This document shows, piece by piece, positions 1-64,000 of a stretch of 64,000 nt of DNA. Both the position numbers and the translations under genes were made by a program. A model generated the notes under the pieces. That model was not told where the DNA came from. It saw only the letters and a program-made list of their open reading frames with translations, and ran no database searches. This DNA is from Verrucomicrobiaceae bacterium (GTDB lineage: Bacteria > Verrucomicrobiota > Verrucomicrobiia > Verrucomicrobiales > Verrucomicrobiaceae): positions 62,001 through 126,000 of the forward strand of contig CANGYJ010000002.1 of the NCBI GenBank assembly GCA_947458455.1, given 5' to 3'. The stretch's first letter is position 1, and the number at the start of each line of letters is the position of its first letter.

Positions 1-786
1 GTAGCCGAGGATGTCTTGCTCGAGCTCGGCGAAGGATTTCTGGTCGGCATCGCGCAGCACGGGGACGATGAGGCCGCGCTCGGTGCCGACGGCGACGCCG
101 ATGTCGTAGTAGTGCTGGTGGACGATTTCATCGCCTTCGACGCGGACGTTGATCTGCGGCACGGCTTTGAGGGCCTCGACGACGGCTTTGATGAAGAAGC
201 TCATGAAGCCGAGTTTGACGCCGTTTTTGGCGACAAAGGCATCCTGGAGTTTGGAACGCAGCGCCATGACGTTCGACATGTCGCACTCGTTGAAGGTGGT
301 CAGGATCGCGGCGGTCTTTTGAGCGGTGACGAGCTGGTCGGCGATCTTTTTGCGCAGCGGGGACATCTTCTTCCGCGTGACGCGGCCTTCGGGGGAAGGC
401 GCAGGCTTTGCGGCGGGTTCGGGAGCCGGTTCAGGCTTCGGAACGACTTCAAACTTGGTGATGTTGGTGGGCTTCTCCTCGGCTTTCGGAGCTGGGGCGG
501 CCGCGGGGGCTGGTGCAGCGGGTTTCGGAGCTTCGGCCGGGGCGGCGGGAGCAGCTCCTTCGGCGATTTGGCCGACGGCATCACCAATGACGACATCGTC
601 TCCGGGCTGTTTGGCGATAGTCAGAGTGCCTGCGGCTTCGGCGGTGACCTCAGCGGCCACTTTGTCGGTTTCGAGCGTGAGGAGGATGTCGCCGACTTTC
701 ACGAAGTCGCCGTTTTTGAAGTGCCATTTGGCGATCTGGCCTCCGGTGACGGATTCGCCGAGTGCGGGGATTTTAATGTCAGCCAT
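1..786 (-). CDS. sucB: Dihydrolipoamide succinyltransferase (2-oxoglutarate dehydrogenase E2), partial
   Basis: E2 component of the 2-oxoglutarate dehydrogenase complex, which transfers succinyl from lipoyl-lysine to CoA in the TCA cycle. Translating the minus strand from the ATG at 786 gives MADIKIPALGESVTGGQIAK, a biotinyl/lipoyl domain with the lipoyl lysine in ETDKV near residue 43. An Ala/Pro-rich linker follows (about residues 75-135), then a peripheral-subunit-binding/catalytic start around RVTRKKMSPLRKKIADQLV, and catalytic-domain sequence such as GVKLGFMSFFIKAVVEALK. The reading frame is still open at base 1, so the C-terminal part with the catalytic His is outside the window. It lies downstream of sucA on the same strand, separated by one small ORF. 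E2o is preferred over the pyruvate complex E2 because sucA is adjacent. Confidence 0.93.
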   Translation of the reverse strand, partial: MADIKIPALGESVTGGQIAKWHFKNGDFVKVGDILLTLETDKVAAEVTAEAAGTLTIAKQPGDDVVIGDAVGQIAEGAAPAAPAEAPKPAAPAPAAAPAPKAEEKPTNITKFEVVPKPEPAPEPAAKPAPSPEGRVTRKKMSPLRKKIADQLVTAQKTAAILTTFNECDMSNVMALRSKLQDAFVAKNGVKLGFMSFFIKAVVEALKAVPQINVRVEGDEIVHQHYYDIGVAVGTERGLIVPVLRDADQKSFAELEQDILGY

Positions 787-815
787 GGTGTGCGAGGAAG
801 GATAAAAGATGAAAA

Positions 816-1046
816 CTAAAAGATGAAATCTGGGGAAGTGCGGGTGCGGAAGATGTCGAGAAGGTGTCTGCGAAGGTCGGCTTGTGTGTGTCCTTGAGTC
901 CAATGCTCAGGAAACTGCTTCAAGAAGCCGAGAAACCATTTCTCGCTACGCCAAAAGACGAAATCGAGCTTGAAACTGCCTTCATGCGTCTCGGCACTCC
1001 AAGAAGCATGTTTGGCATTCGCTGGTGGCTCCAAATCGTAAATCAT
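816..1046 (-). CDS. HicB-like solitary antitoxin-type protein
   Basis: Small 76-residue protein. Its second half (about residues 26-66) has the HicB-like pattern: a hydrophobic strand (KLDFVFW), then WFLGFLKQFPEHWTQGHTQA, then a helix with LRRHLLDIF. HicB antitoxins usually pair with the mRNA interferase HicA, but no HicA-like frame is seen next to it. It sits between sucA and sucB on the same strand, with gaps of about 24 and 29 bp. The start is uncertain because the only ATG lies inside an A/T-rich direct repeat (1031-1063), so the first residues may be repeat-derived. The alternative is a non-coding stretch. The family match is from motif memory, so confidence is moderate. Confidence 0.55.
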   Translation of the reverse strand: MIYDLEPPANAKHASWSAETHEGSFKLDFVFWRSEKWFLGFLKQFPEHWTQGHTQADLRRHLLDIFRTRTSPDFIF

Positions 1047-1063
1047 AAATCGTAAATCATAAA
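1031..1063. repeat. Short A/T-rich direct repeat (AAATCRTAAATCATAAATC type)
   Basis: Tandem copies of roughly AAATCGTAAATCAT lie directly upstream of the HicB-like ORF and downstream of sucA. A related A-rich stretch (GATAAAAGATGAAAA and onwards, 801-830) sits at the other end of that ORF. Similar AAATC/CAAAT-rich leaders precede atpA (about 24671-24715) and atpD (27165-27200). Confidence 0.5.
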
Positions 1064-1070
1064 TGACGGA

Positions 1071-3824
1071 TCACACGCTGAAGGCATCCTCAACGAGTTT
1101 GTCTTGCTCAAGCGAGTGAATGGCCTTGGAGCCTGCGGCGGGGCTGGAGGAGCGTTCGCGGCCGGCGTAGCGGAGCTTGTGATTGCTCAGTTCTTCAAGG
1201 CGGGGGCGGATGTAATAGAAGGCACCCATGTTGCGGGGCTCTTCCTGGCACCAGATCCACTTCTTCTGCGCTCGCGGATACTTGGCGACGATCTCTTTGA
1301 GCATCTCGTAGTTCAGCGGGTAAAGCTGCTCGACGCGGATGATGGCGGCGTTCTTGATCTTGTGCTCTTCGCGGAACTCCAGAAGGTCGTAATAGACTTT
1401 GCCGCTGCACAAAATGAGACGCGTGACGCGCTCCGGCGCGACGGTGAGGTGCTCGTCGTCGAGCACTTCCTTGAAGGTGGTGCCTTCGGCCATGTCGGCG
1501 AGCTTGCTGACGCACTTCGGATGACGCAGCAGGCTCTTCGGCGTCATGACGACGAGGGGCTTGCGGGTGCTGCGCTTGAGCTGGCGGCGCAGGGCGTGGA
1601 AATACTGCGCAGGCGTGGTGAAATTGCACACCTGCATGTTGCCACCGGCGCAGAGCTGCAGGAAGCGCTCCATGCGAGCGCTGGAGTGCTCGGGGCCCTG
1701 ACCTTCGTAACCATGCGGCAATAGCAGCGTCACATGCGAGGGGCGCTGCCACTTGCTTTCGGCGGAGGCGATGAACTGGTCGATGATGACCTGCGCACCG
1801 TTCACGAAGTCGCCAAACTGCGCTTCCCAGCAGACGAGCAGGTTGCTGGCGAGCAGCGAGTAGCCGTAGTCGAAGCCCAAGACGGCGGCCTCGGAGAGGA
1901 GCGAGTTGTACACGCAGTAGCGACCTTGCTCGGCTTGCAAATTGTTCAGGGGGATGTGGCGATCACGCGTCTGCGAATCATAAAACACGCTGTGACGATG
2001 GCTGAAGGTGCCGCGACGCACGTCCTGGCCGCTGAGGCGGACGCCGTGGCCTTCGGTGAGCAGGGTGCCAAAAGCCAGCGACTCGGCGTAAGCCCAATCA
2101 AAGCCTTCGCCAGCTTCCACAGCCTTCTTGCGAGCGGCGAGGAAGCGTTTCGCGATGGTGGGATGCAGATTGAAGCTCTCCGGCACTTCGAGCAGGCGCT
2201 CGGCCACGATTTTGAGCTTCTTCGCTTCCACGCCGGTTTTCACCGGGGTGTAGTCATAGGCAGGCTGCGGCATGGCCATGCTGCCTTCGAATGGATTGCC
2301 GCCATTGGCGCTCTTGTCCTTCTCGGCGAGCGTGGTGACGCCGGCTTCGAGTTCGTCATCGAGCTCGCGTTGCAACGCGGCGGCACCCGCTTCGTCGAGC
2401 AGGCCCTGGCTGGCGAGATCGAGACGGAAGAGCGTCGCGGTGGACGGATGCTGCGCGATGCTGCGGGCCATGTTCGGCTGCGTGAAGCCGGGCTCGTCGG
2501 TTTCGTTGTGACCGTGACGGCGGTAGCAAACGATGTCGATGATGACATCGCGGCCAAAGGTCTGGCGGAACTCCAGAGCGAGCTTCGCAGCGCGGACGAC
2601 CTCCATCGGGCAATCGCCATTCACATGGAAGACGGGCGCTTCGATCATCTTCGCCACGTCGGTGCAGTAGTGGGACGAACGGGCGTCCTCCGGCATCGTG
2701 GTGAAGCCGATCTGGTTGTTCACGATGAGGTGGATCGTGCCGCCGGTGCGGTAACCGGGAAGCTGCGAGAGATTCAACACCTCAGCGACGAGACCCTGGC
2801 CAGCGAAAGCCGCGTCACCATGAATGAGCACCGGGATGACTTTCTTGCGGTCCTTTGTATCGCCCAGCGCACGCTGACGGGCTCGCGCCATGCCTTCCAC
2901 CACGGGATCGACGGCTTCCAGGTGGCTCGGATTCGGAGCGAGCATCACGCCGACGGAATCACCGCCGCTGGTCTGGCGCACGGTTTCAAAGCCGAGGTGA
3001 TATTTCACATCGCCATCACCGCTGACCATGTTCGGCACGTAGTTCTCGCTGAACTCGTAAAAGAGATACTCCAGCGGCTTGCGCAGGAAATTCGCCAACA
3101 CACTGAGGCGGCCACGGTGGGCCATGCCGAGCACGATTTCTTTGCCGCCGTAGGCTGGCATGCCTTCGAGCACGGTCTCCAGCGCCACGAGCAAGGACTC
3201 GCCACCTTCCACGGAGAAACGCTTCTGCCCCACGAAACGACGATGCAGGAAGCGTTCGAACGACTCCGCCTCCAGCAGCCAGCGCAGTGCATCCACCTGC
3301 TCCTTCGCGGCTGGTTTCGGTGCTTCGGTCACCTCGACGCGGTCCAGCAGCCAAGCGCGGACTTCGGGGTTGTTGATATGCCAGAACTCAAAGCCGGTCT
3401 TGCCACAATAAATACGGCGTAGTTCGCCGAGCATCGTTTTGAGCTTCATCGGCTGACCGCCGCGGAACAAGTGCGTCTGCACGTCTTCTTCGAGTTCGTC
3501 ATCCGTGAAGCCAAGGCCCGCGAGTGAGAGCGAGGCGATGTCCGGCCCCTGGGCGCTGAGCGGATCGAGATGCGCGGCGGTATGACCGAGAGCGCGGAAG
3601 TGATGGATCGCGTTCGTCACGCGCATGCGGAAGCTCAGCGTCTTTTCAGAGAGCGTGCCCTCGGTTCCTTTCGCAGGTTGTGCGGCCAGTTTGGCCATGC
3701 CGAGTTCGAAACCTTCAAAGAATGACGACCACAGTGGTTCGACGGAGGCAGGGTCTTTTTTCCAGTCGGTGTATTTCGACTCAAGGAAGTCCGCGTTGGC
3801 GCGGTAGGGGAGTGAGGCACTCAT
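1071..3824 (-). CDS. sucA: 2-oxoglutarate dehydrogenase E1 component
   Basis: Thiamine-diphosphate-dependent E1 subunit (917 aa, usual length 900-950) that decarboxylates 2-oxoglutarate and succinylates the E2 lipoyl group in the TCA cycle. The N-terminus, MSASLPYRANADFLESKYTD, resembles the short E2-binding segment of bacterial SucA. The ThDP/Mg region lies around residues 335-375, with GDAAFAGQG followed by NNQIGFTT. AHRGRLSVLANF and LAPNPSHLEAVDPVVEG are family hallmarks. The C-terminal transketolase-like pyrimidine domain includes HGYEGQGPEHSSARMERFLQ. The gene starts at an ATG at 3824, and about 210 bp separate it from the divergent cytochrome c gene, so a promoter is expected there. sucB follows downstream. 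Confidence 0.97.
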   Translation of the reverse strand: MSASLPYRANADFLESKYTDWKKDPASVEPLWSSFFEGFELGMAKLAAQPAKGTEGTLSEKTLSFRMRVTNAIHHFRALGHTAAHLDPLSAQGPDIASLSLAGLGFTDDELEEDVQTHLFRGGQPMKLKTMLGELRRIYCGKTGFEFWHINNPEVRAWLLDRVEVTEAPKPAAKEQVDALRWLLEAESFERFLHRRFVGQKRFSVEGGESLLVALETVLEGMPAYGGKEIVLGMAHRGRLSVLANFLRKPLEYLFYEFSENYVPNMVSGDGDVKYHLGFETVRQTSGGDSVGVMLAPNPSHLEAVDPVVEGMARARQRALGDTKDRKKVIPVLIHGDAAFAGQGLVAEVLNLSQLPGYRTGGTIHLIVNNQIGFTTMPEDARSSHYCTDVAKMIEAPVFHVNGDCPMEVVRAAKLALEFRQTFGRDVIIDIVCYRRHGHNETDEPGFTQPNMARSIAQHPSTATLFRLDLASQGLLDEAGAAALQRELDDELEAGVTTLAEKDKSANGGNPFEGSMAMPQPAYDYTPVKTGVEAKKLKIVAERLLEVPESFNLHPTIAKRFLAARKKAVEAGEGFDWAYAESLAFGTLLTEGHGVRLSGQDVRRGTFSHRHSVFYDSQTRDRHIPLNNLQAEQGRYCVYNSLLSEAAVLGFDYGYSLLASNLLVCWEAQFGDFVNGAQVIIDQFIASAESKWQRPSHVTLLLPHGYEGQGPEHSSARMERFLQLCAGGNMQVCNFTTPAQYFHALRRQLKRSTRKPLVVMTPKSLLRHPKCVSKLADMAEGTTFKEVLDDEHLTVAPERVTRLILCSGKVYYDLLEFREEHKIKNAAIIRVEQLYPLNYEMLKEIVAKYPRAQKKWIWCQEEPRNMGAFYYIRPRLEELSNHKLRYAGRERSSSPAAGSKAIHSLEQDKLVEDAFSV

Positions 3825-4038
3825 GAGGGCGTTTTTCGGGGGGAAAGGGGTCCGCAGAATGCGTTCGTTTTGAGGTTCTGCAAATCAGGAACCTGCTGAT
3901 TTTTAGGTCGGGGTGGCGCTGGCGGGCCTCAAATCGTGCGATTGAGCCATTCAAACCGGCTTTCTGATTGATGAAATGCGGTCTGCGGGCATCGTCGCAG
4001 GCTCGATTTCCCCCCAAACTCCCCGTTCATCGACATCC

Positions 4039-4707
4039 ATGCAATCCGACTCCTCGCCCTCCCCGTCGTTCTTCAATCTCTTCAACCGCCTCCTCGGCAT
4101 CGGCCTGGCCTCCTTCACTCTCTTATTCGCAACCGCTCTGGCCCTGGGCGGGATGAAAGCCCTCCAGCCGAAGCCCAAAGAAGAAGATAAAGCCGCCGCC
4201 GCTCCCGTTACAGCACCCGCACCCGCCGCTGCCGCTCCGGCGACTGCTGCCGCGCCTTCCCCCGCCCCGGCTCCTGCTGCAGCAGCACCCGCGGGTGGTG
4301 ATTCCTCCGCCTCGAAGGAACGCGGCAAGACCGTTTACATGCAGGTCTGCTTTGCCTGCCATCAGCCCACCGGCCTCGGCCTGCCGGGCATGTTTCCTCC
4401 GCTCGCGGGCTCCGATTGGGTGAAGGCCAAAAAGGCCGATCGCATGATCCGCATCGTGCTCCACGGCCTCACCGGCCCCTTGAACATCAACGGCGCTCCC
4501 TTCACTAGCCCCGCCCCACTGATGCCGCCGCAGGGTGCCGCCCTCAGCGATACCCAGATCGCCGATGTGCTCACCTTTGTGCGTGCTGAGTATGGTGCCG
4601 GTGCCTCCGCCGTCACGCCAGACCAGGTCAAAGCCATCCGCGAATCGGAAAAAGCCCGCGCCGCCATGTGGACCGAGGCCGAACTTCTCAAAGTTCCTGC
4701 GGAGTAA
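4039..4707 (+). CDS. Membrane-anchored cytochrome c
   Basis: Single-heme class I cytochrome c, about 222 aa from the ATG at 4039. An upstream in-frame ATG at 3976 would add residues before the membrane segment and is less likely. The order is a short polar N-terminus, one membrane anchor (GLASFTLLFATALALGG), a long Ala/Pro linker, and a heme domain with CFACH and a distal Met region (PPLMPPQGAALSD). The anchor plus flexible linker suggests periplasmic electron transfer near a terminal oxidase. The next gene is a SCO-type copper chaperone 6 bp downstream, so the two are probably co-transcribed. No oxidase subunits lie in the window. Confidence 0.85.
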   Translation: MQSDSSPSPSFFNLFNRLLGIGLASFTLLFATALALGGMKALQPKPKEEDKAAAAPVTAPAPAAAAPATAAAPSPAPAPAAAAPAGGDSSASKERGKTVYMQVCFACHQPTGLGLPGMFPPLAGSDWVKAKKADRMIRIVLHGLTGPLNINGAPFTSPAPLMPPQGAALSDTQIADVLTFVRAEYGAGASAVTPDQVKAIRESEKARAAMWTEAELLKVPAE

Positions 4708-4713
4708 GCCCTC

Positions 4714-5421
4714 ATGAGCCAGCTCGATCCGGACGTTTCCCCGCCTGCGGCATCCTCCTCAGGCGGCAAAGGCTGGATCGGCATGCTTATCGGCATCGTC
4801 GGTGTGCTCGTCGCGGTCCTTTACTTGGGCCGCATGGCCGTCAGCACCTTGCCGAAGCCTCCGCTGCCCGTTTTGGCACCTGCTTGGACCGGCAGCCTCA
4901 CCCTCACGGAGCGGGATGGGAAGCCCCGCATCTTGCCAGACATGCTGCGTGGCAAAGTCACCGTCTGCGCTTCCCTTTACACCGTCTGCCCGCACGGCTG
5001 CGCTGCCATCATCGCCGAGATGCGGAAACTCAACGAAGCCCACCGCAGCCATCCCGATTTCCAGCAGCTCTCGCTCGCCCTCGCCCCCGAGCGGGATACG
5101 GCCAGCTTCCTCCAAAGCTACGCCGAGGGCATCGGTGTGAAGCCGGGTGATCCCTGGTGGTTCCTCACCGGTCCGCAGCAGGGCGTGTGGGATTACCTCA
5201 CCCAGGCTCAGAAGCTCGAAGCGCCCCGCCTCATCCCCGAAGAGAAGCGCCTCAACACACTCGATTTTTACGAGCATGATCTCCGCATCGTCGTCCTCGA
5301 CCGCCAGGGCCGCGTCCGCGGTTACTACAGCGTCTTCCATCCGCAGCCCGAGATCACCGAGACCATGACCAAGAAGCTCGCCCGCGATGTCGAGCGCCTG
5401 CTGGAAAACCCAGCCGATTGA
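4714..5421 (+). CDS. SCO1/SenC family copper chaperone-like protein
   Basis: Membrane-anchored thioredoxin-fold protein of 235 aa. One membrane segment (about residues 20-42, GMLIGIVGVLVAVLYLG) is followed by a SCO domain. The copper-binding residues expected in SCO proteins are present: a C-x3-C motif in YTVCPHGC and a later His in FYEHDLRIVVLDRQG. The role is probably CuA delivery to, or thiol reduction of, cytochrome oxidase. It is tightly linked to the preceding cytochrome c gene. Confidence 0.85.
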   Translation: MSQLDPDVSPPAASSSGGKGWIGMLIGIVGVLVAVLYLGRMAVSTLPKPPLPVLAPAWTGSLTLTERDGKPRILPDMLRGKVTVCASLYTVCPHGCAAIIAEMRKLNEAHRSHPDFQQLSLALAPERDTASFLQSYAEGIGVKPGDPWWFLTGPQQGVWDYLTQAQKLEAPRLIPEEKRLNTLDFYEHDLRIVVLDRQGRVRGYYSVFHPQPEITETMTKKLARDVERLLENPAD

Positions 5422-5517
5422 TCGTTTCGGCTCCTCAGGCTCCCGAAGTGCGTCTTTTGCCTTCACTGGCTCAAAAAGTCCTCGTCTCTCTTCGCGGGGC
5501 TGCGTAGCTTTCCGACC

Positions 5518-6465
5518 GTGATCTCCAAAAAGTCCCTTCTCGTGCCGCTCGCGGCGTTCGGCCTGCTCGCATTGGCCGCTCCGGCGGCTGAAAATGTGCT
5601 CGTGGTGCTCAAAAACGGCTCCGAGCTTCGTGCCGAGGTGTTGAAGGAACGTGAAGACTCTCTCGTGCTCGATCTCGGCACCACCATTCTCACGCTCCCT
5701 CGCACGGACATCGCCCGCATTGAAAAGGAGGCCGATAAGGCCGCCGCAGGCCAAAAAGCCGCCGCGCAGAGCGAAGACATGTACTTCGTCGAGCCAGCTC
5801 GCGAGGCCATGACGGTCGAAAAGAACGTCCAACGTGTCGCCGAGGCCGTCGTGCAGATCCAGACGGCCTCGGGCCTCGGCTCCGGCTTCATCATCAACAA
5901 GATGGGCCATGTCATCACGAACCAGCACGTCATCGCCGGCGAGCGAGAGATCACCGTGCTCGTATACAAAAAGAAGCAGGGTGGCCTGGAGAAGCAGTCC
6001 TTCACGAAGGTGAAGATCATCGCCATGAACGGCTACCTCGACCTCGCCATCCTCCAGATCGACGATGAAAAAGCCGTGGAGAGCCTGCCCTTCGTGCCCA
6101 TCGGGGATTCGGATGCGCTCACGCAGGGCCAGCAAGTCTTCGCCATCGGCAGCCCGCTTGGATTGGAGCGCAGCGTGTCGCAGGGCATCGTCAGCATCCG
6201 CGCCCGTGAAAACAGCGGCCGCTGGTACATCCAAAGCACCACGCAGATCAATCCCGGCAACTCCGGCGGCCCGCTCTTCAACTCCAAAGGCGAGGTCGTC
6301 GGCGTGAACAACATGAAAGCCGCCGGCGTCGGCGTGGAAGGCCTCGGCTTCTCCATCCCCGCGAACATGCTGAAGCTCTTCCTCAAAAACCGCGAAGCCT
6401 TCGCCTTCGATCCCCGCAATCCCAACGCCGGCTTCCGCTACCTTCCGCCGCCTGCGGCGGAATGA
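5518..6465 (+). CDS. DegP/HtrA-like secreted serine protease without PDZ domain
   Basis: Trypsin-fold protease of 315 aa with a GTG start at 5518. That start places a signal peptide (KKSLLVPLAAFGLLALAAPA) at the N-terminus. Residues about 25-70 (NVLVVLKNGSELRAEVLKER) look like a small beta-rich module found in secreted verrucomicrobial proteins. The catalytic triad is visible: His in NQHVI, Asp in YLDLAIL and Ser in NPGNSGGP. The chain ends soon after the protease domain, so there is no PDZ domain as in classical HtrA. Its role in envelope protein quality control is inferred. Confidence 0.88.
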   Translation: MISKKSLLVPLAAFGLLALAAPAAENVLVVLKNGSELRAEVLKEREDSLVLDLGTTILTLPRTDIARIEKEADKAAAGQKAAAQSEDMYFVEPAREAMTVEKNVQRVAEAVVQIQTASGLGSGFIINKMGHVITNQHVIAGEREITVLVYKKKQGGLEKQSFTKVKIIAMNGYLDLAILQIDDEKAVESLPFVPIGDSDALTQGQQVFAIGSPLGLERSVSQGIVSIRARENSGRWYIQSTTQINPGNSGGPLFNSKGEVVGVNNMKAAGVGVEGLGFSIPANMLKLFLKNREAFAFDPRNPNAGFRYLPPPAAE

Positions 6466-6620
6466 CGAATGGCCTCCGCTGCACGCACACGCCACTGATG
6501 AATCCTTCGACAATCAACAATCGGCATTCAGCAATCGTCATTTCCCCGCTACGCCACGCCAACGACCCCCAATCCAACCGCAGATTGATGAACTCCGATG
6601 GCTGATTGTTGAAGTCCTTC
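6466..6620. repeat. Intergenic repeat remnants (TGACGAATGG and CAATCAACAATC types)
   Basis: The stretch after the protease gene begins with TGACGAATGG, resembling the ATGACGAA repeat family seen elsewhere. It then holds CAATCAACAATCGGCATTC (about 6510-6528) and, about 70 bp later, GATGGCTGATTGTTGAAG. These are an imperfect inverted pair. A related sequence lies at about 63008-63050. No gene is seen here. Confidence 0.5.
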
Positions 6621-6647
6621 CGCTCTTCGCCCTTCGCCCCCTTCCCC

Positions 6648-8516
6648 ATGAAACGCACCCTCTTCCTCACCGCCCTCCTCCTCGCTCTTCCCGCCTTCGC
6701 GGCGGAGAAGGTCGAGCAATGGATCAACCTCATGCCGAAGGACACGGTCGGCATTCTCGCCTTCAAAAACATGCCGGAGCTGCTCGCCGATTGGGACAAG
6801 AGCTCCTTTGGCAAGTTCATGCAGGACGAGGAGTCGAAGCGCTGGCTCGAACCGATGAAGGAAGATGGCGAGACACCTTGGGATAAATACTTCAAAGGCG
6901 TCTATGGCACCGGCCTTTACGACACGCTGAAGGATGAGACCGGCCCCGCCGTGGCCTTCTTCGTGCCTGGCGATGCCGCCGAGATGGAGAAGACGAAATC
7001 GATTCCCTTCATCGGCCTCAGCGATGCTTCGCAGAACCAGCCGCAGCAGGAGGAGCACAAGCGCAAGCACCGCGAGCACTTGAAGAAGGAGCAGCATCCT
7101 GATCTCAAGGAGAGCACCATCGACATCGCGGGCGTCAGCGTGAGCATCGCGACCTCTTCCGAAGAGGCGGACGCCCCGTGGGTGGATTCGTTTTGCTTCG
7201 TCGATGGCGTCATGATCGAGGCCACGAACCGCAAGCTCATGGAATACATGATCGGCGCGGTGAAATCCGGCAGCGGCGAGGCCAGCGATGAGGTTCGCGG
7301 CCATTTGGAGCGTCTCGCGCAGCTCCGCGAGGGCGTGGCCGATGTGACGCTCTACTTCAATGGCACCCGCATCCTCGATTTGGCGAAGCAAGGCCTCGCC
7401 GAAGCGGAAAAGAACAAGGACAGCAAGAAGGCCGCGCCGAACCCGCTGGGCGATGTGAAGCCCGAGCAGATCATCGAGGCCGTCGGCTTGCATGAGATCA
7501 AAGGCATCGCCATCACGCTCGATTTCGCCGATGACCGCTCCCGCTCCGACGTGCTCGTTTTCCATCCCGAAAAGCCCACGGGCATCCTCTCCTGGGTTTC
7601 GAGCGGCGCGAAGGATGTCGAGCTTCCCGCCTTCATCGCCGATGATGTGGCCAGCGGTCAGGTTTCCACCGTCGAGTGGCTGAAGATGTATGATGGCCTC
7701 ATGGGCATGCTCACGAAGGTCAGCCCGCAGATGGGCATGATGGCCGGTATGTACCTCGCTGGCTTTGAGCAGCAAAACGGCTTCAAAATCCGCGATGACT
7801 TCTTTGGCAGCCTCGACGGTGCGAACTTCCAGGTCAGCGACAGCGATGGAAAAGTGCAGAGCGATGTCATGGGCTTCAAAATCAAAAACGGCGACAAGCT
7901 CGGCGTCGCCCTCAAAGGCATCCAAAACGCCCTCGGCGGCATGGGCTTCGCCGCCTTCGAGGAGAGTGACTACCTCGGCTACAAGCTGAACACCCTCAAA
8001 GCCAGCGGCAGCGGCTCTGGCACCTCCGCGATGCCGGAGATCGCTTATGTAAATACCGGCAAGTATCTCCTCATCGGCAGCGGCAAGCTCGATGCGCTGC
8101 GCAAAGTGATCGGCCGCATGAAGGACCCCTCCGGCGGCAGCATCTGGGAAACGCCCCGCGCTCAGGCACAGGTCGCCCTGCTGCCCAAAGGCTACAACGG
8201 CCTCGGCGTCACCGATTCGAGCAAGATGATCAGCACCATCTTCAACGCCATGGAGATGGTCTCCAAGCAGACCGCCGGGCAGAAGAAGTCCGCCACCAAG
8301 AAAAAAGGCCCCGGCAAAGGCCCTGCGAAAGGCGGCGATGACGACGCCAAGCCCGCCGAGGCTGCTGGCGATGCTCTCGCGAAGATCGTGGACTCCAAAA
8401 ACCGTCCTTCCGATGCCACCTTCCAGAAGTACTTCGGCACCATGATGAGCGGCAGTTACTCTCATCCCGATGCTCTGCATGTGCAGATGCTCTCGACGCC
8501 TGTGGAAGCCAAGTAA
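6648..8516 (+). CDS. Exported protein of unknown function
   Basis: Secreted protein of about 622 aa. The ATG at 6648 is preferred because it starts directly with a signal peptide (MKRTLFLTALLLALPAFAA). An in-frame TTG at 6606 would place 14 extra residues before it. The mature protein starts with EKVEQWINLMPKDTVGILAF and has no catalytic motif I recognise. Near the C-terminus a Lys/Gly/Asp-rich stretch (about residues 540-575) suggests a disordered segment. The tone resembles secreted DUF3352-like proteins of this phylum, but that is only an impression. It is followed by an exported FG-GAP protein. Confidence 0.75.
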   Translation: MKRTLFLTALLLALPAFAAEKVEQWINLMPKDTVGILAFKNMPELLADWDKSSFGKFMQDEESKRWLEPMKEDGETPWDKYFKGVYGTGLYDTLKDETGPAVAFFVPGDAAEMEKTKSIPFIGLSDASQNQPQQEEHKRKHREHLKKEQHPDLKESTIDIAGVSVSIATSSEEADAPWVDSFCFVDGVMIEATNRKLMEYMIGAVKSGSGEASDEVRGHLERLAQLREGVADVTLYFNGTRILDLAKQGLAEAEKNKDSKKAAPNPLGDVKPEQIIEAVGLHEIKGIAITLDFADDRSRSDVLVFHPEKPTGILSWVSSGAKDVELPAFIADDVASGQVSTVEWLKMYDGLMGMLTKVSPQMGMMAGMYLAGFEQQNGFKIRDDFFGSLDGANFQVSDSDGKVQSDVMGFKIKNGDKLGVALKGIQNALGGMGFAAFEESDYLGYKLNTLKASGSGSGTSAMPEIAYVNTGKYLLIGSGKLDALRKVIGRMKDPSGGSIWETPRAQAQVALLPKGYNGLGVTDSSKMISTIFNAMEMVSKQTAGQKKSATKKKGPGKGPAKGGDDDAKPAEAAGDALAKIVDSKNRPSDATFQKYFGTMMSGSYSHPDALHVQMLSTPVEAK

Positions 8517-8540
8517 ACTCACACGATCTCACGCACGATG

Positions 8541-8660
8541 TCGTCCTCGAACTCGTCCTCCTACTCGTCCTCGAACTCGTCCTCCTACTCGTCCTCGATC
8601 AAGCCGGGGACGAACCTGTCTGCGACACGCTTTGATCGAGGACGAGTTCGAGTAGGAGGA
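8541..8660. repeat. 24-bp tandem repeat with inverted partner
   Basis: Two perfect tandem units of 24 bp (8541-8564 and 8565-8588, beginning TCGTCCTCGAACTCGTCC) are followed by a partial unit. An inverted copy (about 8630-8660, GAGGACGAGTTCGAGTAGG) could pair with 8581-8604 across a loop of about 25 nt. Read forward, the units encode a Ser/Asn/Tyr run in frame with the next gene. Whether they are translated depends on which ATG that gene uses (8538 or 8667). Confidence 0.8.
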
Positions 8661-8666
8661 CGATGG

Positions 8667-10919
8667 ATGCTCGCGGCGCTGATACTGGCCACGAGCGCAT
8701 TTTCCGCCCCCCTCTACTTCGATGGGCCCGAAGTCGTGAAACTCGATTGGGCCACCGGCTCGCCCCGCGCCGCCGATTTCAATGGCGATGGTTTCACGGA
8801 CATCGCCATCATCAATTCGGACCGCGCCCGCATCGAGATCCTGCTTCAGCGCCAAGACGGCGTGAAACCCGGCGAGCCGGAAAAAACCTCCCGTGAGGAT
8901 CGCTGGAACCCCATTCTTGAAGTCTCGCGCTTCGACAAACAACCTCTCGTCATCGGACACGCGGCCTTTGCCATGGCCGTGGGCGATTGGAATGGCGATA
9001 CGAAGCCCGACCTCGCCATCATCACCGATGACGACAAGCTCACGCTCCGCATGCAAGACGGCAAAGGCGGCTGGACGCTCAAAAAGGACATCGCGCTCGA
9101 TTCCACCTCCGAAGACACCGAGGTGCTCGCCGCCGCGGATTTGAATGCCGATGGCAAAACCGATCTCGCCCTGCTCACCGACACGCGGCTCATGGTGCTG
9201 CTGCAAAAAGACAAGGCCGGTGAATGGGCCGATGCGCAAACCTACGCCCTCGGCGAAAGCGGCTGTGCCGGATTGCATGTGGCCGATTTGAATGCCGACT
9301 CGAAGCCCGATCTCTTTTACACCGCGCCGGAGGGTGATGCGCTGCTCGTGCGCCTCCAGCAGGGCGACAAAAGCTTCGGCGAGGAATGGCGTATCGAGAT
9401 CCCCACCAGCCGTCACTGGCTGCATCCCTTGCGCCTTGGAGGCGGCAAGACCGGCGTGGGATGGATTCAAAACGAAACCGGCATGATCGAAGTGGCTCGT
9501 TTGACTCAAGCGAAGGCTGAACCGGATAGCGACCGCGCCTCCACCATCCGTTACGCCATGCCGCCCACCGAAAGCAAAGGCGGCGCCGTGGCTTACGGCG
9601 ATCTCACCGGGGATGGCCAGGCCGATGTGATCATGTCCGAGCCGAAAAGCGCCCGCCTGTGGCTCTTCAGCGGCCAGAAAAACGGCGGCTTCAGTCAGGG
9701 GCGTGAGTTTCCCATCCTCGGCGGAGTCGAGTCGCTGCTCATCGCCGATGCGGATGGCGATCAGAAGAACGACGTCATCCTTTTGAGCGCCACGGAGAAA
9801 GCCATCGGCATCGCCAAATGGCACGAAGGCCGTCTCAGCTATCCCGAGATCGTTTATCAAGCCAAAGAAGGCGAGACGCTGCTCACGCTCACCAGCGGCA
9901 GCATCGGCACCCTCGCCGGAACCATTCACGCCGTCGTGGAAATCAAATCGAAGCCACAGCTCCTCAGCATCACCGCGAAAGAAAAGAAGTTCACCACCGC
10001 CAGCCTCGAAATGACCGCTTTGACCGGCAGCAGCCGCGTCAGCGCGCTCCGCGTGCTCGATGCCAATCAGGATGGCAAAGGCGATCTCGCCGTGTTTTCC
10101 AGCATCGGAGCCATGCAGGTGCTCCTGAGCACCGCCGACGCCAAAACGCCCTTCAAACGCGTCGAAGGCATCCCGGATACCTTCGTGAGCAAGCTCACCC
10201 CTAGCGCCCTCACCACCGGCGATCTCGATGGCGATGGCAAAGACGAGTTCGTCATCGCCCGCGAGCAGCTCGCCCGCGTGTTCCGCGTCGGCGCCGATGG
10301 CAAAGCGAGCATCGTGGAGCAGTTCAATGCCCCCGATGCCAGCGCCGAGATCCACACCGCCCTGCTGAACCGCGGTGCCGATAAAAAACTCCGCGTCACC
10401 CTCATCGACACCGCCCACAGCAAACTCTACGACCTCGCCGCCGGAGCCGATGGCGTTTACCGCAGCCAGCACAGCCATCCGCTGCCCGCGATGACGCCCG
10501 ATTTGATCCGTCTCGTAAACCAGCGCTTGCTCCTGCTCGGCAAAAGCAGCTTCCAAATCACCCCGCTGGATGGCGATTCCCTCCAGCTCGAAACCGTGAG
10601 CACCTTCGACAGCGAGCTGAAAGACACCCAGCCCAGTGATTTGATCCCCGCCGCCTTCTCCGGCCTCGAAGCCGATGATCTCGCCCTGCTCGACACCGCG
10701 AAGAGTCGCGTCATCGAGTTCTTCCAGCCCGATGAAAAAGCCAAGGAATGGACCAGCCGCCTCCACTTCCGCATTTTCGAGACCGATCCCCACTTCCGCG
10801 GCAAATCCGGCCGCGAAAACGAACCCCACGACTACACCGCCCTCGATCTCAATTCCGACGGCAAACTCGACCTCGTCCTCCTCTGCCACGACCGGGCGCT
10901 GTTTTATGTGAGGAAGTGA
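8667..10919 (+). CDS. Exported FG-GAP/VCBS beta-propeller protein
   Basis: Exported protein of about 750 aa made of repeated FG-GAP/VCBS blades with calcium-binding D-x-N/D-x-D-G-type loops. At least nine are visible, for example DFNGDGFTDIAI, DWNGDTKPDLAI, DLNADGKTDLAL, DLTGDGQADVIM, DLDGDGKDEFVI and the final DLNSDGKLDLVL. I chose the ATG at 8667 because it starts a signal peptide (MLAALILATSAFSA). An in-frame ATG at 8538 would add 43 repeat-encoded residues before it. The role is probably surface or periplasmic binding. No enzyme domain is seen. Confidence 0.87.
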   Translation: MLAALILATSAFSAPLYFDGPEVVKLDWATGSPRAADFNGDGFTDIAIINSDRARIEILLQRQDGVKPGEPEKTSREDRWNPILEVSRFDKQPLVIGHAAFAMAVGDWNGDTKPDLAIITDDDKLTLRMQDGKGGWTLKKDIALDSTSEDTEVLAAADLNADGKTDLALLTDTRLMVLLQKDKAGEWADAQTYALGESGCAGLHVADLNADSKPDLFYTAPEGDALLVRLQQGDKSFGEEWRIEIPTSRHWLHPLRLGGGKTGVGWIQNETGMIEVARLTQAKAEPDSDRASTIRYAMPPTESKGGAVAYGDLTGDGQADVIMSEPKSARLWLFSGQKNGGFSQGREFPILGGVESLLIADADGDQKNDVILLSATEKAIGIAKWHEGRLSYPEIVYQAKEGETLLTLTSGSIGTLAGTIHAVVEIKSKPQLLSITAKEKKFTTASLEMTALTGSSRVSALRVLDANQDGKGDLAVFSSIGAMQVLLSTADAKTPFKRVEGIPDTFVSKLTPSALTTGDLDGDGKDEFVIAREQLARVFRVGADGKASIVEQFNAPDASAEIHTALLNRGADKKLRVTLIDTAHSKLYDLAAGADGVYRSQHSHPLPAMTPDLIRLVNQRLLLLGKSSFQITPLDGDSLQLETVSTFDSELKDTQPSDLIPAAFSGLEADDLALLDTAKSRVIEFFQPDEKAKEWTSRLHFRIFETDPHFRGKSGRENEPHDYTALDLNSDGKLDLVLLCHDRALFYVRK

Positions 10920-10928
10920 GGGGCGGGC

Positions 10929-10973
10929 ATGTCAGACGAGTCGCACAGGTCAGACTCGTCCGACGAGTGCGGA
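10929..10973. repeat. GGACGAGTC-family palindromic repeat
   Basis: GTCAGACGAGTCGCACAGG and TCAGACTCGTCCGACGAGTG form overlapping inverted repeats just after the FG-GAP gene. Related sequences occur at 38349-38395 and, inside a coding region, at 34777-34822. The 10974-11065 remainder is an A/T-richer leader of the next gene. Confidence 0.6.
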
Positions 10974-11065
10974 CAAAAGTCGCAAAAATAACTTCTTATT
11001 CATCTTCGGCCCCCAAAGCCATTTATCCTCGTGGGACTAACTCGGGAGTAACAAGCATCCCTCCC

Positions 11066-12430
11066 ATGAAATCCCGTCTTCACCTCCTCCTTGCCCTTTC
11101 CGTCGCCACGGTGGCTCAGGCACAGCTTCCGGCAGATTCCTCGATCACCTTTGTTCCTGGCGCGGCGGTGAATACGAGCCGCGTCACCATCCTTGATCCC
11201 GGTGATCACGTCTGGACGCTGCAAAGCTCCCGCGACCTCGTGAACTGGACGAACGTGCAGAACTACAAGGTCCACAATGGCCGGCTCGATTGCACCACGG
11301 CGCATGCACCGTCCACGGCGAACCTCTTTTACCGCACCTCCTACTCCGCCGCACTCCAGAGTACGATCACCAGCACGTTGGCCACGGCGGTGAATCTGCC
11401 CGTCTCGCCTTACGATTACGACAACCCCACGCTGCCTGCCAATTTCGCCGTCAATCCCATCGCCGCGCAGAGCAACATGCCCGCCACGAACCTCACCACC
11501 GACGCCGGTGCCAAACTTGGACGCATCCTTTTCTATGATAAGCGCCTCTCGCTGAACCAGACGGTGTCCTGCTCCTCCTGCCACCAGCAGGCGCACGGCT
11601 TCTCCGATCCCGATCAATTTAGCAAAGGCTTCCAGGGCGGACGCACGGATCGCAATTCAATGGGCCTGAGCAATGCCCGCTGGTATCAGCGCCAGTCCTT
11701 CTTCTGGGATGAACGCTCCGCCACGCTGGAAATCCAGGTGCTGCAGCCGATTCAAAACGCCGTCGAGATGGGCATGACGCTGCCGGACTTGGTGACACGC
11801 CTCGGTGCCGAGCCTTTCTACGTCGATCTCTTCACGCAAGTCTTCGGCACGCCCGGTGTCACCTCGGATCGCATCTCGAAGGCGCTCGCCCAGTTTGTGC
11901 GCTCCATCATCTCCGTGAGCTCACGTTTTGATAGCGCCCGCACGGCGAATTTCGCCGTTGGAGCGAACTGGACTCAATCCGAAGAACGCGGCCGCCAGCT
12001 CTTCAATGCGCCGGGCAATTGCAGCGCCTGCCACGGCACGGATAACTTCGTACCCGGCCCGAACATCTTTAACAACGGTCTCGAATTCCCCTACGTCGAT
12101 CGTGGCAAAGGTGCCGTCACCGGCCAGACGGGCGACAACGGCAAGTTCAAGGTCGGCTCCCTGCGCAATATCGAACTCACCGCGCCTTACATGCACGACG
12201 GCCGCTTTGCCACGCTGGAGGCGGTGGTGGATTTCTACAGCACGCAGGTCGTGAACAACCCAAACCTCTCCCCGCCGCTGCGCCTCCCACCGCAGCAGGG
12301 CGGCGGTGTGAGCCGTCCAAACTTCACCGCGCAGCAGAAGGCGGACCTCGTGAACTTCATGAAATCGCTCACGGATACCTCGGTGGCCACGAATCCGAAA
12401 TACAGCGATCCCTTCAACTACGGCTATTGA
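11066..12430 (+). CDS. Diheme cytochrome c peroxidase/MauG-family protein
   Basis: Exported protein of about 454 aa. The signal peptide starts at the ATG at 11066 (MKSRLHLLLALSVATVAQA). Residues about 20-100 look like a beta-sandwich (VWTLQSSRDLVNWTNVQNYK) common in secreted Verrucomicrobia proteins. The two-heme peroxidase module follows, with CSSCH in the first half and CSACH in the second, the GRILFYDKRLS signature, and a C-terminal LTAPYMHDGRFATLEAVVDF. Members reduce peroxide or oxidise substrates in the periplasm; the substrate here is not known. Confidence 0.9.
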   Translation: MKSRLHLLLALSVATVAQAQLPADSSITFVPGAAVNTSRVTILDPGDHVWTLQSSRDLVNWTNVQNYKVHNGRLDCTTAHAPSTANLFYRTSYSAALQSTITSTLATAVNLPVSPYDYDNPTLPANFAVNPIAAQSNMPATNLTTDAGAKLGRILFYDKRLSLNQTVSCSSCHQQAHGFSDPDQFSKGFQGGRTDRNSMGLSNARWYQRQSFFWDERSATLEIQVLQPIQNAVEMGMTLPDLVTRLGAEPFYVDLFTQVFGTPGVTSDRISKALAQFVRSIISVSSRFDSARTANFAVGANWTQSEERGRQLFNAPGNCSACHGTDNFVPGPNIFNNGLEFPYVDRGKGAVTGQTGDNGKFKVGSLRNIELTAPYMHDGRFATLEAVVDFYSTQVVNNPNLSPPLRLPPQQGGGVSRPNFTAQQKADLVNFMKSLTDTSVATNPKYSDPFNYGY

Positions 12431-12475
12431 ATCCGGCGTGGGAATCGCGGAGCGTGACCGCGATTCCCATTCTTC

Positions 12476-13168
12476 ATGCGCCGCCTCGATCAAGTCCTCT
12501 CCTCTCTCGGTTACTGCTCGCGTCGCGAGGCCGTTTCGTTCGTGAAAAAGGGTCGCGTAAAGCAAAACGACCTCGTTTTGACCAAGGCGGATCAAAAAGT
12601 CGATCCCCAGGCCGTCACGGTCGATGACGAGCCGCTCGAAGCGCTCGATGGATTGCTGGCGATGCTTCACAAACCTGCCGGCTACGTCTGCACGCATGGC
12701 GAGGGCGAGGGACCGACGATTTATGAGCTGCTGCCGGATCAATGGCTGCGCCGCAATCCCGCCGTCACGAGCGTGGGCAGGCTTGATAAGGACACCAGCG
12801 GCCTCCTGCTCGTCACGGATATCGGCCCGCTCGTGCATCGTTTCACCTCCCCGAAGGCGGAAATTGAAAAAGCCTACCTCGCCGAGCTCGATCGTGATCT
12901 CGAAGCCTCCCTCATCGAAACCTTCGCCAGGGGCGATCTGATGCTCCGCAGCGAGGAGAAGCCTTGTTTGCCCGCGAAACTCGAAATCCTCTCCCCACGC
13001 ACCGCCCGCCTCACCCTCACCGAAGGCCGCTACCATCAAGTCCGCCGCATGTTCGCCAGCCAGGGCTGGCACGTCGAGAAGCTCCACCGCGAGCGTTTCG
13101 GCGAGTACACGCTGGATGATCTCGCGGAAGGCGAGTGGAAGATGTTAGAAATGACGAAACCAGAATGA
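12476..13168 (+). CDS. rsuA: 16S rRNA pseudouridine synthase RsuA/RluB family
   Basis: Isomerises a specific uridine of rRNA to pseudouridine. The 230 aa comprise an N-terminal S4 RNA-binding domain (RRLDQVLSSLGYCSRREAV) and the catalytic domain with the family Asp in VGRLDKDTSGLLL (about residue 103) and EGRYHQVRRMF near the end. The assignment to rsuA rather than rluB/E/F rests on length only. The last five residues (MTKPE) and the stop codon come from a palindromic repeat (13150-13240), so the natural C-terminus may have been replaced. Confidence 0.88.
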   Translation: MRRLDQVLSSLGYCSRREAVSFVKKGRVKQNDLVLTKADQKVDPQAVTVDDEPLEALDGLLAMLHKPAGYVCTHGEGEGPTIYELLPDQWLRRNPAVTSVGRLDKDTSGLLLVTDIGPLVHRFTSPKAEIEKAYLAELDRDLEASLIETFARGDLMLRSEEKPCLPAKLEILSPRTARLTLTEGRYHQVRRMFASQGWHVEKLHRERFGEYTLDDLAEGEWKMLEMTKPE

Positions 13169-13240
13169 GGAATGACGAATCAATGACGAAGTCCTAACAT
13201 TCGGGCTTCATTCCTCATTCGCCATTCTGGTTTCGTCATT
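13150..13240. repeat. ATGACGAA-family inverted repeat
   Basis: Left arm AATGACGAAACCAGAATG (13150-13167) is perfectly complementary to the right arm CATTCTGGTTTCGTCATT (13223-13240). The pairing continues imperfectly inward, with further GAATGACGAA/TTCCTCATTCG steps. The element provides the stop codon of rsuA on one strand and of the DAHP synthase remnant on the other. Confidence 0.9.
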
Positions 13241-13605
13241 TGAGCGACGCATGCGCCTCTCGCAGCAGCTTCTCGGTCGTCTCCCAGTCAATGCACGCAT
13301 CCGTGATGGACTGGCCGCGCAAGAGTTGATCTCATGATCGCGGGTTTCAGTTTCGCGGCTTCGAGGCCGTCGATGGTCTCCATGACGTTGTCCGCGCCGA
13401 AGTTGGGGCCGCTTTCGCCGCCGCGCAGGATGAGGTGGCAGTCAGGATTGCCCCTCGTCGTGACGGCGGAGGCCACGCCGTCCTCGCTCACGCCGAGGAA
13501 GGTCTGCGACTGCATCGCGGCCTTGATGGCATTGATGGCGGGCACGATGTGCCCAAAGGTGCTATTTTTGAATCCGAGCGGCATCGCGAGGCCCGAGGCC
13601 ATCTG
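13236..13605 (-). pseudogene. DAHP synthase (AroF/G/H type) remnant with internal deletion
   Basis: On the minus strand, QMASGLAMPLGFKNS through NPDCHLILRGGESGPNFGADN to LEAAKLKPAIM is clearly class I 3-deoxy-7-phosphoheptulonate synthase, the first shikimate-pathway enzyme. The frame then jumps directly to RGQSITDACIDWETTEKLL and stops at 13236. The SHANSSK-type segment and the following roughly 55-60 codons are missing at about 13335, with a frame change. The N-terminal half of the gene is absent as well. The remnant ends at a palindromic repeat on the right (13646-13711) and on the left (13150-13240). It cannot make an active enzyme. Confidence 0.88.
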
Positions 13606-13645
13606 TGGAGATGGGCGGTCTGGCTCATGGAAGGGGCCTCTGGGC

Positions 13646-13711
13646 AACAAGGAGAGGGACTTGCCAAGTCCCTCCGGCTGCTGCGGCACTTGGCAAGTGC
13701 CGCTCCTTGGC
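13646..13711. repeat. Composite palindrome (GGGACTTGCCAAGTCCC / GCGGCACTTGGCAAGTGCCGC)
   Basis: Two perfect small palindromes, 13656-13672 and 13683-13703, share a TTGCCAAG/CTTGGCAAG core. They are flanked by outer CAAGGAG and CTCCTTGG arms, so the whole element can fold as a cruciform. It sits between the DAHP synthase remnant and the permease stop codon, and may also act as a bidirectional terminator. Confidence 0.75.
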
Positions 13712-15091
13712 TCAATCCTCCACCACCACCGGGTTCTTCGGCTTGAGCGCAAAATAGAGCACCACGCTGATGAGCAGGATGGCTCCGGCGATAAGCGGGG
13801 CGGTTTGCTGAGCTTTGTCTGCGCCGGTGATGGCACTCTGCACCCGGACGATGATGAGAATGGCGCAGACCAGTGCTCCGAAGACGGGGACGAGCATCGG
13901 AGTCTCAAAGCCGCCGCGGGGCTCGCTGGGGCGGCGTTTCAGCACGACGAGGGAGATATTCACGACGGTGAACACGATGAGCAGCAGCAGCACGGTGGAC
14001 TCGGCGAGCTGCTTCACGCTGCCGCTGAGGATGAGCAGCGAGACGATGCCAAAAAGCACGAAGACGGCGATGTGCGGGCTTTTACGCACCGGATGCACGC
14101 TGCCGAGTACGGCGGGCAACAGGCCCTGGCGGCTCATGCCGTAGAGCAGGCGTGATCCCATGAGGTAGTTTAAGAGCGCGGTGTTGCCGATGGCGAAGAT
14201 GGTGATGCAGGCATACACTGGCTTGATGCCGGTGAACCACGGTGCAGCCCGGCGAGCCACCTCCATGAGCGGTGCATCGCTTTTCGCCAGTTCCTGCCAC
14301 GGCACGACGGACACGGCGGTGATGGCGACGGCCATGTAAATGCACGTCGCCAGGATCATGGCGCCGATGAGGCCGAAGGGGACGTTCTTGGCGGGGTTTT
14401 TGACTTCTTCGCTCACGTTCAGGATGTCCTCGAAACCGATGAAGGAATAAAACGTGAGCACCGCGCCCTGCATGATGAGCGCAAAGGTGATGCCGGAGCC
14501 GACGCCGCCCTCCACGGTATCGCCGGGGGATTGGAAGTAATCCACGCTGCCCCAGTAGCGCACGCCGACGGCGATGATGAAGAGCAGCCCGGTGGCTTCG
14601 ACGACGGTGCAGAGGATGTTCAGCCACATGCTCTCGCGAATGCCACGATAGATGACGCAGCCGACGAGAAACACGACGCCGATGGACGCGAGCTTGATGG
14701 CGGTGTCATCGAGCGTGAGCGCGAACAGTTCGCGAACCTGCCCGATGATCGCCTGTGAGCCGGTGGCCATGCTCGTGAGCCCGCTCATCATCACGGCGAT
14801 GCCGATGACGTAACTGAGTAGCGGTTTGCGCAGCCCGCGCTGCGTGACGTAAGCCGCGCCGCCCGCCTTCGCATAGCGACCACCTACGCAGGCATACGAG
14901 AGGCCGGTGAGCATCGCGCCGATCATCGCCATGAGGAAAGCGAGCCACACCGCATTGCCCAAACCGGCGGCGGCTTTGCCGATCAGTGCGTAGATGCCCG
15001 CGCCGAGCATGGAGCCGAGGCCGTAAAACATGATCTGCAATCCACCGATGGTCTGGGCGAGGGCGGGATGCGAAGAGGGTTTGGCAGGCAT
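13712..15091 (-). CDS. APC superfamily amino acid permease
   Basis: Inner-membrane amino acid/polyamine transporter of about 459 aa with roughly 12 hydrophobic segments. The first-helix signature GLGSMLGAGIYALIG (about residues 24-38) is typical of APC family proton-coupled transporters. FYSFIGFEDILNVSEEVKNP corresponds to the conserved TM6/loop region. I use the ATG at 15091 (MPAKPSSHP); a TTG three codons upstream is possible. The substrate cannot be deduced. Confidence 0.87.
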   Translation of the reverse strand: MPAKPSSHPALAQTIGGLQIMFYGLGSMLGAGIYALIGKAAAGLGNAVWLAFLMAMIGAMLTGLSYACVGGRYAKAGGAAYVTQRGLRKPLLSYVIGIAVMMSGLTSMATGSQAIIGQVRELFALTLDDTAIKLASIGVVFLVGCVIYRGIRESMWLNILCTVVEATGLLFIIAVGVRYWGSVDYFQSPGDTVEGGVGSGITFALIMQGAVLTFYSFIGFEDILNVSEEVKNPAKNVPFGLIGAMILATCIYMAVAITAVSVVPWQELAKSDAPLMEVARRAAPWFTGIKPVYACITIFAIGNTALLNYLMGSRLLYGMSRQGLLPAVLGSVHPVRKSPHIAVFVLFGIVSLLILSGSVKQLAESTVLLLLIVFTVVNISLVVLKRRPSEPRGGFETPMLVPVFGALVCAILIIVRVQSAITGADKAQQTAPLIAGAILLISVVLYFALKPKNPVVVED

Positions 15092-15141
15092 GATTCGCAA
15101 CTAGACGAGATCATGCCGTGCGGGAAGGCAAAAGCAGATGC

Positions 15142-16047
15142 TCAGGCCCGTGGGTGAAATTTCCGATGCGTCTCTTTCAGCCTTGCCTGATCGACGTGGG
15201 TGTAGATTTGCGTCGTGGCGATGTCCGAATGGCCGAGCATCTCCTGGATGACGCGGAGGTCAGCACCGTGATTGAGGAGATGGGTGGCAAAGCTGTGGCG
15301 CATTTTGTGCGGGTGGATGTGCTGCTCCAGGCCGCAGGCGGCGGCTCGTTCGGTGAAGATGTGGCGGATGCGCATCGGGCCGAGTTTCTGTCCACGAATC
15401 GAGAGGAAGATATGGCTGGAGCTTTTCGCCTTCACCAAGGCGGGGCGTGCGTGCTCCAGGTAAGCCGCGATGGCCTCCCTGGCCGCGCTGCCGACGGGAA
15501 TGAGGCGCGTTTTGGCTCCTTTGCCCGTCACGCGGATCCAGCCCTCCTCCATGCTGAGATTCTCCAGCCGGGCATCCAGCAGCTCGGAAAGCCGCAGGCC
15601 GCTGGCGTAAAAGAGCTCCAGCATGGCCCGATCTCGACGGTCGAGGAGCTTGGTGCCGTTGATGGATTCGATAAAGCGGCGAACGTCTTGCTCGTTCAAG
15701 GTATCTGGTAGGTGCTGTTCGGGTCGCGGGGGCAGGATGGCATCGGCGGGATCGGCAGGGATGTGTTTTCGGGCCGCCAGCCAGCGAAAGAAGATTTTGA
15801 TCCCGATGAGCTCTACCCGGGCCGAGGAGGTGGCGAGGCCGTCCTTTTTCCGGCGGGCGAGGTAGTCCGTGATTTGGTCCGTCGTCACCTGAGCAGGTGA
15901 TGCGGAGGCATGCACCTGTTTGTACCACAACGCGAAGGCCTCCAGGAACCGCCGCACGAGGAGCTGGTAGTTCACGGAGAGGCCGCGTTCCGTGGCCAGA
16001 TGGAGAATGAAGCCGTCGATAAGGTCCAGCACGGCCCCAGCATGCAC
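15142..16047 (-). CDS. Tyrosine recombinase XerC/XerD family
   Basis: Site-specific recombinase of 301 aa with an N-terminal SAM-like core-binding domain (about 1-95) and a catalytic domain. Catalytic residues are all visible: Arg in GLRLSELL, Lys in GKGAKTRLIP, HxxR in HKMRHSFATHLL, the second His in LGHSDIATT and the nucleophile Tyr in QIYTHV. The length and HPHKMRHSFATHLLNHGADL match chromosomal XerD dimer-resolution enzymes better than phage integrases. GTG start at 16047. Divergent from ssb. No second Xer gene and no dif site were identified. Confidence 0.92.
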   Translation of the reverse strand: MHAGAVLDLIDGFILHLATERGLSVNYQLLVRRFLEAFALWYKQVHASASPAQVTTDQITDYLARRKKDGLATSSARVELIGIKIFFRWLAARKHIPADPADAILPPRPEQHLPDTLNEQDVRRFIESINGTKLLDRRDRAMLELFYASGLRLSELLDARLENLSMEEGWIRVTGKGAKTRLIPVGSAAREAIAAYLEHARPALVKAKSSSHIFLSIRGQKLGPMRIRHIFTERAAACGLEQHIHPHKMRHSFATHLLNHGADLRVIQEMLGHSDIATTQIYTHVDQARLKETHRKFHPRA

Positions 16048-16126
16048 TCGGACCGTCTTGGTGACAAAAAAACATTGCCGTCAGGGGTAGCACCCGGCAA
16101 AGATGGCATTTCAACTTTCTCCTCCT

Positions 16127-16738
16127 ATGGCCTCCCTGAACAAAGTCATGCTCATCGGCAACCTCACCCGTGATCCCGAGGTGCGCTACACTCCCAAAGG
16201 CAGCGCCGTCTGCGACATCGGTCTCGCCATGAACCGCGTGTACAAATCCGAAAGCGGCGAGAAGGTCGAGGAAGTCACCTTCGTCGATGTCACCCTCTGG
16301 GGCACCACGGCCGAGCTGGCTGGGAAGTGGCTGCACAAAGGCCGCCCTGTTTTCATTGAGGGCCGCCTTCAGATGGATTCCTGGGAAGACAAGGCCACCG
16401 GCCAAAAGCGCACGCGTCTCAAGGTCGTCGGTGAAGCCATGCAATTCCTTGGCAGCGCCCAGGGCGGTGGAGATCGCGGTCCTGCGGGCGGCGGTGGCGG
16501 CGATGAAGAAGGCGGCGGCTACTCCGGCGGCGGTGGTGGCGGAGGAGGATATGGTGGTGGCGGCGGCGGTGGCGGATACAATCGCCCGCAGCAGCGTCCT
16601 GCGCCCCAGCGTGGCGGCGCGGGGGGGGCGGCTCCGGCCCAACGTCCCCAGCAGCGCCCGGCTCCCGCCCAGCAGAATGATGACTTCGGCGAGGGTCCGA
16701 TCACGGACGGCATGGAAGACGATGACATTCCGTTTTGA
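16127..16738 (+). CDS. ssb: Single-stranded DNA-binding protein
   Basis: OB-fold ssDNA-binding protein of replication and repair, about 203 aa. The family N-terminus MASLNKVMLIGNLTRDPEVR begins at the ATG at 16127; an in-frame ATG at 16103 adds eight residues and cannot be excluded. The OB fold (about residues 1-110) is followed by a very Gly-rich low-complexity linker (residues 115-150), a Pro/Gln-rich stretch, and the acidic tip DDDIPF that binds partner proteins. The Gly-rich segment is longer than in E. coli SSB. Confidence 0.95.
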   Translation: MASLNKVMLIGNLTRDPEVRYTPKGSAVCDIGLAMNRVYKSESGEKVEEVTFVDVTLWGTTAELAGKWLHKGRPVFIEGRLQMDSWEDKATGQKRTRLKVVGEAMQFLGSAQGGGDRGPAGGGGGDEEGGGYSGGGGGGGGYGGGGGGGGYNRPQQRPAPQRGGAGGAAPAQRPQQRPAPAQQNDDFGEGPITDGMEDDDIPF

Positions 16739-16749
16739 TACTCCGCTGA

Positions 16750-17133
16750 ATGACGCCGGAGCATGAGCAGCGCATCTACCAGATCATTCACCGCATGGTG
16801 ATCTGGGATGAGTCTCGCGAGAATGTGCTCGCGAAACTGGAGGTCAATGGCATCACCGGCCCCCAAGCGGAGGCCATGTATGCCCGGGCCCAGGCGGAGC
16901 GCGTCGCTGGCCTGCGGGGCAATGCCGTGCGCCAAGGACTGGCAGGATGGTTCCTGATGACCGCCGGGATCGGCGTTTTCTATGCCTTTTGGGAGTGGTT
17001 CGGAGACATCACGCGGGCTCTGTTGATTTTGTGCTTCGTCACGACGGTGATCGGCTTTTGGAAGGCGACCGAGGGCGTGCTGGGCTATCTCTTTGCGCCG
17101 ACCAAACGCGGTTCGCTGGCGGATGAGGAGTGA
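16750..17133 (+). CDS. Small membrane protein of unknown function
   Basis: 127 aa, beginning 12 bp after ssb, so possibly co-transcribed. The N-terminal half is soluble and helical (EHEQRIYQIIHRMVIWDESRE). The C-terminal half has two hydrophobic segments, GLAGWFLMTAGIGVFYAFW and ALLILCFVTTVIGFWKATEG. No family recognised. Confidence 0.7.
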   Translation: MTPEHEQRIYQIIHRMVIWDESRENVLAKLEVNGITGPQAEAMYARAQAERVAGLRGNAVRQGLAGWFLMTAGIGVFYAFWEWFGDITRALLILCFVTTVIGFWKATEGVLGYLFAPTKRGSLADEE

Positions 17134-17219
17134 TGGCCCAACTGGGCCACGGGAAAATCTGGCCTGAAAAGGTGCGAGGCCGTGAGGAAGAGCATCGAAA
17201 CGGCGTTTCGAGCAGTCTC

Positions 17220-18332
17220 ATGAAACTCACCTGCCTTCTTACCCTCCTCTTCACGGCGGCGATGGCCGTGGCGCAAACGCCCAAAGCTGTCGCGAAGCCC
17301 AAAGGCCCCACCGTTCCCGTGGATGCGCATTGGCATGATGTGACGACCTGGGGCGTGGAAGGCCGTGGCTGGGGTGATCAGGAGCGGAAGCGCTGGTTTG
17401 ACCGCTTTCCGGCGAAGGCCGAAAAGACGGTGACACCGGCCGTTTGGGGCCTCAGCCGTGATTCGGCCGGGATGATGGTGCGCTTCAAAACCGACGCGAA
17501 GGCGATTTACTGCCGTTACGACCTCTCCAAGGCCAATCTGGCCCTTCCCGCCATCCCGGCGACCGGCGTCAGCGGTCTCGATCTCTATGCTCGCGATGCC
17601 CAAGGCCAGTGGCGCTGGGTCGCCTGCCCGAAGCCGGATAAACAGCATGTGGAAGCCGTCATGATCAGCGATCTGGCAGCGGGCGAGCATGAGTTTGCGG
17701 CGTATCTGCCACTCTACAACGGCATCGAGAAACTGGAGATCGGTGTGCCGAAGGACGCAAAATTTGAAGGCCAATCTCCGCGTGAGAAGCCCATCGTGTT
17801 TTACGGCACCTCGATCACCCATGGTGCCAATGCTTCGCGGCCAGGCATGGTTCACACGGCGATTTTGGGTCGTCGTCTCGACCATCCGGTGCTGAACATA
17901 GGCTTCTCCGGCAATGGTCGCATGGACGCCGCCGTGGGCGATCTGATCAACGAGTTGGATGCCGCCGCCATCGTCATCGACTGTTGCCCGAACATGGGTC
18001 CAGCAGACGTGACGGCCAAATGCGTGCCGCTGGTGAAGCAACTCCGCGCTAAACATGCCTCCACGCCAATCATCCTCGTCGAGGACCGCCGTTTCACGAA
18101 CTCGTGGATCACTCCTGCGAAGGCCAAGTTTCACGATGACAACCACGCAGCGCTCAAAGCTGCCTTTGAGCAGCTCCAGGCTGAAAAAGTGCCCAGCCTC
18201 AGCTATATCAGTGGTGATGCGCTTTACGGCACGGATGCCGAAGGCGCGAACGATGCTTCCCACGCCACCGATCTGGGCTTCATGCGCCAGGCGGATGTGT
18301 TTGAGCCAGTGCTGCGGGCAGCGTTGAAGTAA
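17220..18332 (+). CDS. Secreted SGNH/GDSL-type hydrolase
   Basis: Exported esterase/lipase-like protein of about 370 aa. The ATG at 17220 starts a signal peptide (MKLTCLLTLLFTAAMAVAQ). Residues about 45-175 form a beta-sandwich typical of the module preceding SGNH domains. The SGNH domain begins at VFYGTSITHG, where the Ser is the predicted nucleophile. GFSGNGRMD supplies the Gly/Asn block, and the C-terminal DASHATDLGF places the Asp-x-x-His pair. This resembles secreted deacetylases acting on polysaccharides; the substrate is unknown. Confidence 0.85.
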   Translation: MKLTCLLTLLFTAAMAVAQTPKAVAKPKGPTVPVDAHWHDVTTWGVEGRGWGDQERKRWFDRFPAKAEKTVTPAVWGLSRDSAGMMVRFKTDAKAIYCRYDLSKANLALPAIPATGVSGLDLYARDAQGQWRWVACPKPDKQHVEAVMISDLAAGEHEFAAYLPLYNGIEKLEIGVPKDAKFEGQSPREKPIVFYGTSITHGANASRPGMVHTAILGRRLDHPVLNIGFSGNGRMDAAVGDLINELDAAAIVIDCCPNMGPADVTAKCVPLVKQLRAKHASTPIILVEDRRFTNSWITPAKAKFHDDNHAALKAAFEQLQAEKVPSLSYISGDALYGTDAEGANDASHATDLGFMRQADVFEPVLRAALK

Positions 18333-18380
18333 TATGCACACCACCGGAACGAAAATCACATACCCCGCTTTGCATATATT

Positions 18381-18404
18381 ATAAAAGGTCTGTCCCTTTA
18401 TTAT
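18381..18404. repeat. Hairpin upstream of the RAYT-like gene
   Basis: ATAAAAGG and CCCTTTAT arms flank TCTGT in an A/T-rich intergenic stretch (18333-18445). It sits about 40 bp before the transposase start. GGTCTGTCCC-type motifs are often found beside IS200-like genes, so it may be the element's own recognition hairpin or a promoter-region structure. Confidence 0.45.
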
Positions 18405-18445
18405 ACATAGGTTGCGCCATTTGGTTCCTCCGGCTACTCGTTGCC

Positions 18446-19480
18446 ATGCGACAAGCTCGACTTAAGGCCCCTCAACATCACCCGCTGGCCTATTACCACT
18501 GCGTTTCCCGTGTCGTGAACCGGGACTTTGTCCTCAAGAATGCGGAGCGGGAGATGTTTGTGGGTCTCATGCGGATGTATGAGAAGCTTTGCCAGATCCG
18601 CGTGGTGACTTTTTGCGTGCTTTCGAATCACTTTCATGTGTTGATAGAGGTGCCGCGTCGGCCTGACGTGATGCCTTCCGAGGCTGAGGTGCTGGGAATC
18701 ATTTCGAGGTCACTGGGGAAGACGACCGCGTATTTGGTGCGGGTTGAAATCGATCAACTTCGCAAGGCTGGCGCTCATGCGGCAGCTCAAAAGATCATTG
18801 ATGGCTGGACGGCTCGAATGTGGGACATCAGCTCGTTCATGAAAGCGCTGAAACAGCGTTTCACCCAGTGGTTTAACAAGCATCATCAGCGGAAGGGCAC
18901 GCTCTGGGAGGAGCGGTATAAAAGCACGCTGGTGGAAGGCGGTGGAAATGCGCTGGCGATGACGGCAGCCTACATTGATCTGAATCCCGTGCGGGCCGGT
19001 TTGGTGAAGGATCCGAAAGACTATCGCTGGTGTGGGTATGCGGAGGCCTTGGTGGGGATCAAGATGGCTCGCGGTGGCATTGAGCTGGCAGTGCGAGCAC
19101 AATTAGATGGTGTGAAGCCGGATGTGGGGATGCTGGAGCACTACCGGCGTTTGCTTTTCACCTGGGGAGTGACGGCAAAGACGGGGTCTGGAGGTGTGAA
19201 TGCAGCGGCGATCAGTCGCGAGGAGGCGAGGAAGGTTTTAAAACGCGGCGGTAGGCTGCCGGTGGCTGCGGCCCTGACCTGCCGGATGCGCTATTTCACG
19301 GATGGGGCGGTGCTGGGAGGCCGGGAGTTTGTGAACGGCATCTTCAAGGCGCAGCGGGGTCGGTTTGGCTCAAATCGGAAAGACGGAGCGCGGGCGGTGC
19401 GTGGCTTGGAAGCGGCGGAGGGAGAGCAGAAACTCTTTGCGATGCGTGATCTCCGTGTGCGGGTGTTTGATGCGTCTTGA
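18446..19480 (+). CDS. IS200-like/REP-associated (RAYT-type) transposase
   Basis: Y1-transposase-family protein of 344 aa. The N-terminal domain has HHPLAYYHCVSRVVNRDFVL and the HUH metal-binding motif in LSNHFHVLIEV (about residues 54-64). KGTLWEERYKSTLVE and AYIDLNPVRAGLVKDPKDYR are conserved RAYT blocks. In the helix that carries the catalytic Tyr in this family, the sequence reads LKQRFTQWFNKHH, with Phe/Trp where relatives usually have Tyr. The C-terminal ~120 residues are an extra domain. RAYTs are domesticated single-strand transposases linked to palindromic REP repeats. No terminal repeats or target duplications are visible, so it does not look like a whole insertion sequence. Confidence 0.88.
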   Translation: MRQARLKAPQHHPLAYYHCVSRVVNRDFVLKNAEREMFVGLMRMYEKLCQIRVVTFCVLSNHFHVLIEVPRRPDVMPSEAEVLGIISRSLGKTTAYLVRVEIDQLRKAGAHAAAQKIIDGWTARMWDISSFMKALKQRFTQWFNKHHQRKGTLWEERYKSTLVEGGGNALAMTAAYIDLNPVRAGLVKDPKDYRWCGYAEALVGIKMARGGIELAVRAQLDGVKPDVGMLEHYRRLLFTWGVTAKTGSGGVNAAAISREEARKVLKRGGRLPVAAALTCRMRYFTDGAVLGGREFVNGIFKAQRGRFGSNRKDGARAVRGLEAAEGEQKLFAMRDLRVRVFDAS

Positions 19481-19492
19481 TGAGACAGACTG

Positions 19493-20927
19493 CTACGCCT
19501 GCTCGGTCGTGTGGAAGTCCGGGTAGGCGTTCGCAGCGTGTTCGGCGAAATCGAGGCCGTCGATCTGCTCGGTGTCGCTGGCACGGAGGCCGACGAGGAG
19601 ATCGACGAGCTTGAAGATGCCAAAGCAAATGACGAAGGCCGTGAGGGCGATGCTGAAGGTGCCGAGCGTCTGCACGCCGAATTGGTGAGCATCGAAACCG
19701 GCTTGATCGAAAAAGGGCCACGCTGATGGGCCCCACAGGCCGTTGCAGAGATGTACGGGTACCGCGCCGACGGCCTCGTCGAGCTGGGCACGTTCGAGAG
19801 CGATGGTAGCGACGGTGGTGATGATGCCAACGATGAAGGCGACGGCAGGGGAGATGTTGGCACAGCAGGCGGTGACGTCCACTGCGCCGCCGAGGCTGCC
19901 ATTGAGCGTGATGCCCACATCGGGCGGCCTTGCACGAACCACATGGAAATCATCGCGGACAAAGCGGCGGCGGGAGCGATGGTGGTGTTCACGGCGATGC
20001 GGCCGATGCTGGCATTGCCGGCGAGGGTGGAGCCGGCGTTGAGCCGAACCAGCCAAACCACAGGATGAAGACGCCGAGCGCGGCGAGCGCGATGTTGTGC
20101 CCGGCAATGAGTCGAGGCGTGCCATCCTTGGCAAAGCGGCCATGCCTGGGCCCGATGACGATGATGCCAGCGAGGGTGCAGGCTCCGCCACAGACGTGGA
20201 CGACGCTAGAGCCCGCGAAGCCGATGAAGCCCATGTTTTCGAGCCAGCCTTTCGTTCCGCCGACGCCGAAGGCACCGCCAAAGCTGCCCCAGGCCCAGTG
20301 GCCACAGAGCGGGTAGAGGATGCCTGCAAGCAGCGCGGCATAGATGAGGTAGCCGACGAATTTCGTGCGCTCGGCCATGGCACCGGAGACGATGGTGCAG
20401 GCGGTGCCAGCGAAGACGACCTGGAAGAACCAGAAGGACCAAAGCTTGTCATCGCTGGGCAAATTCGAGAGCCAAAAGGAATCCGTGCCGATCCAGCCGC
20501 CGGCGCTGGTGCCAAACATAAGGCCAAAGCCGACGAAGAGGAAGACGAGCGAGCTGATGCAGAAATCGAGGAAGTTCTTCATCACGATGTTGATGCTGTT
20601 TTTCGCTCTCGCAAAGCCCAGCTCGACCATGGCAAAGCCGGCCTGCATCATGAAGAAAAGCGCCCCAGCGAGAATCATCCAGACGTAGTTCAAATGGAGC
20701 TGCACGGCTTCGATCTCAGCCTTGGCGGCGGTTTCGACCGGGGCAGGGGAGGAAGCGGGGGCTGGTGCGGCGGCTGGCTTTCCAGGCGCGGTGTTCTCGG
20801 CGATCTTGTCGAGCTTGGTAATGATGACGTCGAGTTTGGTGTCGATCTTTGCGGCGTCCTATCCCGCAGCGAGAGCGGCGCAGGTTAGGGCGGCGGAAAT
20901 GATGATGAGAAGGCGGATCAGGTTCAT
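19493..20927 (-). pseudogene. amt: Ammonium transporter (Amt), disrupted by a stop and several indels
   Basis: Reads as an Amt/MEP/Rh channel for NH4+/NH3 uptake. A signal peptide (MNLIRLLIIISAALTCAALA) from 20927 is followed by a TAG stop at 20861-20859. The frame then runs through LHLNYVWMILAGALFFMMQA, MAERTKFVGYL and GFAGSSVVHVCGGA. A one-base loss near 20044 (GWFG then NAGSTLAGN) and another near 19924 (before GITLNGSLGGAVDV) change frame. A compensated pair of indels lies around 19710-19730, near CNGLWG and FDQAGFDAHQFG. The lesions are mostly in short C or T runs, so sequencing error is a real alternative to gene decay. It ends at 19493 with DFHTTEQA. Confidence 0.88.
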
Positions 20928-20935
20928 GCGGGCGG

Positions 20936-21406
20936 TCAGAGTTGGAGTTCAGCCAGCGAGGCTTCGAGTTCGGTGAGGAGTTGGCGGCGCTTGGCGGTGT
21001 TCGGGACGTGCTCGAGGATGCTGGCGGCGAGTTTTTTGACCTCGGTAGCCGGCAGGCGGTAGGGGTCCTTGGTCTGCGAGGCTTCGAGAGTACGGTCGAT
21101 CAAATTGGAGGCTTGGCCGCGGCCCATGACCTTGCCGAGAATGCCTTCGACGGCTTTGCTCAAGCTGCCCCATTGATTCACGACGGGCTCGGCCTTGTCG
21201 GTGATCTGCGTGAGGGCCTTGGGGGAGGTGACGAAGAGTTCCTCAATGCCGGTGGTGGCGGGTTTGGCATCGCTGGAGGCTGCGGCAAGGGCGGCGGCAT
21301 GATCGCTGATCAGCACGGAGCCGGTGCTGGCAGCCAGATCGGGATCGGCCTTGGCGGTGAGGAAAAAGACAAGCGAGACCTCTTCTCCTGCGACGATGAG
21401 CAGCAC
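20936..21406 (-). CDS. Hypothetical protein upstream of amt
   Basis: About 156 aa from an alternative start at 21406. It has a hydrophobic beginning (LLIVAGEEVSLVFFLTAK) and then a mostly helical soluble part ending ELEASLAELQL. It lies 8 bp before amt on the same strand. In the same frame the sequence upstream reads SIVYLEFDGGV and has no good start codon. A better ATG start (MEKNQ, near 21450) is one base out of frame. An N-terminal frameshift near 21440 is therefore likely, as in its neighbours. No family recognised. Confidence 0.5.
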   Translation of the reverse strand: MLLIVAGEEVSLVFFLTAKADPDLAASTGSVLISDHAAALAAASSDAKPATTGIEELFVTSPKALTQITDKAEPVVNQWGSLSKAVEGILGKVMGRGQASNLIDRTLEASQTKDPYRLPATEVKKLAASILEHVPNTAKRRQLLTELEASLAELQL

Positions 21407-21523
21407 GCCGCCGTCGAACTCGAGGTAAACGATGCTGGTTCTTCTCCATCTGATTCTTCATCTTCGTAGCTACCACCATCTATGTGTTCACGCTCGAGTG
21501 GGCGTAATCTTCCTTCGCACCTC

Positions 21524-22242
21524 ATGATTCGCAGAGACGAAAACGGCCATGTTCATTTCGGGCGCTGGCTCGATTTCATCCTCCAGGCGCTCATCGTTGT
21601 AAATCTGATCACACTGGCGCTGGAGACGCTGCCAAACCTGTCCGAGGAGCAGATTTACTGGCTGGAAATGATCGAGGTGGTCAGCATCGCCATCTTCACC
21701 GTCGAATACATCGCCCGCTGCTGCGCTATGCCGTGTCGTTTTACGATATCGTCGATCTACTTTCGATCCTACCCTTCTACCTCAGCGCGGGCTTGGATCT
21801 CCGCAGCGCCCGTGTGTTCAGGATGATGCGTCTGTTCCGGCTCTTCAAGCTCACCCGCTGCAGCAAAGCCGCTAGCCGTTACCGCCACGCCTTCGTGATC
21901 GCCCGGGAGGAGCTGGTGTTTTTTGGCTGCGCGGCGTTGATCGTGCTCTACCTAGCGGCGGTGGGCATTCACCACTTCGAATGTGAGGCCCAGCCGGACT
22001 CCATGTGGTGGGCCATGGTCACCCTGACGACGGTGAGCTACGGCGATGTGTATTCGATCACGATGGGCGGCCGGCTTTTTACCTCGGTGGTCCTCCTGCT
22101 CGGTCTCGGCTTTGTGGCGGTGCCCACCGGCCTGCTCGCCGAAGCACTGCCCAGGGCCCGCGAGCAGGAAAAGAAGCTCGAAGAGGAGGAGGAGGCGCTG
22201 GCTGCCTCCAAAGCCGCCGCAGAAGCCTCCGAGGAGAAGTAG
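21524..22242 (+). pseudogene. Voltage-gated-type potassium channel, frame-shifted
   Basis: Six-helix K+ channel. The first frame from the ATG at 21524 gives helices S1-S2 (FILQALIVVNLITLALETL and a second ending VEYIAR). Near 21720 the frame changes and the sequence resumes with LRYAVSFYDIVDLLSILPFY. An Arg-bearing S4 (MMRLFRLFKLTRCSK), the pore and filter TLTTVSYGD, and a Glu-rich C-terminal coiled tail follow. About seven residues normally present between the two pieces are also missing, so a deletion of roughly 20 bp fits better than one base. As read, it is not translatable into a full channel. Confidence 0.82.
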
Positions 22243-22294
22243 TCGCAGCGCTGCCAATTGCTTCGCAAGCCTGAAAAACCGGCCTTTCGGGGAC

Positions 22295-22314
22295 TTTGTG
22301 AAAATTTTCACAAA
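22295..22314. promoter_or_regulatory. 20-bp perfect palindrome upstream of atp operon
   Basis: TTTGTGAAAATTTTCACAAA is a perfect inverted repeat, six bases before the -35-like box of the putative atp promoter. It could be an operator for a dimeric regulator. It overlaps no gene. Confidence 0.5.
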
Positions 22315-22319
22315 AGGGC

Positions 22320-22348
22320 TTGCCCAACCGTTTTTGGCTGGCTAGAAC
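22320..22348 (+). promoter_or_regulatory. Putative sigma-70-type promoter of atpBEFHAGDC
   Basis: TTGCCC (22320-22325) and TAGAAC (22343-22348) are separated by 17 bp and precede atpB by about 38 bp. The match is by eye only. Confidence 0.4.
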
Positions 22349-22385
22349 AATCTGCTTCCCCCGTTTTGGGCTACCACCACGCGCC

Positions 22386-23273
22386 ATGCTTTCCCCAATC
22401 CAATCTGCTTCCTTTTCTCCCGTGCTCGCGAATGTGAGCAGCAAGGCGGCGGAGTTGTTTGCGAAGGATGGAGTGATGGGCTTCATCACCAATTCAACGC
22501 TCGTGGCGCTTTGCGTCCTCGGGATCGTCCTCTGGTTCGCCCGCAAGGCGACGAAGAACATGTCGCTCATCCCGCACAAGGCGCAGAACTTCTTCGAGTT
22601 CATCATCGAGTTCCTCTACGGCCAGGTGGTGAACATCATCGGGGCAAAGCAGGCGAAGTTGGCCTTCCCGCTGCTCGGCACGCTTTTCATCTACATCCTC
22701 GTTTCGAACTGGTTCGGCCTTCTTCCCGGTGTCGGAACCATCGGCTGGGGTGAAAGCACAGGCTTCCTCTCGGTGAAAGCCGCACACGATCCGCTCCTGC
22801 GTCCGCCGACGGCTGACCTGAATGCCACCGCCGGTATCGCGCTCTCCGCTTTCCTCGTCTGGCTCTTCCTCACGATCAAAGAAGTCGGCGTTTGGGGCTT
22901 CATCGTTCACACCTTCGGTCCGAAAGGCGGCCTGAAAGGCGTGGTGGGGCTGATCGTGGCGCTCGTGTTCATCTTCGTCGGCGTGATCGAAATCGTTTCT
23001 ATCGCGATTCGTCCGCTGACGCTCTCGATTCGTCTCTTCGGGAACATCTTCGCCGGTGAAAACGTGCTCCACATCATGAGCGACATGATGAACACCAAGG
23101 GCCCGGTGATGAGCTTCCTTGGCAGCGTGGCGCTCCCGCTTCCCTTCTACTTCATGGAGCTGCTCGTCGGCCTGCTCCAGGCCATCGTGTTCACCCTCCT
23201 GTGCTCGGTCTACATCCAGCTCTCCACCACCCATGACGATCACAGTCATGAGGAAGAAGGCGACCATCATTAA
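22386..23273 (+). CDS. atpB: ATP synthase F0 subunit a
   Basis: Proton half-channel subunit of F1Fo ATP synthase, 295 aa from the ATG at 22386. An open in-frame stretch from 22320 overlaps the promoter and is not used. It has multiple membrane helices. The essential Arg next to the c-ring is in LTLSIRLFGNIFAGE (about residue 218). The C-terminus FMELLVGLLQAIVFTLLCSVYI is also typical, followed by a His/Glu-rich tail. First gene of the operon; no atpI-like gene precedes it. Confidence 0.95.
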   Translation: MLSPIQSASFSPVLANVSSKAAELFAKDGVMGFITNSTLVALCVLGIVLWFARKATKNMSLIPHKAQNFFEFIIEFLYGQVVNIIGAKQAKLAFPLLGTLFIYILVSNWFGLLPGVGTIGWGESTGFLSVKAAHDPLLRPPTADLNATAGIALSAFLVWLFLTIKEVGVWGFIVHTFGPKGGLKGVVGLIVALVFIFVGVIEIVSIAIRPLTLSIRLFGNIFAGENVLHIMSDMMNTKGPVMSFLGSVALPLPFYFMELLVGLLQAIVFTLLCSVYIQLSTTHDDHSHEEEGDHH

Positions 23274-23353
23274 TCTCTGAATTTGCCTGCGGGACCATGC
23301 ACCACGTGTGGACGCAGACGACACAACACCAACACCCAACTCGATAAAACACT

Positions 23354-23608
23354 ATGACAATGGAACTCCTCTCCATGGCCCAAGAAGCCGCCGCTCACGC
23401 TGCCCCTGCCGCCTCCGGCATCACTGGAAACCTCACGATGGCCCTCGGTGGTGCTAGTGCCGCCATCGGCGTCGGTATGGTCGGCTCCAAGGCCGTGGAA
23501 GCAGTCGGTCGCAACCCCGGCGCTTTCGGTAACATCCTGACCCTCGGCATTATCGCGATGGCCCTCGCTGAAGGTCTCGGCATTATCGCCTACCTCGGCG
23601 GTCTGTAA
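23354..23608 (+). CDS. atpE: ATP synthase F0 subunit c
   Basis: Rotor-ring proteolipid of 84 aa with two membrane helices. The first is Gly/Ala-rich (ALGGASAAIGVGMVG), the polar loop is GRNPGAFGN, and the second helix carries the ion-binding Glu in ALAEGLGII. The residues around the Glu lack the Gln/Ser/Thr ligands of sodium-type rings, so proton coupling is likely. The N-terminus before helix 1 (about 20 residues, AQEAAAHAAPAASG) is extended. The start may be the ATG at 23354 or the one at 23360. Confidence 0.95.
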   Translation: MTMELLSMAQEAAAHAAPAASGITGNLTMALGGASAAIGVGMVGSKAVEAVGRNPGAFGNILTLGIIAMALAEGLGIIAYLGGL

Positions 23609-23704
23609 TTCTTGCCTTCCCGGTGGCGGATCACTCCGCGTGATTCGCCACCACCCTTTCTCCCTCTCCTTTTCGTTCGTTTCCAGATCCATTTCGCTCC
23701 ACCT

Positions 23705-24244
23705 ATGATCACCAGCTTGCCCACCATCCTTGCCGCCGGCAAAGTTGACGCGCTTGTCGAGAAATTCGGCCTCGCCTGGCCCAAGTTTTTCGCCCAGGTG
23801 ATCATCTTCTGGATCGTTTTCTCGATCCTCAAGAAATACGCCTTCGGCCCCATCCTTGGCATGCTGGAGCAGCGTCGTCAGCGCATCGCTGATGGTGAGG
23901 CGAAGCTCGAAAAAATCACCAAAGATGCCGCTGAGGCCGCCAAGAACTCCCAGGCCATCCTCGATAAGGCGGAGGCTGATGCAGCCCGCCTCGTGAAGGA
24001 AGCTGATGAAGCCTCCAAGGCTCTCCAAGAACGCCGCCAGCAGGACGCCGTCGCGAGTGCCAATTCCATCCTCGCCAAGGCCCGTGAAGCCGCCGAGCTG
24101 GAAAAAGAGCAGCTCATGTCCCAGTTGAAGCGTGAGTTCGGCCGCATGGTCGCCGACGCCACCAGCCGTGTGACCGGCAAGGTGCTGAACACCGACGATC
24201 AGGCCCGCCTGAACCAGGAAACCGCCGCTCAGGTCTCCGCTTAA
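23705..24244 (+). CDS. atpF: ATP synthase F0 subunit b
   Basis: Peripheral-stalk subunit of 179 aa from the ATG at 23705. The longer in-frame stretch upstream is intergenic. One membrane helix (FFAQVIIFWIVFSILKKYAF) is followed by a long Ala/Glu/Lys-rich coiled-coil dimerisation region, with AEADAARLVKEADEASKAL in its middle. It lies between atpE and atpH as expected. Confidence 0.93.
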   Translation: MITSLPTILAAGKVDALVEKFGLAWPKFFAQVIIFWIVFSILKKYAFGPILGMLEQRRQRIADGEAKLEKITKDAAEAAKNSQAILDKAEADAARLVKEADEASKALQERRQQDAVASANSILAKAREAAELEKEQLMSQLKREFGRMVADATSRVTGKVLNTDDQARLNQETAAQVSA

Positions 24245-24271
24245 TTTTCTCCTCCCGAACGCGTCGCCACC

Positions 24272-24670
24272 ATGAAAATCTCCAAGGAAGCCCGCCGCAC
24301 CTCCCGTCAGCTCTTCCGCGTCTGCATGGTGGACGGAAAGCTCGACGAGTCCCGCGTTCGCACCGTGGTGTCCGGCATCGCCAGCAGTAAGCCGCGTGGT
24401 TACATCGGCATGCTCGACGCCTTTTCCCGCCTCATCGCCAATGAGGTCGATCGTCAGCGTGCGTTGGTCGAAAGCGCCTCCGCTTTGGCCCCGGCCACGC
24501 AAACCGAGCTCCAGGCCAGCCTTTCCAAGAAATACGGCCGCCAGCTCACCCTCGACTTCAGCGTGAACCCCGAGCTCCTCGGCGGCATCCGCGTCAAAGT
24601 CGGCTCCGACGTCTGGGACGGCAGCGTGAAGGCCCGTCTCGAAGGCCTCGCCACATCCCTGGCCGCTTAA
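24272..24670 (+). CDS. atpH: ATP synthase F1 subunit delta, short form
   Basis: OSCP/delta stalk subunit that ties F1 to the b dimer. The C-terminal signature LLGGIRVKVGSDVWDGSVKA is clear. The protein has only 132 aa against about 175-180 in most bacteria. The shortening falls in the N-terminal helical domain, which normally binds the alpha subunit N-termini. The upstream gap (24245-24271) has no room for a longer start. Either the family is naturally short in this lineage or the N-terminal domain is reduced. Confidence 0.88.
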   Translation: MKISKEARRTSRQLFRVCMVDGKLDESRVRTVVSGIASSKPRGYIGMLDAFSRLIANEVDRQRALVESASALAPATQTELQASLSKKYGRQLTLDFSVNPELLGGIRVKVGSDVWDGSVKARLEGLATSLAA

Positions 24671-24715
24671 TTTCACGATCCAATCTAAATTCTTCAATCC
24701 TAAATCCAAAATCAG

Positions 24716-26245
24716 ATGAGCAACATCCTGCAAGAGATCGAATCCCAAATCGCCGGCCTCAAGACCGCCGTCACGAAGTCCAATGTGGGCATCGTCCGTG
24801 AAATCGGCGACGGTGCCGCCAAGATTGAAGGCCTCAGCGATGTCATGCTCAATGAGATGATCGAGTTCCCCGGCGGCGTCTATGGCCTCGCCCTGAACCT
24901 CGAAGAAACCGAAGTCGGCTGCGTGCTTCTCGGCTCCGGTGAAAACGTCAAGGCAGGCGATGAAGTGAAGACCACCGGCCGCCTCCTCTCCGTGCCCGTC
25001 GGCAAGAGCCTCCTCGGTCGCGTCGTGAACGCCCTCGGTCAGGCCATCGACGGCAAAGGCGAGATCAAGTGTGAAACCCAGTATCCCGTCGAAAAGCTCG
25101 CTCCTGGCATCATCGCCCGTAAATCCGTGTCCGTCCCCGTGCAGACCGGCATCATGGCCATCGACGCCATGATCCCGATTGGCCGTGGTCAGCGTGAGTT
25201 GATCATCGGTGACCGCTCCACCGGCAAGACCACCATCGCCGTGGACACCATCATTTCCCAGGCGCAGCAGAACAAAGCCGCCGAGCAGGGCAAGCTCCAG
25301 GGCCACAAGCCCCTCTACTGCATCTACGTCGCCATCGGCCAGAAGCAGTCCAACATTGCCCGTGTCGTCAAGACCCTCGAAGACGCTGGTGCGATGGAAT
25401 ACACCACCATCGTTTCCGCGTCCGCCTCCGACTCCGCGGTGAACCAATACCTCGCTCCGTATGCCGGTTGCGCCATCGGTGAGTGGTTCATGGATCAGGG
25501 ACAGGACGTGCTCATCGTCTTTGATGACCTTTCCAAGCAGGCCGTTGCCTACCGCCAGGTGTCCCTCATCCTGAAGCGCCCCTCCGGTCGTGAAGCCTAT
25601 CCGGGTGACGTGTTCTATCTCCACTCCCGCCTTCTCGAGCGTTCCTGCCGCGTCAGCGAAAACTACGGCGGTGGCTCCATGACCGCTCTGCCGATCATCG
25701 AGACGCAGGCCGGCGACGTGTCCGCCTACATCCCGACGAACGTGATCTCCATCACCGACGGCCAGATCTTCCTCGAAACCGACCTTTTCTACCAAGGCAT
25801 CCGCCCCGCCATCTCCGTCGGTCTTTCCGTCTCCCGCGTGGGTTCCGCCGCGCAGACGAAGGCCATCAAGAAGGTCTCCGGCACCACGAAGCTCGACCTC
25901 GCCCAGTTCCGCGAGCTCGCCGCCTTCGCCCAGTTCGGTTCCGACCTCGACGCCGGCACGAAAGCCAAGCTCGACCGCGGTGCCCGCATCGTGGAACTCT
26001 TCAAGCAGCAGCAGTATCAGCCAAAGAGCCTGCCCATCATGGTCAGCACGCTTTACGCGATGCAGAAAGGCTACTTCGACAGCGTCGCCGTCGATCGCGT
26101 GAAGGAATTCCAGGCCAAGCTCGAAGACTACCTCACCACCCGCAAAGCCGACCTCATGGGCCAGCTCGCCAATGAGAAGGCTCTCGACAAGGTCGAAGAA
26201 GGTCTCAAGTCCGCCCTCGACGACTTCAAAGCCTCCTGGAAATAA
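24716..26245 (+). CDS. atpA: ATP synthase F1 subunit alpha
   Basis: Non-catalytic nucleotide-binding subunit of F1, 509 aa. The Walker A motif is [11 protein letters not shown] (about residues 163-173), Walker B is [12 protein letters not shown], and the ATP synthase alpha/beta signature is [17 protein letters not shown]. Length and motifs are standard. It is preceded by an A/T-rich leader with repeated AAATC-type words (24671-24715). Confidence 0.98.
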
Positions 26246-26285
26246 GTTTTCGGCACTCCGCCCTTAGCCCTCTGCTCTCCGCTCC

Positions 26286-27164
26286 ATGCCTTCCACACGC
26301 GACATCCGACGCCGAATCAAATCGGTCAAAAACACGGCCCAGATCACCAAGGCCATGCAGCTCGTCGCGGCCGCGAAGATGAAAAAAGCGCAGGACCAGG
26401 CCGCCAACGGTCGTCACTACGCCGAGATGCTGAACAAGATTCTCGTCAATCTGAAGGAGAAAGCCGAAGAAGGCCTCCACCCCTTCTTCAGCGAAGGAAA
26501 AGGCGGCAAAGTGCTCGTTTTGCTCGTCTCCAGTGACAAAGGCCTCTGCGGAGCCTTGAACACGAATCTCTTCAAAAAGCTCATCACGACCGATTTCGGC
26601 ACTGAAGACGTGGATTACGTCACCGTCGGCAAAAAAGGCGTCCAGGCCATCAACCGCCTCCGCCGCCACCTGCTGGCCGATTTCCCGATCAAAGACCCCG
26701 CCAAGTTCGCCGAGGTCCGTGGCGTGGGCCGCTTCCTCCAGGAAAAATTCCTTACAGGTGAGTACAAGAAGGTGCTCGTCGTCTTCAACAACTTCATCAA
26801 CACCGTCACCGTCGTCCCCACCGTCGAGCAGATCCTGCCCGTCAATCCGGTGACCCTCGGTGGCAAGCGTGACTTCGCCCCGCAGATCGAGACCGCGACC
26901 GCCACGACCGAGTACACCTTTGAGCCCAGCGCTGCGGTCGTCTTCGAGTCCGTGCTGCCGCAGTATGTGAACGACACCGTGTATCAAATGGTGCTCGAAT
27001 CCCGCGCCAGCGAGCACTCCAGCCGCATGGTGGCCATGAAAAACGCCACCGACAACGCCAAGCAGATGATCAAGGACCTCAGCCTCGAGTACAACAAGCT
27101 CCGCCAGGCCGCGATCACCAACGAACTCCTCGAAATCACGACAGCCAAGATGGCTCTGGAGTAA
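26286..27164 (+). CDS. atpG: ATP synthase F1 subunit gamma
   Basis: Central-stalk rotor subunit of 292 aa. The N-terminal helix is conserved (RDIRRRIKSVKNTAQITKAM), LVSSDKGLCGALNTNLF is present, and the C-terminal helix ends ITNELLEITTAKMALE. It lies between atpA and atpD in the usual order. Confidence 0.97.
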   Translation: MPSTRDIRRRIKSVKNTAQITKAMQLVAAAKMKKAQDQAANGRHYAEMLNKILVNLKEKAEEGLHPFFSEGKGGKVLVLLVSSDKGLCGALNTNLFKKLITTDFGTEDVDYVTVGKKGVQAINRLRRHLLADFPIKDPAKFAEVRGVGRFLQEKFLTGEYKKVLVVFNNFINTVTVVPTVEQILPVNPVTLGGKRDFAPQIETATATTEYTFEPSAAVVFESVLPQYVNDTVYQMVLESRASEHSSRMVAMKNATDNAKQMIKDLSLEYNKLRQAAITNELLEITTAKMALE

Positions 27165-28658
<1,494 letters not shown>

Positions 28659-28676
28659 GACCTTTTCGCTGCCCGA

Positions 28677-28802
28677 AAATGACGAAATCCGAATGACGAA
28701 TGACGAAAGAATGACCAAGTCCGAATTCTGCCGCTCACTTCGTCATTCCAGCCTCGCCATTTAGTCCTTCATTCGTCATTCTGATTTAGTCATTCGTCAT
28801 TC
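28677..28802. repeat. ATGACGAA-family inverted repeat between atpD and atpC
   Basis: AAATGACGAAATCCGAATGA and a following GAATGACGAA on the left face TTCATTCGTCATTC and a further TCATTCGTCATTC on the right, giving several alternative stems. It lies inside the operon, so it can form RNA hairpins between beta and epsilon coding regions. It ends only nine bases before the atpC ATG and may affect its translation. Confidence 0.85.
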
Positions 28803-28811
28803 TTCCCCACC

Positions 28812-29228
28812 ATGCCCCTTAAACTCGAAATCGTGACCCCAGAGGCCCGCATCTTTTCCGATGAGGTCGATACCGTCGTGCTTCCGGGTTACGAAGGCGA
28901 AATGGGCGTCCTCGCCGCGCATGCCAACCTCGTGACCACGCTGCTTCCTGGTGAGCTGCGCATCACCAAGGGCGGCAAAACGACCGAAATGGCCGTTGGC
29001 GAAGGTTTGGTCGAAGTCACCGGCTCCGTCACCCGCATCCTGACCGACATGGCCATCGATGCGGACAAGATCGACGAAAAAGCCGTCGAAGAAGCCCTTG
29101 CCCGCGCCCAAAAGTCCCTTGCCGACCTCAAACCCGGCGAGCAGCAGGAAGAAGTCGCCGTCGTCATGGCCGCCATTCAACGCGCCAGCGCCCAGCTCCA
29201 CCTCAAGCGCAAGCGCAAGACGGTTTAA
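28812..29228 (+). CDS. atpC: ATP synthase F1 subunit epsilon
   Basis: Regulatory/stalk subunit of 138 aa. The N-terminal beta-sandwich begins MPLKLEIVTPEARIFSDEVD, with LPGYEGEMGVLAAHANLVT as the family signature. A C-terminal two-helix part follows (residues 95-138). It closes the operon and is followed by a strong hairpin terminator. Confidence 0.96.
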   Translation: MPLKLEIVTPEARIFSDEVDTVVLPGYEGEMGVLAAHANLVTTLLPGELRITKGGKTTEMAVGEGLVEVTGSVTRILTDMAIDADKIDEKAVEEALARAQKSLADLKPGEQQEEVAVVMAAIQRASAQLHLKRKRKTV

Positions 29229-29254
29229 GCCGCGTCAACAACCTCAAATTTCCG

Positions 29255-29283
29255 AAGGGCAGCGCCACTACGCTGCCCTTTTT
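29255..29283 (+). terminator. Rho-independent terminator of the atp operon
   Basis: Perfect 10-bp stem AAGGGCAGCG / CGCTGCCCTT with loop CCACTA, followed by a short T run. It begins about 27 bp after the atpC stop. The convergent rluD gene lies just beyond, so the hairpin could work both ways. Confidence 0.85.
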
Positions 29284-29309
29284 GATAGGTGCGCCTTTCG
29301 AGAAGGCTC

Positions 29310-30224
29310 TCATATCCCCGCCACCTTCGTCCACGGCTCAAACTCCGGCGGGATGACGGCTTCAAAGCTCATCGGCTGATCGTGGATGGGATGCTGGAAG
29401 GCGAGTTTCCAAGCATGGAGCATCAGACGAGGTGTTGGCACCTTTTGACGCGAGGGATGGCCGTAGATGGGATCGCCGAGGATGGGATGGCCTAGGGCTT
29501 CCTTCATGTGGACGCGAATCTGATGCGTGCGGCCGGTGAGGAGGCGATTTTGAATGAGAGCACAGCTTTGATGCTCGCCGAGCATCGTCCATTCGGTGAC
29601 GGCTTCTTTGCCAGCACCATCGTAGAGGGTGGCCATGCGTTTGCGGTCCACCGGATGCCTGCCGAGCATGTTTTGAATGCGGCCGCTGCCTTCCTTCGGC
29701 ACGCCGTTGATGACGGCGAGGTAGATTTTCGAAAGCCGGCGCTCCGAAAAGGCTTCGGAGAGGCGACGGTGCGCGATGTCGTGCTTGGCGACGACCATGC
29801 AGCCGCTGGTGTCCTTATCGAGACGATGCACGATGCCGGGGCGCATCTCGCCGCCGATGCCGCTGAGGTCATCAATGTGATGCAGCAGGGCATTGACGAG
29901 CGTGCCATCGGGATTGCCCTCGGCGGGATGCACCACGAGGCCGGGTGGCTTGTCGATGACGACGATGTCGCTGTCCTCAAAGAGGATGGTGATGGGAATG
30001 TCCTGCGCTTTGACCTCCACGGGAACGACCTCCGGGATCGTGACGTGGATGGCATCTCCCTGCTTGAGGATGGCACCCGCTTTCACGGTGCGTCCGTTGA
30101 GGGTGATGTGACCTTCTTTGATGAGGTCCTGGAGCCGGGTGCGTGACAAATCTGGCAACCTTTGGGTGAGGTGCTTGTCGAGTCTCAGGCCATAGTCAGC
30201 AGCTTCAGTGACGGTCCAGTCCAT
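29310..30224 (-). CDS. rluD: 23S rRNA pseudouridine synthase RluD family
   Basis: RluA/RluD-type rRNA pseudouridine synthase of 304 aa. It has an N-terminal S4 domain (RLDKHLTQRLPDLSRTRLQD), the DKPPGLVVHP block, catalytic Asp in IVHRLDKDTSGCMVVAK (about residue 140), and LLTGRTHQIRVHM. Length and the S4 domain favour RluD over RluA. It is convergent with the atp operon. Confidence 0.92.
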   Translation of the reverse strand: MDWTVTEAADYGLRLDKHLTQRLPDLSRTRLQDLIKEGHITLNGRTVKAGAILKQGDAIHVTIPEVVPVEVKAQDIPITILFEDSDIVVIDKPPGLVVHPAEGNPDGTLVNALLHHIDDLSGIGGEMRPGIVHRLDKDTSGCMVVAKHDIAHRRLSEAFSERRLSKIYLAVINGVPKEGSGRIQNMLGRHPVDRKRMATLYDGAGKEAVTEWTMLGEHQSCALIQNRLLTGRTHQIRVHMKEALGHPILGDPIYGHPSRQKVPTPRLMLHAWKLAFQHPIHDQPMSFEAVIPPEFEPWTKVAGI

Positions 30225-30288
30225 ATCTCATACTCAATATTCAAATTAATTAGGCAATCTGTAATTTCTGGCATACAACCAGCGTCCC

Positions 30289-32754
30289 TTGGCGGCGTTA
30301 GGCCGTGAATCCAAAGTGACGATCTCCCCTCCAGAACAGACCTTTCTCAGCACCTGTCCCGTGTGTCAGGAGAAGATTGATGTCACCTCGCTGGAGCCAT
30401 TCACCAAGTTAAAATGTCCGTTTTGCGGCCAGATGGTGCGAGTGCGGCGTCGGTTCGACCATTTCATGATCGTGCGCCAGATCGGCGAGGGCGGCATGAG
30501 CCGCGTGTTCGAGGCGGAGGACGAGACGCTCGGCCGCCGGGTGGCGCTGAAAATCCTCAACCGCACCTACAGCCGGGATGAGGCTCGTTTGGCTCAGTTT
30601 CGCCAGGAGGCGCTCATCACCGCCAGCATCACGCACCCGAACGTCATCAAGCTCTACTCCGTGGGTTACGACCAAGGTTACTTTTACCTCGCCATGGAGC
30701 TCGTGGGCGGCGGCAGCCTCGAGCAGCGCATCCGGCGTGAGGACAAGCTGACGGAGGGCGATGCCCTGCGCATCGGCCACGAGGTCGCCGAAGGCCTGCG
30801 GGCCGCGCAGCATCAAGGGCTGATCCATCGCGATGTGAAGCCTGCGAACATCCTTTTCACCGAAACGGGCACCGCCAAGGTCGTGGACTTCGGTCTCGCT
30901 CTCTTCACCGCTCGCGGCCCGGATCGCAGCACCGAGATCTGGGCGACGCCCTACTATGTGGCTCCAGAAAAGATCCTCCAAAACGAGGAGGACTACCGCA
31001 GCGACATTTTCAGCCTCGGCGCCACGCTTTTCCACGCCCTCACCGGTTCGCCGCCGCATCAGGTGGACACGCACGCCATTGAAGAGCTGCGCCGCATCAA
31101 AAGCCGCCGCGTCACCCTCGGCGATAGCGGCCTGCGCTTTGCGGCCCGCACGGAGCATGTCATCAACCACATGCTCAGCTTCAAGCCCGAGGACCGCTTC
31201 TCGAACTACGATGAAGTCGTCGAAGAGCTGCGCCTCGCGGATGGTTTGCTGAATCAAACGGGCATCCGCCGCCGCCTCATCTCGCGTCGTGCCCGCCTCA
31301 TCGGCACCGTGGCGGCCTCCATCATGCTGGCCTTCCTCGTGGGATGGCTGCTCGGCGAAGGAAGGCAGCGCAGCACCACGAAAAACATCGCGCGGCAGCT
31401 CACCACCAACGAACCAGGCTCACTTGCTGGCGATGGCGTCACGGTCGAGGCTGGTAGCAAGAAGACCGTCACCGAAAAATTCCTCGAAGCCCGCCAGCAG
31501 ATGCTCGGCGAGCGCCATTTCGCCGAGGCGCGGCATCAGTTTGAACGCATCGCGGATTCCAGAGACACGCGACAGCCCACGCAGTGCTGGGCTCGCTTCA
31601 ATGCGGCGCTTTGTGCCCTCATGCTTGGTGATCGAAAGAGAGCCGAGGAAGCCTTCCACGACCTCGCTATCAAAGGCGCGGAGAAGGACACGCTCGCTGC
31701 GGTGAATGGCCTCGGCAACTTCTTTGCCACCGTCGGCCAGCGCATGGGAAAAGGCCTCGGCCTCGGCACGCCGCAGGCGAAACTCGGCTACAAAACCACC
31801 AACGAAGAACTGCTCGGCTACCTCGCCCAAGGCCTCGCCGAATGGCATTTCGGGGATGCCGAGGCTGGCGCACGCGAATTGGAGTTTTTCCAATCCAGCC
31901 TCGCGGAGCTCAAACAAGCCTCCGCCGCTTCCGCCACGGCTTCGAGCGATTGGGTGGCGCTGTACCGCGTGCTCGTCGATTTCTACAAGGCCGATTTCCA
32001 TCTCCTGCGCACCGCATTGAAGCAGCGCAAAGTGAACACGCTCGATGAACTCCGCGCCGCTCTCGCCGAGGTGCAGCAGACGCGGGAGAAGATCAAATCC
32101 AGCGGTGCCTTCCGCACCAGCATTGAGCAGATGGAGGCCGGCCTGAAGCGTGAACTCGCCCGTGTGCGGCTCGACGAGCAGACCAAGCAACGCCGTGAGG
32201 AAGAAACCCGCCGCAAGGCCGATCTCGCCCAGCTCGCCGAGGTCACCGCACTGCTGCCCTCACTCGTGCATGGCTTCGATTACTCACGCGCCATCGATCT
32301 GCTCACCGGTCTGCGCTTTGAAAGCATCGACGTACGCACCGCCGTCGAAGGCCGCCTCTACCTCTACACCTCCGCCCGCGATTTCACCAAGCAGCTCCAG
32401 CTCGATCTCATTGCCAAAGGCTGGACCGGCACGCTCACGCAGCGCAGCGGCGTCACGCTCACCGGCACCGCGAGCCTCGCCGCGCTCGGCGGCGATCTTC
32501 AAATCAAAGTCGATGGCGGCACGCTCACCATTCCCTTCGATTCCATCGCTCCCCAAAGCCTCATCGAGATGGCGCAGAGCTTCACCACGCAGATCACCGA
32601 CTCCACGAATTTCTACAACCGTCAGGAACTCGCCGCCGTCTTCGCCCGCGCCGCAGGCCTGGATCAACTTTCGACCACTCTCGCCGCCCAGCTCATGGAA
32701 GAGAACCGCCCCTTCCGCTCCCGCTGGATGAAGGTGATGGAAGCAGGGATTTGA
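30289..32754 (+). CDS. Membrane-spanning serine/threonine protein kinase with zinc-ribbon N-terminus
   Basis: Hanks-type kinase of 821 aa. A small zinc-ribbon (CPVC then CPFC, about residues 24-47) precedes the kinase domain. That domain has G-loop GEGGMSRVF, ATP-binding Lys in VALKIL, catalytic HRDVKPANIL, DFG and APEKIL. One membrane helix follows (LIGTVAASIMLAFLVGWLLG, about residues 340-360). The C-terminal ~450 residues would be outside the membrane and look helical, with Arg/Glu-rich coiled-coil sequence near QTKQRREEETRRKADL. The start is uncertain: TTG at 30289 or GTG seven codons later, both just before the Cys pairs. Substrates are unknown. Confidence 0.88.
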   Translation: MAALGRESKVTISPPEQTFLSTCPVCQEKIDVTSLEPFTKLKCPFCGQMVRVRRRFDHFMIVRQIGEGGMSRVFEAEDETLGRRVALKILNRTYSRDEARLAQFRQEALITASITHPNVIKLYSVGYDQGYFYLAMELVGGGSLEQRIRREDKLTEGDALRIGHEVAEGLRAAQHQGLIHRDVKPANILFTETGTAKVVDFGLALFTARGPDRSTEIWATPYYVAPEKILQNEEDYRSDIFSLGATLFHALTGSPPHQVDTHAIEELRRIKSRRVTLGDSGLRFAARTEHVINHMLSFKPEDRFSNYDEVVEELRLADGLLNQTGIRRRLISRRARLIGTVAASIMLAFLVGWLLGEGRQRSTTKNIARQLTTNEPGSLAGDGVTVEAGSKKTVTEKFLEARQQMLGERHFAEARHQFERIADSRDTRQPTQCWARFNAALCALMLGDRKRAEEAFHDLAIKGAEKDTLAAVNGLGNFFATVGQRMGKGLGLGTPQAKLGYKTTNEELLGYLAQGLAEWHFGDAEAGARELEFFQSSLAELKQASAASATASSDWVALYRVLVDFYKADFHLLRTALKQRKVNTLDELRAALAEVQQTREKIKSSGAFRTSIEQMEAGLKRELARVRLDEQTKQRREEETRRKADLAQLAEVTALLPSLVHGFDYSRAIDLLTGLRFESIDVRTAVEGRLYLYTSARDFTKQLQLDLIAKGWTGTLTQRSGVTLTGTASLAALGGDLQIKVDGGTLTIPFDSIAPQSLIEMAQSFTTQITDSTNFYNRQELAAVFARAAGLDQLSTTLAAQLMEENRPFRSRWMKVMEAGI

Positions 32755-32778
32755 GTTGCTGCGCTCCGCAGGCAGCAA

Positions 32779-32809
32779 AAAGGCGCAGAACTCATCGTCC
32801 TGCGCCTTT
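32779..32809. terminator. Bidirectional hairpin terminator
   Basis: AAAGGCGCAG / CTGCGCCTTT form a perfect 10-bp stem with an 11-nt loop between the convergent kinase and DUF5069 genes. A-runs on one side and T-runs on the other allow termination in both directions. Confidence 0.8.
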
Positions 32810-32829
32810 CGTTGTCGTTAGCCAAAGAC

Positions 32830-33273
32830 TTACGCCTTGATCTCCTGCGCCCAGAAGATGTGCCAGTCGTCGAGGTTGTTCAGATCCACGGCACCGGGGT
32901 TCACGCTGCCGTCGTCGGCGAGGCCATCGGCGTCGAGGATGCCTTTGCGCACGTCGTCACCGTGGATGTAGCCACGGATGGCGGCGTTGTGCTTGTAGAT
33001 GCTGGCCTTGGTGAGGATCACACCGGGCTGCGCCTTGATCCAGGATTCGAGCTGCGGGTAGCTCGGCTTCGTGGCGATGAAGGTCTTGAAGGTATCGATG
33101 TTGATGCCCAGCGCGTCGAGCGTCATCTGGTCATAACCGCAGCCGATGCCGGGATAGTCAGCGTGGAGCTTGCCAGCATCGGCCAGGGAGGCCTTCTGCC
33201 AGAGGCGGGGAAGATGGAGGACGCCGAGGGGGCCGGCGATGCCGGAACTGATGAGAGGAACAATCTGGCTCAT
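32830..33273 (-). CDS. DUF5069 family protein
   Basis: 147-aa soluble protein from the ATG at 33273 (MSQIVPLISSGIAGPLGVLH). An in-frame extension to 33363 runs into palindromic intergenic sequence. LHADYPGIGCGYDQMTLDAL and the closing DLNNLDDWHIFW match my memory of DUF5069, a family common in Verrucomicrobia. Function unknown. It is convergent with the kinase. Confidence 0.8.
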   Translation of the reverse strand: MSQIVPLISSGIAGPLGVLHLPRLWQKASLADAGKLHADYPGIGCGYDQMTLDALGINIDTFKTFIATKPSYPQLESWIKAQPGVILTKASIYKHNAAIRGYIHGDDVRKGILDADGLADDGSVNPGAVDLNNLDDWHIFWAQEIKA

Positions 33274-33398
33274 GATGGGATGTGGGTTGGTTTGATGAAT
33301 CGCGTTCGCCGTGACGAACGAAGACTCGACTTTGACGAGTCCGCTACGACGCGGCAAGAACAAACGCTTCCCTCCTGTTTTCTCGATCCTCCCTTTTC

Positions 33399-36300
33399 AT
33401 GAAAAAACCCTCGCTCATCGCCCTCGCGGCGCTGCTGGCCCTGCCATGCGCTGCCGCGGAGAAAAAAGCTGCCGCCAAGCCCGCGCCCAAGTCCGCTCTG
33501 GAACTCCACAAATGGTCTGGCGATCTCAACGTGCCTGATCCCGTGGCCGTCACGACGGATGAAAAGGGCCGCGTCTATGTCGCCGCCACCACACGGCGCA
33601 AAGTGGCCGATCTCGACATCCGCGAGCACTCGATGTGGATCGCCGATGACGTCTCATTGACCAGCGTGGAGGAAAAGGAAGCCTTCCTGAAACGCGAACT
33701 CGCTCCCGGCAAACTGCGCCTCCCACGCGGCGGACTCAAAGATCACAACAAAGACGGCTCCATCGACTGGAAGGACCTCACCGTGCACAGCGAGCGCATC
33801 TACCAGCTCCGCGATACCGATGGCGACGGCACCGCCGACCAGATGACGACCTTCGCCGAGGGCTTCAACAGCGTCGTCACCGGCATCGCGGCGGGCATTT
33901 TGTATCATGACGGCTGGGTTTACGTCACCGTCGCACCGGATCTCGTGCGCCTGCGAGACACGAATGACGACGGCGTCGCCGATGAGCGTGAAGTCGTCGC
34001 GCATGGCTTTGGCATGCACATCGCGTATGCCGGGCATGACATGCACGGCCCGCGCATCGGGCCGGATGGCCGCATCTACTGGAGCATCGGCGACAAAGGC
34101 GTGAACGTGACGAGCAAGGAAGGCGTGAAGTGGTTTTACCCGCACGAAGGCTGCGTCCTGCGCTGCGAGCCGGACGGCAGCGGCTTCGAGGTCTTCGCGC
34201 ATGGCCTGCGCAACATCCAGGAGATCGCCTTCGACGACTTTGGCAATCTTTTCGGCGTGGACAACGACGCCGACCTCCCCGGCGAAAAAGAACGCCTCGT
34301 GTACATCACCGAGCGCAGCGACTCCGGCTGGCGCTGCGGCCATCAGTATCAAAAAGAGAAGAGCCGCTGGATGCTCGAAGGCCTGTGGAAGCCCGCGCAT
34401 GCCACGCAGCCGCTTTTCATCACCCCGCCGCTGCAAAACTACTCGAACGGCCCCGCTGGTTTCGCGCACGAGCCAGGCACCGCGCTCGGCGCTTCACTGC
34501 GCGGGCATTTCATCCTCGATCAATTCCCCAGCGGCGTCATGACGGCGTTTCAGCTCGCTCCGAGCGGCGCTTCGTTCGTCATGAAAAACGAACGCGTTAT
34601 CCACACCGGCCTCATGGGCATCGGCATGGCCTTCGCCAACAACGGCGGCCTCTTCATCGCCGATTGGGTCGGCGGCTATCCGCTCGATGAACTCGGCCAC
34701 ATCTGGCTCGCCGACGATCCCACCGGCCAAAACAGCCCCGAGCGTCAAGAGACCGCCAAACTCCTCGCCAATCCTCATCAGACGAATCCGTCTCATCTGT
34801 CGCATGCGGACCAACGCGTCCGTTTGCAGGCTCAATTCGCCTTGGTGAAAAACGGGGACTTCAAAACCCTCGAAGCTATCGCCAGCGACAAGAAAGCCGC
34901 TCAACTCGCCCGCATCCACGCCATCTGGGGCCTCGGCCAAGGTCTCCGCGCCAAGAAGATCGAAGCCGCCACATTAACCAAACTCCTCACCGACTCCGAT
35001 CCCGAAATCCTCACCCAAACCGCCAAAGTCCTCGGCGACGGCACCACTCGCGATCCCGCACTCATCTCACTTCTCACTTCGAACATCTCACGAGTCCGTT
35101 TCCACACCGCCATCGCCCTCGGCAAACTCCAAGACCCCGCCGCCACGCCCAAACTGCTCCAACTCGCCGCGAAGGAGCAAAACGATCCCTTCATGCGCCA
35201 CGCCATCGTCACCGGCCTCGCGGGCTGCGCCGATGCCAAGGTGCTCGTGAAGGACAAAAGCCTCTGCAACCTCCTCGCCCTCGCCCGGCAGCGCTTGCCA
35301 AAGGTCGCCGAGTTTCTCACCAAATTCCCCGACGAAGCCGAGCGCGCCATTCACGACGACGCCGGCATCCCGGAGGCTCTTCCCGCCCTCACCACGCGAC
35401 ACTCGCGTCGAGGGCTGAATGCCTGTTTGCGCCTCGGCATCGCCGAACCGCTCATCCAGGCCGCTTTGAAGCCCTCCGCACTGCAAAGCGAGGCGCTCGA
35501 CCTCCTGCTCGTCTTCACCCATCCGCCGCGCCTCGACCGCATCGATGGCCACGCGCATGAAAACGCCCCGCGCGATGCCAAAGCCTTCGCCGCGCTCGTC
35601 CAGTCGCGTCTCGACTCGCTGCTCGACCTCACCGACGGCCAGCTCAAAGCCAAAGCCGTCGAGTTGCTCATGCAGCTCCAGCTTCGCGTCGAGCCCGCCG
35701 TGCTCCAGGGCATCGTCGCCGATGCGAAAGCCCGCAGCAGCCTCCGCGCCGGTGCCTTGAAGATGCTCGCCAGCACCGGCGACTTCGGACCTTCGCTCGA
35801 TCTCGCCTTGGATAAAAAATCCCCCGCCGAACTCCGCCGCGAAGCCCTCAAGCAGCTCTTCGCCCATCAGCCCGACCGCGCCATCGCCGCTGCCGCCACC
35901 GCGTTGAAGGAAGCCGATACCACCACCAAGCAACTCGCCCTCTCGCTGCTCGCCGCCTCCAAAGACGACAGCGTCATCACCGAATGGCTCGACCTCCTCG
36001 CGCAAAACAAAGCCCCCGCTGCCATCCAGCTCGACATCCTCGAAGCCGCCGCCACCCGCGAAAGCCTCAAACCCAAGCTCGCCACCCTCCAAACTCAAAA
36101 CACCGAACTCCTCGAAGGCGGCGATGTCACTCGCGGTCGCGACCTCGTCACCAATCACCTCGGTGCCAACTGCATCGCCTGCCACACCGTCGAGGCCAAA
36201 GAAGGCAGCCAGGTCGGCCCGAATTTGAAAACCATCGGCAGCACCAAAGATCGAAAATACCTCCTCGAATCCCTTTTGAACCCGCTCGCCGTCGTCGCCC

Positions 36301-36548
36301 CCGGTTATGGCCTCGTTTCCATCACCCTCAAGAACGGCAAAAGCCTCTCCGGTGCCCTCGACAAAGAAGACGCCACCCAAATCATCCTCCGCTCCCCCGA
36401 CGGCAAAACGCAAAAGGTTCCCCGCGCACAAATCGCCACCTCCACCCCACCCATCAGCGTCATGCCCCCCATGCTCGGCATCCTCACCAAAACGGAGATC
36501 CGCGATGTGGTGGCTTACTTGGCGAGCTTGAAGGCGAAGAAGAAGTGA
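33399..36548 (+). CDS. PVC-type membrane-bound dehydrogenase/cytochrome c protein
   Basis: Secreted 1049-aa protein of the type found in Planctomycetes and Verrucomicrobia. The signal peptide is MKKPSLIALAALLALPCAAA. It contains a beta-propeller dehydrogenase-like domain (about 40-430, VPDPVAVTTDEKGRVYVAAT and GHDMHGPRIGPDGRIYWSIG), a HEAT-like helical repeat region (about 450-900), and a C-terminal cytochrome c domain with CIACH near residue 926. The tail PPISVMPPMLGILTKTEIRD is typical. The likely role is periplasmic sugar or alcohol oxidation, but the substrate is unknown. A short repeat appears to be inserted in frame at 34777-34822, and its 3' end is duplicated 1.8 kb downstream. Confidence 0.9.
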   Translation: MKKPSLIALAALLALPCAAAEKKAAAKPAPKSALELHKWSGDLNVPDPVAVTTDEKGRVYVAATTRRKVADLDIREHSMWIADDVSLTSVEEKEAFLKRELAPGKLRLPRGGLKDHNKDGSIDWKDLTVHSERIYQLRDTDGDGTADQMTTFAEGFNSVVTGIAAGILYHDGWVYVTVAPDLVRLRDTNDDGVADEREVVAHGFGMHIAYAGHDMHGPRIGPDGRIYWSIGDKGVNVTSKEGVKWFYPHEGCVLRCEPDGSGFEVFAHGLRNIQEIAFDDFGNLFGVDNDADLPGEKERLVYITERSDSGWRCGHQYQKEKSRWMLEGLWKPAHATQPLFITPPLQNYSNGPAGFAHEPGTALGASLRGHFILDQFPSGVMTAFQLAPSGASFVMKNERVIHTGLMGIGMAFANNGGLFIADWVGGYPLDELGHIWLADDPTGQNSPERQETAKLLANPHQTNPSHLSHADQRVRLQAQFALVKNGDFKTLEAIASDKKAAQLARIHAIWGLGQGLRAKKIEAATLTKLLTDSDPEILTQTAKVLGDGTTRDPALISLLTSNISRVRFHTAIALGKLQDPAATPKLLQLAAKEQNDPFMRHAIVTGLAGCADAKVLVKDKSLCNLLALARQRLPKVAEFLTKFPDEAERAIHDDAGIPEALPALTTRHSRRGLNACLRLGIAEPLIQAALKPSALQSEALDLLLVFTHPPRLDRIDGHAHENAPRDAKAFAALVQSRLDSLLDLTDGQLKAKAVELLMQLQLRVEPAVLQGIVADAKARSSLRAGALKMLASTGDFGPSLDLALDKKSPAELRREALKQLFAHQPDRAIAAAATALKEADTTTKQLALSLLAASKDDSVITEWLDLLAQNKAPAAIQLDILEAAATRESLKPKLATLQTQNTELLEGGDVTRGRDLVTNHLGANCIACHTVEAKEGSQVGPNLKTIGSTKDRKYLLESLLNPLAVVAPGYGLVSITLKNGKSLSGALDKEDATQIILRSPDGKTQKVPRAQIATSTPPISVMPPMLGILTKTEIRDVVAYLASLKAKKK
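34777..34822. repeat. GGACGAGTC-family repeat inside coding sequence
   Basis: CATCAGACGAATCCGTCTC followed by ATCTGTCGCATGCGG resembles the repeats at 10929-10973 and 38349-38395. It encodes NPHQTNPSHLSHA between LLA and DQRVRLQAQF, where related proteins run on without the insert (family memory). The insert keeps the frame. Confidence 0.45.
36446..36544. repeat. Direct repeat, copy 1 (3' end of the PVC cytochrome gene)
   Basis: These 99 bases encode the last 33 or so residues of the upstream gene. They reappear at 38243-38340 with about ten substitutions and one missing C. The two copies flank the DUF1963-parDE segment. Confidence 0.9.
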
Positions 36549-36619
36549 GGTCTCACACCCAAGTATCGTCTGACAAATGCTTTCAACTATCGACTCCCGC
36601 CTCCTTCATGCTTCACTGC

Positions 36620-37537
36620 TTAGCAGGTTTCAAGCATGGTGTGGGACTTATCGAAATCGCGACTCGCAATGTCATCCTGTCCTATCATCACGGAGTAAGA
36701 TCCAGCGTCCCAAATATTGAAACCAACACGGAAGTTAGAATCAATCCAAAGAATCTGGCACCATTGAGACATCGCCTCTTGGACTTGGTGGTAAGAAATC
36801 GAGTATTTTTCTCTGGCTTTGGACAGTCGATCCCAAACATCATGGCCGAGTTCTGCTAGCGGAGCGGACTCGGACGAGTCCAATGACAAAAGGGCTATTT
36901 CCTCGCGAATTGAATGTTCTCCTGGTTGAAAACCAAAGAGTTTGCCAGCGACGACCTCTCTTTCAGACGTTCCTCTCAGCTGGGCTTCAAACTGTGTCAT
37001 CAATTCAACGGCATCATCTTTGCTGTCTATTTCCAGTTTACCTGGAAACCCCCATATGGGTACATCCACTCCATAAATGATCTCGATGGAGTGGGGAATA
37101 AGTTCTCCACTTCGCACATAATCTGGACTCATCTCTGCCAAAGGCGGCTGCATGGTTCGTTGAAGCTTCGAAGAATCGGCAGTCCAGATGAGCTTGTGTT
37201 CCACGTTCTTCGCGAGTTCGTCGTCACCCACGAAAAAGTAGAGCATGCCTTGACGCGGCATGCCAAAGGGCAGCGCCACATCTATATCATCCAGTCGAAT
37301 CTGCATGATGAACGATAGCGCCCCGCATTGTCCCCGGGGCCAAGGAGTGTCATTGGGCAGGTCTGGCAGGCCGCCCATCTTGCTGCGCCCAAGAGCTTGC
37401 TCTCCCTTTTGTATTACATGGAGATACCAGCATTCAGTCGCTTCTCGGCGGATAGCTTTGCGATCTGCCTCCGTGAATTTGCATCGCTCCAGAGCGCTTT
37501 CGAGATGATGGGCTAAGTGGTTGGGTAGCGAAGTCAT
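36620..37537 (-). CDS. DUF1963 (YwqG-like) family protein
   Basis: 305-aa soluble protein. The family signature SKMGGLPDLPNDTPWPR (about residues 52-68) is followed by LSFIMQIRLDDID and GMLYFFVGDDE, as in YwqG-like proteins. The C-terminal part has QVQEAMSQWCQILWIDSNF. The biochemical role is unknown. Its base composition is visibly lower in GC than the neighbouring PVC gene, and it lies within a segment bounded by direct repeats, so acquisition by transfer is plausible. Confidence 0.82.
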   Translation of the reverse strand: MTSLPNHLAHHLESALERCKFTEADRKAIRREATECWYLHVIQKGEQALGRSKMGGLPDLPNDTPWPRGQCGALSFIMQIRLDDIDVALPFGMPRQGMLYFFVGDDELAKNVEHKLIWTADSSKLQRTMQPPLAEMSPDYVRSGELIPHSIEIIYGVDVPIWGFPGKLEIDSKDDAVELMTQFEAQLRGTSEREVVAGKLFGFQPGEHSIREEIALLSLDSSESAPLAELGHDVWDRLSKAREKYSISYHQVQEAMSQWCQILWIDSNFRVGFNIWDAGSYSVMIGQDDIASRDFDKSHTMLETC

Positions 37538-37632
37538 AGCGGCGAAGTCTAAAACTAAAGAATATCGAGTCGATGGATTATCGATTGGAAACGGCTTCAG
37601 GCTGCATCGGCTTTACCGTCATTGATAAAATT

Positions 37633-37926
37633 CTACTCAAGCTCCCTGACCGCATCTCTTGCACCGTGGAGGATTCGGATGATTTCCAAGGGATCGCTTC
37701 TCTTGAACACAATCAGGTAGTTTTTCCTGACGGTGTGAAACCAAAGGTCATGCTTGGTCAGGTCTTTCCTGCGGTGACCGAGGTCCGGCATCTCCGACAA
37801 CGTCGTGATCTCGTCACGAATGTCCTGCTCCAACCTATCAGCGGCCTCAGGATGATGGTCAGCCACATAGATCCAAATGTCTTGCAGGTCGTATTGAGCC
37901 GCACGGCTGAACAGGACGGTTTTCAC
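37633..37926 (-). CDS. parE: ParE/RelE-type toxin
   Basis: 97-aa protein with the RelE/ParE fold pattern: VLFSRAAQYDLQDIWIYVAD at the start, then the long helix EQDIRDEITTLSEMPDLGHR, and the C-terminal strands NYLIVFKRSDP and IIRILHGARD. ParE toxins poison DNA gyrase, while RelE toxins cleave mRNA. Pairing with a ParD-like antitoxin favours ParE. It overlaps its antitoxin gene by 4 bp, so the two are translationally coupled. Confidence 0.87.
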   Translation of the reverse strand: MKTVLFSRAAQYDLQDIWIYVADHHPEAADRLEQDIRDEITTLSEMPDLGHRRKDLTKHDLWFHTVRKNYLIVFKRSDPLEIIRILHGARDAVRELE

Positions 37927-38174
37927 GCCTTGGCACGCCAGTTCGCCTTGAATGCCTCCATGTCTGCTATGGACTGCTCACTCGTCAGGAAGCGGCCTTC
38001 GGCCATATCCTGAAGCCCTTCGTCAATCTTGGCTGTCACCGCCATCTTCCAGCGTTCTTGCTGTCGCATGAGCCCCAAAGACTCCACCACGACTTCATCG
38101 GCGTCTTGATAGAGTCCGGTGGCAATTTTTTGCCGCACAAAGGATTCGAAAACAGCGGGAAGCGTCACAGTCAT
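37923..38174 (-). CDS. parD: ParD-like antitoxin
   Basis: 83-aa ribbon-helix-helix-type antitoxin. The N-terminal strand and helix (MTVTLPAVFESFVRQKIATG) and the helix YQDADEVVVESLGLMRQQE are the DNA-binding part. The C-terminal portion binds the toxin. It precedes parE with a 4-bp overlap, as typical, and probably autoregulates the pair. Confidence 0.85.
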   Translation of the reverse strand: MTVTLPAVFESFVRQKIATGLYQDADEVVVESLGLMRQQERWKMAVTAKIDEGLQDMAEGRFLTSEQSIADMEAFKANWRAKA

Positions 38175-38242
38175 GAAGAAAGTCTGCCTTGCCGCCTGCC
38201 AACCGTCAACAAGTCAGTGCTAGGCGGTGGCTTGGCAAATCG

Positions 38243-38340
38243 CCCACCCATCAGCGTCATGCCCCCATACTCGGCATCCTCACCAAAACGGAGATCCGCG
38301 ATGCTGCGGCCTATCTGGCGAGTTTGAAGGCGAAGAAGAA
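38243..38340. repeat. Direct repeat, copy 2 (decayed 3' end of a PVC cytochrome gene)
   Basis: Repeats 36446-36544, with one C lost in a C run and several substitutions (GTGGTGGC changed to GCTGCGGC). It still reads LGILTKTEIRDAAAYLASLKAKK in one frame, but has no gene body and no stop at the equivalent place. It is either a duplicated gene end or the scar of a second gene copy. Confidence 0.9.
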
Positions 38341-38348
38341 CTCGACGG

Positions 38349-38395
38349 ATTGTCGGACGAGTCTGACTCGTCCGACCTGTCTGATCCTTCTGACC
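38349..38395. repeat. GGACGAGTC-family palindromic repeat
   Basis: TCGGACGAGTCTGACTCGTC is nearly self-complementary and is followed by CGACCTGTCTGATCCTTCTG. It lies directly after the decayed gene end, and resembles 10929-10973. Confidence 0.65.
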
Positions 38396-38411
38396 TATGC
38401 GCCCTGCCCGG

Positions 38412-41400
38412 CTACGCTCTCCTCAAATCGAGCGTCATCGGGAACTCGGCCATGCCTTCGATCTTTTTCGGTTTCATCGGCCCGGGCGTGTGGCCGTAGG
38501 GGAAGAAGCGGGCGAGGCGGCGGCTTTCGGCTTCGTAGCTGTTCACGGGGAAGACGTCGTAGCTGCGGCCGCCGGGATTGGAGACGTGATGGGTGCAGCC
38601 TCCGATGCTGCGGCCGTTCCAGGTGTCCACGATGTCAAAGGTGAGCGGGGCATGCACGCCGATGGTGGGCTGCAAACATTCGCCGGGCTGCCAGGCACGG
38701 TAGCGCACGCCGGCGACGTGCTCGCCGACGGTGCCGGTGGGATGCAGCGGCACTTCGATGCCGTTGCAGGTGATGATGTAGCGCCCGCTGACGAGGCCCT
38801 TCGTTTTGAGCTGCACGCGTTCGAGGCTGCTATCCACAAAGCGCACGGTGCTGCCAGCGCTGCCTTCCTCACCGAGGACGTTCCAGGGCTCCAAAGCGGT
38901 GCGCACCTCCAGATTCACGCCGCGCTGGGTGATGTGGCCGATGGCGGGGAATTTGAACTCGAAGTGCGGTGCAAACCACTCGGCCTTCAAATCGTAGCCG
39001 TAGCTCTGCATATCGGCCATGACGTCGGTGAGGTCATCCCAGACGAAATGCGGCAGCAGGTAGCGATCATGCAGCTCAGTGCCCCAGCGCACGAGTTTTT
39101 GCTCATACGGCTGGTCCCAGAAGCGAGCGATGGCGGCACGCAGCAGCAGATGCTGCGCGAGGCTCATCTCCGCATGCGGCGGCATTTCAAAGGAGCGCAG
39201 CTCGACGAGTCCGAGGCGTCCGGTGGCGTTGCCGGGATCAAAGAGCTTGTCGATGCTGAATTCGGTGCGGTGCGTGTTGCCGGAGGCATCGCAGAGCAGA
39301 TTGCGGAAAATGCGATCGACGAGCCACGGTGGCGTGTGGCCGTTGCGGGCGGTGTGGCGGTTCAATTCCTCGAACGCGAGCTCCAGCTCGAAGAGCGCAT
39401 CATTGCGCGCTTCATCGACACGCGGATGCTGGCTGGTGGGGCCGATGAAGAGGCCCGCGAAGAGGTAGCTGAGGCTCGGATGATTATGCCAGTAGCCGAG
39501 CAGGGACTTCAGCAGGTCAGGCCGCCGCAGCAGGGGCGAGTCCTTCGGCTGCGCACCGCCAAAGACGATGTGATTGCCGCCGCCGGTGCCGGTGTGGCGG
39601 CCGTCGATCATGAATTTCTCCGTGCCGAGGCGGGTGAGCCGCGCTTCTTCGTAGAGCGTCTTCGTGTTGCTCACGAGTTCGTTCCAGGTCGTCACGGGAT
39701 GCATGTTCACCTCGATCACGCCGGGATCAGGCGTGACCTTGATCACGTTCACGCGTGGATCATACGGCGGCGGTGTGCCTTCGATCATGACGGGCATTTT
39801 CAAAGCCGCCGCAACGTCTTCCACCGCCGCGACGAGATCGAGGTAGTCCTCGATCTTCTCCACCGGCGGCATGAAGACATGCAGGCGGCCACCACGCGGC
39901 TCCAGACACACGGCGGTGCGGATCACCGACGCGGCGGACTCCTGCGGCTGCGGGAAACGCTCGGGCGAGTTCGCTGGCAAGGGCTCCAATTTCACCCGCT
40001 CCGGCTTGCCCTGGCCTGCGTGGATGCCTTGGCCATAGCTGGATGGCAGGGGCATGTCCTCCAGCCAATCCGCCACGGCACCGAGGAAGTGCTGACGGCT
40101 CTCGGGACGCGGCGGCAGATCCGGCCAGTCGTTCAGTGGATCGGCGGGATAGATCCACGGGTAATCTTTGGCGCTGACCCATGGCAGGCTGTCGAGCGGC
40201 AGGCGCAGGCCCATGGGCGAATCACCGGGGATCAGATACATCGTGTCATCTCGCACAAACCACGGGCCGCTCTGCCAGCGCAGTTCTCTGCCCTGCTCGG
40301 TGCGTTGCAGCGGCAGGGCGAAGCCGGTGATCTTGTTCAGCCCTTCTTCAAAGATGCGGGCCAGTCGCTTACGCTCGTATTCATCCTTCAGGTTCGACTT
40401 CAGCGGATCGACGTTCACCGGCAGACGCTTCTCTTTCCAAAGGTAGTAGAAAGCATCTTCGTAGCCGGGTTTCAGCCACTTGGGATCCACTCCCAGCGCG
40501 GCGCTCAGCGCCATGCCAAAGCGATACGCTTCATTCTCGCTGTGGCCGTAGTTCTTCGATTCATCACCGATGAGGGAATCATCACGCCACATGGGCACGC
40601 CGTCCTTGCGCCAGTAGCAGCCCAGCGCCCAGCGTGGCAGTTGCTCGCCGGGATACCACTTGCCCTGGCCGAAGTGCAGCAGCCCGCCGGGGCCAAACTG
40701 CTTTCGCAGGCGCTTCACCAGCACATGGGAAAGCTCCCGCTTCTTCGGACCCACGGCCGCCGTGTTCCACTCCGCGCCTTCCATGTCGTCGATGGATACA
40801 AACGTCGGCTCGCCGCCCATCGTCAGGCGCACATCGCGTTGGATGAGATCCTCGTCGATGCGGTGGCCTAGCGTTTCGATCTCCGCCCATTGCTCCGGCG
40901 TGTAAGGCTTCGTCACACGAGCGGATTCAAAGATGCGCGTCACGCTCATCTCATGCTCGAATTCCACCTCGCACAGCTCCAGCCCGCCGGTGATCGGCGC
41001 GGCGCTGGTGGGGTCCGGCGTCGCCGCCAGCGGCAGATGGCCTTCACCCGCCAGCAGTCCTGAGGTGGGATCGAGGCCCACCCAGCCCGCGCCGGGCAGA
41101 TACACCTCACACCAGGCATGAAGGTCAGTGAAATCCACCTCGGTGCCGCTCGGGCCGTCCAGGGACTTCACATCTGGCTTGAGCTGGATCAAATAACCGC
41201 TCACAAAACGCGATGCGATGCCCATGTGCCGCATGATTTGGCACATCAGCCACGCCGAGTCACGACACGAGCCGCTGCCCAGTTCCAGCGTCTCCTCCGG
41301 CGCCTGCACCCCCGGCTCCATGCGGATCAGATAGCTCACATCTTCGCACAGCATCTGGTTGATCATCACCATGAAGTCATTCGTGTGCATCGGCTCCTTC

Positions 41401-41822
41401 AGCCCGTGCAGCTTTTGCCGGATCTCGCGCAGGTACTCGCCCAGCAGCGGCGTCAGCGGCAGCTTGCGATGATACGGCTCCAGCTCATGCACCAGCACCG
41501 GATCGTATTTGAAAGGCACCCGCTCCGCCTGCGGCTCCAGAAAGAAGCCAAACGGATTGTACACCGACATGTCCGCCACCACATCCACTTCGATGCTCAG
41601 CTCCGTCGTCTTTTCCGGGAAAACCAGCCGCGCCAGGTAGTTCCCCTGCGGGTCCTGCTGCCAATTGATGAAATGCTCCTCCGGCGTGACCTTCAGCGAG
41701 TAGCTCAAAACAGGCGTGCGGCAGTGCGGAGCTGGTCGCAGCCTGACCACTTGCGGCCCCAGCGAAATGGGGCGGTCATATTTGTACTTGGTGACGTGAC
41801 GGAGAGCGACGTGGATGGACAT
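38412..41822 (-). CDS. Transglutaminase-like/DUF2126 family protein
   Basis: Large cytoplasmic protein of 1136 aa from the ATG at 41822 (MSIHVALRHVTKYKYDRP). An upstream in-frame extension would overlap the divergent gene. The N-terminal domain (about 1-290) is a bacterial transglutaminase-like module with candidate catalytic residues Cys in GSGSCRDSAWL, His in DLHAWCEVYL and Asp in LDPTSGL. The rest is a DUF2126 region (QRDVRLTMGGEPTFVSIDDM, GTGGGNHIVFGG). In other bacteria such genes cluster with alpha-E and circularly permuted ATP-grasp genes, but none is seen next to it. No signal peptide. Confidence 0.88.
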   Translation of the reverse strand: MSIHVALRHVTKYKYDRPISLGPQVVRLRPAPHCRTPVLSYSLKVTPEEHFINWQQDPQGNYLARLVFPEKTTELSIEVDVVADMSVYNPFGFFLEPQAERVPFKYDPVLVHELEPYHRKLPLTPLLGEYLREIRQKLHGLKEPMHTNDFMVMINQMLCEDVSYLIRMEPGVQAPEETLELGSGSCRDSAWLMCQIMRHMGIASRFVSGYLIQLKPDVKSLDGPSGTEVDFTDLHAWCEVYLPGAGWVGLDPTSGLLAGEGHLPLAATPDPTSAAPITGGLELCEVEFEHEMSVTRIFESARVTKPYTPEQWAEIETLGHRIDEDLIQRDVRLTMGGEPTFVSIDDMEGAEWNTAAVGPKKRELSHVLVKRLRKQFGPGGLLHFGQGKWYPGEQLPRWALGCYWRKDGVPMWRDDSLIGDESKNYGHSENEAYRFGMALSAALGVDPKWLKPGYEDAFYYLWKEKRLPVNVDPLKSNLKDEYERKRLARIFEEGLNKITGFALPLQRTEQGRELRWQSGPWFVRDDTMYLIPGDSPMGLRLPLDSLPWVSAKDYPWIYPADPLNDWPDLPPRPESRQHFLGAVADWLEDMPLPSSYGQGIHAGQGKPERVKLEPLPANSPERFPQPQESAASVIRTAVCLEPRGGRLHVFMPPVEKIEDYLDLVAAVEDVAAALKMPVMIEGTPPPYDPRVNVIKVTPDPGVIEVNMHPVTTWNELVSNTKTLYEEARLTRLGTEKFMIDGRHTGTGGGNHIVFGGAQPKDSPLLRRPDLLKSLLGYWHNHPSLSYLFAGLFIGPTSQHPRVDEARNDALFELELAFEELNRHTARNGHTPPWLVDRIFRNLLCDASGNTHRTEFSIDKLFDPGNATGRLGLVELRSFEMPPHAEMSLAQHLLLRAAIARFWDQPYEQKLVRWGTELHDRYLLPHFVWDDLTDVMADMQSYGYDLKAEWFAPHFEFKFPAIGHITQRGVNLEVRTALEPWNVLGEEGSAGSTVRFVDSSLERVQLKTKGLVSGRYIITCNGIEVPLHPTGTVGEHVAGVRYRAWQPGECLQPTIGVHAPLTFDIVDTWNGRSIGGCTHHVSNPGGRSYDVFPVNSYEAESRRLARFFPYGHTPGPMKPKKIEGMAEFPMTLDLRRA

Positions 41823-41917
41823 GGGCTGGTCCTGCAAACTAAAGCACAGCCCGTGCCAGCCGCCGGGGTACAGAGTGAAGGCTTGCCAGCCAAAACGGCG
41901 GAGATTATGATCCGCCC

Positions 41918-42580
41918 ATGCCATCCACGCCTTTGCTCGATCTCGCGGCACTTTTTGCCTCGCCGAGGCTGCCGGACATCGCGCAGGAAATCAATGAACG
42001 GCTGAGCCGGGAGACGGTGGCACGCCGCCAGTTTTACCACGACATGACCGACGACTGCAAAATGGAGTTCATCGGCGGCGAGGTCATCATGCACTCCCCC
42101 GCCAAGGCACGGCATGTGCGGGTGAAGGACAATCTGCTGCGCATGGTGCAAAGCTACGTCATCGCCCGCGACCTCGGCGAGGTCATGGACGAAAAGAGCC
42201 TCTGCGTCTTCCCGCGCAACGACTATGAGCCGGACATCGTCTTTTTCGGCCCCGAAAAAACCGCCGCCATCCAGCCGGACACGATGAAGTTCCCCATCCC
42301 CGATTTCGCCGTCGAGGTGCTCTCCGAAAGAACCGAGGCTCGTGATCGCGGCGTGAAATTCCAGGACTACGAGGCGCACGGCGTCCGTGAATACTGGATC
42401 ATCGATGCCGAGGAGGAATGGGTGGAGCAATACATCGAGAAAGACGGCCGCTACGAGCTGCGTCTGAAATCCGGTAGCGGTGAGATCGCGAGCAGCGTCA
42501 TCGCAGGCTTTCGCGTGCCGGTGCGGGCCATCTTTGACGCCAAAGAAAGCCTTCGCGTGATGCAGACCCTGCTGGAGTGA
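41918..42580 (+). CDS. Uma2 family (DUF820) PD-(D/E)XK-like endonuclease
   Basis: 220-aa protein. The restriction-like core is visible as MEFIGGEVIMHSP, Asp in YEPDIVFF, Glu in DFAVEVLSE, then VKFQDYEAHGVREYWIIDAE. Uma2 proteins are abundant in cyanobacteria and PVC bacteria; their role is unknown and some appear to be transposon-linked. It is divergent from the transglutaminase-like gene, with 95 bp between starts. Confidence 0.88.
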   Translation: MPSTPLLDLAALFASPRLPDIAQEINERLSRETVARRQFYHDMTDDCKMEFIGGEVIMHSPAKARHVRVKDNLLRMVQSYVIARDLGEVMDEKSLCVFPRNDYEPDIVFFGPEKTAAIQPDTMKFPIPDFAVEVLSERTEARDRGVKFQDYEAHGVREYWIIDAEEEWVEQYIEKDGRYELRLKSGSGEIASSVIAGFRVPVRAIFDAKESLRVMQTLLE

Positions 42581-42582
42581 GA

Positions 42583-42918
42583 AGACGCCTTCGCCTCCTC
42601 CACGACGGCACCAAAGAAAAGCCCGTAGATCTCATGCTCCTCCACTAGCGCACCGCCACCCTCCTCCGCCAGAGCCAGAGCAAGGCCGCCCTCAAAAAAG
42701 CCACCCTCCTCTATGGCGACATCACCCCCGACACCCTCCTCGAAAAGACCGCCACCCTCGAAAAAGACGATCGAGTCACCTTCCTCCACACCTACCTCCT
42801 TCATCTCCTCCTCAAATCCGACACCCAAACCGCTTCCGAACTCCTCACCCAGCTCCTCGACGAGCAGGTGATGGATGAAAGCAACGTGAACGAAGTGCGG
42901 AAGTGGATGGAGAAGTAG
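42583..42918 (+). pseudogene. Gene remnant, internal stop
   Basis: Starting right after the Uma2 stop, one frame reads HDGTKEKPVDLMLLH, then TAG, then RTATLLRQSQSKAALKKATL through to NEVRKWMEK and a TAG at 42916. The codon use and helical pattern look like real coding, but there is an internal stop and no clear start. Family not recognised. This fills the 360-bp gap before the next gene. Confidence 0.5.
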
Positions 42919-42939
42919 TCATCGACCATACCAGATGCC

Positions 42940-43260
42940 ATGAATCGTTGCGTGAGAGCTTTTCTCCTTTCTCTCCTGGGGCTGTTTACCCTCGCCGGAG
43001 CCGCCGCTGTCTCCATCGTGACGTCCTACTGTTCGGGGTTCATCACCTTGCAGATCGACGACTCGGATGTGGAGGCCGTAGGAATCATTCGTCGAATGGG
43101 GTTTCCAGTGTGGTATTGCGAGCAAGCTCCTGGGATCGGCATGGGTGGTCTGAAGCTCGACCGCTTCGTGCTCAACAGCGCCGTCTGGTTCGTTTTCTTC
43201 GCCCTCATTGTGGTCACTCTCGTGTGGAAGACCCGCCCATCACGGGACGGCGGCAGATAG
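42940..43260 (+). CDS. Small two-helix membrane protein
   Basis: 106 aa with an N-terminal hydrophobic segment (AFLLSLLGLFTLAGAAAVSI) and a C-terminal one (SAVWFVFFALIVVTLVW). The loop between them (about 60 residues) contains two Cys. No family recognised. It is followed directly by a large palindromic element. Confidence 0.6.
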   Translation: MNRCVRAFLLSLLGLFTLAGAAAVSIVTSYCSGFITLQIDDSDVEAVGIIRRMGFPVWYCEQAPGIGMGGLKLDRFVLNSAVWFVFFALIVVTLVWKTRPSRDGGR

Positions 43261-43262
43261 GG

Positions 43263-43490
43263 CGAGCCGGAGGCTCGTGAGAACCTAGCCGGTGGTGAAA
43301 CCACCGGAAACGATGCCTCAACCTCCACGCTTGGGTGTTCGCGCCCCGGAGGGAGCGCGAGAAGCCACCGGAGTCCTGTGACTCCTCGCATCCTTCTCGC
43401 GCTCCCTCCGGGACGCGAAACCTTTGCCTAGACACACGCCAAGTTCCGGGGGCTTCACCCCCGGCTACCCTCTTTCGAGCCTCCGGCTTG
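43263..43490. repeat. Nested composite palindrome (REP-like)
   Basis: Left half: hairpin CGAGCCGGAGGCTCG (43263-43277), hairpin CCGGTGGTGAAACCACCGG (43289-43307), then a 25-bp arm (43340-43364, GCGCCCCGGAGGGAGCGCGA core). Right half, in reverse order: the complementary arm (43393-43417), hairpin CCGGGGGCTTCACCCCCGG (43446-43464), and CGAGCCTCCGGCTTG (43476-43490). The order of parts is mirror-symmetric. The gap 43261-43566 holds nothing else visible. Confidence 0.88.
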
Positions 43491-43566
43491 CCAAGACACG
43501 CACGCAACGTGCTCGCGTGACATCTTGACCTCACCACCGCCCCACGGCAGCATGCGCGGCACTTTC

Positions 43567-44406
43567 ATGAGCGACACCGCCGCCAACACCATCGCCTGCC
43601 TGGGACCTGAGGGCAGTTTCTCGCACCTCATCACGCGGATGCGCTTTCCCGATGCCACGGTGAGCCTGCGGGACAACATCGGCGATGTCTTCGACTTCCT
43701 CAGCAGCCGCCCGGACGCCCTCGGCATCGTGCCCATCGAAAACTCCTCCGGCGGCTTCATCATCGACACGGTGGACCGCCTGCTCGATGTCCGCTGCCAG
43801 CTCAGCATCGTCGAAGAACTGACCCTCGATGTGAAGCTGGCCCTGCTCGGTCGCCCTGGCGAGGAGGTGCGCACCATCCACTCCCACGCGATGCCGTTTT
43901 TCCATGGCGATGACTGGCTGAAAGCGCACTACCCCGATGCCAAACGCATCGTCGAGCCCAGCACGGCCAAGGCCGCCGAAAAAGCCGCCGCCACGCCCGG
44001 AGCCGCCGCCATCGGCCCACGGCAAAACGCCGAGCGGCATGCGCTGAGCATCCTGCACTTTCCCATCGCCGGTGAGGTGCCAAACATCACGCAATTCTTC
44101 CTCCTCGGCCACACCGCGAACTCGCCGGACACCACGCACAACCGCACCGCGCTCGTCGTCGAGCTGCCGGACCGCCCCGGTAGCCTCTGCCGCTTCCTCA
44201 CGCCGCTGAGCGAAGGCTCCATCAATCTCAAGCGCCTCGAATCCCGCCCCATCCGCGGCCAGCCGAACAAATACCGCTTCTACATCGAGATCGAAGGCAG
44301 CACCGCCGATCCTCGTGTGCAGGCTGCTCTCGCTCAAACGCACGCCGATGGTGCCACGACGCGCCGCATCGGCTCGTATTGCTCCGGCACGCGATTTGAA
44401 TCGTGA
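43567..44406 (+). CDS. pheA: Prephenate dehydratase
   Basis: Converts prephenate to phenylpyruvate in phenylalanine synthesis, about 279 aa from the ATG at 43567 (MSDTAANTIACLGPEGSFSH). ATGs at 43525 and 43552 are also in frame. The PDT domain has GIVPIENSSGGFIIDTVDRL and AAAIGPRQNAERHAL. A C-terminal ACT domain carries the Phe-binding motif LKRLESRPIRGQPNKYRFY. There is no chorismate mutase domain. Confidence 0.92.
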   Translation: MSDTAANTIACLGPEGSFSHLITRMRFPDATVSLRDNIGDVFDFLSSRPDALGIVPIENSSGGFIIDTVDRLLDVRCQLSIVEELTLDVKLALLGRPGEEVRTIHSHAMPFFHGDDWLKAHYPDAKRIVEPSTAKAAEKAAATPGAAAIGPRQNAERHALSILHFPIAGEVPNITQFFLLGHTANSPDTTHNRTALVVELPDRPGSLCRFLTPLSEGSINLKRLESRPIRGQPNKYRFYIEIEGSTADPRVQAALAQTHADGATTRRIGSYCSGTRFES

Positions 44407-44438
44407 TCAAGGAACTCTCCGCCTAGAGCACCCCGGAG

Positions 44439-44496
44439 GGCAAACGGACGTTTGCCACTACGAATGCCGCCTTGTAGCGGAAGTCGTCAGACTTCC
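44439..44496. repeat. Two hairpins between convergent pheA and arsA
   Basis: GGCAAACGGACGTTTGCC (44439-44456) and GGAAGTCGTCAGACTTCC (44479-44496) are short strong inverted repeats in a 104-bp gap. They may terminate both transcripts. Their style matches the other palindromic repeats in the window. Confidence 0.65.
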
Positions 44497-44510
44497 CCTC
44501 AGGTTCTGCT

Positions 44511-46430
44511 TCAAACGAGCGTCCCACTCACACTCGTGACCGCCAGATGGGCCAGCGCCTCCGGCCCGATGGGCTCCTCAGCCTGCCAGGGGAGCCAGAC
44601 GCTGCGGGTGGCTTGTTTTTGGACGACTTCGTCGATGTAGCGGTGCTCCGAGTACTCGCGACGTTGCAGCAAAGGATCGCAGGAGCCGCTGTGCTGCAGG
44701 CTTTGATTGATGACCCACGCGTAAGGCTCGATGCGGGCACGGCGGAGATCGGCTTGGAGGGCTGCGGCTTCGTGCACGGGCGTGGCCTCGGGCAGGGTGA
44801 TGAGCAGGATGTGCGTGAAAGCGGGATCGCGCAGGTGTTCGAGGAGTTTAAGGACTTCCTCGGGCTGCGTGCTGCGGGCCTGGCGCTCGAGTTCGCGTTG
44901 GTAGGCCTCGCTGGCATCGAGAAGCAGCAGCGTGTGGCCGGTGGGCGCGGTATCGAGCACGACGAAGCGTTTCGTGCCTTGTCCCACTTCACGGGCAAAG
45001 GCGCGAAACACGGCGATCTCCTCGGTGCAGGGCGAGCGGAGGTCTTCTTCGAGCAAGGAACGGCCCGCGGCATCCATTTGCGTGCCTTGATTCGCCATGA
45101 CCTCGGCGGTGTAAGCGGCGGTTTCGGCCGCGGGATCGATTTTGCTCGTCGTGAGACCTTCCACCTGCCCGGCAAGCGTTTGGGCGATGTGCGCCGCGGG
45201 ATCTGTGGTGCTGAGGTGGACGCTGTGACCACGCTTCGCGAGCAGCACGGCGATGGCGGCTGCCACGGTGGTTTTGCCCACGCCGCCCTTGCCCATTGTC
45301 ATGATGACGCCGTGACCTTGCTGCTCGATGCCACTGACGAGATCGGCGAGGGAAACAAGTGAAGAGCTGGCCTCCGACATGGACTGCGGCAGCCCTGCTG
45401 CCGCTTTGGGTGGTGGCAGCCCTGCTGCCGGGGATGGAGCGACGCTATCGGAAAAGACTGACTCAGGGGTGGGCGGCGCCAGCAGGGCTGGCTCGGGAAA
45501 GCGGCAGCAGGCTGCCGCAGTCCATGGGGCCTCTCCGCTTAGCAGGACCTTCAAGCCGCCGATGCCGAGGATGTTGATGGAGCGCAGCGGCACCACAAAG
45601 CTGGACATGCTGCCAATGAAGGCCTGCGCCGTCTGCATGGCGGCCTGGCCGCGCTGCTGCATGGCCTGCGCGGTGACATCCTGCGGGCATTTCGTTTCAA
45701 AGCTGCCATTGATGACGAGGCATTGATTCGCCACGCCGAGCGCCCGCAGTTCCTTCGAGGTGCGCTCGGCCTCTCGCAGCGCGGAGAGTTGCGGATGGCT
45801 CACGAGCACCAGCGTGGTCGCGGTGGCATCGGCGAGCGTGTTCACCGTGGCCTCGTAAATGACGCGTTGCTTTTCCAATCCGGCCAGTGGGCCGAGGCAG
45901 GATGTGCCGCTGGTGTTTTTATCGAGAAACTGGTCCCAAGCCTTCGCCAAGCTCATGAGCCGCAGCGTGTGGCCGGTGGGCGCGGTGTCGAAGATGACGT
46001 GGTCATAAGCCTTCGCGGCATTCGGATCGCCGATGAGGCCGGAGAACTCGTCAAACGCCGCGATCTCCACCGTGCAGGAGCCGGAAAGCTGCTCCTCCAT
46101 GCTGCGCCGCGCCGCCTCCGGCAGCAGGCCGCGCATGGGGCCGATCAAGCGCTCGCGATACGCCGCGGCGGCCGCGACGGGATTGATGTTGAGTGCATCG
46201 AGTCCCGGCGCAGCCACGATGGGCGTGGGAGCATTCGTGAGCTTCGTTTCGAGCACCTCATCGAGATTCGATGCCGGGTCCGTGCTCACCAGCAGCACGC
46301 GTTTGCCCGCCTCGACGAATCGCAGCGCTGTGGCACAAGAAAGGGATGTTTTTCCCACGCCGCCTTTGCCAGAGAAGAAAAGGAAGCGTGTCGATGTGGC
46401 GGCATCAGGCTGGTACGTGGGCAGTTTCAT
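44511..46430 (-). CDS. arsA: Arsenite-translocating ATPase ArsA
   Basis: Cytosolic ATPase that receives As(III) from ArsD and normally drives the ArsB or Acr3 pump. 639 aa in two homologous halves, with P-loops GKGGVGKTSLS (residues 21-31) and GKGGVGKTTVA (about 378-388). Each half has DTAPTGHTL. The metal-site cysteines known from E. coli ArsA are present: SGSCTVEIAAF, TSCLGPL and SPCTEEIAVF. The inter-half linker (about residues 303-350) is enlarged by a repeat with terminal inverted arms. It overlaps arsD by 4 bp. No ArsB or Acr3 gene is in the window. Confidence 0.95.
   Translation of the reverse strand: MKLPTYQPDAATSTRFLFFSGKGGVGKTSLSCATALRFVEAGKRVLLVSTDPASNLDEVLETKLTNAPTPIVAAPGLDALNINPVAAAAAYRERLIGPMRGLLPEAARRSMEEQLSGSCTVEIAAFDEFSGLIGDPNAAKAYDHVIFDTAPTGHTLRLMSLAKAWDQFLDKNTSGTSCLGPLAGLEKQRVIYEATVNTLADATATTLVLVSHPQLSALREAERTSKELRALGVANQCLVINGSFETKCPQDVTAQAMQQRGQAAMQTAQAFIGSMSSFVVPLRSINILGIGGLKVLLSGEAPWTAAACCRFPEPALLAPPTPESVFSDSVAPSPAAGLPPPKAAAGLPQSMSEASSSLVSLADLVSGIEQQGHGVIMTMGKGGVGKTTVAAAIAVLLAKRGHSVHLSTTDPAAHIAQTLAGQVEGLTTSKIDPAAETAAYTAEVMANQGTQMDAAGRSLLEEDLRSPCTEEIAVFRAFAREVGQGTKRFVVLDTAPTGHTLLLLDASEAYQRELERQARSTQPEEVLKLLEHLRDPAFTHILLITLPEATPVHEAAALQADLRRARIEPYAWVINQSLQHSGSCDPLLQRREYSEHRYIDEVVQKQATRSVWLPWQAEEPIGPEALAHLAVTSVSGTLV
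45381..45523. repeat. GCGGCAGC-family element inside arsA, with terminal inverted arms
   Basis: The arm at 45381-45407 (GGACTGCGGCAGCC start) is complementary to the arm at 45498-45523 except for one extra C. Between the arms lies another GGCAGCCCTGCTGCC. The 143-bp element lies in frame in the ArsA linker and encodes a Pro/Ala-rich stretch. Confidence 0.8.
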
Positions 46431-46759
46431 GATTTTGCCTCCTCCTGGATGCCCAGCACCGTGCGGAAGAACACCGGCCGCTCGTCATGGTTCGGATAGC
46501 GGCCCTTCATGTAAACCTCGCCGTCGATGAAGATGACTGGCAGCACGGTGGTGCCTTCTTTTTCGAGCAGCGCCTTCACTGCCGCGTTCTTCGCAAAGGC
46601 CATCGGCTGCTGGCCGAGGTTTTGGCGCTCGATTTTCACGCCCATGTTTGCCAGTTGCGACAGCGATGCCGCGAAGTTCACGAGATCAGGATCAATGCTC
46701 GGTCCGCAAATCCCCGTGGAGCAGCACATGGGCGGATCAAAGACCTGGATGGTTTTCAT
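46427..46759 (-). CDS. arsD: Arsenite metallochaperone ArsD
   Basis: 110-aa thioredoxin-fold chaperone that passes As(III) to ArsA. The essential cysteines Cys12, Cys13 and Cys18 lie in MCCSTGICG, at the same positions as in E. coli ArsD. LPVIFIDGEVYMKGRYP follows. It is first in the arsDA operon, with an ATGA overlap with arsA. Confidence 0.95.
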   Translation of the reverse strand: MKTIQVFDPPMCCSTGICGPSIDPDLVNFAASLSQLANMGVKIERQNLGQQPMAFAKNAAVKALLEKEGTTVLPVIFIDGEVYMKGRYPNHDERPVFFRTVLGIQEEAKS

Positions 46760-46859
46760 GGAGGAAGGGGACAGAATATTCGGATCACGACAGGAATGTC
46801 ATGGGGTGTTAGCCCCAGTTACCAAGATCAATCAAGAAGGGTGGAGTAGCCAAGCACGT

Positions 46860-46949
46860 ATGCAGTGCCAATCTTGTGCTGCCCTTGATGCTGTCAGCAC
46901 GCTGTCGGAGATCGGCGGGCAGGTGCCAGTCTGCTTTGCCTGCTGGTGA
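46860..46949 (+). CDS. Possible 29-residue zinc-knuckle microprotein
   Basis: A short ORF in the 307-bp gap between arsD and the secreted reductase gene. It has CQSC near the start and CFAC near the end, with STLSEIGGQVPV between. This pattern resembles the first zinc finger of McsA-type proteins. Coding is not proven: the ribosome-binding site is weak and there is no downstream partner. The rest of the gap holds the arsD leader and operator-like palindromes. Confidence 0.3.
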   Translation: MQCQSCAALDAVSTLSEIGGQVPVCFACW

Positions 46950-47016
46950 ACGCGGAAAAATAAGCAGTTCCGCTGGGTGAATCAGTTGTCACAGAGATTT
47001 TGATTGCTGTGCTCAT

Positions 47017-47053
47017 CTACTTGGCTAAAAAGCCAAATAGTTAATCGATCAAC
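47017..47053. promoter_or_regulatory. Two adjacent inverted repeats, candidate ArsR operator
   Basis: Arms CTACTTGGCT and AGCCAAATAG (47017-47040) around AAAA form a near-perfect 24-bp inverted repeat. GTTAATCGATCAAC (47040-47053) is a second near-palindrome. They end 14 bp before the ATG at 47067, so a bound repressor would block transcription or translation of the eight-gene operon. The binding protein is inferred to be the ArsR encoded in the operon. Confidence 0.5.
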
Positions 47054-47066
47054 CAATCCTTCTCAC

Positions 47067-47762
47067 ATGAAAAATCCCCTCTGGCTGCTTTCTGCTGCGG
47101 TAATGCTCTCCACCACTTCATTGTCCGCCAAAGACACGGATGTTCTTCCAAGTCTCAAGCCATTGATCGAACAGTCCACGAAGGAGTTCGATCAGATTCC
47201 AGCTGAGCGGCAACTGGCCTTGAAGAAGGTTGCGCTTTTCATCCGCTCCAAGGTTCAGGCGAAGGAGACGCCGCAACTGACCTTCATCTGCACGCACAAC
47301 AGCCGCCGCAGCCACATGAGCCAGATTTGGGCGCAGACTGCCGCTGCTTACTATGATGTGGCGGGCGTGAAGACCTTTTCCGGCGGTGTCGAAGCCACGG
47401 CATGCAACGAGCGCACCGTGGCCGCATTGACCCGTGCGGGGTTCACCATCACAAACTCAACGCCTGGAGAGAAGAACCCAGTCTTTCTGGTGAAATACAG
47501 CGAACAGGCCGAACCCATCCGTGCCTTCTCGAAAATCTATTCAGCTGAAGGCAACCCGAAGGAAAGTTTTGTGGCACTGATGACCTGTGATCATGCCGAC
47601 AAGAACTGCCCCGTGGTGGAAGGCAGCCTGCTGCGTGTGGCGATCCCGTTTGTGGATCCCAAAGTAAGCGACAACACACCGGCGGAGGCCGCTACCTACG
47701 ACGAGCGCTGCCGCCAGATCGCCCGCGAGATGTTTTTCCTGATGAAGCAGGTCAATCCATAA
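47067..47762 (+). CDS. Secreted arsenate-reductase/LMW-phosphatase-like protein
   Basis: 231 aa from the ATG at 47067, which starts an apparent signal peptide (MKNPLWLLSAAVMLSTTSLS). The low-molecular-weight phosphatase loop is ICTHNSRRS, with Cys75 and Arg81 (CX5R). Cys174 and Cys181 in TCDHADKNCP have the same spacing as the redox pair of thioredoxin-coupled ArsC. The C-terminus has ATYDERCRQIAREMFFLM. Cytoplasmic relatives without a signal peptide occur beside arsR in Bacteroidetes (family memory). Placed before dsbD and trxB, it is probably an extracytoplasmic arsenate reductase. A phosphatase role remains possible. Confidence 0.82.
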   Translation: MKNPLWLLSAAVMLSTTSLSAKDTDVLPSLKPLIEQSTKEFDQIPAERQLALKKVALFIRSKVQAKETPQLTFICTHNSRRSHMSQIWAQTAAAYYDVAGVKTFSGGVEATACNERTVAALTRAGFTITNSTPGEKNPVFLVKYSEQAEPIRAFSKIYSAEGNPKESFVALMTCDHADKNCPVVEGSLLRVAIPFVDPKVSDNTPAEAATYDERCRQIAREMFFLMKQVNP

Positions 47763-47771
47763 CGCATGCAT

Positions 47772-49127
47772 ATGAAGAAATGCCTCATTCTTACGCTGGC
47801 ACTCGCCAGTCCACTGACGGTGCATGCGGCGGATCCGCTTTCGTCCATGAACGCCTGGGTGGAAGGCCAACTCTCGGCGCACTCGGGTTCGGCGATGGCT
47901 TTTGTGTTTCTGTTCCTGGGCGGCTTGCTGGCCAGTTTGCTTCCCTGCGTCTATCCGCTTTATCCCATCACCGCCAGCATCGTGAAGGGTCGGGCGAAAC
48001 CCGGTGGCGCCCGCTGGCCGCATCCACTGGCCTATTTTTTCGGCATGGCGGCGATGTATGCAATCTTCGGCCTCATCGCGGGCGTCAGCGGCGGGGCGTT
48101 CAACGTGGTGCTGCGACTGCCTGCGGTGAATCTCGCCATTGCGGCAATCTTTCTCCTGCTCGCACTAGCGACCTGCGGATTGCTGCACTTTCACTTTTTT
48201 GGTGGTGGTCAGATTGGCGACAAGACACCGGGCCTGCTGGGAACTTTCGTCATGGGACTCGGTGCTGGATTGCTCTCGTCATCGTGCGTCGGGCCGTTTG
48301 TGATCAGCATTCTCATCGGCATTGCGAGTGGTGATGCTTCGGGCGGATTCGCGTTTGCAGCGGCGCTCACCGCTGCCGCAAAGATGCTCGCCTTTGGCAT
48401 AGGCCTAGGAACGACCTTTCTGGTCGTCGGCTTGTTCGGAGCACGGCTGCCTAAGTCTGGTGCATGGATGAAGTATGTGCAGTGGGCACTGGGCGCCCTG
48501 ATCGCCTGGTTCTCCTATGTGTATTTGGAAAAGGGCTTGTCAGGCTACGGCTTTGAATCTTCCGCCATCGGTCTGGTGTTTGCGGGGGCGCTGCTGCTGC
48601 TCTTTGCCGTCTTTCGTTTGCAGCCGGATTCAGTTGAGCAAAGCCAGCGCATGGAGCGTGCACTTCTCACACTGCTGGCGGTCATCTCCATCCTGTCACT
48701 GGCACGCGGCATTCTACCGGTCGCAGCGACTGCACAAACCACCGCCTCCGCATCGCAAGTCGGTCCTGAAGTCGAGCAAAGTGGCAACTTGAAGTGGTTC
48801 CTCAATCGCGACGACGCATTGGCTGAGGCCAAAAAGAGTGGCAAGCCTGTGTTCGTGGATTTCTACGGGAGCTGGTGCGCGAACTGCAAAGCCTTTGAAC
48901 AACTCACTCATTCCAACGAAGCGCTGGGCAAGGCTTTGAGTGGCGTGGTGCTGCTGAAAATCCGCGACACGTCACCGGACTTTAAAGTTTGGCAAAGCGA
49001 CAGCCGCTTTCCCGAGCTCAAGGTAGGACTGCCATTCTTCGTCATCATGGATGCCGCCGGGAACCTGCTTTACAAGACAAGCGACTACACGCGCACCGAC
49101 GAAATGATGCTCTTTCTCGAAGGCTGA
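47772..49127 (+). CDS. dsbD: DsbD-like thiol:disulfide interchange protein without alpha domain
   Basis: Moves reducing power from cytoplasmic thioredoxin across the membrane. 451 aa from the ATG at 47772 (47766 is also in frame). Signal peptide, then a beta domain of about eight helices with the two membrane cysteines in [10 protein letters not shown] and [11 protein letters not shown]-terminal thioredoxin-like gamma domain follows, with WCANC in [14 protein letters not shown]. The N-terminal alpha domain of E. coli DsbD (565 aa) is missing, so the gamma domain may reduce its client directly. The gene starts 10 bp after the secreted reductase and precedes trxB. Confidence 0.9.
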
Positions 49128-49155
49128 TCGTCACGCATCCGCACCTCACACTGTC

Positions 49156-50088
49156 ATGGAAAACCTCATCATCATCGGCACTGGCTGCGCGGGATTCACC
49201 GCCGCCATTTATGCGGCGCGTGCCAATCTGAAGCCGCTGATTCTCTCCGGCAACATGCCGGGCGGTCAGCTCACCACGACCACCGAGGTCGAAAACTTCC
49301 CCGGCTTCCCGAACGGCATCATGGGACCGGAACTGATGATGAACATGCAGGCGCAGGCAGAGCGCTTCGGCACCCGCATTGAGTATTCGCTGGTCAGCAG
49401 CGTGGCGAAGACAGCAGAAGGGTATTTCGACATCACGACCGAAGATGGCACGATTCGGCAGGCCAAAGCCGTCATCATCGCCACCGGTGCATCACCCCGT
49501 CATTTGGGATTGCCGAATGAGAAGCAGCTCATCGGCCGTGGTCTCACGAGCTGCGCCACCTGCGATGGTGCGTTCTACCGCAACGTCCCGGTGGCGGTGA
49601 TCGGTGGTGGTGACTCCGCTTGCGAGGAAGCCAGCTTTCTCACCAAGTTTGCTTCCACCGTCTATCTCATTCATCGCCGCGACAGTCTGCGTGCCTCGAA
49701 GATCATGGCCGAGCGAGCGCTCGCCAATCCGAAGATTCAGCCGATCTGGAACAGCACTGTCGCGGAATACCTCACCGACGACAAAGGTGAAGTCCGTGCT
49801 GTGACGCTGGAGAACCTCGTCTCTGGTGAGAACAGCGAACTCGAACTGAAGTGCGTCTTCGTCGCCATCGGCCATGTGCCAAATGCGCAGTTCCTCGGCG
49901 ATCTCGTCGATAAAGATGAGAACGGTTACATCGTGCAAATCAAGGGCACGCACACCAAGACCGAGGGACTTTTCGCTGCAGGCGACGTCGCTGATCACGT
50001 CTATCGCCAAGCCATCACCGCCGCAGGCCAAGGCTGTGCCGCAGCGCTGGAGGCAGAGCGCTACTTAGCCTCGGTCGGCGTGCATTAA
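49156..50088 (+). CDS. trxB: Thioredoxin reductase
   Basis: NADPH-dependent FAD enzyme that reduces thioredoxin, 310 aa. FAD-binding [18 protein letters not shown] at the N-terminus, active-site CATC in [12 protein letters not shown] (about residue 136), the NADPH motif [10 protein letters not shown], and the C-terminal FAD block [20 protein letters not shown]. In this position (after dsbD, before arsR/arsC) it is likely the arsenic-specific electron supply. No thioredoxin gene is in the window. Confidence 0.95.
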
Positions 50089-50098
50089 CTCCCCTCTT

Positions 50099-50776
50099 AT
50101 GAAGACAACACTCATCTTTGCCATTGGCATTCTGCTCGCAGGAGCCGCATTCGCCACGCCGACGGGGCTCAACAACATCCCCACCGCTGACACCGTGCCG
50201 CATCGCACCGTGGCCGTTCAGTATTTCAGCAGCTTCGGCGGTGCGAACCAGTTCGGCACGAGCGAGCCGGGCAAATCCGGCCACTGGATGGGCTTCAAAA
50301 CGGGCTGGGACTTTGAACCCGTGCATGTGGAATGGGGCATGGATAGCCCGCTGGGCACCGGCTTGAGCGGTCCGCTGTTTTTCCAGACGAAGGCTCGTTT
50401 CTCGCCCTGGGAGCATGGTATCTTCGCCGTTGGCATCGCAGGCATTGCGCTCACCGACATCGACCGCGCAGGCGATCCCTTCAGCTACGCGATGTTGGCG
50501 CATGACTTCGGCTTTGCTCGCCTCCACGCGGGCTATGGCTACCAGACGAATGGCAGCAGCTTCCTCGCTGGCATCGACCGCACTTTCAAAGTGTTCGAAC
50601 GCAATTTCAACCTCAACGCCGACCTCGTGCAGTCACGCGATCAACGCGGCCTCATCACCGCCGTCGGCGCCAAGTATGACCTCAGCAAGCACATCGTCCT
50701 CGAAACCTGGGCGAACTTCCCGGATCGCGACCGCGTGAGCGTCATCGCTAAGATCAACTTCGTCTTCACCTTCTAG
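50099..50776 (+). CDS. Putative outer-membrane beta-barrel protein in the ars operon
   Basis: 225 aa with a signal peptide (MKTTLIFAIGILLAGAAFA). The mature chain has alternating beta-strand patterns (FARLHAGYGYQTNGSSFLAG, HIVLETWANF) and ends in VFTF, an aromatic terminal residue typical of outer-membrane barrels. There is no Cys pair and no enzyme motif. It may bring arsenic compounds in or out. It lies 10 bp after trxB. The function is inferred only from position and sequence style. Confidence 0.65.
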   Translation: MKTTLIFAIGILLAGAAFATPTGLNNIPTADTVPHRTVAVQYFSSFGGANQFGTSEPGKSGHWMGFKTGWDFEPVHVEWGMDSPLGTGLSGPLFFQTKARFSPWEHGIFAVGIAGIALTDIDRAGDPFSYAMLAHDFGFARLHAGYGYQTNGSSFLAGIDRTFKVFERNFNLNADLVQSRDQRGLITAVGAKYDLSKHIVLETWANFPDRDRVSVIAKINFVFTF

Positions 50777-50842
50777 TCGTCACGGATTTGCGCAACGATA
50801 CATTGCTTGCTTTCATTCCTGAGCTGCAAAATAAGCAAACAG

Positions 50843-51154
50843 ATGCCTAGAACCTCCGCCAAAAAATCCGAATCCCGCGCCGCCGTGATCAAGGCGCTTG
50901 GTCATCCGTCGCGCCTGCTCATCGCGGAGGCGCTCATGAAGGGCGAAATGTGCGTGTGCGATCTCAAAGACCTCGTCGGCGCAGACATGTCCACCGTCTC
51001 GAAGCATCTCACCCTCATGCGGGAGGCTGGCGTGCTGAACTGCGAGAAGCGCGGGCTGAACATCTACTACTCGCTCGCCTGCGACTGCCTCGGTGACTTC
51101 CTCCGCTGCGTGGACAAGCTGGCCTGCGGCGGCAAAAAAACCACCTGCTGCTAA
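50843..51154 (+). CDS. arsR: ArsR family arsenic-responsive repressor
   Basis: Winged-helix repressor of about 103 aa from the ATG at 50843. The As(III)-binding CVC lies in MKGEMCVCDLKDL (Cys37 and Cys39) and is followed by the recognition helix MSTVSKHLTLMREAGVL. There are extra cysteines at the end (ACDCLGDFLRCVDKLACGG and a terminal CC) that might add metal affinity. It is in the middle of the operon, 66 bp after the barrel gene, so it may also have its own promoter. Confidence 0.95.
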   Translation: MPRTSAKKSESRAAVIKALGHPSRLLIAEALMKGEMCVCDLKDLVGADMSTVSKHLTLMREAGVLNCEKRGLNIYYSLACDCLGDFLRCVDKLACGGKKTTCC

Positions 51155-51162
51155 TTTTCCCC

Positions 51163-51636
51163 ATGAATATCACTGACCTCCTCACTGCGCTGCGCACCCA
51201 CGCTGACAAACCCGTTCGTTTCCTGCTGCCGGATGGCGGACTCATCCCCGCGCACTTTCACATCACCGAGGTGGGCCACGTCACGAAGCGCTTCATCGAC
51301 TGCGGCGGCACCCGGCGCACACTGGAGACCTGCCTGCTGCAAACCTGGGTGCATGACGATGTCGATCATCGACTCGTCTCCGGCAAACTAGCCGCCATCT
51401 TCGACAAAGCGGGCGATGTGCTGCCAAATCATGAGCTGCCGGTCGAAATCGAATACGAAGACGGCGTCGTCGCGCAGTTCCCCGTCGAAAGCAGCGAGAT
51501 CATCGACGACCAACTCGTCTTCCGCTGCGGCTGGAAGCACACCGATTGCCTCGCCCGTGGCATTTGTCTGCCAGGCGAGTGTGCTCCGGCTCCACAACCC
51601 GTTTCATGCTGCACACCGGGCTCGAAGTGCTGCTAG
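51163..51636 (+). CDS. DUF6428 family protein
   Basis: 157 aa starting 8 bp after arsR. FLLPDGGLIPAHFHITEVGH and KRFIDCGGTRRTLETCLLQT match my memory of DUF6428, a family that accompanies arsR in other bacteria. The C-terminus adds a Cys-rich tail (CCTPGSKCC), which could bind metalloids. The function is unknown. An ATGACGAA repeat separates it from arsC. Confidence 0.75.
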   Translation: MNITDLLTALRTHADKPVRFLLPDGGLIPAHFHITEVGHVTKRFIDCGGTRRTLETCLLQTWVHDDVDHRLVSGKLAAIFDKAGDVLPNHELPVEIEYEDGVVAQFPVESSEIIDDQLVFRCGWKHTDCLARGICLPGECAPAPQPVSCCTPGSKCC

Positions 51637-51641
51637 CGCGA

Positions 51642-51769
51642 AAAATGACGAAACCAGAATGATGAAGGCCGAATGAAGGCCCAAGCCCCAATGCTCTAAC
51701 GGCACATTAACTTCGTCATTCCCTCCTTCGGACTTCATTCGTCATTCTAAATTCCTCATTCGTCATTTC
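51642..51769. repeat. ATGACGAA-family inverted repeat between DUF6428 and arsC
   Basis: AAATGACGAAACCAGAATGA at the left is the same as the rsuA copy. TTCGTCATTCCC, TTCATTCGTCATTC and CTCATTCGTCATTT make up the right side. It ends 26 bp before the arsC ATG, so it may affect expression downstream. Confidence 0.85.
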
Positions 51770-51795
51770 GACAGCTCCAAGATTTCTTCCTTCCC

Positions 51796-52242
51796 ATGAC
51801 CACCGCCAAACCCCTCGTCCTCATCCTCTGCACCGGCAATTCCTGCCGCTCCCACCTCGCCGAAGGCCTGCTGCGCCATGTCGCGGGCGACATTCTCGAA
51901 GTCGCCAGCGCTGGATCGAAGCCCGCGGGCTACGTGCATCCGCTCGGCATCAAAGCGATGGCTGAAATCGGCATCGACATCGCCGCGCACACGAGCAAGC
52001 ACATGAATGACTTCCTCGTCCGCGATGTGGAAACCGTCATCACCGTCTGCGGCAACGCCGACCAAGCCTGCCCGATGTATCCCGGCCAGCTCAACCGCCA
52101 CCACTGGCCCTTTGACGACCCCGCCCACGCCACCGGCAGCGAGGAGGAAATCATGAACGTCTTCCGCCGCGTGCGGGATGAAATCAAAGCCGTCTTCACC
52201 GCGTATGCGGACGGTCGTCGTGATCAAATGAAGGCATCCTAA
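51796..52242 (+). CDS. arsC: Arsenate reductase, thioredoxin-coupled (ArsC)
   Basis: Cytoplasmic enzyme reducing As(V) to As(III), 148 aa. The phosphatase loop is LCTGNSCRS, with Cys12 and Arg18. The redox pair is Cys85 and Cys92 in VCGNADQACP, as in the Staphylococcus aureus type. WPFDDPAHATGSEEE is the conserved Asp block. Electron source: thioredoxin and the TrxB in this operon. The next gene starts 2 bp after its stop. Confidence 0.95.
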   Translation: MTTAKPLVLILCTGNSCRSHLAEGLLRHVAGDILEVASAGSKPAGYVHPLGIKAMAEIGIDIAAHTSKHMNDFLVRDVETVITVCGNADQACPMYPGQLNRHHWPFDDPAHATGSEEEIMNVFRRVRDEIKAVFTAYADGRRDQMKAS

Positions 52243-52244
52243 GC

Positions 52245-53057
52245 ATGAAATCTCTCCGCACCGCCTTCCTCGGCGAACTCGTCGGCACCTTCATCCTCAC
52301 CTTCTTCGGCTGCGGCGTTGTCGCGGCTTCGGTGACGACCGGGGCGCAGTCGGGCGTGTTTCAAGTGGCCATCGTGTGGGGCATCGGCGTGGCGCTGGCC
52401 ATTTACAGCACCGCCGCGCTTAGTGGAGCGCATTTGAATCCCGCGGTGACCGTCTCGCTCGCGGTGCATCAGCGTTTTCCGTTGTCGCGCGTGCTGCCCT
52501 ACATCGTCGCGCAGCTCGGCGGAGCCTTTTTGGCGGCTGCGACGGTGTTTCTCTTCTTCGCGGATGCGTTGAGCATCCACGAAGCCGCCAACGGCCTCAC
52601 ACGCGGCCTCGCAGGCAGCGAAGGCTCCGCGATGGTGTTTGGTGAGTTCTTCCCGAATCCAGGCGGCAAACCGCTCGCGGAGGCAAAGGCCATCGTGACG
52701 CACTTCCGCGCCTTCGGCATCGAAGTCATCGCCACTGCCGTTTTGATGCTCGTTATCCTCGCGGTGACCGACGAACGGAACAAAGAACGCCCCGCGCACC
52801 ATGCGCCGGTGCTCATCGGTCTGACCGTTACGCTGCTCATCTCCATCTGCGGCCCGCTCACGATGGCCTGCTTCAATCCGGCCCGTGATCTCGGCCCACG
52901 CCTCTTCTCCGCCGTCGCCGGCTGGGGCAGCGTTGCTTTCACCGCGAACGGCATCGGCTGGCTGACGGTGTACATCCTCGCTCCTGTGCTCGGTGCGGTG
53001 TTGGGCGGCTTGGCGCATCGCCTGCTGCTGAAGCCCGGCTATGCCGAGGCTTCATGA
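52245..53057 (+). CDS. MIP-family channel (aquaglyceroporin, AqpS-like)
   Basis: 270-aa channel with six helices and two half-helix motifs, NPAVT in SGAHLNPAVTVSLAV and NPARD in CFNPARDLGPRLF. In Sinorhizobium meliloti a related channel, AqpS, beside arsC lets As(III) leave the cell down its gradient. The identical arrangement after arsC suggests the same job here. An insert of about 40 residues (THFRAFGIEVIATAV region) precedes helix 4. It could alternatively carry glycerol or water. Its stop is directly against purT. Confidence 0.9.
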   Translation: MKSLRTAFLGELVGTFILTFFGCGVVAASVTTGAQSGVFQVAIVWGIGVALAIYSTAALSGAHLNPAVTVSLAVHQRFPLSRVLPYIVAQLGGAFLAAATVFLFFADALSIHEAANGLTRGLAGSEGSAMVFGEFFPNPGGKPLAEAKAIVTHFRAFGIEVIATAVLMLVILAVTDERNKERPAHHAPVLIGLTVTLLISICGPLTMACFNPARDLGPRLFSAVAGWGSVAFTANGIGWLTVYILAPVLGAVLGGLAHRLLLKPGYAEAS

Positions 53058-54239
53058 TTAGAGCTGAATCTGCATCGCCTGCGCAGCCCGATGCGCTTTC
53101 GCACGGGCTTCGTTGATGTTTTCCGCACGAGCGAGCGTCACCGCCATGCGGCGCTGCCCGCTCACGTTCGGTTTGCCGAAGAGTCGCACCTGCGTGTTCG
53201 GTTCGGCGAGCACTTTGTCGAGGCCGCCGAAGCGCACCTGGCTGGATTCACCTTCGACGAGCACCGCGCAGCTCGCACTGGGACCATGCTGATGGATGTT
53301 TGGAATGGGCAGGCCGAGGATGGCTCGCACATGAAGGGCGAACTGACTCAAATCCTGCGAGATGAGCGTGACGAGGCCGGTGTCATGCGGACGAGGCGAA
53401 ACCTCGCTGAAGATGACGTCATCGCCCTTGATGAACATTTCCACGCCGAAGAGTCCGCGACCGCCGAGAGCGCCGGTGATGGCTCCGGCCATGTGCTCGG
53501 CGGCTTCGAGGGCCTTTTTCGACATTGGATGCGGCTGCCAGGACTCGCGGTAGTCGCCCTTGATCTGCGTGTGGCCTACCGGCGCACAAAACGAGGTGCC
53601 GCCGGCATGGCGCACGGTGAGCATGGTGATCTCGTAATCGAACTCGACGAAGCCTTCGACGATGACCTTGCCTTTGCCGGCACGGCCGCCTTCTTGCGCA
53701 TACTTCCACGAGTACTCGATGTCCGACGCGGTTTTGACGACGCTTTGGCCTTTGCCGCTGCTGCTCATGATCGGTTTCACCACGCAGGGCATGCCGATCT
53801 TCTCAATGGCCGCGCGGAACTCCTCCTCGGTGCTGGCAAAGACATACGGCGAGGTCTTGAGTCCCAAATCTTCCGCAGCGAGACGGCGGATGCCTTCGCG
53901 GTTCATCGTCAGTTTGGCGGCACGAGCAGTTGGGACGACGTTGAGGCCCTGCGCTTCGAGTTCGACGAGTGTGTCCGTGGCGATGGCTTCGATCTCCGGG
54001 ACGATGAGGGCGGGATTTTCCACCTCGATGAGGCGGCGCAGCGCCTCGCCATCGAGCATGGAGATCACATGGCTGCGATGCGCCACCTGCATGGCGGGGG
54101 CATTGGCATAGCGATCGACGGCGATGACCTCGCAGCCGAGGCGTTGCAGCTCGATGACGACTTCTTTGCCGAGTTCCCCGGAGCCGAGGAGCATGACTTT
54201 GGTGGCGGTGGAGGAAAGAGGGGTGCCGATGGTGGCCAT
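53058..54239 (-). CDS. purT: Phosphoribosylglycinamide formyltransferase 2 (formate-dependent)
   Basis: ATP-grasp enzyme that formylates GAR with formate in purine synthesis, 393 aa (usual length). N-terminal [23 protein letters not shown]-grasp lid [17 protein letters not shown], and the catalytic block [20 protein letters not shown] with [13 protein letters not shown]. It converges on the MIP gene with no intergenic base. Confidence 0.96.
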
Positions 54240-54281
54240 GCGTGGATGTAGGCAGGGAAGGAAAGGCCTTCAACCGCCCAT

Positions 54282-54911
54282 TCAGCCCTCTTTGGAAACG
54301 AGCCGGTATTTGAACCGTTCATCAAAGATACCGCCCGCATGCTGATCACAGCATTTTTTGCACGCGACGGGCTTGCGAAACTTCTTCACACGCCGCGCCA
54401 CCTGCTGGCAGGACGGGCAGGCATAGACCAGCTTTCGATGCACTTCTTTGCGAGGCAGCGGCAGCGTGTGTCGCGCCCGTTCACCCGGGATGCCGAGATC
54501 CGCACAGGCCTGCCGCCACTCCGTGCCGTGTGGCTCGATGCGGCGTCCGCTGCGATGGTAGGCGATCAAATGGGCCAGCTCATGCTTCAGCGTGCGCTCC
54601 ACCTGCCCTTCAAAATCTCGCAGTCGTGGATTCAGCTCGATGCGCCAGTGCGGGTAATGCGCATAGCCCGCCGTGCTGCGCAGACGGGTGTTCCATTCCA
54701 CTTTCAGCAGCCCTTTGGCACCTGGCATGCCGAGCTGCTCCAGCCAGGCTCCGGCCTGCGCTTCGAGTTCCTCATCCCGCACGCCCACCAGCTCCACCTC
54801 GGCCTTCTTCGGCTCCGGTGCAGGCGCAAACTCCCGCAGCGTGCGGATCGGCGCTCGTTTCGGCGAGGCGGTGAAGTCAAAAAAGAGCTGCGAGAGACTC
54901 AGCATGGCCAT
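54282..54911 (-). CDS. SprT-like zinc metalloprotease-fold protein
   Basis: 209 aa. The zinc-binding HExxH is in LKHELAHLIAYHRSG (about residues 109-123), with a third ligand expected shortly after. A C-terminal zinc ribbon has CPSCQQV and CKKCC. The core resembles SprT/Spartan-type proteins, which act on DNA-bound proteins in eukaryotes; the bacterial role is unclear. It overlaps no gene and ends 42 bp from purT's start. Confidence 0.85.
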   Translation of the reverse strand: MAMLSLSQLFFDFTASPKRAPIRTLREFAPAPEPKKAEVELVGVRDEELEAQAGAWLEQLGMPGAKGLLKVEWNTRLRSTAGYAHYPHWRIELNPRLRDFEGQVERTLKHELAHLIAYHRSGRRIEPHGTEWRQACADLGIPGERARHTLPLPRKEVHRKLVYACPSCQQVARRVKKFRKPVACKKCCDQHAGGIFDERFKYRLVSKEG

Positions 54912-54912
54912 G

Positions 54913-55788
54913 TCACCTCTTCTTTTTCTCCTTCACCTGATGGGACTGCTCGCCGAGTGCATACAGCATGTCAGGCGGCACGGATTCGAGGATGAAAACA
55001 TTCGCGCCGATGGTGCTGCGGGCACCGATGACGGTATCACCACCCACGATGGTGGCATTGGCATACACGGTGACGTAGTCTTCGAGCGTCGGATGACGCT
55101 TTTTGCCACGCAAAGCCTGCCCGGCGGCGAGCGAGCGTGCCACGAGGCCGACGCCTTGATAAAGCTTCACATGATTACCGAGCGCCGCCGTCTCGCCGAT
55201 GACGACGCCGGTGCCGTGGTCGATGAAGAAGTGCGTGCCGATCTCCGCGCCGGGATGGATGTCGATGCCGGTGCGGCCATGCGCCCACTCCGTCATCATC
55301 CGCGGGATGAGCGGCACGTTCTCTTTGTAAAGCACATGCGCCGTGCGCTGGATGGCGATCGCCTCCAGGCCTGGATAGGCGAGGATGATCTCCTCAAAGC
55401 TGCACGCGGCCGGATCGCCCTCGAAAGCGGCCTCCACATCCGTTTGCAACAGCGCCCGCACCTTCGGCAGCGCCAGCATGAAGCGGCAGACGAGGCCCTC
55501 GCTCTCAGCGGGAGCCGTTTCGCCATTCAGGCGCACCGTGCGGCGCACCTCGATGTTCAACCGCTGGCGAATGCCCGCCACCAGTTCGTGCGTCATGAGC
55601 TGCAGCTCGTCCGATGAAACGGCCTCCTCGGAGAAAAAGCCGGGAAAGAGCACGTGCAGCAGATCCTCGCACAGCGACGCGATGGCCCGCTTCGATGGCA
55701 GGTTCCCGCAATCGACGTGGTTGATCCCTCCGACCTCGCAATACGAGGTCATGAGGCTGGAAACGATTTCATCCTGGCGGCAATCCAT
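54913..55788 (-). CDS. cysE: Serine O-acetyltransferase
   Basis: Makes O-acetylserine for cysteine synthesis. 291 aa, long N-terminal helical domain (1-150), then a left-handed beta-helix with hexapeptide repeats. The catalytic His pair sits in GIDIHPGAEIG and FFIDHGTGVVIGE. It resembles the EpsC/SAT type with a longer N-terminus. It lies one base upstream of the SprT-like gene (same strand, likely co-transcribed). Confidence 0.93.
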   Translation of the reverse strand: MDCRQDEIVSSLMTSYCEVGGINHVDCGNLPSKRAIASLCEDLLHVLFPGFFSEEAVSSDELQLMTHELVAGIRQRLNIEVRRTVRLNGETAPAESEGLVCRFMLALPKVRALLQTDVEAAFEGDPAACSFEEIILAYPGLEAIAIQRTAHVLYKENVPLIPRMMTEWAHGRTGIDIHPGAEIGTHFFIDHGTGVVIGETAALGNHVKLYQGVGLVARSLAAGQALRGKKRHPTLEDYVTVYANATIVGGDTVIGARSTIGANVFILESVPPDMLYALGEQSHQVKEKKKR

Positions 55789-55895
55789 GTGAAGGCTTGC
55801 GATACCGTGCCGTGAGGTGGATTCAAGCGCCGTGCATGCAGTGTGAATAAGTTGAGGCGCAAGAATGGCCTTCGTCCTCGGGTTTGAACTCTTCC

Positions 55896-57146
55896 ATGAA
55901 GCTTCCGGCCCTTTTTCTTCTCCTCGTTGCTTGTGCTCAAGCGCAGCAGCTCACGCTCAAAGTCACCACAGATCGTCCTGAGGCGATGTACAAGGTCGGC
56001 AAGACCGCCACCTTCACCATCGAGGCCTCGCAGCCTGCGGAAGTATCGCTCGTTTTCAGCAAAGACGGCCTCCAGCCACAACCGGCGAAGAAGGTGATGA
56101 TCAATGCGGGCAAGCTGGCTCTCACCAGCAAGCTCGACGAGCCCGGCTTTCTCCAACTCCGCGCCACCAGCGGCAAAACGACCGCGCTGGCCGCTGCGGC
56201 TTACGATCCGCTGCAAATCAAGCCGAGCATGCCCGTGCCGGATGACTTCGATGCCTTCTGGTCCGCTCAAAAAGCTGCTCTCGCCAAAGTGCCGCTCAAA
56301 TCGACGCTCACACCCGTCACCACGGCGGTGAAGGGCGTGGAGGCCTTTGATCTGCAAGTCGAGTGCCTCGGCGGAAAGCCCGTCTCCGGCTACTTCGGCC
56401 GTCCGCAAGGCGCGAAGCCGAAATCTTTGCCTGCCATCCTCCATGTGCATGGCGCAGGGGTACGCAGCTCCGGTTTAGGCAGCGTGAGCTGGGCGCTCAA
56501 TGAAGGCGGCATGCTCTCGCTCGACATCAACGCCCACGGCATCCCGAACGGCCAACCGGCCGCGTTTTACACCGCGCTGCAAACCGGCGAGCTGAAGGAT
56601 TATTCCAAGTCCGGCAGCAAGGACCGCGAGACGATCTACTTCAAAGGCATGTTCCTCCGCCTCATGCGCGCCATCGACTTCCTCACCGCGCAGCCGGAGT
56701 GGGATGGCAAAACGCTCATCGTCTATGGCAGCAGCCAGGGCGGCTTTCAGGCCCTCGCCGCCGCCGGACTCGATGAACGCGTCACCTTCATCTGCGCCGG
56801 TGTCCCCGCCGGTTGCGACCACACCGGCAGCCAAGCGAACCGCATCAACGGCTGGCCGAAAATCGTCCCCAACGGCCCCGATGGCAAACCGGACGCCGCC
56901 GCGCTGCAAGCCGCCCGCTACTTTGACTGCGTGAACTTCGCCACCCGTGCCAAATGCCAAGGCGCCGCCGTCACCATCGGCTTCATCGACACCACCTGCC
57001 CTCCATCAAGCGTCTATGCCGCCTACAACGCCCTCCCCGTGCCGAAAAAGATCCACATCGACACCCTCGCCGGCCACACGAACACCCCTGCTGCGGTGAA
57101 GTTCATGCAGCAAGCCGCCTTCGAGCATGTGCGGGCGATGAAGTGA
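55896..57146 (+). CDS. Secreted acetylxylan esterase-like (AXE1) hydrolase
   Basis: Exported alpha/beta hydrolase, about 416 aa from the ATG at 55896 (signal peptide MKLPALFLLLVACAQA). An in-frame ATG at 55884 is less likely. Residues about 20-105 form an N-terminal beta-sandwich. The AXE1 domain has the nucleophile Ser in YGSSQGGFQ (about residue 278), Asp in FIDTTCPPSS and His in LAGHTNTP. Deacetylation of polysaccharides such as xylan is probable. Confidence 0.88.
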   Translation: MKLPALFLLLVACAQAQQLTLKVTTDRPEAMYKVGKTATFTIEASQPAEVSLVFSKDGLQPQPAKKVMINAGKLALTSKLDEPGFLQLRATSGKTTALAAAAYDPLQIKPSMPVPDDFDAFWSAQKAALAKVPLKSTLTPVTTAVKGVEAFDLQVECLGGKPVSGYFGRPQGAKPKSLPAILHVHGAGVRSSGLGSVSWALNEGGMLSLDINAHGIPNGQPAAFYTALQTGELKDYSKSGSKDRETIYFKGMFLRLMRAIDFLTAQPEWDGKTLIVYGSSQGGFQALAAAGLDERVTFICAGVPAGCDHTGSQANRINGWPKIVPNGPDGKPDAAALQAARYFDCVNFATRAKCQGAAVTIGFIDTTCPPSSVYAAYNALPVPKKIHIDTLAGHTNTPAAVKFMQQAAFEHVRAMK

Positions 57147-57208
57147 GCTGCGGCTTGCCAGTCAAAGAAGGCGTTGCGAGCCTGCATGTTGGTCGTTAAC
57201 TTCCCGGC

Positions 57209-57433
57209 ATGAAATACCCTGTTGTTCTCATCGAAACCGAGGAAGGCTTTGCAGCCGGTTGCACATCCATACCCGGCTGCTGGACTCAGGGAAGCACCCG
57301 CGCCGAAGCGATGGATAACATCCGTGACGCCATTCGTGAGGTGCTGGAGGTCCGCCAGGAACTGCTAGCCGATCAGTGGCGTGAAGAAGGGCTGCATGTG
57401 GAAACTGCCGACGTGGAGCTCGCCTATGCCTAA
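57209..57433 (+). CDS. hicB: HicB-type antitoxin
   Basis: 74 aa. The partial RNase-H-like fold of HicB is seen: PVVLIETEEGFAAGCTSIPG, then WTQGSTRAEAMDNIRDAIRE. There is no separate DNA-binding domain. The gene precedes hicA with an 8-bp overlap, the reverse of the commonest HicA-HicB order but well known. It likely neutralises the downstream toxin. Confidence 0.88.
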   Translation: MKYPVVLIETEEGFAAGCTSIPGCWTQGSTRAEAMDNIRDAIREVLEVRQELLADQWREEGLHVETADVELAYA

Positions 57434-57638
57434 GCTTCCAGGAATCAACCACAAGGATGCTATACGAGTGCTGGAAAAGCTTGGCTGGCGAGTGATCCGC
57501 GAGGGGAAGCATACCATCATGGGCAAAGGAACTGACGCTTTGCCCATCCCACGACACAATCCGATCCACGCCATCACGATGGGTAACATCGCCAAAGCTG
57601 CGGGACTCACTCCCGATGAGTTTCGTCGGATGGCATGA
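57426..57638 (+). CDS. hicA: HicA-type mRNA interferase toxin
   Basis: 70 aa from the ATG at 57426. The dsRBD-like fold has INHKDAIRVLEKLGWRVIRE, then the catalytic His in GKHTIMG, and LPIPRHNPIHAITMGNIAKA. HicA toxins cut mRNA and are inhibited by HicB. A second conserved His (RHNPIH) follows. Overlap with hicB implies translational coupling. Confidence 0.9.
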   Translation: MPKLPGINHKDAIRVLEKLGWRVIREGKHTIMGKGTDALPIPRHNPIHAITMGNIAKAAGLTPDEFRRMA

Positions 57639-57692
57639 ACGAAAACCTTCGGTGGCGAACTTCTTCAGGATGGCTAAAGGCTCCGGCCCATC

Positions 57693-59177
57693 ATGCAGCC
57701 GAACACGCCACCGCCAGCCGCCCCCGAACATTCTGAGTCTGAACTCCTCGCCATCCGCCGCGAAAAACTCGACGGCTTGGTCAAGGCTGGTGTGGATGCC
57801 TTTGGCGGTCGTTATGACACCACGCATCAACCCGGTGCGTTGAAGGCGAACTTTGAGGAAAACCTCACCGTGAGCGTCGCGGGCCGCATTTTGAGCCGTC
57901 GCGAGATGGGGAAGGCCACCTTCTTCGACCTCGGCGACATCTCGGGCCGCATGCAGTGCTACCTGAGCAAATCCGACGTGGGTGATGAGGCTTACGCGCA
58001 GTTCTCCGGCCTCGTCGATATTGGCGATTTCGTCGGCGTGGAAGGTTTCACCTTCATCACGAAGCGCGGGGAGAAGTCCATCCACATCAAGAAGCTCACG
58101 CCGCTGTCCAAAGCGCTGCGTCCGCTGCCGGACAAGTGGCACGGCGTCACCGACAAAGAGATCAAATACCGCCAGCGCTACCTCGATCTCATTTCCAATG
58201 ATCGCAGCCGCGAGATCTTCGTCACGCGCAGCAAGATGGTCGCCGCCATCCGCAATTACATGCAGGAGCGCGGCTTCATGGAAGTCGAGACGCCGATGAT
58301 GCAGGACGTGCCCGGCGGTGCCGCCGCAAAGCCCTTCGAGACCTTCTTCCATGCGCTCAACCAGCCGATGTTCCTGCGCATCGCGCCGGAGCTGTATTTG
58401 AAGCGTCTGCTCGTGGCCGGCTTCACGCAGATCTTCGAATTGAACCGCAACTTCCGCAATGAAGGCCTCAGCCGCCGTCACAATCCGGAGTTCACCATGC
58501 TGGAGGCCTACTGGGCCTACGCCGACTTCGAAAAGATGGCCGACCTCGTTGAAGGCATGATTTGTCATCTCGCCGAAAACTTCTGCGGCGGCCTCAAGAT
58601 CGAGCACAAGGACGAGGAGGGCAACGTCACCAAGACCATCAACCTCGCCCGCCCGTGGAAGCGTGCCCGCTACACCGATCTGCTCAAGAGCATCGACCCG
58701 AAATGGTATGACTACTCGCCCGAGGAGCGCAAAGCCCGCGCCAAGGAACTCGGCGTCGAGATCGGAGCGAACTTCGAGGACTACGAAGTCACCCAGCACG
58801 TCTTCGAGCGCCTGATCGAAGCGAAGCAGTTCGATCCGCTCTACGTCAACCATTGCCCGAAGGAGCTCGTGCCGCTGGCGAAGCAAAACGCCGAGGACAA
58901 CTCCATCGTCGATGTCTATGAGCTCGTCATCAACGGCCAGGAGATCAGCCCCGGCTACTCCGAGCTGAACAATCCCATCGTCCAACGCGAGCGCTTGGAG
59001 CACCAGGCCGGCGAGGAGACGCAAAAGATCGACGAGGAGTTCATCCTCGCCCTCGAGCACGGCATGCCGCCCGCCGGCGGCATCGGCATCGGCATCGACC
59101 GCCTCATCATGATGCTCACCGGTGCCGAAAGCATCCGCGATGTGATCCTCTTCCCGCAGTTGAAGCGGAAGGATTGA
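57693..59177 (+). CDS. lysS: Lysyl-tRNA synthetase, class II
   Basis: Charges tRNA-Lys. 494 aa. OB-fold anticodon domain at about 50-150 (VAGRILSRREMGKATFFDLG). Class II motif 2 in IFELNRNFRNEGLSRRHNPE and motif 3 in GGIGIGIDRLIMMLTG at the end. YLDLISNDRSREIFVTRSKM is the usual start of the catalytic domain. Convergent with the esterase gene with no spacer base. Confidence 0.97.
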   Translation: MQPNTPPPAAPEHSESELLAIRREKLDGLVKAGVDAFGGRYDTTHQPGALKANFEENLTVSVAGRILSRREMGKATFFDLGDISGRMQCYLSKSDVGDEAYAQFSGLVDIGDFVGVEGFTFITKRGEKSIHIKKLTPLSKALRPLPDKWHGVTDKEIKYRQRYLDLISNDRSREIFVTRSKMVAAIRNYMQERGFMEVETPMMQDVPGGAAAKPFETFFHALNQPMFLRIAPELYLKRLLVAGFTQIFELNRNFRNEGLSRRHNPEFTMLEAYWAYADFEKMADLVEGMICHLAENFCGGLKIEHKDEEGNVTKTINLARPWKRARYTDLLKSIDPKWYDYSPEERKARAKELGVEIGANFEDYEVTQHVFERLIEAKQFDPLYVNHCPKELVPLAKQNAEDNSIVDVYELVINGQEISPGYSELNNPIVQRERLEHQAGEETQKIDEEFILALEHGMPPAGGIGIGIDRLIMMLTGAESIRDVILFPQLKRKD

Positions 59178-59990
59178 TCACTTCTTGTCGATGAACTCGA
59201 TGGCTTTCTTGAGCCACTCGGCTTTCGGCGGGGAGTGGCCTTGGGCAGGGATGTTCAGCATCTCGACGGACTTGAAGCCTTCTTTTTGGAAGCCGTGGGT
59301 GAAGACGGCCTGGGTGTTGGGGAGGTTGAAGTCTTTTTCGCCGGTGATGAGGACGTAGCGGCATTCCTGCTTTGCCATTTTGACGAAGTCGTCGTGCGGC
59401 AGGTAGCCGAGGCGGAAGGTTTGCTTGCCGTCGGGCGAGGCGACATCGGTGTAAAAATTGATACCCATGCAGCAGAGGGTGGCGGGGAAGATGTCGGCAT
59501 AACAAACGCCGAGCATGCTGGCGACGCGGGAGCCGCCGGAGAAGCCGGAGATGATGACGCGAGCAGGATCGACGTTGGCGAGCTTTCGGACGTTGAAGTT
59601 CGCGTCGATGGCGAGGCGCATGCGGTCGAAGACGCTGCGTGGGTTGCCGGATTGGTGAGCGCCGATGAAGATGAGCTTTTTTTCGGCGAAGACGGGTTCC
59701 CATTCGGCTGGGATGGTGGGTTTGTCGCTGGCGCTGATCCAGATGAAAAGGCCGTGCGGATCGCTGTCGCGGTAGTTTTTCGGCAGGAGGATGTCGAAGA
59801 GCTCTTTTTTCACGTCGTAGGCCGGTGGCGTCTCGGCGGCGCTGAGGCGGAGTTTGACCTCCAGCGGATCGGAATGCGGCGGAGACTCGGAAAAGTTGAG
59901 TTGGCCACGAATGCCAGGTTTTGGCAGTTTTTCGGCTGCCATGAGGCTGGAGGACAAAGCGATGAACAGACAAAAAAGGCGCAGGGACAT
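59178..59990 (-). CDS. Secreted alpha/beta-hydrolase (esterase) protein
   Basis: About 270 aa from the ATG at 59990. Signal peptide MSLRLFCLFIALSSSLMAA. Nucleophile elbow GFSGGSR (about residue 125) and His in GHSPPKAEWL near the end. VFAEKKLIFIGAHQSGNPR and VLITGEKDFNLPN are typical of PHB-depolymerase/esterase-like folds. The substrate is unknown. Just downstream of the PVC dehydrogenase on the same strand (13 bp), so possibly co-transcribed. Confidence 0.82.
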   Translation of the reverse strand: MSLRLFCLFIALSSSLMAAEKLPKPGIRGQLNFSESPPHSDPLEVKLRLSAAETPPAYDVKKELFDILLPKNYRDSDPHGLFIWISASDKPTIPAEWEPVFAEKKLIFIGAHQSGNPRSVFDRMRLAIDANFNVRKLANVDPARVIISGFSGGSRVASMLGVCYADIFPATLCCMGINFYTDVASPDGKQTFRLGYLPHDDFVKMAKQECRYVLITGEKDFNLPNTQAVFTHGFQKEGFKSVEMLNIPAQGHSPPKAEWLKKAIEFIDKK

Positions 59991-60003
59991 GATCATGAAG
60001 GGA

Positions 60004-62976
60004 TTAGTTTTTCAGTAGGTAGCCCAGTAGATCATGGAATGTCGCTTCATCCATCGTCTGGCCGAAGGTGGGCGGCATGAGGGACATCGGAGTGACTTCG
60101 GACTTCGCGATGTCTTTTTTGGAGAGGCGGTGTTCTTTGCCCGTGGCATCGACAAGGAGTTTGACCTCGCCGAGCTCGGCTTTGAGGAAGCCGGCGAAGG
60201 TAGTGCCGTCCTTCAGGGTGAGGGTGTGCAGGTGGAAGTGGGCATCGACGTTGCGGTTGGGGTCGAGGATGTCCTCGCAGAGGCGCTCGGGGCCACGGGT
60301 GCCGATGCCGTCGAGCTGCGGGCCGATGAGGCCGCCTTCGCCTTGGATTTGATGGCAGGCGGCGCAGTTCATCTTGAAGACGTTGGCTCCGGTTTCGAGA
60401 TCGAGCTTGGCTTTGGAAAAGGCGGCGACGCGGGCGGCGATGAGGGTGTCGAGCTGTTTGCGCTGCTCGGGTGAGACCGGGAGCGGTGGTGGGGCGGGTC
60501 GCGGTGGGAGGTAGGTGGCGAGTTTTTCACGCAAGGCGGCCGGGGCGCTGTGCTGGAGCATCGTGGCGAGGGTTTTGAGGCTCTCGCGAGTGTTGTCTTC
60601 GCTTTGGAAGTCGTTCACGCTGATCACGGCGGGCTCGATGCGGGTGAGGCCGAGCCAGGCGTAGGCTTTGCCGTCGTCGCCGTCGATGATTTCGAGGCGG
60701 ATGTGTTTGCCGGTGTGCTTGGAGAGGTCGAACTCGATGCGTTTGGGTTTGTCATCGCGTGGCGGGAAGGCGCGGGCGAGTTCGCGGTTGGTTTCAGCTT
60801 CGATGACGCGGACGAGGTTTTTGTCGTGCGGTTTGGCCGTGGGGAAGCCGCGGTGGCCGTTGAGCCAGAGGGTGAGTTTGGCGGGTGCGTCGAAGGATTT
60901 GGATTTCAGCGTGCCGGTGCCGCTTTCTTCGTCTCCGCCGCCTTTGGCCATGCTTTGCAAGACGGTTACTTCGGTGCCGTCAGCGAGTTTTCGCGGCTGG
61001 AGGGACCATTTGGCGTTTCCGGTGCTGGTCCAGGCGGGGGTGGGTGTTTGTGAAGCGGCTTCGAGGAGCTGTTTGGCGAGGTCTTGTGCCCAAGAGAGGA
61101 GTTCAGGTAGCGGAGGCGTGCCGCGCTCGCTGAGGCCGTCGTGGAGGGCGGTGAGGAGTGGGAGCGGAGTGGTGGAGTTTTGGAGTGATGCTTGTTTGGC
61201 GAGAGCGATGGCCTTGGAAAGCAGCGCGGGATCGCCGTGGCGGGCGATGTGGGTGAGGCGGGCGGGAGTGATGTTGTGGCCGGTTTGAAGGCGCTGAAGC
61301 AGAAACGCGGCTGCGTCAGCGCTGGGCACGGCGGTGGCGATTTCAGTGACGAGGGCGAGGTGCGTTTGCTCGATGTTGGTGAAGGCACCTGGAAGCTTCA
61401 GATGATCACAAAGGGCGATTCGATAGGCGAGAACGAGGCTGGGATCGGAAGAAGATGTTTTGTGGATGTTTTGAAGCAACAACGGCAAGGCTTCGTGCTT
61501 GGGCGAATCGAGTATTTTGGCGAGGATGGCACGTTGAGTGTTGGGTGAGCTGCTTTCGAGTGCTTTTCGCCAGTCGCTGAGGTCTGGCTGGGCAATCGGT
61601 TGGCGCTTGGTGGCACCACTTTTCTTCTCAACCCGCCAGATGCGGCCGCGGGTTTTGTCACGGCCCTGGTGGTCGAGGGGGACTTCGTAGTGGCCGATGA
61701 TCTTGTTGTAGAAGTCGGCGATGTAGAGGGCGTTGTCGGGGCCGAGTTGGAGATCGACGGGGCGGAACCAGGGGTCATCGCTGGTGATGAAGTCGGGCTG
61801 CTCGTTGGCTTTGGGCGTGGAGCCGGTGAAGGTGACGTGGTCGTGGTTGACGCGGGAGGTGACGCAGTTGCCGAGGAGGATGTGATCGTCCCACTCGGGG
61901 CCCCACACACCGCCGTCGAGATACACGATGCCGCAGATGCCGGTGCTGCCGTGCGTGTGCTGGCACATGACGGGCGCGAAGCCGAGTCCGTCATGCGGTT
62001 TGCCAAAGCTGGGATAGCAGGCTCCGCGAATGAGCTGATACACGGGTGAGCTATGGCAGTCGGCGCTGTAGAGATTGCCGTAGCGGTCCCACGCGAGGCC
62101 GAAGGGATTGACCTGGCCGCTGGTGTAGCGTTCGACCTTGGAGCCATCGGGACGAAAACGAAACACGTTGCCGGATTGGAGTTCGAGACGGCGGCCAGGA
62201 ATGTCGAATGACGAATGCGGAATGACGAATGAATGACGAGGCTCGAATGACGAATCGCTGGATTTCGGGTTTGGGGCATTCGGGCTTCTTTCGTCATTCG
62301 GAATTCGTTCATTCGTTATTTTCCCATCGTCTCGCCATCGATCGGCGCGGACTTCAAACCGGCTGGTGTTGTTAAAGCCGTGCGTGGCATAGACCCAGCC
62401 GTCGAGGCCGAGGCGGAAGCTGCTGCACATGCCGTGGGTGTCTTTTTCGTAGCCAAGCGGGCCGAAGAGGACTTCGCGGAGGTCGGCGCGGTCGTCGCCG
62501 TCGGTGTCGGCGAAGTACCAGATGTTGGGGATGCTGAAGGCGATGCAGCCAGCCTTGTGCTCGGGCTTGTGCCAGGGGAGGACGCCGGTGGGGATGTTTA
62601 AGGCGTCGGCGAAGACGGTGACTTTGTCGGCGCGACCGTCGCCATCGGTGTCTTCGAGGATCTTGATGGCATCGCGGCTGTCTTGGACGCGAGTGCCTTG
62701 AGGGTCGGACCAGCGTTTCTTGTCGGCGGCGTAGGGATACTCGACGGTGGAGGAGACCCAGAGTCGGCCTTTGGCGTCGAAGGCGAGGTTGATGGGTTTG
62801 TTGATTTGCGGCTCGGCGGCGAAGAGCTGGACGTCGAAGCCTTCGGGGACGTGTAGCGCGGCGCGTTCGGCCTCGGGTGAAAGCGCGGGTGTTTCGCGGA
62901 TGAGGCGGTCCTTGGGCTCGGCGGCGAAGAGGGGAAGTGCCAGAATGAGGAAGAAAAGATGACGCACGCTTTTCAT
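60004..62976 (-). CDS. Second PVC-type dehydrogenase/cytochrome c protein
   Basis: 990 aa from the ATG at 62976, where a signal peptide begins (MKSVRHLFFLILALPLFAA). The open frame continues further upstream only as an antisense-like overlap with the CPBP gene. Order: propeller dehydrogenase domain (EPQINKPINLAFDAKGRLWV), region with LELQSGNVFRFRPDGSKVER, helical repeats, a beta-sandwich of about 150 residues, and a cytochrome c domain with CAACH near the end. A repeat adds about 40 residues (62200-62322) inside the propeller. The role is probably periplasmic oxidation of a sugar-like substrate. Confidence 0.9.
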   Translation of the reverse strand: MKSVRHLFFLILALPLFAAEPKDRLIRETPALSPEAERAALHVPEGFDVQLFAAEPQINKPINLAFDAKGRLWVSSTVEYPYAADKKRWSDPQGTRVQDSRDAIKILEDTDGDGRADKVTVFADALNIPTGVLPWHKPEHKAGCIAFSIPNIWYFADTDGDDRADLREVLFGPLGYEKDTHGMCSSFRLGLDGWVYATHGFNNTSRFEVRADRWRDDGKITNERIPNDERSPNAPNPKSSDSSFEPRHSFVIPHSSFDIPGRRLELQSGNVFRFRPDGSKVERYTSGQVNPFGLAWDRYGNLYSADCHSSPVYQLIRGACYPSFGKPHDGLGFAPVMCQHTHGSTGICGIVYLDGGVWGPEWDDHILLGNCVTSRVNHDHVTFTGSTPKANEQPDFITSDDPWFRPVDLQLGPDNALYIADFYNKIIGHYEVPLDHQGRDKTRGRIWRVEKKSGATKRQPIAQPDLSDWRKALESSSPNTQRAILAKILDSPKHEALPLLLQNIHKTSSSDPSLVLAYRIALCDHLKLPGAFTNIEQTHLALVTEIATAVPSADAAAFLLQRLQTGHNITPARLTHIARHGDPALLSKAIALAKQASLQNSTTPLPLLTALHDGLSERGTPPLPELLSWAQDLAKQLLEAASQTPTPAWTSTGNAKWSLQPRKLADGTEVTVLQSMAKGGGDEESGTGTLKSKSFDAPAKLTLWLNGHRGFPTAKPHDKNLVRVIEAETNRELARAFPPRDDKPKRIEFDLSKHTGKHIRLEIIDGDDGKAYAWLGLTRIEPAVISVNDFQSEDNTRESLKTLATMLQHSAPAALREKLATYLPPRPAPPPLPVSPEQRKQLDTLIAARVAAFSKAKLDLETGANVFKMNCAACHQIQGEGGLIGPQLDGIGTRGPERLCEDILDPNRNVDAHFHLHTLTLKDGTTFAGFLKAELGEVKLLVDATGKEHRLSKKDIAKSEVTPMSLMPPTFGQTMDEATFHDLLGYLLKN
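62200..62322. repeat. ATGACGAA-family repeat inserted in frame in the PVC dehydrogenase
   Basis: GAATGTCGAATGACGAATGC and TTCATTCGTTATTTTCCC at the ends, with CATTCGGGCTTCTTTCGTC inside, match the other copies (13150, 28677, 51642). It encodes an extra stretch with ITNERIPNDERSPN at the start and RHSFVIPHSSF near the end, keeping the frame open. Confidence 0.85.
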
Positions 62977-62996
62977 TAGGTTCGGAATCGAGTGGG

Positions 62997-63983
62997 TTAG
63001 CGTGGCGGCGGAATGTCGATGGCCGATTGCTGATTGCTGATGGTTGAAGGGAAGAACAGGGAGGCGATGAAGCCGGTGAAAAGCACGGTGGCGAAGGGAG
63101 CGAGGCCGATTTTGAGGTTGGTGCCGATCCAGGGGAGGGTTTCGCCACGGTTGAGGGCCTCGGAGGTGAGGGTGAGGGCGGTGAAGTATTTCAAACCGAA
63201 CACCCAGCCGGCATGCAGGCCGATGGGGAGCCACAAACGACCGGTGCGGAGTCGCGTGAAGGCCAGGACGGCGCCGACAGCGGTCAGCGTGAGGAATTCG
63301 GCGAGGAAGATACGGAGGTCTCCAAAGCCGCTGAAGAGTCGCACGAGCACGGCGAAGCCGCTGTGCCAGCGGACGTCGGCATCGGCGAGCTGCCAGTCGC
63401 CGGGTGGTCGTAGGAAGTGGACGATGGCGAAGATGAAGGTGCACCAGATGAAGGCGGTTTTGGGCTTCATGGTGCGCAGGAGGATGCCGAGGAGGGCTCC
63501 GCGAAAAAACAGCTCTTCGATGATGCCGGCACCAAAGGCAGCGGTGAGGTGCGAGGAGACGCGAAACCATGCCGCGTCGGGTTTGAGCGTGTAGATGCCG
63601 TTTTGGATGAAAAGCAGGCCGAGGCCGAAAAGGAGTCCGGCGGCCAAAAGGAAGCCGGTGAGGCCTTGTTTGAGGCCGGAGGCGGCGGGCGCGAAAGCGG
63701 GCAGAACGCTGCGATCGAGCCGGATGGCCTTCAACAGCGGCCAGATGAGCACGATGGCGAGGACGAGGACGGCGCGGTTGAAGTAGCGAGTGAAGTGGGC
63801 GCGTTCGATCTCGCTGAGGAGCCACTTTACGATGCCCCAATTGTGCATGGAGGAGGCGGTGAGCCAGCTTTGCGCCCATTTGCCGAGGTCGAAGAGGATC
63901 GGCGCGAGCAGGGCACCGCCCACCAGCACGGCGGCGAGGTAGGCGAAGAGCGGCGGCAAAGCGGAGCGTGTGTGGGGTTGCAT
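62997..63983 (-). CDS. CPBP family intramembrane metalloprotease
   Basis: 328 aa with about eight membrane helices. CAAX-prenyl-protease-like motifs: EExxxR in EELFFRGALLG (about residue 157), and later HFLRPP and GLHAGW. Bacterial members cleave membrane proteins or process peptides; the target is unknown. The last 16 residues (STISNQQSAIDIPPPR) come from a repeat. It lies 20 bp upstream of the PVC dehydrogenase on the same strand. Start at 63983. Confidence 0.87.
   Translation of the reverse strand: MQPHTRSALPPLFAYLAAVLVGGALLAPILFDLGKWAQSWLTASSMHNWGIVKWLLSEIERAHFTRYFNRAVLVLAIVLIWPLLKAIRLDRSVLPAFAPAASGLKQGLTGFLLAAGLLFGLGLLFIQNGIYTLKPDAAWFRVSSHLTAAFGAGIIEELFFRGALLGILLRTMKPKTAFIWCTFIFAIVHFLRPPGDWQLADADVRWHSGFAVLVRLFSGFGDLRIFLAEFLTLTAVGAVLAFTRLRTGRLWLPIGLHAGWVFGLKYFTALTLTSEALNRGETLPWIGTNLKIGLAPFATVLFTGFIASLFFPSTISNQQSAIDIPPPR
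63008..63050. repeat. CAATC/GATTG-type repeat at the CPBP gene 3' end
   Basis: CGATGGCCGATTGCTGATTG followed by CTGATGGTTGAAGG resembles the 6510-6615 repeat. It supplies the C-terminal codons of the CPBP gene. Confidence 0.5.
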
Positions 63984-64000
63984 GCGCAGGCGGACGATTG

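What the first reader, a model, noticed from the sequence alone, without database searches (positions are those of the whole stretch)
36446..38340. DUF1963-parDE segment bounded by direct copies of a gene 3' end
The last 99 bp of the PVC cytochrome gene recur 1.8 kb away with about ten changes and one lost C. Between them lie a DUF1963 gene and a ParDE pair of lower GC content. This looks like insertion that duplicated the gene end, or a deleted second copy. A TA module could stabilise it.
Basis: partly seen in the sequence, partly recalled or inferred. Interest (0 to 1): 0.6.

Follow-up and report, generated by a model that had tools for sequence, protein, structure and literature searches.

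The report
ParDE cassette in cytochrome gene end
A small toxin-antitoxin cassette lies between two copies of the tail of a bacterial cytochrome gene; a distant relative carries a closely similar pair at the same gene with its old gene tail pushed aside, which points to insertion by recombination rather than to a special mobile element.

Summary
The last ~100 bp of the PVC-type cytochrome gene (36446-36544) recur at 38242-38340 (90 of 99 columns identical: 8 substitutions, one lost C), enclosing a low-GC DUF1963 gene and a parDE pair, all on the minus strand in the order parD-parE-DUF1963. Copy 2 is no intact paralog, and the segment is rare. The telling comparison is Prosthecobacter MAG VE4 (G011): at the orthologous gene it carries parDE (93% DNA identity), a different cargo gene (DUF6193) and a second gene end. 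There a tract near the gene's 3' end is of a foreign allele (90-98% to G016/G029, after 63-78%), while the outer copy is nearest to members of G011's own clade and runs into that clade's downstream DNA. So a new gene end came in with the cassette and the old one was displaced. I read the window the same way with less confidence: its flanks (cytochrome, amidoligase) are adjacent in none of 20 relatives examined, so no empty site is known and a rearrangement is also involved. No integrase was found. Most likely mechanism: recombination anchored in the gene end, with a non-homologous or short-homology right junction. The kind is known; this is a readable new member.

The parts
33399..36548 (+). 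PVC-type cytochrome c gene (Piru_Ver_Nterm / HEAT_2 / CxxCH domain), intact, host gene of the insertion
   Evidence: TIGR02604 E 2.9e-40, TIGR02603 E 1.6e-29; orthologs at 93-94% in G016, G067
36446..36544 (+). copy 1 of the repeated gene end (in gene, coding)
36620..37537 (-). cargo gene, DUF1963
   Evidence: PF09234 E 2.8e-18; strong match only in the own genome among 32 searched
37633..37926 (-). ParE toxin
   Evidence: PF05016 E 7.1e-14; 92-93% aa to G011
37923..38174 (-). ParD antitoxin
   Evidence: PF03693 E 7.1e-5, above its cut-off; TIGR02606 E 1.8e-13
38235..38340 (+). copy 2: displaced, frame-shifted remnant of a PVC cytochrome gene end, without stop codon
38353..38375 (.). palindromic short dispersed repeat directly right of copy 2
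38412..41951 (-). transglutaminase/amidoligase (DUF2126) gene, right flank; divergent from the copies in the nearest relatives
   Evidence: PF09899; 78-79% to G067/G016/G014, while G067 is 95-96% to G016 and G014

Best explanation
The segment is a small, integrase-free cassette. Its genes run parD-parE-cargo on one strand, and it has been placed in the 3' end of a PVC cytochrome gene by recombination. Incoming DNA paired with the resident gene through the homologous gene end, so the gene kept a complete 3' end. The right-hand end of the incoming piece joined inside the last ~100 bp of the resident gene, by illegitimate recombination or through a short homologous stretch. That left the old gene tail stranded on the far side as copy 2. 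Shown by sequence in G011: foreign tract at the gene's 3' end, cassette, then the native-type end and native-type downstream DNA. Inferred for the window: the same kind of event, from the same architecture, the same gene and a 93% identical parDE. Inferred and untested: the TA pair penalises loss by recombination between the two direct repeats, and DUF1963 and DUF6193 are passengers downstream of parDE.
For: G011 has parDE at 93% DNA identity over 587 bp, in the same orientation, at the orthologous gene, followed at once by a second gene end. Identity of the G011 gene to G016/G029 is 63-78% over alignment columns 1400-3199 and 90-98% over columns 3200-3599 (200-column windows). In 60-column windows of the C-terminal alignment G029 matches 56, 58, 60 and 59 of 60, where G026, G032, G004 and G068 match 36-50. 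G011's outer copy is nearest to G026 (68/86), G004 (66/86) and G068 (64/84), against 60/89 to its own inner copy, and it runs on into DNA 84% identical to G026 for 1.6 kb. The inner copy reads KTEIRD like G016, G029 and G014, the outer copy PQIRD like G026, G004 and G032 (sequences). The site takes inserts often: 5 of the 16 genomes that keep this downstream block have 0.66-2.3 kb extra there (21 genomes examined). No integrase or transposase: the family hits in the two inserts are DUF1963, DUF6193, ParE and ParD, and seven overlapping ORFs had none. Copy 2 of the window resembles copy 1 in its first part (66/69), but in its tail G014 and G011 (34/40 each) more than copy 1 (31/40). No PVC-end hit in any of 7 other parDE stretches.
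Against: For the window no empty site is known: in none of 20 relatives is the amidoligase in the stretch downstream of the cytochrome gene, so the segment also marks a rearrangement breakpoint. In G067 parDE (82%) sits beside the amidoligase without any PVC end, so parDE reached that neighbourhood independently. Most of the window's in-gene end looks native: G067 shares 36258-36419 exactly, although the last ~33 bp are nearer to G016 (97%) than to G067 (88%). The tail of copy 2 has no close match (none with up to 3 mismatches in the other 47 genus genomes). Overall copy 2 is as close to G011's gene end as to copy 1 (97/109 each). In G011 five members of its own clade (G031, G002, G028, G012, G001; 64-67%) are no closer to the outer copy than the other clade is (65-70%), the last ~140 columns do not separate the alleles, G033 also resembles the foreign allele (49-56 of 60), and the 5' part of the gene is mosaic too (75-94% to G016/G029). 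In the E. coli study read, HFIR predicted deletions and the duplications were put down to single crossover of circles. G011 and the three other named records are MAGs, the rest carry no names here; an assembly chimera is unlikely but not excluded.
Confidence: 0.55

Rival explanations
1. Site-specific integration at the gene 3' end, as integrative elements do at tRNA 3' ends: the element carries a copy of the gene end as its attachment site, and an integrase acts in trans or has been lost.
For: Direct repeats of the gene end bound the insert in two genomes, at the same gene, in the same orientation, with the gene restored.
Against: No integrase found in either insert. The foreign tract in G011 covers a few hundred bp, not a fixed core. 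The start of the outer copy differs by about 20-40 bp between the two genomes. Other inserts at the site have unrelated contents.
Confidence: 0.15
2. The arrangement in the window is a by-product of a chromosomal rearrangement: a break at the cytochrome gene end was joined to an existing parDE-amidoligase locus like that of G067, and the gene end was duplicated at the breakpoint.
For: G067 has parDE beside the amidoligase 3' end. In the window's genome the amidoligase is about 52 kb from the ATP-grasp gene that neighbours it in G067 and G014. A palindromic repeat lies at the junction.
Against: The window's parDE is closer to G011 (93%) than to G067 (82%) although G067 is the nearer relative at the cytochrome gene. 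The G011 locus shows the same architecture without the amidoligase. The window's amidoligase is a divergent copy.
Confidence: 0.2
3. Remains of a tandem second cytochrome gene, most of which was deleted or replaced by the cassette.
For: Of the 7 changes in the tail of copy 2, 4 are synonymous and 3 make two valine-to-alanine changes, as if it came from a working gene (read from the alignment).
Against: No second PVC end in the downstream stretch of 19 of 20 relatives, and only the displaced end in G011 (upstream sides not searched, and the listing is truncated). In G011 the outer copy continues into its clade's downstream DNA.
Confidence: 0.07

Closest known systems
Insertion with long target duplication of restriction-modification genes in Helicobacter pylori (Nobusato et al. 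2000; not read, seen only as described in passages of PMC1643837 and in the reference list of PMC2654758)
   Same: Addiction-type gene pair bounded by long direct copies of target DNA.
   Different: Here the pair is parDE with variable cargo. In the clear case the two copies are different alleles, so the end was replaced and displaced, not copied.
Homology-facilitated illegitimate recombination (HFIR; PMC3240628, passages), and its proposed role in displaced genes of Vibrio T6SS arrays (PMC5361080, passages)
   Same: One end joins by homology, the other without; an older gene or gene part stays behind downstream.
   Different: The host gene is a cytochrome that stays intact; no effector or immunity gene is exchanged. 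Competence of these bacteria was not tested.
Single crossover of a circularised fragment giving 109-950 bp duplications (PMC3240628, passages)
   Same: Yields direct duplications of a gene end around an insert.
   Different: Predicts an outer copy as long as the exchanged stretch; in G011 the exchanged stretch reaches back some 0.3 kb but the outer copy is only about 88 bp.
Integrative elements at gene 3' ends (recalled, general knowledge)
   Same: Gene end restored by the incoming copy, old end displaced.
   Different: No integrase found and no fixed core seen.

Membership tests
Type II parDE toxin-antitoxin module | ParE-family toxin and ParD-type antitoxin, antitoxin first, overlapping or adjacent | tested here: met
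   PF05016, PF03693, TIGR02606 above cut-off; ORFs overlap by 4 bp
Type II parDE toxin-antitoxin module | toxin activity neutralised by antitoxin | not testable with these tools
   needs an expression assay
Insertion with long target duplication | insert bounded by long direct copies of target DNA | tested here: met
Insertion with long target duplication | relative with single-copy empty site | tested here: inconclusive
   met for G011 (11 of 16 block-bearing genomes have no insert); not found for the window's own pair of flanks
Insertion with long target duplication | both copies derive from the one target | tested here: not met
   in G011 the copies are different alleles, 60/89 identical
Homology-facilitated illegitimate recombination | one side joined by homologous exchange | tested here: met
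   foreign tract of a few hundred bp at the left side in G011
Homology-facilitated illegitimate recombination | other side joined without long homology | tested here: inconclusive
   donor molecule unknown; it may itself have carried an outer gene end
Homology-facilitated illegitimate recombination | uptake of linear DNA (competence or conjugation) | not tested
   competence genes were not searched
Site-specific integrative element | integrase encoded in the element | tested here: not met
   Pfam hits only DUF1963, DUF6193, ParE, ParD; seven overlapping ORFs without hits
Site-specific integrative element | identical attachment core at both ends | tested here: inconclusive
   first 59 aligned bases nearly identical in the window; in G011 the copies are 67-77% alike depending on the alignment

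The most novel reading that the evidence does not exclude
A family of integrase-free parD-parE-cargo cassettes in Prosthecobacter-like bacteria uses the conserved 3' end of a PVC cytochrome gene as a landing pad. Each carries its own replacement gene end, exchanges cargo (DUF1963, DUF6193) downstream of parDE, and spreads between lineages by homologous recombination while the toxin guards against loss through the flanking direct repeats.
Probability: 0.15. Interest if true: 0.6.

Novelty: new member of a known kind. Interest (0 to 1): 0.33.

Why it matters
It gives an example, with foreign-type and native-type alleles both recognisable in G011, of how a toxin-antitoxin pair can enter a chromosome without a mobile-element enzyme of its own and without breaking the gene it lands in. 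It also shows that a zero-gap pair of convergent genes can be an insertion hot spot. The mechanism is not new in kind, so the interest is moderate.

Tried and rejected
An early reading that the window's in-gene 3' end was imported (note) was dropped when G067, the nearest relative at this gene, turned out to share most of it. What remains is that two alleles of a tract of about 185 bp (about 36258-36442) exist among the near relatives, with at least 28 consecutive informative sites of the G067 type in the window.

A donor for the tail of copy 2 was sought by pattern in 48 genus genomes; only the window's own genome matched. The 3' flanks of the amidoligase were looked at in 8 relatives, and parDE, the PVC end and DUF1963 were searched in the amidoligase loci of 19 relatives, most with 1.5 kb of flank: only G067 has parDE there and none has a PVC end. 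The 20-kb neighbourhood of the ATP-grasp gene in the window's genome holds no parDE, DUF1963 or PVC-end remnant. DUF1963 in plasmid records: no match. PADLOC models for the cassette proteins and the G011 cargo: none. Promoter and terminator scans gave no more than shuffles. Literature: Prosthecobacter with toxin-antitoxin gave 6 papers, none on this locus by title or start of abstract; a five-term search returned none; one search was not useful.

Weaknesses of my scripts: the stop-codon finder picked a wrong frame in several genomes (e.g. G026, G004, G015, G014, G067), shifting offsets by about 26 bp, which does not affect inserts of 0.66-2.3 kb; one search covers 21 of 48 genus genomes. The script printed its results and then stopped with an index error. 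In one search the G011 alignment is padded by loose scoring. Locus L150 (G057) was fetched and not examined. The contexts of the weak DUF1963 hits in G001 and G004 were not examined.
Full report
What is there. The gene 33399-36548 codes for a PVC-type cytochrome (TIGR02604, TIGR02603, HEAT repeats). Its last ~100 bp, 36446-36544, recur at 38242-38340 with 90 of 99 columns identical. Copy 2 has lost one C and the stop codon, so it is a non-coding remnant. A short further match on its left, with about 10 bp missing, takes the homology back to about 36427. Between the copies lie, all on the minus strand, parD 37923-38174, parE 37633-37926 and a DUF1963 gene 36620-37537. In transcription order the cargo follows parDE, 95 bp after the parE stop. 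GC is 0.49-0.57 here and mostly 0.59-0.67 around.

The copies are not evenly diverged. Seven of the eight substitutions lie in the last 39 columns (p = 0.006 for a split chosen after looking). The first part of copy 2 is nearest to copy 1 (66/69). The tail is nearer to G014 and to the in-gene end of G011 (34/40 each) than to copy 1 (31/40). Over the whole length copy 2 is as close to G011 as to copy 1 (97/109 each). Of the seven tail changes four are synonymous and three make two valine-to-alanine changes, as expected of an end that came from a working gene of another allele.

Spread. In 48 genus genomes, parDE matches of about 180 bp or more were found in 10: the own genome, G011 at 93%, G067 at 82%, the other seven at 66-75%. 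Two sit at this cytochrome gene, the window's and G011's. Of 7 other parDE stretches fetched none gave a hit to the PVC end. DUF1963 was found in 3 of 32 genomes: the own one, and two at 31-38%. A scan of one genome per GTDB species with two short peptide patterns gave 4 ParE relatives.

G011 is the key. On L062 the order is cytochrome gene (stop ends at 1071), DUF6193 gene (1108-2136, minus), parE and parD (2172-2713, minus), then a second gene end (about 2762-2849), then the downstream DNA of its clade. parDE is 93% identical to the window's over 587 bp. The two cytochrome genes are 58-76% identical over alignment columns 1400-3199, but 80-92% in the first 1400 columns. Identity of the G011 gene to G016/G029 rises from 63-78% (columns 1400-3199) to 90-98% (columns 3200-3599). 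In 60-column windows G029 matches 56, 58, 60 and 59 of 60, where G026, G032, G004 and G068 match 36-50; G033 matches 49-56, so it resembles the foreign allele too. The last ~140 columns do not discriminate by overall identity, but the inner copy reads KTEIRD as in G016, G029 and G014, and the outer copy PQIRD as in G026, G004 and G032. The outer copy is nearest to G026, G004 and G068 (76-79%) and 67% to the inner copy. Five clade members (G031, G002, G028, G012, G001) are at 64-67%, no closer than the other clade. The outer copy runs straight on into DNA 84% identical to G026 for 1.6 kb. So a piece with a foreign gene end, cargo and parDE came in, and the resident end was displaced.

The site is prone to this. 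In G011's outer copy the cytochrome stop (2847-2849) abuts the stop of the convergent gene (2850) with no gap, and the same TGATCA is seen in G026, G004 and G032. Of 21 genomes examined, 16 keep the downstream block; 11 of these have no insert and 5 (G011, G015, G023, G030, G033) have 0.66-2.3 kb extra. Contents differ: a PIN-domain gene in G023, an esterase-like gene in G033, a gene with a weak secretin match in G030 and one of similar size in G015 (not scanned), the parDE cassette in G011. With no gap between the genes, an insert survives only if both gene ends stay whole. That by itself favours inserts that bring a spare gene end; this last point is inference.

The window is less clear. Most of its in-gene end looks native: G067, 94% at the cytochrome protein, shares 36258-36419 exactly, though the last ~33 bp are nearer to G016 (97%) than to G067 (88%). 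Among the near relatives two alleles of that tract exist, one in the window and G067, one in G016, G029 and G011. In none of 20 relatives does the stretch downstream of the cytochrome gene hold the amidoligase. G029 has a DUF748 gene there and G067 a similar one; G014 and G016 have other DNA. The amidoligase neighbours an ATP-grasp/alpha-E gene in G067 and G014, directly in G014, with parDE (82%) in between in G067, and with two other small ORFs in between in G029. In the window's genome that ATP-grasp gene is about 52 kb away, and the amidoligase is a divergent copy: 78-79% to G067, G016 and G014, while G067 is 95-96% to the other two. The gene at 43525 (prephenate-dehydratase-like by recall) is 90% to a G016 gene about 3.6 kb from G016's amidoligase. 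So the segment sits at a junction that also reflects rearrangement, and the order of events is open.

Mechanism. Best fit: recombination anchored by the gene end on the left and a right junction inside the last ~100 bp of the resident gene, as in homology-facilitated illegitimate recombination (PMC3240628 and PMC5361080, passages). In the first of these papers HFIR predicted deletions, and the duplications seen were put down to single crossover of circles. In G011 the resident gene would indeed have lost the stretch between the left exchange and the outer copy. A double homologous exchange with a donor that already had an outer gene end is an equally good description of later spread. A single crossover of a circle fits less well, because the foreign stretch in G011 is longer than the outer copy. 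Site-specific integration lacks an integrase and a constant core. A deleted tandem gene is not supported. Insertion with long target duplication was described for restriction-modification genes in H. pylori (Nobusato et al. 2000, known to me only through passages). The present case is a toxin-antitoxin counterpart, with the difference that in G011 the copies are different alleles.

Verdict. Real, explicable and of a known kind; a new member with an unusually readable history in G011. The claim that parDE guards the segment against loss through its direct repeats is plausible and untested.

Noticed in passing
window 38353-38375: A palindromic short repeat (arms around GACTCGTC) directly right of copy 2; similar stretches recur in the own genome and in relatives, and one lies at the equivalent place in G067.
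   Followed up: partly
3' end of the PVC cytochrome gene in G015, G023, G030, G033: Inserts of 0.66-2.3 kb at the junction of two convergent genes, with different contents (PIN-domain gene, esterase-like gene, gene with a weak secretin match).
   Followed up: partly
window 38412-41951 and own genome C2:45508-47988: The amidoligase gene is about 52 kb from its usual ATP-grasp/alpha-E neighbour and is a divergent copy (78-79% where near relatives share 93-96%).
   Followed up: partly
L143 4377-5186 (G067); L174 6297-7131 (G029): A second insertion-prone place, between the amidoligase and ATP-grasp genes: parDE in G067, two unrelated small ORFs (the second HNH-like by recall) in G029, empty in G014.
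   Followed up: partly
window 36258-36442: Two strongly different alleles of a tract inside the cytochrome domain occur among near relatives (162 bp exact to G067; 64-80% to G016/G029 in 75-bp windows).
   Followed up: partly
window 43261-43492 and 43338-43419: Inverted repeats (49-nt arms, 82% complementary; 27-nt arms, 96%) between a small ORF and the gene at 43525.
   Followed up: no
own genome, many places: One search lists dozens of short matches (about 30-60 bp) to two short parts of the G067 query, suggesting abundant short dispersed repeats.
   Followed up: no
L148 (G002 parDE locus): A ~216 bp repeat at 83-85% occurs on both sides of a more distant parDE pair.
   Followed up: no
   Followed up: no
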